IMG/VR virus record: IMGVR_UViG_3300022745_000138
Span: 1-25,064 of that record
Origin: a virus
DNA: 25,064 bases
Reading direction: 5' to 3' (one strand)
Numbering within the stretch: position 1 is the stretch's first letter; every line of letters begins with the position of its first letter. Of the stretch, positions 1-25,064 are shown piece by piece. The position numbers and the translations under genes were made by a program. The notes beneath the pieces were generated by a model. That model saw only the letters and a list, made by a program, of their open reading frames with translations, was not told where the DNA came from and searched no databases.

Positions 1-156
1 GACGAAATGGCTACCGCTATCCTGCAGTTTGCCCACAAGATGGCCCCGGAAGTCATGCGGATTCCCCGTCAGGTCCACCAGTGGCAGGTGTATCGGGATC
101 CGAACCTCGGCAAAATGTCCAAAACCAAGACCTCTAAGGTCGCTGCGAGGGTCTAA
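1..156 (+). CDS. 3' end of an unknown protein (partial)
   Basis: The first frame is open from the window edge to a TAA at 154-156 and gives 51 C-terminal residues ending in a basic, Lys/Thr/Ser-rich tail (SKTKTSKVAARV). The next gene starts only five bases downstream, so it probably belongs to the same operon as the amide-bond cassette. The visible part has no motif that I recognise, and the start lies outside the window. Being the 3' part of a real gene is supported by the tight spacing and the continuous frame; the function is unknown. Confidence 0.6.
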   Translation, partial: DEMATAILQFAHKMAPEVMRIPRQVHQWQVYRDPNLGKMSKTKTSKVAARV

Positions 157-161
157 CAGGC

Positions 162-857
162 ATGTATCGTCCAGCAGACGTTGACAACATCAAGGACTTC
201 GGGCAGTACTACCGACAGTCGTGGATTGGCTATTACGACAAGGAGCATCCGGGGGTAGTGGTACCCTTCTACGTCCATCGCAGTGCTGGCGAGGATCCCA
301 AGAACGTATTTGGGCAGAAGCTCACCAAGACAGCAGGGACCATTGGGCTTCCGGGGGATTACAAGTCCACTGAAGTCCACATCCTCTTCGGGGACATCCT
401 GAAGAACTGTCAGTTCGGTATGCCTCAGTTTGGTTCTGTGATTGCGGGCCACACTGCGTCGTACAACTACCGGGACTCCCCCCGAGAGGGATACCGAGGG
501 TATCGGGCTGAACGTCTCCAGCACCACAAGTTTGGTTTGTGGTTCTACTCAGCCAACGACATCAGGCAGGGGGACTACGACAACTGGGATGAGGTCTGGT
601 ACACCTTCAATCCCTACTACTACGATGCGGGCGCTGCCTTCAGCCTCGTAGAGAGTGGTGAACGTCTCGCCTGCCCCATCAGCCGCTACCTCACGGTACA
701 CGCGGATGGTCAGACCGTCACTCCCGCTCTGTCCTACAAGACAGAAATGATTGGAGCCTTCACAACCGATGGGACGAGTATCGTTCTGTCCAAGGAGTTC
801 AAAGACTACCTCCCGGTCGTTCGTGAAATCACCAAACTTCAGGTGACCCATGAATAA
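162..857 (+). CDS. Unknown 231-aa aromatic-rich protein upstream of the amidoligase
   Basis: I do not recognise this protein. It is soluble-looking, with no signal peptide or membrane segment, and unusually rich in Tyr, Asp and Gly (for example GQYYRQ, YTFNPYYYDAG). The ATG lies five bases after the preceding stop, with only a weak AGG-type ribosome site. Its stop codon overlaps the left arm of a 21-bp palindrome that precedes the amidoligase gene. Its position as the immediate upstream neighbour of two amide ligases makes it a candidate partner or acceptor protein for the cassette, but that is inference from context alone. A structural or tail-associated role cannot be excluded. Confidence 0.75.
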   Translation: MYRPADVDNIKDFGQYYRQSWIGYYDKEHPGVVVPFYVHRSAGEDPKNVFGQKLTKTAGTIGLPGDYKSTEVHILFGDILKNCQFGMPQFGSVIAGHTASYNYRDSPREGYRGYRAERLQHHKFGLWFYSANDIRQGDYDNWDEVWYTFNPYYYDAGAAFSLVESGERLACPISRYLTVHADGQTVTPALSYKTEMIGAFTTDGTSIVLSKEFKDYLPVVREITKLQVTHE

Positions 858-876
858 GCTTTACACTGTAAAGGTT
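856..876. promoter_or_regulatory. Palindromic element copy 1, before the amidoligase start
   Basis: AAGCTTTACACTGTAAAGGTT, followed by TTT. The left arm begins inside the TAA of the upstream gene. The right arm carries TAAAGG, the apparent ribosome binding site, nine bases before the ATG at 884. Pairing of the arms in mRNA would cover that site. As DNA it is a 21-bp dyad fitting a dimeric repressor. Which level acts is not decided by the sequence. Confidence 0.7.
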
Positions 877-883
877 TTTGCCT

Positions 884-2119
884 ATGAGTGAGCTAGGGCG
901 ACTGTTAGGCATCAGTGCTGATGCCCGGACGTTCAAGAGCGATCCCCGTCTCGTAATGCCGGACTGCCGGCTAGGAGTTGAGTGTGAATTTGAAGGAGTC
1001 CGCAAGGCTCTCCCACCGGAACCCGAATCTCGGTATTGGACTCCGCACACCGAGAATTCCCTGCGCAACAACGGTCAAGAGTGGGTGTTCTCAGAGCCCC
1101 TATTTGGTGCGGATGCACACAGGGCGGTCGAGTGGATTCTCAAGAACGCAAAGCTTCAAGGTTATCAGACATCCATACGGACTGGGCTACATGTTCATGT
1201 GGACGCGAGAGACCTAACCTCGGAGCAGTTCAGAAACCTGTGCATCCTCTATGCCTACACGGAGCCAGTTTTGTTTTCGTGGGTAGGGGACAACCGGGAA
1301 GAGTCGGTCTACTGTGTGCCGTGGTACTACGCTGATAGGGCCCTGATGCGTGCGGGGGGCCTTCTCATTGCGATGGACAACGACTCCAAGAAGGACGACA
1401 TCGCTCTCGGCAATATCCGTCCGTACAACCGCCAGACCCGTGCCATACGGGATGTAGCCCCGGAGGAAGCTCATCCCTCGGACACGTCCCGCCACTCAGC
1501 GGAATATGAGCGGTATTCGGCCTTCAACCTGAACGCCCTTCACAAGTTCGGGTCTGTCGAGTTCCGTCACATGCAGATGACCCTCGACCTCCAGCGGACG
1601 ATGGACTGGATCAACATGCTGCTCTCCCTCAAGAAGGCAGCTATGGAACCGGGAGATATGAGTGCACGTATCCTCAAGGAAACCCCTATCGACCTCTTCA
1701 ACCGGGTATTCGGTACGCGGCTCTTTGCGCTCCTTCTGGATGCGTGTAAAGGGAAGTTCAGGGAGAAAGTCGGAATCGGGCACCAGTCTCAGACTGATCT
1801 GGTACGTCTTACGAAGCCCTCCTCGTGGTCCTCACAGGTTCCCAAGGGGCTGGTAGGCAAGTCTCGGGGGGCTACGAAGTTCGCTGCCAAGCACAAGGGG
1901 AAGGACTCTCCATACGTGGATCTGGCTCTAGAGGACGCCACCCCGGAGGTTAGGCACTTCACTCCTGCTCAGGAGACAGCTTACCAGCAGGCGCTAGGCG
2001 CCATACGGGGGGCTAACAGGACGTTTGTGGTGCCTCAGGAGAGAGCTATTCCGGGCATCGCTCGGTATGTTGATGAGTACACCACCATCGGAACCAACCT
2101 CACCCCCGGAGGACGTTAA
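884..2119 (+). CDS. Amidoligase (COOH-NH2 ligase, glutamine-synthetase-like fold)
   Basis: This 411-aa protein has the hallmarks of the amidoligase_2 family, which uses a glutamine-synthetase-like fold to join a carboxylate to an amine at the cost of ATP. Visible motifs are GVECEFE (residues 31-37, acidic metal/ATP-binding strand), the asymmetric acidic/aromatic stretch around WTPHTENSLRNNGQEW, TGLHVHVD (100-107) and FGSVEFRHM (222-230), in the order expected. The last 130 residues are basic and unassigned. I start it at ATG 884, nine bases after TAAAGG; a TTG at 878 lies inside the palindrome and is less likely. It ends three bases before the glutamine amidotransferase. The substrate is unknown; by family analogy it could be a peptide, a cell-wall component or a small metabolite. 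Confidence 0.9.
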   Translation: MSELGRLLGISADARTFKSDPRLVMPDCRLGVECEFEGVRKALPPEPESRYWTPHTENSLRNNGQEWVFSEPLFGADAHRAVEWILKNAKLQGYQTSIRTGLHVHVDARDLTSEQFRNLCILYAYTEPVLFSWVGDNREESVYCVPWYYADRALMRAGGLLIAMDNDSKKDDIALGNIRPYNRQTRAIRDVAPEEAHPSDTSRHSAEYERYSAFNLNALHKFGSVEFRHMQMTLDLQRTMDWINMLLSLKKAAMEPGDMSARILKETPIDLFNRVFGTRLFALLLDACKGKFREKVGIGHQSQTDLVRLTKPSSWSSQVPKGLVGKSRGATKFAAKHKGKDSPYVDLALEDATPEVRHFTPAQETAYQQALGAIRGANRTFVVPQERAIPGIARYVDEYTTIGTNLTPGGR

Positions 2120-2122
2120 TAC

Positions 2123-3733
2123 GTGTGCGGATTGTTTGGCCTAGCCTCAACTGAAGGCAAGAGATTCTTTACCAAGCGTAAGGAAATGCTCGTGGAGGGT
2201 TTGTGGAATACAGCCCTCCGCGGTTTACAGAGCACTGGTATTGCGGCTGTCCGCAAAGGAGAAGAGACTCACCCTCCGTTTGTGTTCAAGCGGGCTCTTT
2301 TGGCGTCTGACTTCATTCAGATGCCTGCTTTCCAGCGTGTAGCGGAGGATGTGGACGAATACTCCATCGTCATCGGCCACACTCGGGCAGCAACAAATGG
2401 CTCCGTGATTGACCGGAATGCTCACCCGTTCTCGTTCAAGCACATCACCCTCGCCCACAACGGGCACATCCAGAACCATCACATGCTGCTCCCGCATGGT
2501 ATGTCGTGCCCCATCACGGTGGATTCGGCTGTCCTCACGATGGCTATGTCGGAACTAGGGGAGAAGGAGACCCTAGAGAAGATCACCGGAGCCTATGCCC
2601 TGACTTGGCACAACTCCAAGGATGGTACGCTGAACTTTGCCCGGAATGACGGGCGACCTCTGAAGTTCTGCTACGTACAGGGGGAGAACACGATGTACTG
2701 GGGCTCGGAACGCCTCATGCTTGTGTCGCTGCTCGACCGCAACGACATCGCTGTGGACGGGAAGTTCAAGAACGTGGTGCCCGGTAAGTGGCTCAAGTTC
2801 AAGGTGGACGACCTTCGGAAGTTTGAAGTCCTGCCTTTCGGCAAGCGGTCAGAGACTACCGGAGTAGCTGGCCGCACAACTTCGACGACGAAACCGGAGC
2901 AGAGTTCAACCGTCACGGAGTTCCCCATCACCAGCGAGGCGGATACCACGGCACTTGGTAAGGACAATGCAGAGAAGCTGCGGCGGGCTGACGTAGTGAT
3001 CCGTAACGTCCTCAAAGACCTTCCCCGAAAGGGAGAGGAGGAAGCCCGAAAAGGGCTCCTGTTTCGGCAGTCATCCGGACGTCCAACGACTAAAAAGAGG
3101 GTCAAGACGGCTACTAACATCCTCAAGGGGATGGGACTAGACTATGACCGTCTTGTGATGTTTGATGCTATCACCTTCGCCAAGTACAAGAATCAGGAGG
3201 TTCTTGGTACTGTCAGGGGATCCGTCAAGCACTGCACTCTGCCCGCTGAACTGGGCAATGTTCCGATGGCTGAGTACAACAAGATGCTCGCAGTGGACGA
3301 GGTCTTATGCCATGTCATCGGGGGGAAGTTCGTAGATGGACGCAAGAACCGTGTCCTAGTCCTCGAACGCCACCCGCTCTGGGAGGAGTTTGCAGAGGCC
3401 ATGCGGTCTAGGAGGGCCCGAGCCGTGACCAACATCCGGACCGCAGCTCCAGCCACTTTCCCGATCCGGGAAATCATGGAAAAGATCGAGGCCAATAGGG
3501 AGGGTTCCGGCACAAGCCGGAGGTTTTGCGGGCCGAGAGGCAGTTCCGTGGACGAGCAGCGATTTGATATGCTTACTCGTAATGGCTGTGGCGCTTGTAG
3601 TGGGGTGGTGGGCAAAGTCAGCACCGATAAGATAATCTGGATCGAGGACACGCCCATCTGCCAAGACTGCTCCACGAACCCCCAAGTTCTGGTGGCGAAC
3701 GAGATCCCCGTTCCCAAGCATCTTCTCTCCTAA
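2123..3733 (+). CDS. Class II glutamine amidotransferase with a long unknown C-terminal half
   Basis: The N-terminal ~240 residues form an Ntn-type glutamine amidotransferase domain, which hydrolyses glutamine and passes on ammonia. The GTG start at 2123 is fixed because the next codon gives the nucleophile Cys2; GGAGG lies ten bases upstream. Further motifs are GHTRAATNG (85-93), LAHNGHIQN (110-118), GAYAL (156-160) and ARNDGRPL (173-180), as in the PurF/GlmS-type glutaminase. No synthase domain of PurF, GlmS, AsnB or GltB type follows. Instead there is a Ser/Thr-rich linker and about 290 unassigned residues with a possible zinc site, CxxC at 489/492 and CxxC at 513/516. It sits between the amidoligase and the cyclotransferase, so it may supply ammonia or a glutamyl group to them. 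Confidence 0.9.
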   Translation: MCGLFGLASTEGKRFFTKRKEMLVEGLWNTALRGLQSTGIAAVRKGEETHPPFVFKRALLASDFIQMPAFQRVAEDVDEYSIVIGHTRAATNGSVIDRNAHPFSFKHITLAHNGHIQNHHMLLPHGMSCPITVDSAVLTMAMSELGEKETLEKITGAYALTWHNSKDGTLNFARNDGRPLKFCYVQGENTMYWGSERLMLVSLLDRNDIAVDGKFKNVVPGKWLKFKVDDLRKFEVLPFGKRSETTGVAGRTTSTTKPEQSSTVTEFPITSEADTTALGKDNAEKLRRADVVIRNVLKDLPRKGEEEARKGLLFRQSSGRPTTKKRVKTATNILKGMGLDYDRLVMFDAITFAKYKNQEVLGTVRGSVKHCTLPAELGNVPMAEYNKMLAVDEVLCHVIGGKFVDGRKNRVLVLERHPLWEEFAEAMRSRRARAVTNIRTAAPATFPIREIMEKIEANREGSGTSRRFCGPRGSSVDEQRFDMLTRNGCGACSGVVGKVSTDKIIWIEDTPICQDCSTNPQVLVANEIPVPKHLLS

Positions 3734-3753
3734 ACCTTAACACTGTAAAGGTT
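3733..3753. promoter_or_regulatory. Palindromic element copy 2, before the cyclotransferase start
   Basis: AACCTTAACACTGTAAAGGTT followed by TTC and then the ATG at 3757. It starts on the last base of the upstream TAA, so it fills exactly the gap between two genes. TAAAGG in the right arm is five bases from the ATG and is the only visible ribosome site, so a stem formed with AACCTT would hide it. Confidence 0.75.
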
Positions 3754-3756
3754 TTC

Positions 3757-4581
3757 ATGACTCAACAGCTTCAAAAGCAGCTTCCTCCAAAGAACGAACA
3801 CCACATGGATGTGTTTGTGTACGGCACCTTGAAGAAGGGGTTTGGTAACCACCACTTCCTAGAGGCAGCCTACTTCATGGGGACGGCTTCGGTCCCCGGC
3901 ATCCTGCTCTCCCTCGGGGGGTTCCCCGGCCTGATCCTCGAAGAGAATGGGTGGAACGTCAAGGGAGAAGTGTGGCGGATCAACAAGGAATTGGATCTGC
4001 CTGCCCTTGACCGTCTGGAAGGGCACCCGTCCCACTACACTCGGAAGGAGATTACCATTCAGGGCTATGGTCTGGTGTCCACCTACGAGTACAACCCGAA
4101 GGAGACCGTTGGGTACCACTACGAGTGCCTGCCGTCCGGGGAGTGGAAGGGACGCCCTGACTTCAACACCACTGCCAAGTGGGTTGGAGTGTTCAGCAAG
4201 GCTCATTCCAAGGAGTACGTCCCGTCCTATGGGCTGTACCTAGATGAGACCTCGGGGTTCCGTGCTGTGGTGGACCTCCAGACTGGAGAGATTGTGGTGA
4301 ATGGAGGACTCAAGAAGCCCCACTTCACCTACGATACCTCCAACCGGAAGTGGGTACCGAAGGATACTCCGAAGATCATCACGGGAACCTCGGAGGATTC
4401 CCGGAACCACGGAGACCTCCACAAGCCTCCCGTTGTCTTGGACCGTGGGTGGGAAGCTCGCCAGCACATGTCGGCCTCCGGGCTGCCTGTGGCTACGACC
4501 TACACTCCACCACCGAAACCCCCGAAGTATGTAGACCCCGCTGATCCGGGAGAGGAGGACGCCGATGGCAGCACGACTTAA
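3757..4581 (+). CDS. Gamma-glutamylcyclotransferase-like (AIG2/GGCT fold) protein
   Basis: Residues about 17-115 match the GGCT/AIG2-like family, whose members release 5-oxoproline from gamma-glutamyl amines. VYGTLKKGFGNH (21-32) forms the substrate loop, FPGLI and VKGEVW (69-73) are core strands, and LDRLEGHPSHYTR carries the likely catalytic Glu88. The remaining ~155 residues are not part of the usual domain and end in a Pro-rich, acidic tail. The ATG at 3757 abuts the regulatory palindrome. An internal ATG at 3805 (MDVFVYGTL) is closer to typical family starts but lacks a clear ribosome site. The gene overlaps the next by 17 bases. In butirosin synthesis an ATP-grasp ligase adds and a GGCT (BtrG) removes a gamma-glutamyl group; a similar pairing here is inference. 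Confidence 0.88.
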   Translation: MTQQLQKQLPPKNEHHMDVFVYGTLKKGFGNHHFLEAAYFMGTASVPGILLSLGGFPGLILEENGWNVKGEVWRINKELDLPALDRLEGHPSHYTRKEITIQGYGLVSTYEYNPKETVGYHYECLPSGEWKGRPDFNTTAKWVGVFSKAHSKEYVPSYGLYLDETSGFRAVVDLQTGEIVVNGGLKKPHFTYDTSNRKWVPKDTPKIITGTSEDSRNHGDLHKPPVVLDRGWEARQHMSASGLPVATTYTPPPKPPKYVDPADPGEEDADGSTT

Positions 4582-5476
4582 GAAACCCCGAGTTGACACC
4601 TTCAAACACTATGATCTGGTGATCTATGCAGCCCGAGGATCCAACAGTGCCCGAACCCTCGCCACGAGTCTTGGTTGTCGAAGATGGCGAGACGACCTCC
4701 CTGAACGCTACAACCGCCGGAAGGCTTATTTCCGAGGTAAACCGTTCCCTCTTGTCCTTAACTGGGGGTCAACCGTTCGTCCTGACTGGGGGAACATCCA
4801 CGGAAGCATGGACGCTTGTAGTAAGGCAGGATTCTGGCTCAACCAGCAGGAAGCCGTGGCAACCGCCATCAACAAGCTCTCCTGCTTCACGAAGCTCTCT
4901 GAACTAGAGGTCCCGACAGTACGATGGACAACCGACAAAGAGAAAGCTGCGAAGTGGTCGGAGAAGGGCCACACCGTGTTTGCCCGAGAGACTGTTACGG
5001 GGGCTGGAGGAGACGGGATCAGGCTGATTCAGCCCGGTACTGCTCTGAACGCTATCCCCACTGTGCCTCTCTACACACGCAACTTCCCGAAGACCCACGA
5101 GTTTCGGGTGCATGTGTTTGATGGGGAAGTCATTGATTTCGCTGAGAAAAAGTCGAGGCTAGACAATGGGAATCCTATCGCGGATCGTCTGGTTCGTAAC
5201 TCTACTAACGGATGGGTTTTTGCTCACGATAACCTGTCTACTTCTAAGGAAACACAGGCAACGCTTGGGGAACTGGCTGTTCGTACTCTGGGCGCTCTGG
5301 GGCTCGTTTCTGGTTGTGTGGATGTCCTTGGTATCTTGGACACCGACGCTACTCGAACTCTCAAACGGGCGGTAGTCTGCGAGGTAAACACCGGTCCCGG
5401 CTTGGAGAACACCATTACTATTGAGGCTTACAAGCAAGCAATCCTCAAGAAGTACAACTCTTTGGGGAGGAAATAA
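4565..5476 (+). CDS. RimK-like ATP-grasp amide ligase
   Basis: This 303-aa protein shows the ATP-grasp pattern: a Gly-rich nucleotide loop RETVTGAGGDGI (141-152), HEFRVHVFDGEVID (178-191) and the metal-binding CEVNTGPGLENT (272-283, with E273 and N275). Such enzymes activate a carboxylate as an acyl phosphate and join it to an amine; RimK-type members often transfer glutamate or other amino acids. The N-terminal 130 residues contain GSNSARTLATSLG, a pre-ATP-grasp part that I cannot assign to a substrate. The start overlaps the cyclotransferase by 17 bases, so the two are translationally coupled. It is the last gene of the cassette before the non-coding region at 5477-5639. Its substrate is unknown. 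Confidence 0.9.
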   Translation: MAARLKKPRVDTFKHYDLVIYAARGSNSARTLATSLGCRRWRDDLPERYNRRKAYFRGKPFPLVLNWGSTVRPDWGNIHGSMDACSKAGFWLNQQEAVATAINKLSCFTKLSELEVPTVRWTTDKEKAAKWSEKGHTVFARETVTGAGGDGIRLIQPGTALNAIPTVPLYTRNFPKTHEFRVHVFDGEVIDFAEKKSRLDNGNPIADRLVRNSTNGWVFAHDNLSTSKETQATLGELAVRTLGALGLVSGCVDVLGILDTDATRTLKRAVVCEVNTGPGLENTITIEAYKQAILKKYNSLGRK

Positions 5477-5517
5477 TGACCACCGAACCGCAGCGCGGGA
5501 GGGGGAATAAGAAATAG
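5476..5517 (+). CDS. Possible 13-residue coupled peptide ORF
   Basis: An ATG overlapping the ATP-grasp stop (TAATG) opens a 13-codon frame, MTTEPQRGRGNKK, ending at TAG 5515-5517. A strong GGGGAGG ribosome site (5464-5470) lies five bases upstream of the ATG and is otherwise unused. It could be a leader peptide, a peptide acceptor of the ligases, or chance. No coding statistics are possible at this length. Confidence 0.2.
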   Translation: MTTEPQRGRGNKK

Positions 5518-5530
5518 TTTGAACTATTTC
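5511..5530. repeat. Perfect inverted repeat, 9-bp arms
   Basis: GAAATAGTT and AACTATTTC are separated by TG. The right arm overlaps the start of the 30-bp repeat, but the second copy of that repeat (11850) lacks this dyad. A dimeric DNA-binding protein site is plausible. Confidence 0.5.
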
Positions 5531-5548
5531 GAGTTTCAGTTGTCTAAG
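5519..5548 (+). repeat. 30-bp direct repeat, copy A (candidate promoter)
   Basis: It begins TTGAACT and ends AGTTGTCTAAG, matching 11850-11879 at 27 of 30 positions in the same orientation. Both copies lie just upstream of a gene. TTGAAC resembles a -35 box, and TAAGAT starting at 5545 could be a -10, but at 20 bp the spacing is long for sigma70. A phage-specific promoter is an alternative. Confidence 0.5.
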
Positions 5549-5630
5549 ATCCTAAAAAAGCTAAGTTTAGATTAAAACCTAAACAAAAAGTTTCTTGGAT
5601 CTTAGTTTGTTTGGGATTCTATGTAATGGA

Positions 5631-5650
5631 AACCTTTACATGTCAAGGTT
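5631..5650. promoter_or_regulatory. Palindromic element copy 3, containing a start codon
   Basis: AACCTTTACATGTCAAGGTT. The ATG used by the downstream gene (5640-5642) lies in its centre, so the start codon itself rather than the ribosome site would be in the hairpin loop. One arm base differs from the perfect palindrome (C for A). Confidence 0.65.
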
Positions 5651-5918
5651 TAAAGCCAAGCAGTATGACGGAGACGACTCCGTCGAGGATCTTCGGGACG
5701 AAGATACGGACACACTGATCTACGACCCTCAGCTTGACGGTCGTAGTCACAGACCTTTGAACCTAGACCGCACCGGGGAACGTGGTGCGGATACTGGTCG
5801 GGGATTCGTCGAGGACTTTGAAGATGACCTCGACGTCACTCTGGCTCCTATTGAACGAGAGGATCTTTTTGTTGATACTCTCATTGAATTGGAGGACTTA
5901 GAAGATGACGGTTTCTGA
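5640..5918 (+). CDS. Small acidic protein of unknown function
   Basis: A 92-aa protein, strongly acidic throughout, with Asp/Glu-rich stretches such as GDDSVEDLRDEDTDT and the C-terminal ELEDLEDDGF. No known domain is recognised. I use ATG 5640, seven bases after GGAAA; an in-frame TTG at 5595 lies inside the non-coding dyad region and has no ribosome site. It overlaps the next gene by 14 bases. First gene of the replication operon. Very acidic small phage proteins are sometimes DNA mimics or host-enzyme inhibitors; there is no direct evidence for that here. Confidence 0.7.
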   Translation: MSRFKAKQYDGDDSVEDLRDEDTDTLIYDPQLDGRSHRPLNLDRTGERGADTGRGFVEDFEDDLDVTLAPIEREDLFVDTLIELEDLEDDGF

Positions 5919-6249
5919 ACTCCTTGACTTTTTGAGCAGTATCCCACCAGATACGACTCTCTGGTCTGAGGATGACCGAGCCTACGGTGAGGTTGGTGCC
6001 ATTGTGTACATACCTGCCCTGAACTCGGTGTCCTTTATCCCTGAAGATGTTCAGGCCACCTTTGACTTCACCCATGAAAAGGGAGCCCAGATCCTCGGAG
6101 ACCCCACCTGCATCCTGTGGGCTGATCTTGACGCTGAAGAACGTCAGGCAGAGAACATTGACTCAGCAGCAGAGGAGGGGGCTTGGGCTCCGCAGGGCAG
6201 AGCCTTGGGTGAAGAAGATGATGCAACGGCCGAAGAGGATGCGTGCTGA
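5905..6249 (+). CDS. Unknown 114-aa acidic protein
   Basis: ATG at 5905 is preceded by GGAGG (5891-5895). The first ~85 residues look folded (TVSELLDFLSSIPPDT, with strands around AIVYIPALNSVSFIP), followed by a disordered acidic tail (EEDDATAEEDAC). The N-terminal pattern of a helix followed by PPDT and short strands is common in small phage proteins, but I cannot name a family. It overlaps the preceding gene by 14 bases and the primase start by about 11, so it is coupled to both. Confidence 0.7.
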   Translation: MTVSELLDFLSSIPPDTTLWSEDDRAYGEVGAIVYIPALNSVSFIPEDVQATFDFTHEKGAQILGDPTCILWADLDAEERQAENIDSAAEEGAWAPQGRALGEEDDATAEEDAC

Positions 6250-7096
6250 AGGAGAAGCCCTTGCCCAGATTAGAGCAACTGCTGGGACTCTCGTGGCCGG
6301 GTCCCGAGCCGCTGGACTACTCTGCCCTGTGTGCGGCGGTGGTAGGACCGGAGAGAGGTCCTTTGGGATTAGCGTGGACGACAAAGGAGTCGTTTTTTAC
6401 CGATGCTTCAGGACACGATGTGGGGCACGCGGCGTTATTGGAACTCCCGACGGAAAGTGGCTCACTGACGCTCGTCCTCTTGGGAGACACCGGCCTACCG
6501 TTCCGTCACTGGCTGTGCCTGACCTACAAGGACTGGGTGGAAGCCTATGGGGCCTTCGACTACAGACCAAGTATGGCATCTCCCCGGTCGAGACGGATTG
6601 GGCGGATTGGGGAGTGGTTAATAAGGGGAGTCCTAGCGAAGTACTGTACATTCCAGTCTACAGCCCGCTCAAGGTTCGACGAGGCTATGAAACGAAGCCC
6701 ATATCTCCCACCAATAACGGAGGAAAATCTCGAAGCATACGTGGACCTGATGCGGTACAGGATGGTGCGTGGGCTGGATACTATGAGAGGTCCGCCAAAG
6801 GATCCGACAGGCCTCTCGTTGTTGTGGAGGATAGCGTATCCGCACTTAAAGTCTCGCGTCACACGGATGCTTACTGTCTGATAGGTACCCACATTTCCAC
6901 GGACAAAGCCTTGGAAATCAACGACTTGTCAGTAGGCAGGAAAGCCCTACTCTGTTTGGATAGGGATGCTACCGACCATGCGGCGGATCTTTGCAAGCGG
7001 CTTCGCTGGACTTGTCCGAATCTGGTGCTCACCCCGATTCGGAAAGACCTCAAATATTACTCGGATGCGGAACTTCTGGAGGTTCTGGATGTCTAA
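6239..7096 (+). CDS. DNA primase (zinc finger plus TOPRIM)
   Basis: This 285-aa protein has an N-terminal zinc finger with Cys29, Cys32, Cys56 and Cys61 (CPVC ... CFRTRC) and a TOPRIM domain with VVVEDS (Glu197) and LDRDA (Asp241 and Asp243) as metal-binding residues. Such proteins make RNA primers at the fork. Unlike T7 gp4 there is no helicase part; the helicase is a separate gene at 8200. The start is uncertain: ATG 6239 fits the domain boundary and overlaps the previous stop, but in-frame ATGs at 6218 and 6221 are also possible and none has a well-spaced ribosome site. It overlaps the next gene by eight bases. Confidence 0.88.
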   Translation: MRAEGEALAQIRATAGTLVAGSRAAGLLCPVCGGGRTGERSFGISVDDKGVVFYRCFRTRCGARGVIGTPDGKWLTDARPLGRHRPTVPSLAVPDLQGLGGSLWGLRLQTKYGISPVETDWADWGVVNKGSPSEVLYIPVYSPLKVRRGYETKPISPTNNGGKSRSIRGPDAVQDGAWAGYYERSAKGSDRPLVVVEDSVSALKVSRHTDAYCLIGTHISTDKALEINDLSVGRKALLCLDRDATDHAADLCKRLRWTCPNLVLTPIRKDLKYYSDAELLEVLDV

Positions 7097-7508
7097 GGTA
7101 AAAGGTAAGCAGAAACCTAAGATTACCTTTCGTTTTTCTTATGCAGACACGCCTTTCAACTGTGGGATCGACACGCTTGGGGAGTTCTGCGGGGGGCATG
7201 TCAACAAAAAGGACTACCCAGAGAAGCTGACAGACGAGCAGTGGCGAGCCCTCCTGTGCGGATGTGTGTTTGCTCACTGCGTACAGTTCAATTGCAAGCA
7301 CTCCCAGCAGAAGTACAACTTCTCTGCACGAGAGCTTGCAGCCTTCTTCCGTCGCAATGGGGCCAAAGTACGGTCCTCCAAGACCGCTAAGTATCACGCC
7401 TATATGGCGGAGCTTCCCACGAAGCTGCTCAACCTGATTCGTGATTCCGAACACCTTGAAGATAAATACCTCGGCACCGCTACGGAGACTGACTATGCGT
7501 TCTGGTAA
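7089..7508 (+). CDS. Unknown family protein, paralogue A (NCGI/YNFSA motifs)
   Basis: A 139-aa protein starting at ATG 7089, six bases after GGAGG. It is not a family I know, but it is clearly homologous to the next gene. Shared positions include F-x-Y with a downstream P-F-NCGI, L-x-EF-x2-GH, LT-x-EQW, a Cys/His pair in the GC..AHC region, YNFSA-x-LA-x-FF and a C-terminal KYLG. Conserved Cys and His could bind metal or be catalytic. It sits between primase and helicase, so a role in replication or in takeover of host DNA functions is plausible. This is inference only. Confidence 0.8.
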   Translation: MSKVKGKQKPKITFRFSYADTPFNCGIDTLGEFCGGHVNKKDYPEKLTDEQWRALLCGCVFAHCVQFNCKHSQQKYNFSARELAAFFRRNGAKVRSSKTAKYHAYMAELPTKLLNLIRDSEHLEDKYLGTATETDYAFW

Positions 7509-8190
7509 CTCAAAGGCCCAGCTTCAGGCTAAGGATGCTCTGGCTCTAGCTGCTTTCCGTATGCAGGCCCGAGCCAATCAGGCGGCCCAGCAGGGTACCA
7601 TGAACAGGCAGGCAAATGCGTGGTGGCAGGCGGAGCCGTGGACTCAGACGGAGCTTCGAGCTGCTCAGGAACAGGGGGCTGCTATTCGGGCAGCGGCTCA
7701 ACGGGCTAATGAGGAGCGTCCGGCAGTGGAAATGGTTCACGACACTACTCCTATCGTCGTTCCCCCGGCCCCGCCTCCGCCGCCCCCGACTCTCCCCCTG
7801 ATGAACTTCAAGCTGAACTATGCGGCAGTTCCCTCGAACTGCGGTATCTCGATGCTCTGTGAGTTCACCTATGGGCACAAGGTCCGGACTGAAATGGATG
7901 CTCCGGCTCCCCTCACTCGGGAACAGTGGCTTGCCCAGCTTGCTGGGGTCTGTGTTCATCCGACCTGCATGTTCACGGACGTGGCTCGGCAGAAGGGGTA
8001 CAACTTCTCCGCTGAAAAGCTCGCTGACTTCTTCGAGAAGGAGAACTGCATTGTCACCCGTGCCCCAACCAAGTATGGGACGACCTACGTGGTGGTTCTG
8101 ACCAACGACCTCTTCAACGAAATCTACCGCTTCAAGGATGAGGCCAAGTACATTGGTCCGGGGCATCGGATAAAGGCTGCAAACTGGTAA
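7495..8190 (+). CDS. Unknown family protein, paralogue B with Pro-rich linker
   Basis: A 231-aa protein from ATG 7495 (GGAG seven bases upstream), overlapping its paralogue by 14 bases. The first ~80 residues are Ala/Gln/Arg-rich and helical, then comes a proline linker (PPAPPPPPPTLP), then the same domain as the preceding gene with NCGI, EF-x2-GH, LTREQW, GVCVHPTC, YNFSA-x-LA-x-FF and KYIGPG. This arrangement suggests a tethered version of the domain, perhaps with the helical arm binding a partner. The divergence between the copies is large, so the duplication is old or was acquired as a pair. Function unknown. Confidence 0.8.
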   Translation: MRSGNSKAQLQAKDALALAAFRMQARANQAAQQGTMNRQANAWWQAEPWTQTELRAAQEQGAAIRAAAQRANEERPAVEMVHDTTPIVVPPAPPPPPPTLPLMNFKLNYAAVPSNCGISMLCEFTYGHKVRTEMDAPAPLTREQWLAQLAGVCVHPTCMFTDVARQKGYNFSAEKLADFFEKENCIVTRAPTKYGTTYVVVLTNDLFNEIYRFKDEAKYIGPGHRIKAANW

Positions 8191-8199
8191 GGGAGGCAG

Positions 8200-9405
8200 A
8201 TGGAACAGAAAATCATCAAGGCTCTGGCCTCCTCCCGGAGTATCTGGGAACGGGCTAGGGATCTAATCAACCCATATAAGGAGATGTCTTCTGAGGGAAG
8301 CAATATCTATGATCGTATCTCGGAGTATTATAACAATGACCCGGATGCGGCAAGCGTGGATATTGAACTTCTTTGTGCCCAGATTGAACGAAACACTTCT
8401 AGTGTTAAACTTGCTGAAGCTATTTGCAAAACACTTCGTAATCTTCCTGAAGATGTTTCCAACCTTAACATTGTAAAGGAATTGCTCGACCTCAAGCGTC
8501 ACAACCTTGGGCAGGAGCTAAGTGGGATGCTGGCAGCCGGGCGAGCCAAGCCGGAAGAAATCCAGAAACGGATGGAGGAATATCTTGGCCTCGAAGGAAC
8601 CGCCGACGATACCGAAAGTGAAGTGGAGGAGCTTAACTCTGTCAAGGTTACAGATCTGGTTCAGCACTCTTTCAATGAAGGGAACCTCATCCGTCTATCT
8701 CCAAGGGTTCTCAACGATGCTTGCGATGGGGGCGCTAAGCCGGGTCATCATATTCTCGTATTCGCACCAACGGAAATGGGCAAAACGCTTTTCGTTATCA
8801 ACATGGTCTCGGGGTTCATCGAGCAAAAGTTGCGTGTACTTTACATCGGAAACGAGGATCCAGCAGCAGATATATACATGCGGTATATCACTCGGCTAAC
8901 CGGGAGAAACAAGCATGACGTACTCAAGGAGCCAGCTAAGGCCCAGACCCTACTGGAGAAGAAGGGATACGAGCTTCTCACTCTTGCTCCTCTCGCTCCG
9001 GGGAATTTCCGTCAGATCAATAGGCTCATCGACAAATATGACCCACAAGTTGTCATCCTTGACCAGCTCCGAAACCTCGACGTTTCTTCTGAAGGAAGAA
9101 CTCAGCAGCTTGAAAAGGCAGCTACAGAGGCTCGAAACCTCGCTAAGCGACGACAAATCCTCGTTGTCTCCGTTACGCAGGCTGGAGATAGCGCGTCTGG
9201 TAAACGCATCCTTGACCGAGGCGATGTGGACGGCAGCAATGTCGGCATCCCCGGCCAAGCAGACCTGATGATCGGGATTGGAGCCACCGCAGACGAGGAG
9301 CAGAAGAATGAACGGTGGATGTCCTTCCCAAAGAATAAGCTGTCCGGAAACCACGCACCCATCAAGGTGTCCATTGACCCCCACACAAGCAGGGTTATCG
9401 AATGA
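8200..9405 (+). CDS. Replicative DNA helicase (RecA fold, DnaB-like)
   Basis: A 401-aa protein. Residues about 145-401 form a RecA-type ATPase: Walker A APTEMGKT (189-196, with Ala in place of the first Gly), Walker B VVILDQLRN (284-292) and the sensor strand VVSVTQAG (322-329, Gln327). These fit the DnaB/gp4 helicase class that unwinds DNA ahead of the polymerase. The N-terminal ~140 residues are helical and are not the normal DnaB N-terminal domain; they may bind the separate primase. The ATG has AAGG/GGGAGG just upstream. One copy of the palindromic element lies inside the gene (8461-8481). It overlaps the next gene by four bases. Confidence 0.88.
   Translation: MEQKIIKALASSRSIWERARDLINPYKEMSSEGSNIYDRISEYYNNDPDAASVDIELLCAQIERNTSSVKLAEAICKTLRNLPEDVSNLNIVKELLDLKRHNLGQELSGMLAAGRAKPEEIQKRMEEYLGLEGTADDTESEVEELNSVKVTDLVQHSFNEGNLIRLSPRVLNDACDGGAKPGHHILVFAPTEMGKTLFVINMVSGFIEQKLRVLYIGNEDPAADIYMRYITRLTGRNKHDVLKEPAKAQTLLEKKGYELLTLAPLAPGNFRQINRLIDKYDPQVVILDQLRNLDVSSEGRTQQLEKAATEARNLAKRRQILVVSVTQAGDSASGKRILDRGDVDGSNVGIPGQADLMIGIGATADEEQKNERWMSFPKNKLSGNHAPIKVSIDPHTSRVIE
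8461..8481. promoter_or_regulatory. Palindromic element copy 4, inside the helicase gene
   Basis: AACCTTAACATTGTAAAGGAA encodes residues NLNIVKE of the helicase. The last two bases break the right arm. No downstream start codon fits its ribosome-site part, so here it could only act as a DNA site, or be a weak or chance match. Confidence 0.45.
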
Positions 9406-9599
9406 GAGTCCTCCGTAGAAGCATGAAGACGGGGGACGGGGAAGCCTTTGTCCTCTGGGTGGACGATCTGCCTACTGGTACGTTGGTACAGTGTGAGGGG
9501 TGCTCTAATGAACACGTTCTCGAAGGTTGGACCGACAAGACCGAGTGGTGCCCCTACTGCAAAAGAGAACTTCTCTACCCAGATGGTGCAGAATGGTGA
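9402..9599 (+). CDS. Small zinc-ribbon-like protein
   Basis: A 65-aa protein starting at ATG 9402, overlapping the helicase stop (ATGA). It has two CxxC knuckles, CEGC and CPYC, about 20 residues apart, consistent with a treble-clef or zinc-ribbon site. No other domain fits in the length. Between helicase and polymerase, it may be a nucleic-acid-binding accessory. The downstream gene overlaps its last seven bases. Confidence 0.7.
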   Translation: MRVLRRSMKTGDGEAFVLWVDDLPTGTLVQCEGCSNEHVLEGWTDKTEWCPYCKRELLYPDGAEW

Positions 9600-9880
9600 A
9601 AGTTCCCTACAGCCAGACCTACGTAGCAGTCCTAGGGCGAGCCCTCGACTTGTTCATCAGTACCGCACTAAAGAGGGACTACGGGATTACCGTGAGTTCG
9701 TGGTGTGGAATGACTCTCCGGAAGGGAGATTCCAGTTCACCATACTGGAAGCTTGGTAAGTTTCTGAATTTCCTACAAAAAGACCACTGCGAGCTGGCTA
9801 TGGCCTGCGACCGCGAAAGGGCACAGTATGTCATCGACACTCTTCCGGGAGACGCTCCCAAGCTTTCTAACTCGGGATAA
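9593..9880 (+). CDS. Unknown 95-aa protein between helicase and polymerase
   Basis: I place the start at ATG 9593 (or GTG 9596), overlapping the zinc-protein stop. The sequence contains hydrophobic helices (VAVLGRALDLFISTAL, KFLNFLQ) and no recognised motif. It shares its last 53 bases with the beginning of the DNA polymerase gene, a long overlap even for this genome. That the frame is really translated is supported by the coupled start and by the fact that it fills the gap 9600-9827. Function unknown. Confidence 0.6.
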   Translation: MVKVPYSQTYVAVLGRALDLFISTALKRDYGITVSSWCGMTLRKGDSSSPYWKLGKFLNFLQKDHCELAMACDRERAQYVIDTLPGDAPKLSNSG

Positions 9881-11762
9881 ACCATATGAAATCTACGACT
9901 CCGACAACTACCTCGTCTTGGACTTTGAGACTACAAATCTCGACAAAGGCTCCGCTATCCAAAGAGGAAATCGACTTCTTCTCGCCACTTGGGCGGGATG
10001 TTCTGTTTCCGACTCGGGGCGTGGAACAGTTCTACACCACTGGGGAGACGAGTTCTCCCAGAAAGAGCTTGTGGAAGCTTGCTATGCTGCCGACTTCCTT
10101 GTGGCGCAAAATGCTAAATTTGAGCTTCAATGGCTCAGTAGAATGGGGGTCGAGACGCATAGGCTCGTCGTGTATGATACGATGCTCGGAGAATATGTCC
10201 GACTCGGAAATCGGAGAGGCCCAAAGGACCTTGACAGCCTTTGTGAACGGTATGGAGTCCCAACTAAAAACTCTCTCGTCAAGCATCTTATCGGAGGAGG
10301 AGTATGCCCCTCAGAAATCCCCGAAGGATGGCTCGAAGAGTACGGCATCGGAGACACCCGCAATACCCATGAAGTGTTCCTGCGCCAAAGGGAAGAGCTT
10401 CGTAGTCTCAGACTTCTGCCGGTCTTGTTTACAAGATGTCTTGCCACAACTGTCCTAGCTGATATTGAAATGCAAGGGGTCCATGCGGGCCCGGAGGAAG
10501 TGTATGCAGAGTACAAGGCTACGCAGGATCTATACACAGCCGCTCAGAGACGGGTGGAGGAACTCACAGGTGGAATCAATCTCAATAGCCCTAAACAGGT
10601 TGGAGAATTCCTTTACGACCGACTTGGATTCGCAGAGCTACGCGACCGACGCTCAGGCGAGGCTGATCGGACGGATGCGGGAAACCGTCGAACAGATGAA
10701 GATGCAATCGCTGCACTTACAGCGACTACTCCAGAGCAACGGGCTGTACAAGATGCGTTCCTTGCAGCGAAGCCCCTTTTCAAACGGCTCGACGCCCTAG
10801 AGAAACTCAAAGGGTGCGTAGACGAGGACAAAGGAATCCTATATGGGAACATTAACCAAGCAATTACACAGACTCATCGCACGTCGTCGTCGGGAAAGAA
10901 GTGGAAGCTTCAGTTTCAGAATTTTGACCGAGATCTTAAGCCGTTGTTTTCCTCTCGACATTCTGGCTGGCTCGTCGGCGAAGCGGATGGTTCGGGATTG
11001 GAGTTCCGGGGAGCAGGGCACCTTGGTCGGGATACGAAGATCATTTCTGACATTAGAGAAGGAGTTGACCCACACCTATTTTCTGCGAGCGTCATATTCC
11101 GCACGCCAGAGAGCCGGGTTTCCAAGCCACAAAGAACCGCCGCTAAAGCCCACACCTTCAAACCCCTCTTCGGAGGAATGAGTGGAACACCTGACGAAGT
11201 ACGGTACTATAAGGCCTTTCGTGGGAAGTATCATGAACTCTTCGACTGTCAGACTCGTTGGACTCATGAGGTACTACAGACCGGGAAACTTGTTACGGAG
11301 TGGGGCCTCATCTTCTATTGGCCTGACACTACAGTCTCCAGAAGTGGGTACGTATCGAATACAACTAGTATCTTCAACTACCCTATCCAGTCCTTCTGCA
11401 CAGCAGAAATTATACCAATATCATTGGTTTACTTCTGGCATAGGGCCAAGCGGCTACGACTTAATCTGTTTCTGGTCAACACCGTCCACGATTCAATCAT
11501 CGTGGAATTGCCGCCTGAAGAGTCCGATATTTTTAGGGAGCTAAGTGAGCAGGCGTTTACTGGGGATGTGTACGATTACTTGTGGAGGAACTACCGGATC
11601 AAAATGACTATCCCTCTAGGCTGTGAAACAAAGGTAGGAACACATTGGGGAGTTGGAAGTGAGCGAAAGTATAACCGAGAACCTAGCTATCCAGAAGAAA
11701 CGGGAGCACAATCGACGGACTCAGGCGCGCTGGCGAGAGAGTCAGCGGCTGCTTGGTCGTAA
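9828..11762 (+). CDS. Family A DNA polymerase with 3'-5' exonuclease
   Basis: A 644-aa replicative polymerase of the T7 gp5/PolA type. The N-terminal proofreading domain shows DFETTNLD (Asp32, Glu34), AQNAKFEL (95-100 region) and YGIGDTRNTHEVF (Tyr172, Asp176). The polymerase domain shows motif A EADGSGLEFR (Asp387), motif B R436-TAA-K440-AHT-F444-KPL-F448-G and motif C VNTVHDSIIVE (His554, Asp555). Two positions deviate from the textbook: the last aromatic of motif B is Phe where PolA and T7 have Tyr, and motif C reads HDS rather than HDE. The ATG at 9828 follows AAAGGG. The C-terminal ~35 residues are poorly ordered and overlap the next gene. Confidence 0.93.
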   Translation: MSSTLFRETLPSFLTRDKPYEIYDSDNYLVLDFETTNLDKGSAIQRGNRLLLATWAGCSVSDSGRGTVLHHWGDEFSQKELVEACYAADFLVAQNAKFELQWLSRMGVETHRLVVYDTMLGEYVRLGNRRGPKDLDSLCERYGVPTKNSLVKHLIGGGVCPSEIPEGWLEEYGIGDTRNTHEVFLRQREELRSLRLLPVLFTRCLATTVLADIEMQGVHAGPEEVYAEYKATQDLYTAAQRRVEELTGGINLNSPKQVGEFLYDRLGFAELRDRRSGEADRTDAGNRRTDEDAIAALTATTPEQRAVQDAFLAAKPLFKRLDALEKLKGCVDEDKGILYGNINQAITQTHRTSSSGKKWKLQFQNFDRDLKPLFSSRHSGWLVGEADGSGLEFRGAGHLGRDTKIISDIREGVDPHLFSASVIFRTPESRVSKPQRTAAKAHTFKPLFGGMSGTPDEVRYYKAFRGKYHELFDCQTRWTHEVLQTGKLVTEWGLIFYWPDTTVSRSGYVSNTTSIFNYPIQSFCTAEIIPISLVYFWHRAKRLRLNLFLVNTVHDSIIVELPPEESDIFRELSEQAFTGDVYDYLWRNYRIKMTIPLGCETKVGTHWGVGSERKYNREPSYPEETGAQSTDSGALARESAAAWS

Positions 11763-11853
11763 GCCCCTCATTCTCTGGGTTACTGAAGATGAGGAAGGGG
11801 TGCTACGTGGGCAGTTAGCCTACATCCGTGAAAAAGGTTTTGAAGAAGATTGA
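11659..11853 (+). CDS. Small basic protein, possible ribbon-helix-helix regulator
   Basis: A 64-aa frame starting at GTG 11659, six bases after GGGGAG (11647-11652); a TTG at 11653 is an alternative. It overlaps the end of the polymerase gene by 104 bases and then continues 91 bases beyond it. The pattern is a basic helix (KKREHNRRTQARWRESQRLLGRK), a strand (LILWVT) and an acidic turn plus helix (EDEEGVLRGQLAYIREKG). This resembles small phage and plasmid ribbon-helix-helix proteins, which bind palindromic operators as dimers. It would be a candidate to bind the palindromes found in this window. The family assignment is by eye. Confidence 0.55.
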   Translation: MSESITENLAIQKKREHNRRTQARWRESQRLLGRKPLILWVTEDEEGVLRGQLAYIREKGFEED

Positions 11854-11879
11854 ACTTTTTCCAGTTTGAGTTGTCTAAG
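11850..11879 (+). repeat. 30-bp direct repeat, copy B (candidate promoter)
   Basis: Same element as 5519-5548, with three mismatches. It begins inside the stop region of the small basic gene and ends six bases before the GTG of the next gene. Repetition of a 30-bp block only upstream of genes and in the same orientation suggests a transcription start signal. Confidence 0.5.
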
Positions 11880-11884
11880 CATAA

Positions 11885-12121
11885 GTGAAAAAGAATAAAA
11901 AGACCATTGCGCTAGTAGAGTGGAATGACGCGTGGGCAAATGGCGGGTGGATGAAGTCGATTGACCACACCCCGATGGTGTGCGTCTCTCTAGGTGAGAT
12001 CCTTAATCAAGATAAGGCGGGCCTGACTCTGACATCCAGTAGGGATGAGAACGGGACTCCGGGTAACGTCCAGTTCATTCCGCATGGTATGATTAAAAAA
12101 ATAAAAAAGGTATCAATTTAA
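11885..12121 (+). CDS. Unknown 78-aa protein
   Basis: Starts at GTG 11885, six bases after the 30-bp repeat, without a visible Shine-Dalgarno; it may be translated from a very short leader. The protein begins KKNKKTIALVEWNDAW and contains HTPMVCVSLGEIL and FIPHGMIKKIKKV. This pattern (WxD, TPMxCxSxG, IPxxxI) is seen in a common small phage protein of unknown function; I know of no assigned role. The base composition is richer in A than in its neighbours. Three bases separate it from the next gene. Confidence 0.65.
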   Translation: MKKNKKTIALVEWNDAWANGGWMKSIDHTPMVCVSLGEILNQDKAGLTLTSSRDENGTPGNVQFIPHGMIKKIKKVSI

Positions 12122-12124
12122 GAC

Positions 12125-12661
12125 ATGTCTATTCGTGGTGTTGTCTCTAAGGTTTCGTCTAACCAGTTCAATGGTAAGACCCTCTGGTCCCTGCGTCTTC
12201 AGGGTGATAATAATTACTACAATACCGGTGAACGGGTTCCGCCCGTCACGGAAGGAGCCTCGATTGAGTTCGACACGAAGCTCTCCCCATCTGGTAAGCA
12301 CTCCGTCCTCATTGAGTCCATTCGCCCGTGGGAGAATGGGAACATCATGCAGGCAGTACCCGCGAACACTGTTCGCAAGTCGGCCGATCCCAAAGAGTCT
12401 TATTGGGCAGATAAGGAGCTACGCGATAAGCGTAACGACCTCCTTCGGGAACTCGGAGCCACACGGAACACAGCTATTGCGTTCATTAAGCTACTTACGG
12501 ACACGGGATCCCTCAAGCTCCCGGCTGCTGAGGCTAAGCGTGAAGCGGTCCTTTGGGAAGCCCTCGACCACTACACCAAGAAGCTGATGGGTGTTGAGGA
12601 GGAGGCTGCTGCTGAGTCTGTGAGCAAGCCGTCTGCTCAGGAGGAAACTGAGTGGAAGTAA
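12125..12661 (+). CDS. Putative OB-fold single-stranded DNA-binding protein
   Basis: A 178-aa protein. The first ~75 residues show alternating strands (IRGVVSKVSSNQFNGKTLWSLRLQGDNNYYNTGERVPPVTEGASIEFDTK), the spacing expected of a small OB fold with exposed aromatic residues for single-strand binding. A helical segment follows and then a Glu-rich C-terminal tail (EEEAAAESVSKPSAQEETEWK), as in SSB-type proteins that recruit partners through an acidic tail. The position just after the polymerase fits. No signature sequence proves the family. It overlaps the next gene by ten bases. Confidence 0.6.
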   Translation: MSIRGVVSKVSSNQFNGKTLWSLRLQGDNNYYNTGERVPPVTEGASIEFDTKLSPSGKHSVLIESIRPWENGNIMQAVPANTVRKSADPKESYWADKELRDKRNDLLRELGATRNTAIAFIKLLTDTGSLKLPAAEAKREAVLWEALDHYTKKLMGVEEEAAAESVSKPSAQEETEWK

Positions 12662-12996
12662 CCCCGATGGCCCTAATTGCTGCTTCTGAGGAGCCTATCC
12701 TCCACCCCCGTATCCTGAGTACCGCAGTCTATTCCAACGACTACTTCAATGTCTTCGTTGGTCTGGGCCGGGATCGGGATACCCTCCCCCACTACCTGTG
12801 CATCAATGTTAATACTGATGTAGTTGAGTTTGAGGCTGAGAGCTACTTCGTAGCCCGAAGCTGGGCGGATCACTTCGAGACCCAGATGAAGGAACTCGAC
12901 CGTATCCAGAACCCCAAGCCCATCACGGTAACTGAGGAACAGGCTGATGGAGTTGTCCAGCTAGACGCCTTCCGAAAACCCGACAAGTTGAACTAA
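12652..12996 (+). CDS. Unknown 114-aa protein
   Basis: GTG 12652 lies seven bases after GGAGG (12640-12644) and is preferred over ATG 12667. The protein looks alpha/beta with an N-terminal strand pair (YFNVFVGLGRDRD, YLCINVNTDVVEFE) and a helix (ESYFVARSWADHFETQMKELDR). No family is recognised. It is the last gene of the replication operon; a terminator hairpin begins eight bases after its stop. Confidence 0.7.
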   Translation: MEVTPMALIAASEEPILHPRILSTAVYSNDYFNVFVGLGRDRDTLPHYLCINVNTDVVEFEAESYFVARSWADHFETQMKELDRIQNPKPITVTEEQADGVVQLDAFRKPDKLN

Positions 12997-13000
12997 AACG

Positions 13001-13027
13001 CAAAAGGGCCCTTCGGGGCCCTCTTTG
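13001..13027 (+). terminator. Rho-independent terminator after the replication operon
   Basis: A perfect 7-bp GC stem AGGGCCC (13005-13011) and GGGCCCT (13016-13022) with a TTCG tetraloop, preceded by AAAA and followed by CTTTG. The uridine tract is short, so read-through is likely. It separates the replication operon from the SLOG gene. Confidence 0.85.
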
Positions 13028-13032
13028 CTAAT

Positions 13033-13052
13033 AACCTTAACATGTAAAGGTT
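13033..13052. promoter_or_regulatory. Palindromic element copy 5, before the SLOG gene
   Basis: AACCTTAACATGTAAAGGTT followed by TT and the ATG at 13055. TAAAGG in the right arm is four bases from the ATG. Only one arm position (A-A) is unpaired. It lies five bases after the terminator stem and its T stretch, so it heads a new unit. Confidence 0.75.
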
Positions 13053-13054
13053 TT

Positions 13055-13411
13055 ATGAAAGTACTAGTCTGTGGAGGCAGAGATTTCACGGATGCACGAG
13101 CAGTCCATGAAACCCTATATCCCTATAAGGACAAGATAGGGATTCTCATTGAGGGAGGAGCAGATGGGGCGGACTCTCTGGCAGCAGAGTGGGCTTTTCG
13201 CTGGGGTATCCATACCTGTACTGTCCCCGCTCTCTGGCATCTATATGGGAAACGAGCTGGGCCTATTCGGAATAAGGCTATGCTAAAACTAGCCCCGGAT
13301 TTAGTCTTCGCTTTTCCCGGAGGGAGCGGTACAGCTAATATGGTAAAACTAGCAAAAGAAAATGGAGTAAAGGTAATTGACTGTGCCACAGGGCAAGACC
13401 CTATTGATTGA
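13055..13411 (+). CDS. SLOG-family protein (YspA/cpYpsA-related, DUF2493-like)
   Basis: A 118-aa single-domain Rossmann-like protein with GGRDF (7-11), EGGADGAD (33-40), the W-x-L-YGKRAGPIRN segment and FPGGSGTANMV. These mark the SLOG superfamily, whose members bind nucleotide-derived ligands and occur in stress and defence-signalling systems, including DprA- and TIR-linked proteins. A phage copy could process or sequester such a nucleotide, or act in its own nucleotide metabolism. Neither is shown here. The ATG sits directly after the palindrome. The gene overlaps the exonuclease start by 29 bases. Confidence 0.88.
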   Translation: MKVLVCGGRDFTDARAVHETLYPYKDKIGILIEGGADGADSLAAEWAFRWGIHTCTVPALWHLYGKRAGPIRNKAMLKLAPDLVFAFPGGSGTANMVKLAKENGVKVIDCATGQDPID

Positions 13412-14177
13412 TGGAGACATTCTCCAATACCGATGTGCCTTTGCAGCAGAGCACACGTACTACCTAGTTGATGGTAAGGAATACTCCTCAGCTAAGGAGT
13501 ACAAGGATGCTGGCGCTACCGGAACCGTTTGGTCACGAAAGGAAATTAAACCAGTTGAATTCGCATTTCAGGCAGTACAGACAACGCTTAGGTCGTTTGG
13601 GTCTCTTTTCAATCCCGCTGATATACGTATCTATCTTAGTAGTGATCGTACTTTTCGCGAGGATGTGGCCAAAACACTAAAGTACAAGGGGAATCGGGAT
13701 GGAGTCGCCAAGCCAAAGCACCACAAAGATGTTAGGGAATTCCTACTTTCCCAAGGTGCTATCGTCCGTGATGGACTTGAAGCTGATGACTGCCTTGCTA
13801 CTGATCTTACAAGTATGGGGGATAGTGCTATCCTTCTTAGTATTGATAAGGACCTCGACCAAGTAGAAGGGCAGCATTACAACTGGGTAACGGACGAGTT
13901 CTACACGATCAACAAGAAAGGAGGAGCACAAAATCTCTTCATCCAAATCCTCTCCGGAGACTCCACAGACAACGTCCCCGGTCTTCCCGGATGGGGAAAA
14001 ATCAAAGCAGACCGACTGGTCTCGGCTGCAAAGTCTCCACACGAACTCTATGAATCTGTATTGGACGCCTACCATAAAGCAGGCAAAGATATGGACTACT
14101 TCATGGAACAGGCGAACCTAGTCTACATTCTACGGTCTGAGGGGGATAGCTTTGCCAAAGCGTACCCGTACGGTTAA
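13383..14177 (+). CDS. 5'-3' exonuclease / flap endonuclease (PIN/FEN fold)
   Basis: A 264-aa protein of the phage 5'-3' exonuclease type, which removes RNA primers and resects ends. Visible are LLIDGDI (Asp10 region), YKGNR (basic clamp), EADDCLA and SIDKDL (metal-binding acids), and the helix-hairpin-helix-like GDSTDNVPGLPGWGKIKA. GTG 13383, about ten bases after AAAGG, is preferred over TTG 13377. It overlaps the SLOG gene upstream and the resolvase gene (by 26 bases) downstream. Confidence 0.9.
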   Translation: MPQGKTLLIDGDILQYRCAFAAEHTYYLVDGKEYSSAKEYKDAGATGTVWSRKEIKPVEFAFQAVQTTLRSFGSLFNPADIRIYLSSDRTFREDVAKTLKYKGNRDGVAKPKHHKDVREFLLSQGAIVRDGLEADDCLATDLTSMGDSAILLSIDKDLDQVEGQHYNWVTDEFYTINKKGGAQNLFIQILSGDSTDNVPGLPGWGKIKADRLVSAAKSPHELYESVLDAYHKAGKDMDYFMEQANLVYILRSEGDSFAKAYPYG

Positions 14178-14634
14178 AAAGATTCCAGCCCTCCGGTCTA
14201 AACTGGAGCTACGAACAAAGGAACAACTTGACAAACATGGCATCACATACGATTACGAAGGATACACGATCCCCTTTCGGACGGCTGTGCGAGGCGGCAT
14301 CTGCGAAGACTGTGCCGGACGGAGTGTACACCAGCAGCGACGCTACTTGCCGGATTTCACCATCAGGCCAAGTGGAATTGTGGTCGAGGTTAAAGGATAC
14401 CTCCCTTCCCCCCAACGAACTAAAATTCTGGGAATACGAAAGTGGAACCCAGACCTTGATTTTAGGATGGTCTTCGGGTCCGACAATAAGATTTGCAAGG
14501 GGTCCAAAACCCGTTATAGCGACTGGGCCAGAGAGAACGGGATCCCCTACTGCATCCGAACTATCCCAGACGAGTGGATCGAAGACTTCCGCAAAGGACA
14601 TCCAGATCGGGGGGACGCACTACAAGAACTTTAA
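14152..14634 (+). CDS. Endonuclease I-type Holliday junction resolvase (T7 gp3-like)
   Basis: A 160-aa protein starting at TTG 14152, with GAGGGGG just upstream. It has the phage endonuclease I catalytic layout: an N-terminal Glu in LELRTKEQL, Asp68 in YLPDFTI, and Glu79 and Lys81 in VVEVKG, comparable to E20, D55, E65 and K67 of T7 gp3. It carries an insertion with CEDC (51-54) before the catalytic Asp, which T7 gp3 lacks. It would cut branched DNA during packaging or host DNA degradation. The 3' end overlaps the DUF3310 reading frame. Confidence 0.88.
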   Translation: MPKRTRTVKKIPALRSKLELRTKEQLDKHGITYDYEGYTIPFRTAVRGGICEDCAGRSVHQQRRYLPDFTIRPSGIVVEVKGYLPSPQRTKILGIRKWNPDLDFRMVFGSDNKICKGSKTRYSDWARENGIPYCIRTIPDEWIEDFRKGHPDRGDALQEL

Positions 14635-14938
14635 GCTCCAGCCTGCTGAGTTTATTCACATGAATAACATTGGGTTTCTTGAAGGTAATGTAATCAAGTA
14701 CGTCTGTCGCCACTCGGCGAAGAACGGAGTTGCGGACCTGCTCAAGGCCCGGCATTATATTGACCTTCTGTTGGAGCTTGAGTATGGAGGAAATACGGCT
14801 GCGCCCCCAGCAGTGCATGAAGTGTCAAAACTCCCTGCCTACCGTGAAACGGATAGTACAAAACCAGAGAAGCGTGTGGCAGAAATATCCGATGGTCCGT
14901 TGCACAGCGTGCGAAGCGCCGGCATTGGTGACTATTGA
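14606..14938 (+). CDS. DUF3310-family protein; start codon unclear
   Basis: The family motif IGGTHYKNFKLQPAEFIHMN...FLEGNVIKYVCRH...DLLKARHYIDLLLELEYG is unmistakable and continuous to the TGA at 14936-14938. This family is widespread in phages and its function is not settled. The problem is the start. In this frame there is no ATG, GTG or TTG between TTG 14456 (150 bases inside the resolvase gene) and ATG 14660, which would cut off the conserved N-terminus. I give 14606 (ATC) as the start of the conserved region, with AAGGA seven bases upstream. Use of ATC, a start at 14456, or frameshifting at the G6 run 14609-14614 are all possible. The last ~55 residues are a variable basic tail. Confidence 0.75.
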   Translation: MGGTHYKNFKLQPAEFIHMNNIGFLEGNVIKYVCRHSAKNGVADLLKARHYIDLLLELEYGGNTAAPPAVHEVSKLPAYRETDSTKPEKRVAEISDGPLHSVRSAGIGDY

Positions 14939-15666
14939 ACGTCCTACTGCTGGACATCGAGACTAGGCCCACACTAGCTTATGTGTGGAAACTATTTGAC
15001 GAGAACATTTCAGTAGACCAGATTGTGGAGCCCACTGCCATGATCTGTTGGGCTGGTAAGTGGTACGGCAAGAAGGGGATTACCTTCATGTCAGAGTGGA
15101 AAGACGGTAAGGAGAATATGGTTGCAGGACTCCACGCGATGCTATCTGAAGCTGATGCCGTCATCACTTATAACGGGGATAGGTTCGATCTACCCAAGAT
15201 CACAGGTGAGTTCGTTGTACTTGGGCTTGGACCCGTCCCTCCTATTCCCTCCATCGACCTATTCAAGACGGTCAAGAAGCTCGGATATGCAAGTGGAAAA
15301 CTTGCTTTCGTGGCTCCTCTACTCGGTATCGGAGACAAGGTAAAGCATGAAGGATTCCGACTCTGGAAGCAGGTACTAGACGGTGACGAGAAAGCACGGG
15401 CTAAAATGGAGAGGTACAATAAGCAGGACACGATCCTACTTGCTAAACTGTATAGTACTCTGCGTCCTTACATCAAGACTCACCCCTACCTCGGTACGGG
15501 GGAGAAACAGGACTGCCCAGCATGTGGAGGCTCCAATCTTCAGCACCGCGGACAGAGGCGTACCAAGGCATTCTTTATTGAGCGGCTGGCTTGTACCGAC
15601 TGTGGAGCTTGGAGTGATGGGGGTCGTAGGAAGTGCATCCCCCCGGTGAATAAGGTGAAGAAGTAA
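14935..15666 (+). CDS. DnaQ-like 3'-5' exonuclease with C-terminal zinc ribbon
   Basis: A 243-aa protein from TTG 14935, overlapping the DUF3310 stop. The RNase H-like exonuclease motifs are LLLDIETRP (Asp7, Glu9), VITYNGDRFDLP and YNKQDTILLAKLY (the final metal-binding Asp). The C-terminus adds a zinc ribbon with CPACGG and CTDCGAW. The polymerase already has a proofreading domain, so this enzyme probably serves another task such as recombination or degradation of host nucleic acid. Single-strand DNA or RNA are both possible substrates. Confidence 0.85.
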   Translation: MNVLLLDIETRPTLAYVWKLFDENISVDQIVEPTAMICWAGKWYGKKGITFMSEWKDGKENMVAGLHAMLSEADAVITYNGDRFDLPKITGEFVVLGLGPVPPIPSIDLFKTVKKLGYASGKLAFVAPLLGIGDKVKHEGFRLWKQVLDGDEKARAKMERYNKQDTILLAKLYSTLRPYIKTHPYLGTGEKQDCPACGGSNLQHRGQRRTKAFFIERLACTDCGAWSDGGRRKCIPPVNKVKK

Positions 15667-15833
15667 TGTCTGATAATAACAATAATAAGGTAAGCGCTAT
15701 GATCGAATTCGTGGAATACGTCAAGGAACTGAGCAATGACAATAAGCGACTCGACGAGCTGCTCAAGGCAGCCATGCGCGAAGCCGGTCATACGGAAGTA
15801 GTACTAGAGGACGGGAGCGTCGAAAAGCTCTAA
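15666..15833 (+). CDS. Unknown 55-aa protein, last early gene
   Basis: ATG 15666 overlaps the exonuclease stop (TAATG). The sequence starts with an Asn-rich segment, then a helical heptad-like stretch (MIEFVEYVKELSNDNKRLDELLKAAMREAGH) and ends EVVLEDGSVEKL. A coiled-coil or small adaptor protein is likely; no family is recognised. It is the last plus-strand gene before the convergence zone. Confidence 0.65.
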   Translation: MSDNNNNKVSAMIEFVEYVKELSNDNKRLDELLKAAMREAGHTEVVLEDGSVEKL

Positions 15834-15842
15834 AACCTTACA

Positions 15843-15859
15843 GTTACCCAAAGGGTAAC
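15843..15859. other. Stem-loop GTTACCC-AAA-GGGTAAC
   Basis: A perfect 7-bp hairpin directly after the last early gene, overlapping the left arm of palindrome copy 6. An AACCTTACA just before it (15834-15842) repeats the left arm of that palindrome, so two alternative folds with the arm AAAGGTT are possible. Confidence 0.6.
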
Positions 15860-15876
15860 CTTTACATGTAAAGGTT
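15857..15876. promoter_or_regulatory. Palindromic element copy 6, perfect, in the convergence zone
   Basis: AACCTTTACATGTAAAGGTT is a perfect 20-bp palindrome followed by TTTTCG. No gene starts after it on either strand: the plus-strand genes end at 15833 and the minus-strand genes end at 15974. It is therefore not a translation signal here. It may be a terminator part or a DNA-binding site. Confidence 0.7.
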
Positions 15877-15886
15877 TTCGTTTATC

Positions 15887-15901
15887 GGAAGCGTAGCTTC
15901 C
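15887..15901. other. Small stem-loop GGAAGC-GTA-GCTTCC
   Basis: A perfect 6-bp hairpin between the palindrome and the main terminator. It has no following T tract. It may stabilise the 3' end of either transcript. Confidence 0.5.
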
Positions 15902-15911
15902 TGTAGGAAAT

Positions 15912-15953
15912 AAAAAAGCCCCGACTCTCCGAAAGGAGGGCCGGGGCTTTCTG
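15912..15953. terminator. Bidirectional intrinsic terminator between the two gene arms
   Basis: Outer stem AAAGCCCCG (15915-15923) with CGGGGCTTT (15942-15950), inner stem CTCTCC with GGAGGG and a GAAA loop. The upstream A tract (15912-15917) gives a U tract for minus-strand transcripts, and the TTT on the other side serves plus-strand ones. It ends both converging transcription units. Confidence 0.9.
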
Positions 15954-15973
15954 CGTTTCTGGGGTTTTAGTTT

Positions 15974-16393
15974 TTAGGCTACGCCCTTAACCTTCTCATA
16001 GCTACGGGCACCAATGTGGATACCGAGCAGACCAGTGAGCATCAGGTAGAGGTTACTGTCCAGAGGGGGAAGCTTGACAGGAACATCATGCCCAGTCCAC
16101 AGAGTGTACACGTAGGAGGCGGTAGGGACTACAACCCACTGCACAGCTACGCCAATCGTACCTACGTACATCAGGAGAGGGCGGGCATTGGCCTTAAAGC
16201 CGGAGCCCTTAGCATCCTCTAGGTTGATGTCTGTCTGGGCCTTCTCCGAGGCGGCCTGAAGATCAAGCTCCTTGAACTCACCGGCCTGTTGAGCCTTGAA
16301 TAGCTCAAGCTGGGCAGCAGCTTTCTGCTGGGGGTCTGGGATGAAATTAAGCAGCTTCGTGATGATGGGGGCTGCTACGTCTAGAATACTCAT
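15974..16393 (-). CDS. Holin of the three-TM (gene-transfer-agent release) type
   Basis: A 139-aa protein with a charged, helical N-terminal part (IPDPQQKAAAQLELFKAQQ, residues ~18-36), then ARPLLMYVGTIGVAVQWVVV (a membrane segment) and NLYLMLTGLLGIHIGARSYEK (another). The Pro-rich N-terminus, coil, NARPLLMY entry and GxHIGARSYEKV end fit the 3TM phage/GTA holin family. It would form the inner-membrane lesion that lets the lysozyme reach the cell wall. Its ATG overlaps the SprT stop. It is the last late gene before the terminator. Confidence 0.8.
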   Translation of the reverse strand: MSILDVAAPIITKLLNFIPDPQQKAAAQLELFKAQQAGEFKELDLQAASEKAQTDINLEDAKGSGFKANARPLLMYVGTIGVAVQWVVVPTASYVYTLWTGHDVPVKLPPLDSNLYLMLTGLLGIHIGARSYEKVKGVA

Positions 16394-16725
16394 ATCTCTA
16401 ATCCTGTAAGGTCTCTAATTCGGGCTTGCTCTCTAAGGAAGGGCTCAGCGTGTCCGTGCCAGTCAGGCTCTCCAGATTGATGAAGGAACTGGTGGACCAT
16501 TTCGTGGAGGAGGGTGGCTCGTAGTTCCTCAATGGGTTTGTTCCAGTGTCCAGAGATATACATTGAGGCTTTCTGTGACGAATCAGTGACGCCATAGTAG
16601 CCATAGTATTTCTTAGCGCGAGTGAGCATAATTGGTACATACTCTAGTTTCCCGCCGAACACCAGTTCATTATATTCATTCCAGATTTGTTTGAGGGTTT
16701 GAAGCTTTCTGAGAGTCCGCAACAC
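16390..16725 (-). CDS. SprT-like zinc metallopeptidase
   Basis: A 111-aa protein starting at GTG with GAGG nine bases upstream. The zinc motif HEMVH (74-78) and a third-ligand His in DWHGHAEPF (90/92) follow the SprT-like arrangement, with the Tyr-rich strand region KYYGYYG and the HWNKPIEELRATLLHE lead-in typical of the domain. It is shorter than cellular SprT proteins and has no zinc ribbon. It overlaps the lysozyme gene by 50 bases and the holin by four, so it is expressed with lysis functions. Its substrate is unknown; a cell-envelope or DNA-crosslinked protein are both possible. Confidence 0.82.
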   Translation of the reverse strand: MLRTLRKLQTLKQIWNEYNELVFGGKLEYVPIMLTRAKKYYGYYGVTDSSQKASMYISGHWNKPIEELRATLLHEMVHQFLHQSGEPDWHGHAEPFLREQARIRDLTGLEI

Positions 16726-17116
16726 TTCTAATTACCTCACACATTTCCTTGCCTCTATTCCCTACCTGCTTGTACCAGAGGGTGGTCTCTAGGTCATCAG
16801 CCGCAGCGTGGAACAGCCCAGCATCAATGAAACTCAGGAAGACATTAAACTTCCTGAGCTTCTCGATCCCTAGGTTAAACGTAAGCTCCACCAGAATATC
16901 CTTGATGACGGGATCCGCAGAACCATAACATGTTAAGGTTTCGGCATCCTTAGTAGCCAGCCGAATGCGGTTATCCAAGATAAAGTTAATCTCGTCATCG
17001 TACAACCCCACGTCCGTGAGGTTGAAACCTACCCCAATAGTTACCTTCCCCACGGTATCAACGTAGGGCTTATTCTTCCAGCCTTCGTGGTGAATTAGAC
17101 TGTCTCTGAGAGCCAT
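16676..17116 (-). CDS. Endolysin, T4-type lysozyme (GH24 muramidase)
   Basis: A 146-aa protein. The start MALRDSLIHHEG at 17116 (GGAAG upstream) puts the catalytic residues at Glu11, Asp20 and Thr26, the numbering of T4 lysozyme, in HHEGWKNKPYVDTVGKVTIGVG. It cuts the N-acetylmuramic acid to N-acetylglucosamine bond in peptidoglycan. A longer in-frame opening to 17296 lies within the virion protein gene and is not needed. There is no signal peptide or SAR segment, so export depends on the holin. Palindrome copy 7 lies inside the gene. Confidence 0.92.
   Translation of the reverse strand: MALRDSLIHHEGWKNKPYVDTVGKVTIGVGFNLTDVGLYDDEINFILDNRIRLATKDAETLTCYGSADPVIKDILVELTFNLGIEKLRKFNVFLSFIDAGLFHAAADDLETTLWYKQVGNRGKEMCEVIRSVADSQKASNPQTNLE
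16921..16940. promoter_or_regulatory. Palindromic element copy 7, inside the lysozyme gene
   Basis: AACCATAACATGTTAAGGTT differs from the consensus at two positions but keeps most of the dyad. It lies in coding sequence on the minus strand and has no start codon in a usable position. A DNA-level function or chance resemblance is possible. Confidence 0.4.
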
Positions 17117-17117
17117 A

Positions 17118-19907
17118 TTATTTCTTCCGCTGATCTTCCGCCACAAGAGCGCTATCGTAGGCCCCGACCCCAAGCTGATGGGCAGTGCTGAAGGCCTGAG
17201 TCCTACGAGCAGAATATCCTGCCCACTGGCTAAGCTCTTCTGGATCGGTAAGCGCGTCATAGATCTTTGTTGCCATAGCTCTCTGCCTACGAGCAATGCC
17301 GACGTTCATGAGCTTACCCCCACGGGACAGCGGACCCTCAACTACCTGTACGCCAGCCTGAATATCTCGACTACCAGCAAGAGATCTAAGATCTCCTGCA
17401 TAAAGGGTAGAGCCCCTATCAAGATTTTCAGCAGCACTCTTGATAAGCTTGAGATTTTCTACGTAACCCTTCCCCATTACGGCAGTAATCTCGTTACCAT
17501 GATTGGCAAGCATCTTGTCAAGTTCCTGAGAGTTCATCCGCCCATCTGTAATAATACTACGTCGGATCTGCTCTCCTACGCCTGCCTGTAAAGACTTCCA
17601 CCCCGAAGGGGTATACTTATCTAGGATTCCTTTAAGGCCATACAGATCTTCTGCTTGAATAGCTTTAGGGCTAGAAGAGTGTTCAAACACCCCCCGGACC
17701 ACCCCCTCCAGAGAGAAGTTATCCAGTTTCTGAAGTTTGCCTCCCATTGCCGACTTCCAAGCAGTAACCGCTTCAGCAGCTTTCTTCTGGGACGAAAGAG
17801 CTAGAGAGGCAAAGCCCCCCGCCTTATTCAGCAGATTCCTCTGGTCTCCAGTAAAGAGCTGCCCAATTACATCCTTATAATTATCCATGTACTGCCTGTG
17901 CAGTTCGGGGTCTATGTTTACCCCATCCTTCATAACTTCCTTTCGGTAATTAGCAAAAGCCACCTGCCGAAGCTCGTTCATAAGCTCAGGACTATCCTTA
18001 GCGAGACTAATAAGAGACTGCATAGCAGGCCCGTTCTTATCTGTAGTAATAGCCTTTACAATGTCAGCATTCTCCATTGCGGGGGTATTATAGATGTCTT
18101 TTCTAAGCATCTTCCCCACAAACCCATTGCGGAAACGAGTTCCGTAATCGGCCATAGTTCTTTCAGCAAGGTGGATCTGGTCTAGGGCCTCTGTCATACC
18201 AGAGTGCTCTAAATAGCCGTCCCGCATCTCAGTGAGCTTCTTGATTAGCTCCCATCGTTCTTTCTTGTCTAGTCCGATGTCATTCAGATTGATGCCTGAC
18301 TTCTTATCGGCCATACGGAGCCGCTTGATGGCGTCCTGAAGGTAAGAAAGGTTAACGGTCTCGGGCCCTTCGGGAATTAAAGGTTTCCCTGACTCGTCTA
18401 CAATAGAGCCAGCAGGAGACTTTTGCCCCTTGACTCCAAGACGATTGAGGGGAACCGCCTGTTCTGGGATAATGCCGTTATCAGCAAGGCGCTGCATCTT
18501 ATCTCGGAAGGCAATTAGCTCAGGAGTGAATTCGACAGAGTGGGGGCTTACATCCTCTACTTCTCCGATCATACTTTTGAACTTACCATACTCAGTGGTA
18601 ACGTCTTCCCACGACTTATCCCCGAGAGCCTCCGTAGCATCCCGCATCTTGCCGCCAGAGAGCCCTTCAGAAGGAGATCCCTCAGGAATTGTTCTGGTGA
18701 TATTAGCTGCCCTACTAGCATCTGAAGCAGCCTTCTGAACAGGGACTCCTACATTATCAGCATACGCCGCATCTAGGCCCGCCTGAGCCTGCCTTCCTGC
18801 CTGTTGGGCAAAGCCCGGAGCCCCCGTAATACCGGCCTTCTCAAAAGGCTTCTGTATAGACTTAAGATATACGTTGAGTATCTCATTACTGTGCATTGCC
18901 TGAATAGCCATAGCTTTTCTAGTAGTCGGGTCTTTGGCAGCATCGGCAGCAGCGGAAGAGGCCTCGGTTCCAAGTCCTTCCATAAACTGGTCTGCTCGGG
19001 GATTATACTTAAAGTCTTCCCAGTTATCGTAGCCAAAGGACTTAGCATTATCCTGACGGTACTTGATTACGTCTGGGTTGTTGTTAATCTCAGTCAGGGT
19101 GTTCTGGTACTTAAGCTGCGCATTCTTCATCGCCTGCACAGAAGCATCGTTGAAAGGGATCTTCCAACCATTAAACCAGCCCTTAACAATACGATAGGTA
19201 CCCATAGCAGCTATGGGTCCAGCCTCTAAGGCAGCACCTACACCCAAGTTTTTAGCATGGTCAGCCCAAGTTAGGGGGGCTTCTGGAACTCCCAGATTTC
19301 TTGCAAGAGTATTCCTAGCGTCTTCCAGTCCAGCAAAGCCCACACCACCCGCTCCTGCGGCAGCTCCAAACTGCCCAAGCATAGGGGCTCCGCCCGTTAA
19401 GGCAGCAGTTCCTGCAGAAATACCCAGCAATGCCGCGTTCTGAATAGCAGAAGGTGCATCCTGAGCCGTAGGGCCATACGAGTCCACTGGCGTCCAGTTT
19501 CCCGTGCGAGGATGAAGGAACTCTACAGAGCCATTGCTATACGGAGAAAGCCGCATAAAAGAAGAAGGGTCTTTTCCCTGATACCCAAACTTCTGTGCTA
19601 CAAAAGGAGCATAGTAATTCATACGAGCAGAAGGGTCTGTAGCTACGCCCGCTCGAAACCGAATGCCCGCAGGCAGTCCGGCATCAGAGTTAACATCTAC
19701 CCCGCCCTTGGCGGCAGCGGTAATGTCCGGGCGGTAGTCTACGACCTCGGGCTCCTCGGTATCGAACATGCTGCCCGTCCTCGATAAGCCCATAATAGGC
19801 TTATAAGGAACGGGGACAGTGTTACCCGTAGGAGAGTTTCCAGCAGATGCCTTACTTTCCAACTCGTGGAGTCGGCGGAGGCTCTCTAGTTCTTCTTTAG
19901 GGTCCAT
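17118..19907 (-). CDS. Large internal virion / DNA-ejection-type protein
   Basis: A 929-aa protein, the largest in the window. It has a Pro/Gly-rich N-terminus, a Gly/Ala-rich hydrophobic segment around residues 155-200 (AALLGISAGTAALTGG) that could insert into a membrane, and long helical stretches after that. No lysozyme or transglycosylase motif was found. Its length, position after two other helical virion proteins and before the lysis genes, and hydrophobic stretch resemble the ejected internal core proteins of podoviruses (T7 gp16 position). This assignment rests on context, not on a sequence signature. It is followed after one base by the lysozyme gene. Confidence 0.75.
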   Translation of the reverse strand: MDPKEELESLRRLHELESKASAGNSPTGNTVPVPYKPIMGLSRTGSMFDTEEPEVVDYRPDITAAAKGGVDVNSDAGLPAGIRFRAGVATDPSARMNYYAPFVAQKFGYQGKDPSSFMRLSPYSNGSVEFLHPRTGNWTPVDSYGPTAQDAPSAIQNAALLGISAGTAALTGGAPMLGQFGAAAGAGGVGFAGLEDARNTLARNLGVPEAPLTWADHAKNLGVGAALEAGPIAAMGTYRIVKGWFNGWKIPFNDASVQAMKNAQLKYQNTLTEINNNPDVIKYRQDNAKSFGYDNWEDFKYNPRADQFMEGLGTEASSAAADAAKDPTTRKAMAIQAMHSNEILNVYLKSIQKPFEKAGITGAPGFAQQAGRQAQAGLDAAYADNVGVPVQKAASDASRAANITRTIPEGSPSEGLSGGKMRDATEALGDKSWEDVTTEYGKFKSMIGEVEDVSPHSVEFTPELIAFRDKMQRLADNGIIPEQAVPLNRLGVKGQKSPAGSIVDESGKPLIPEGPETVNLSYLQDAIKRLRMADKKSGINLNDIGLDKKERWELIKKLTEMRDGYLEHSGMTEALDQIHLAERTMADYGTRFRNGFVGKMLRKDIYNTPAMENADIVKAITTDKNGPAMQSLISLAKDSPELMNELRQVAFANYRKEVMKDGVNIDPELHRQYMDNYKDVIGQLFTGDQRNLLNKAGGFASLALSSQKKAAEAVTAWKSAMGGKLQKLDNFSLEGVVRGVFEHSSSPKAIQAEDLYGLKGILDKYTPSGWKSLQAGVGEQIRRSIITDGRMNSQELDKMLANHGNEITAVMGKGYVENLKLIKSAAENLDRGSTLYAGDLRSLAGSRDIQAGVQVVEGPLSRGGKLMNVGIARRQRAMATKIYDALTDPEELSQWAGYSARRTQAFSTAHQLGVGAYDSALVAEDQRKK

Positions 19908-19909
19908 TA

Positions 19910-21244
19910 TTACTTGTTGTACCTTTTACGGAGATCCTGAAGTTCTGCCCACTCTTCGTCAGTAAGAGTAGAGGGCTTTTCTGTAGCAGCAGCCGGAGAG
20001 GGTTTGGAACTATACCTAGTCTTGTAGTCATTGTATATGCCAGTGACAAGCCCCTTAGCCGTGGGATCAAGGATATTCCTATAAGCAATGTCTGTCATCA
20101 GATGATTCTTCTGACGGACCTCGTCTAGGATAGAACTGGCCGTCTCTTTATTTGTAATCCCGGCTCCCACTTCTTCAGCAGCCCGTTTGATGTCCTTTTC
20201 AGACAAGTTACCACCAGATCCACCGAAGGCCTTAACTGTCGCATACGTCATGACTAAGTTGGTATAGTCTGCCTGATTGATGCCGGTCTTGGTTACGATA
20301 CTACGCCAAGCACTGGGAAGCTCTTTGGCTACCCACGCCTTTCCAGAATCGTCAAGAGAAGCATTGCCCGAGATCCCCAAAACCTGAGAAATAGAGCCAA
20401 GAGCATTATCTAGGGTTTTAACCAGAGTCCCTGCTCCACCAGTCTTAGTATTAGGATCTTTAAGCTGTCCCTGCAGACGGTCCACCATTTCATTGACCAT
20501 CGAAGTCTGCTTGAGGGTATCCCTGAACTTAATGGCCTCATCGCCTCTCTGGGCCGTAGTCATGTCCATATTGCGATTATTATTGTCAGTGAAGGACTTG
20601 TAGATGCCTCTACCAATCTCCTTCTCTCCAATATCAATACCATCCTTACGCATACGCTGGAAGTACTTCACAGTACCATCCATCTGGCGCTCTTCTCGGA
20701 AGTCCCCCGGCTTCGGGTTATCTGCCTGAGATAGTTCCATCTTAAGCTTATCCGCCTCTAGGCCTTCCTTCTTAGTCTTGTTGGCCTGTTCCTCGTCCTG
20801 TCTCCGCTGCTTATCCTCAGCAATAAGGGCCTTATCTAGCTGCTGCTTTGCTTCAAAGGCCCGAGCCAAATCTCCTTTACTCTGAAAATACTGCATAGCA
20901 GCTCGGTAAGTGTCCGAGGCCTTGCCGGGAGTACTAGAAGCAGGTCCGTCCGGTCCAGCCATTCCACCATTCTGAAGACCGAGAATCTGAGGAAGATCCG
21001 AGTCCGGGGTAGCTGCCTGATTCAGGTCTGGTAGCATAGGCTTGCCCTGACCGGGAAATCCGGAGGCAGCCTGAAGCCCCATATAGACGGGCATGTTAAA
21101 CCCGAGCTCAGCAACATTGGCATTAGTGGCCTGCTGCTGCTGTCCGAGTTTGAGGGTCTCCAAGATTCTATTATAATCATTGGAGGCACGTTCCATAGGG
21201 TTAAGAAAGCCTAGGCTCTGTCCGATACTGTCTGGTGCTGCCAT
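19910..21244 (-). CDS. Helical internal virion protein (444 aa)
   Basis: Rich in Gln, Ala, Lys and Asp, with a charged coiled-coil-like stretch in residues ~140-185 (LDKALIAEDKQRRQDEEQ and following). A more ordered C-terminal part (WRSIVTKTGINQADYTNLVMTYATVKAFGGSGG) ends in EWAELQDLRKRYNK. No catalytic motif. Located between the 512-aa and 929-aa proteins with two-base spacing to the latter, it matches the T7 gp15 position of an ejected core protein. That is inference from order and composition. Confidence 0.7.
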   Translation of the reverse strand: MAAPDSIGQSLGFLNPMERASNDYNRILETLKLGQQQQATNANVAELGFNMPVYMGLQAASGFPGQGKPMLPDLNQAATPDSDLPQILGLQNGGMAGPDGPASSTPGKASDTYRAAMQYFQSKGDLARAFEAKQQLDKALIAEDKQRRQDEEQANKTKKEGLEADKLKMELSQADNPKPGDFREERQMDGTVKYFQRMRKDGIDIGEKEIGRGIYKSFTDNNNRNMDMTTAQRGDEAIKFRDTLKQTSMVNEMVDRLQGQLKDPNTKTGGAGTLVKTLDNALGSISQVLGISGNASLDDSGKAWVAKELPSAWRSIVTKTGINQADYTNLVMTYATVKAFGGSGGNLSEKDIKRAAEEVGAGITNKETASSILDEVRQKNHLMTDIAYRNILDPTAKGLVTGIYNDYKTRYSSKPSPAAATEKPSTLTDEEWAELQDLRKRYNK

Positions 21245-21251
21245 GTGTTTC

Positions 21252-22790
21252 TTATCCGAAGTTGATGTTGGGCATCATGTTAGTAAGGTTGGAGATATTG
21301 CCACTGCCCGCACTCATAGGATTGTATCCATAGAAGGGGTTACTAATCCGAGTACTGCCTCCTCCACCAGAGCCTCCAAATAAGCCTCCGATGGCTCCAA
21401 GCAGACCACCACCAGAACCTCCCCCAGCACCACCAAAGATGGAGCCAAGGATACCCTGATTACCAGCAGTCGCCGTGTTGTTCTGGGCAACCCCCGCCTG
21501 AAGCTGGGGATTGTAGGCCCTGACATTGGCGTTGGACATCTGGGAGTTGTTGTTGATGCTCATGCCGATGGTATTCAGTAGGTTACTGAAGTCAGCCTGA
21601 GAGAAGGATTGGCCGAGACCCAAGGCACCGAGAGCCCCCTGAAGGGACTGGGCATTAGTGTTAAGCCCCTGCCCGTATGCCCCCATAGCATTGCTAAAGC
21701 CCTGATTCGCTAGAGCATTGTTGCCCTGAATAGCATTCTGGTTATTAGCATACATCTGCTGGAGGGCTGCGTTGTTACCCTGAGTGTTCTGGGTATCCGC
21801 ACCATAGGCTCCCTGAGCCTGCTGCATCTGCTGGCTGAAGTTCTGACCAGTCGTATTGAACGCCTGATTAAAGGCCTGATTATCCAAGCCTCCCATCTGA
21901 CCGAGGACACTGGAAAGCATCCCATAGTTATTGGCATTGGACTGGTTGTTGGACTGGATACCAGCAAGGTTCATACCCTGACCAGTCTGCCCAAGCTGCT
22001 GAGCCATGCCAGCCAGATTCATCTGCTGCTGCTGGCCTAGCTGCTGACCAGCAATCTGATTCTGAAGGTGCTGCTGGCCCTGAGCCCGAGCCATAGCCTC
22101 CATCTGGTTAGCACCGCCAGTCGAGCCAAGGGCCCCACCATTGTAGAGACGCTGGGCGAGGGAGTTAGCTGCATTAGTGTTATCCCAGTTCTGAGACTGG
22201 TCCAGCATCCCGGTGTAGTTATTGCCAGCCTGAGTCGGATCAAAGGAGCCAAGCTGCCCGAGGGCGGCATTGCCCATACCGAGGAAGCCGTTGCCCTGAC
22301 GGGTGGAGTAATTACCCCCACGACCGGCGATCTGTCCAAGCTGCCCACCAAGACCCCCAAGCTGGCCCATGAGGCCGCTAGTGATCGAGTTGTAGTTGGT
22401 GCCAGACGGGTCAATACCCGCGAAGGGGTTAGAATTAAAACCCTGCATCTGGGGAGACTGATCATACCCCTGCATAGAGCCCAGAGAAGCCCCCAGAGCC
22501 TGCTGGAGAAAGGGGGACATAGAGCCGGGGGAGAACTGCCCGAGAAGGCCTGAGCCGGCTCCGTAGAGTCCCTGAGCCATGTTCTGATTAGTGGGATCGG
22601 AGATAGAGCCGCTGATATTCCCGTTGTCAGACGAGACGTTATAGCCTCCGGCATTCAGTCCTGCATTCTGCCACTTAGTCTGGTTAGCATACTGAGCGGC
22701 ATTGGCAGAGTTATTACTAGCCCCACGCCGCGAAATGAGGGAGGAGCCGATAGAGGCTGCTGCTCCAATTAGTGGTCCTGCTACGGGCAT
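21252..22790 (-). CDS. Low-complexity Gln/Asn/Gly-rich internal virion protein
   Basis: A 512-aa protein starting MPVAGPLIGAAASIGSSLIS, a hydrophobic N-terminus, followed by hundreds of residues dominated by Gln, Asn, Gly, Ala and Ser with repeated short patterns (GQQLGQQQQMN, NNAALQQMYANNQNAIQGNN), then a Gly-rich C-terminus (FGGAGGGSGGG) and NPFYGYNPMSAGSGN. This composition and the leading glycine-rich hydrophobic helix are typical of a gp14-like ejected tail or core protein in podoviruses. GGAG is eight bases upstream of the ATG. Confidence 0.7.
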   Translation of the reverse strand: MPVAGPLIGAAASIGSSLISRRGASNNSANAAQYANQTKWQNAGLNAGGYNVSSDNGNISGSISDPTNQNMAQGLYGAGSGLLGQFSPGSMSPFLQQALGASLGSMQGYDQSPQMQGFNSNPFAGIDPSGTNYNSITSGLMGQLGGLGGQLGQIAGRGGNYSTRQGNGFLGMGNAALGQLGSFDPTQAGNNYTGMLDQSQNWDNTNAANSLAQRLYNGGALGSTGGANQMEAMARAQGQQHLQNQIAGQQLGQQQQMNLAGMAQQLGQTGQGMNLAGIQSNNQSNANNYGMLSSVLGQMGGLDNQAFNQAFNTTGQNFSQQMQQAQGAYGADTQNTQGNNAALQQMYANNQNAIQGNNALANQGFSNAMGAYGQGLNTNAQSLQGALGALGLGQSFSQADFSNLLNTIGMSINNNSQMSNANVRAYNPQLQAGVAQNNTATAGNQGILGSIFGGAGGGSGGGLLGAIGGLFGGSGGGGSTRISNPFYGYNPMSAGSGNISNLTNMMPNINFG

Positions 22791-22793
22791 CTA

Positions 22794-23267
22794 TTAGACT
22801 CCTAAAACCCAGTTAATCTTTGAGAGGATGAAGTGGTCAACTGGAACCTGCTTCCCGTTAATAAGCCAAGTTCCCTCACGATGGGAGAACTTGAAACCCG
22901 TAGCGATAGCCAGCTTTCTAGCTACCCTATTAGTGATTGGGACCTTAGTGGTAATAGCTACAGATCCCGGAACTTCCTTGAAAAGCTTCTCTGCGGAAGC
23001 CTTGGCGAGGGCTACAGTCCTCGGACCCCGCCCCTCTGGGAGGAACTGGGTGTGGACCTCGTAGACTCCCGGAGCTACCTTATGAAAGAAGAATCCCCCA
23101 AAGTCTCCATCCCGATGAATGAAACAGTCTGGAGACTCAAGGAGAGAGCTAAGATCCAAGCTATTCGGATACAGCTCTCCGCACACATACGGATAGATGG
23201 AAGGATGGTTGACAATAGAGTTGAACCATCCCGCATCTTTAGAGGTCTCTAGGTTACTTACTACCAT
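22794..23267 (-). CDS. GNAT-fold-like protein in the virion module
   Basis: A 157-aa protein from ATG 23267; a TTG at 23288 would add seven residues, and neither has a good ribosome site. The segment VYEVHTQFLPEGRGPRTVALAKASAEKLF looks like the strand, the CoA pyrophosphate loop (here EGRGPR) and the helix of an N-acetyltransferase fold, and TNRVARKLAIATGFKF matches the later helix and strand. Proteins of this kind sit in the tail/internal-protein block of several podoviruses. Whether it is an active acyltransferase or a structural relic is unknown. Confidence 0.65.
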   Translation of the reverse strand: MVVSNLETSKDAGWFNSIVNHPSIYPYVCGELYPNSLDLSSLLESPDCFIHRDGDFGGFFFHKVAPGVYEVHTQFLPEGRGPRTVALAKASAEKLFKEVPGSVAITTKVPITNRVARKLAIATGFKFSHREGTWLINGKQVPVDHFILSKINWVLGV

Positions 23268-23478
23268 ATCCGGAGAGACGAAGAACAACGTCTACAACAA
23301 ACGTGAGGATAACTCCCAGCGTGAGGATGACCGCCCAAGCACCTTTGGTACGGTTCATCACTCGTGCCACTTCCTGCTGGGCCTTAGTATTGGCCTCGAC
23401 AGCAGCAGTCAGACGGTCGATCTTCTCGTCCGTAACAGCCTGTGCAATCTCTAGGGCTCTGACGCGGTCTTCCACCAC
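23254..23478 (-). CDS. XhlA-like small membrane protein (holin accessory)
   Basis: A 74-aa protein from GTG 23478 with GGGAAG upstream. An N-terminal coiled coil (VRALEIAQAVTDEKIDRLTAAVEANTKAQQEV) is followed by one membrane segment (AWAVILTLGVILTFVVDVVL) and a short tail. This layout matches the hemolysin XhlA-type family, membrane proteins that assist holins in some phages. It overlaps the GNAT-like gene by 14 bases. It lies eight genes away from the 3TM holin, so it may be a second lysis protein or a virion membrane protein. Confidence 0.65.
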   Translation of the reverse strand: MVEDRVRALEIAQAVTDEKIDRLTAAVEANTKAQQEVARVMNRTKGAWAVILTLGVILTFVVDVVLRLSGYGSK

Positions 23479-23481
23479 CAG

Positions 23482-23676
23482 TTACTTCCCAGCAGCCTTT
23501 TCCGCAGCAGCCTTGATAGCTTCTACGTCAGGGAGAGACGGATCCGGACCGGGGACATAAGGATCACTCTTGGGCTGGGCTACCGGAGGATCCTTAGGCA
23601 GGTTCTTGCCCTTATTCCAGAAGTAGACGCAGGCACCAGCAATGGCGAGAGCAAAGAGAAAATAGAGAACTTTCAT
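23482..23676 (-). CDS. Small membrane-anchored Pro-rich protein
   Basis: A 64-aa protein with a good AAAGGAAA ribosome site before its ATG. One N-terminal hydrophobic stretch (VLYFLFALAIAGACVYFW) is followed by a basic turn, a Pro-rich segment (KDPPVAQPKSDPYVPGPDP) and a helical Ala/Lys-rich end. The AGAC sequence is only a poor lipobox. It could be a spanin component or a membrane anchor, next to the XhlA-like protein. No family is recognised. Confidence 0.6.
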   Translation of the reverse strand: MKVLYFLFALAIAGACVYFWNKGKNLPKDPPVAQPKSDPYVPGPDPSLPDVEAIKAAAEKAAGK

Positions 23677-23687
23677 GTAGTTTCCTT

Positions 23688-24095
23688 TTAAGGGACAGAT
23701 GCGGCTGTAGTGCCTGAAGCTGTAAATCCAAATCCAAGACTATTCCACGTCCATGTAGCTGAGCCTGCTGAATAGTTATAAGTACTAGCGGCAGCAGTAG
23801 TGAAAGTGAGACCGTGGGCTGTAAATGAGGTCACATAAGACTGAGTGGGGTCTGAGGAGAATCCACTTACGCTAACTTGGCAGAATGTTCCCGGTGCAAA
23901 TCCGATACTGTCATACCAAGCAGAAATAGTTTTACCATCAGATAAAGTGCCACCACCGGAAATACTTCCGCCCGAAGGGCCGGGGCCTCCGCGGTAATCG
24001 AAGTTTACCCCGTCTGTAAACTCGATTTGAGTGATTGTCCATGAGCCTGTAGGTTTATTAACAACAGACTTTCCCATTGCTGCAATAATGCCCAT
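23688..24095 (-). CDS. Unknown beta-rich virion-associated protein (135 aa)
   Basis: A Gly/Ser/Thr-rich, all-beta-looking protein (WTITQIEFTDGVNFDYRGG, SGGSISGGGTLSDGKTISAWYDS, GSATWTWNSLGFGFTASG). It begins one base after the tail-fibre stop. The composition resembles tail-fibre tips, chaperones or Ig-like adhesins. It may form the distal part of the fibre or decorate it. There is no catalytic motif and the function is inferred only from position and composition. Confidence 0.65.
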   Translation of the reverse strand: MGIIAAMGKSVVNKPTGSWTITQIEFTDGVNFDYRGGPGPSGGSISGGGTLSDGKTISAWYDSIGFAPGTFCQVSVSGFSSDPTQSYVTSFTAHGLTFTTAAASTYNYSAGSATWTWNSLGFGFTASGTTAASVP

Positions 24096-24096
24096 A

Positions 24097-25064
24097 TTAA
24101 GTCACGTTTCCTGAAACAACCCAGACAGTAGAACTATCAAACCAGATAAGAGCCGTACCACGAGAAGCTAGAGCAATAGACGCTTGGTTAGCATTAGTCC
24201 CCGCCTTATACTGAGTACCTGCTGCTGCTGTAATATTGATAGAGGCGGCGGTATTGTTAAAAATACTCACAGCATCACCAGCAGAGAAGGTAGAGTTCGG
24301 AACTGCCAAATTGCCCGAGGCCGAGATACACTTGCCATTGTCCGTGGTAGCAATAGTCGTCGTAGTCGTACTGCGTGGAATATTGATAAACCCAACCTTA
24401 ACCGTGCCATCTGCCGTGCAGTTGGTTAGATTACCAGAGGTAGGAGTACCAAGAACTGGCGTAGTAAAGGAGGGGGAAGTTCCAAATGAAGTGAGGGAGG
24501 ACCCAGTAACACCAGACGCCAAAGTAGTGCCGGTAATAGCAGAAGCGGCCACAGACCCAGCAGAACCGGTGGTATTCTGGTTCAGAGTGGGGAAGGTGCA
24601 GTTAGCCAAGTTACCTGAAGCAGGAGTACCGAGAGCAATGCTCGTTCCAAAGGACGTAAGACTGGACGCCGTTACGTTGGAAGCAAGCGTAGTACCAGTG
24701 ATACCCGAAGCCGCCACGTTGGTAGCCGTATTAGCATTGCCCGTAGTGCTCTGATTGAGGGTCGGGAACGTGCAGTTGGCAAGGTTGCCAGACACCGGGG
24801 TCCCCAGCGCCGGGGTAACCAGAGCGGGAGAAGTCTGAAGAACTACGTTACCAGAGCCCGTAGAGGCGTTGGTGCCCGTACCACCAGAGGTAACTCCTAG
24901 AACCGTCGTGAAGGAAACAGCACCAGTAACACCCAGCGTACTGTTAATCGTAACGCCAGCATTGAAAGTGCTAGTACCAGCAAAGGTAGTAGCAAGAGTG
25001 AACGCATTAGTACTGTCAAGATACGCCGTGTTTGCATACTGGTTAGCCTTAAGGAGCTTACTGG
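24097..25064 (-). CDS. Tail fibre / adhesin with repeat modules (partial, N-terminus outside)
   Basis: The frame is open from the window edge to TAA at 24097-24099, giving about 321 visible residues. The visible start contains NAFTLATTFAGTSTFN and a GVTSGGTGT signature, followed by repeated modules of the type LGTPxSGNL(A/T)NCTFPTLNQ ... AxxITGTTLASxVTxSSLTSFGTS. The C-terminal ~90 residues (INIPRSTTTTTIATTDNGKC...) form a beta-rich tip. These repeats are characteristic of phage tail fibres from aquatic and other environmental phages. It probably binds a host surface glycan. The V at 24795 is not the start; translation continues upstream. Confidence 0.85.
   Translation of the reverse strand, partial: SKLLKANQYANTAYLDSTNAFTLATTFAGTSTFNAGVTINSTLGVTGAVSFTTVLGVTSGGTGTNASTGSGNVVLQTSPALVTPALGTPVSGNLANCTFPTLNQSTTGNANTATNVAASGITGTTLASNVTASSLTSFGTSIALGTPASGNLANCTFPTLNQNTTGSAGSVAASAITGTTLASGVTGSSLTSFGTSPSFTTPVLGTPTSGNLTNCTADGTVKVGFINIPRSTTTTTIATTDNGKCISASGNLAVPNSTFSAGDAVSIFNNTAASINITAAAGTQYKAGTNANQASIALASRGTALIWFDSSTVWVVSGNVT
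24416..24820 (-). repeat. Internal repeats of the tail-fibre gene
   Basis: Three diverged copies of a module carrying SGNLxNCT occur around 24416-24445, 24590-24630 and 24765-24800. The latter two also share FPTLNQ(S/N)TTG. At the DNA level the copies around 24575-24635 and 24750-24808 are clearly alignable. Such repeats allow length change by recombination. Confidence 0.7.

Follow-up and report, generated by a model that had tools for sequence, protein, structure and literature searches.

A left-truncated amidoligase/ATP-grasp cassette in a virus record, and alternation of GGCT and peptidase C26 among related cassettes

In RIO-1-like, phiEco32-like and LUZ24-like phages, a group of genes has been named the "Peptidoglycan Modification Cassette" and is thought to block superinfection (PMC5498523). 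The phages listed with it are phiEco32, 7-11, PA11, tf, LUZ24, PaP3 and CW02, and one ligase of the RIO-1 type is annotated as a gamma-glutamyl amidoligase (both PMC5498523); PMC10580990 credits the cassette idea to Iyer et al. 2009. Both the cassette and its proposed link to the envelope and superinfection are already in print, and the interpretation is mostly published. Sequenced phages with the cassette number in the hundreds and include several laboratory phages; no experimentally demonstrated function turned up in the literature that we searched.

In the butirosin BtrJ/BtrG system, an ATP-grasp ligase is combined with removal of a gamma-glutamyl group by a GGCT-family enzyme. The phage cassette shares both elements, but it has additional glutamine synthetase (GS)-like ligases and a glutamine amidotransferase (GATase). 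A preliminary description of the locus had drawn the butirosin analogy; the gamma-glutamyl removal step holds, whereas the acyl carrier protein has no counterpart, as a search of 20 records, among them the window (the whole 25,064-base virus record analyzed here), gave no PP-binding domain, and an ACP-bound pathway for the cassette is not supported. In the ergothioneine EgtA/EgtC system, a ligase forms a gamma-glutamyl compound and an enzyme of the class-II GATase fold removes the glutamate; the model of the cassette GATase matches the gamma-glutamyl hydrolase EgtC, but EgtB/EgtD-type enzymes were not seen in the cassette and other ligases are present. The putrescine PuuA/PuuD pair consists of a GS-like gamma-glutamyl ligase and a peptidase C26 hydrolase, and C26 stands in for GGCT in many cassettes; unlike the cassette, PuuA/PuuD forms a catabolic bacterial pathway and has no ATP-grasp enzyme or class-II GATase.

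Cassette genes in the window and in related viruses

The window, a record truncated at its left and right ends, contains a left-truncated member of the phage amidoligase/ATP-grasp cassette with the following features:

1..156, + strand: C-terminal fragment (51 aa) of an upstream gene, open at the contig start
162..857, + strand: conserved cassette protein "HYP" (231 aa), LUZ24 gp17 family, by family HMM and L023 match
878..2119, + strand: amidoligase (Amidoligase_2, glutamine-synthetase/GCS-like), Pfam Amidoligase_2, E 5e-9, above cut-off
2123..3733, + strand: class-II GATase/Ntn hydrolase, Pfam GATase_6, E 5e-19
3587..3670, + strand: zinc-ribbon motif CxxC-(20)-CxxC at the GATase C-terminus (aa 489-516), by alignment
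3757..4581, + strand: gamma-glutamyl cyclotransferase (GGCT; GGACT/AIG2), Pfam GGACT, E 1e-23
4565..5476, + strand: RimK-like ATP-grasp ligase, PHROG 2599 "ribosomal protein S6 glutaminyl transferase", E 3e-55

The preliminary description had placed a four-gene cassette at 162-5476. Its four enzymes are genuine ORFs, all on the + strand, and their family assignments are borne out by Pfam or PHROG matches at these positions, although the Pfam search gave no match for the ATP-grasp ligase (4565-5476). The described spacings were also confirmed (3 bases between amidoligase and GATase, 23 bases between GATase and GGCT, and a 17-base overlap between GGCT and ATP-grasp). The block at 162-857, however, is on sequence evidence a separate fifth gene of the cassette that had been overlooked. 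The window shares with the known cassette (phiEco32, LUZ24/PaP3, RIO-1/HP1, CW02) the Amidoligase_2, class-II GATase, GGCT and RimK-like ATP-grasp genes, a protein of ~190 aa, a single orientation and a position before replication genes. It differs in that GGCT lies between GATase and ATP-grasp, in that a COOH-NH2 ligase is not visible because the contig stops there, and in its divergence, its ATP-grasp and amidoligase being about 20-38% identical to those of the isolated phages used for comparison.

Based on the ATP-grasp ligase, the closest relatives of the window are the viral loci L023 (50% identity) and L024 (53% identity). Both have the gene order COOH-NH2 ligase, HYP, amidoligase, GATase, GGCT, ATP-grasp, and the window follows this order from HYP onward. 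The contig starts 161 bases ahead of the cassette, and the left contig end truncates the cassette where L023 and L024 carry the COOH-NH2 ligase (PF14395) directly upstream. The fragment at 1-156 was tried as the C-terminus of this ligase and rejected, as its alignment scores against L023 and L024 were within the shuffled range; a COOH-NH2 ligase upstream of the window is therefore expected rather than shown.

Using tblastn against GenBank phage records, we identified relatives of the amidoligase (163), GATase (332), GGCT (105) and ATP-grasp ligase (308), none with ≥60% identity. Scans of viral_contigs with the single amidoligase, ATP-grasp or ORF 162-857 protein found no close relatives, whereas an ATP-grasp profile did recover relatives in viral contigs; the conservation of the amidoligase was too low for a profile scan. 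This profile identified at least 459 relatives in viral contigs versus 13 in bacterial genome contigs, so the ATP-grasp family is essentially phage-borne. Block-wise co-occurrence, which the preliminary description had proposed to look for, was found throughout: amidoligase and GATase lie beside ATP-grasp in 59/59 other viral loci, which were retrieved with the ATP-grasp profile as sole criterion and have 4.5 kb or more of upstream sequence, and the block is therefore not due to chance.

The cassette precedes replication genes in LUZ24, UFV-P2, GAP52, CW02, CVT22, Pecta, RIO-1, phiM6, Vibrio 1.293, LAh_6 and others, and in the window it is followed by a primase (within 6047-7096), a helicase (8200-9405) and a DNA polymerase (9828-11762). 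The polymerase has only about 40% identity to those of Vibrio phage VpV262 and Stenotrophomonas phage StenR_269, placing this virus far from the sequenced cassette-carrying phages. The position directly before replication genes, in the window and its relatives, would suit DNA hypermodification by the cassette, but no member of the thymidylate synthase/hydroxymethylase family was found in 38 records, window included, which upholds the argument made earlier against this highly improbable explanation. A role of the cassette in auxiliary nitrogen or amino-acid metabolism of its host, along the lines proposed for Planctomycetes phage ZRK32, which has the same gene families and for which growth promotion was reported (PMC10945688), is also very unlikely: the same cassette is found in lytic phages, and the ZRK32 effect is linked to these genes by correlation.

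We read catalytic positions from alignments with 11-19 relatives per enzyme. The preliminary description had named defective active sites in two or more enzymes as an outcome that would count against it; instead, the catalytic residues are intact in all four. The amidoligase retains the motifs ExExE, HxH and ExR, the GATase its catalytic and glutamine-site residues C2, R88, N113-G114 and D134, GGCT its catalytic E88, and the ATP-grasp ligase D253, E273 and N275. Translation of the amidoligase probably starts at ATG 884 rather than TTG 878, since a palindrome ends at 876. In structural comparison, the first domain of the GATase, its glutaminase domain, resembles GlmS (E 6e-14) as well as EgtC (E 1e-9); beyond it, the AlphaFold2 model (pLDDT 84) contains a helical region, a small beta-barrel and the C-terminal zinc ribbon, whose motif is retained in most relatives, and the protein has no fused synthase domain. 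Based on this model, the GATase may supply ammonia to the amidoligase, or it may itself cleave a gamma-glutamyl group. GGCT bears a long proline-rich C-terminal tail, and its structural relatives in the PDB are YtfP (1xhs) and an AIG2-like protein (3jub). In the locus L104:11013-12077, on a contig binned as Desulfuromonadaceae, a class-II GATase and GGCT are fused in a single 355-aa ORF.

A profile for HYP was built from the ~190-aa protein that 18 phages encode between their COOH-NH2 ligase and amidoligase genes, and the resulting HMM matches ORF 162-857 along its entire length (E 3e-10). The L023 protein aligns to this ORF with 29% identity (E 1e-25), and tblastn of the ORF against GenBank phages gave zero matches. 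Members of the family are ~190-230 aa long and are encoded just ahead of the amidoligase. AlphaFold2 predicted the HYP structure with confidence (pLDDT 89.6, pTM 0.86). Against the PDB, Foldseek found no match better than E 0.4; partial matches to SH3/Tudor/BAH-like folds were weak (best E 0.43) and were treated as no match. Comparison with viral models gave 11 matches at E <0.001 (best 5e-11), including the cassette phages CW02 and Vp_R1. As modeled, HYP is a phage protein without a recognized fold relative, and as such it offers a second handle on the question of the cassette's function.

The closest solved relatives of the ATP-grasp ligase include RimK (4iwx), which modifies protein S6, and an alpha-L-glutamate ligase (7qys). 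These relatives would be consistent with protein tagging, in which a protein of the host or the phage would receive amino acids from the RimK-like ligase and be edited by GGCT or C26, and the conserved HYP could then serve as substrate or adaptor. We regard this as quite unlikely, as small molecules are also substrates of RimK-like ligases and the HYP alignment showed no conserved C-terminal tail.

Alternation of GGCT and peptidase C26

Curated Pfam models were run over the full length of 50 virus records that had been selected solely by their ATP-grasp. A COOH-NH2 ligase was found in 44 of the 50 (43 in one search and G001/L023 in another); among these 44, Pfam detected GGCT only in 21, C26 only in 18, both in 4 and neither in L040. 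The C26 of L040 is truncated at the contig end and was missed by Pfam but detected by a custom model; counting it, a gamma-glutamyl-cleaving enzyme is present in 44/44 records with the ligase. In the other 6 records, which have the amidoligase-GATase-ATP-grasp core without COOH-NH2 ligase, GGCT and C26 are both absent. With a significance that is overstated owing to shared ancestry among records, Fisher tests gave p = 1e-7 for the alternation of GGCT and C26 and p = 4e-7 for the link between cleaver and COOH-NH2 ligase (7e-7 and 3e-5, respectively, when each 60%-identity cluster was represented by a single record). About 10 switches between GGCT and C26 are needed on the ATP-grasp tree. Across loci, the Cys, His and Glu of C26 are conserved, as is the Glu of GGCT. 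At least one cleaver was also present in 21/21 GenBank phages (11 GGCT, 6 C26, 4 both), a biased sample in which some phages were picked through GGCT matches. The distant loci L104 and L109 have GGCT and no detectable COOH-NH2 ligase; in the direction from GGCT to the ligase, the link therefore does not hold strictly.

Because the alternating enzymes have unrelated folds yet cleave the same bond, the gamma-glutamyl bond is probably a shared intermediate. We found no description of the alternation in the literature searched, which did not include Iyer et al. 2009. Coupled to one ligase, the alternation restricts the chemistry to a gamma-glutamyl intermediate that can be removed again, predicts which species a mutant should accumulate and gives an old question a concrete test.

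A three-gene type of the cassette (L027, L037, L047, L063, L080, L101 and similar) consists only of amidoligase (mostly >500 aa), GATase and ATP-grasp, without COOH-NH2 ligase, HYP, GGCT or C26. The constancy of the amidoligase-GATase pair in all 59 loci, this type included, and the intact glutamine-site residues of the GATase are consistent with a split glutamine-dependent amide synthetase, with GGCT or C26 only recycling by-products of the COOH-NH2 ligase. We view this explanation as possible but doubtful: the GATase lacks a fused synthase domain and its glutaminase domain also resembles the hydrolase EgtC, and a by-product role accounts less readily for the presence of a cleaver in every phage with COOH-NH2 ligase.

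A possible temporary glutamate and the peptidoglycan explanation

Comparison with 71 related viruses suggests that the cassette attaches glutamate as a temporary handle, extends or amidates the product, and then has the glutamate removed by GGCT or C26, the target probably being a host molecule; we favor this reading tentatively, as plausible but somewhat short of probable. A small amide-linked product would be built in the cytoplasm. The COOH-NH2 ligase, whose role as maker of the gamma-glutamyl bond we infer from its fold and published annotation only, would form an amide between an amine and the glutamate gamma-carboxyl. The ATP-grasp ligase would append a further amino acid or carboxylate, and the amidoligase/GATase pair would amidate the product with glutamine-derived ammonia; alternatively, if the GATase is EgtC-like, this pair could attach and remove a gamma-glutamyl group once more. 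GGCT (C26 in other phages) would strip the gamma-glutamyl group and free the amine, and the 231-aa HYP could act as scaffold or adaptor. The GATase-GGCT fusion in L104 and the EgtC likeness of the GATase domain also support the temporary-glutamate reading. A more specific version, a dedicated protect-modify-deprotect pathway with two gamma-glutamyl ligase/cleaver pairs (COOH-NH2 ligase with GGCT/C26, amidoligase with an EgtC-like GATase), a single ATP-grasp ligase and an adaptor confined to phages, which together would make an undescribed small amide product, is rather doubtful.

Based on published expression data, the cassette is "expressed immediately" in phage HP1 (PMC7082346), and ORF32-48 of PaP3 belong to the middle expression class (PMC4707531). 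This early-to-middle timing in HP1 and PaP3 suggests that the target belongs to the host and not to the virion, and that the cassette acts during takeover and replication instead of on finished virions.

GGCT and C26 act on gamma-glutamyl groups that bear a free alpha-amine, whereas the D-Glu of the wall peptide is acylated. This difference in substrate bears on the published view that three ligases put unusual links on peptidoglycan side chains and thereby block superinfection, stated for the RIO-1-like, phiEco32-like and LUZ24-like phages (PMC5498523) and cited in PMC10580990. The immediate expression in HP1 fits this view, which would also agree with the temporary-glutamate reading if the amine carrying the handle were that of a wall precursor. 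However, the five window proteins all lack a clear hydrophobic segment of the membrane type (maximum Kyte-Doolittle value 1.64 over 19 residues); all five look cytoplasmic from their sequences, so only cytoplasmic wall precursors would likely be reached. With the acylated D-Glu unlike the substrates of GGCT and C26, and no experimental test found in the literature searched, we consider peptidoglycan modification rather unlikely.

Palindromes and neighboring genes

A near-perfect palindrome, AACCTTWACA(N)TGTAAAGGTT, recurs in the window, whereas shuffled sequences give 0-1 copies:

856..876: palindrome AAGCTTTACACTGTAAAGGTT, operator-like, just ahead of the amidoligase start
3733..3753: second copy, just ahead of the GGCT start
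5631..5650: third copy, downstream of the cassette
13033-13052 and 15857-15876: further copies
8461-8481 and 16921-16940: weaker copies

One copy precedes a SLOG-family gene. The palindrome looks like a candidate operator for a phage regulator; it is absent in the closest relatives L023 and L024. Control by RNA hairpins is not supported, as folding was not clearly better than that of shuffles.

When neighbors of the related cassettes were clustered for a clue to the substrate, the commonest upstream family was PHROG 34254/27195, a recurrent protein of ~300-440 aa at 15 loci (L009:597-1922 and 14 others), mostly upstream of C26-type cassettes. Neither this family nor LUZ24 gp14/gp15 gave a significant Pfam match.

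Elsewhere in the window, ORFs 7089-7508 and 7441-8190 have a common stretch (7305-7349 and 7990-8034) that is 76% identical, which probably reflects a gene duplication. A gene for a SprT-like metalloprotease (16390-16725) is flanked by holin and lysozyme genes.
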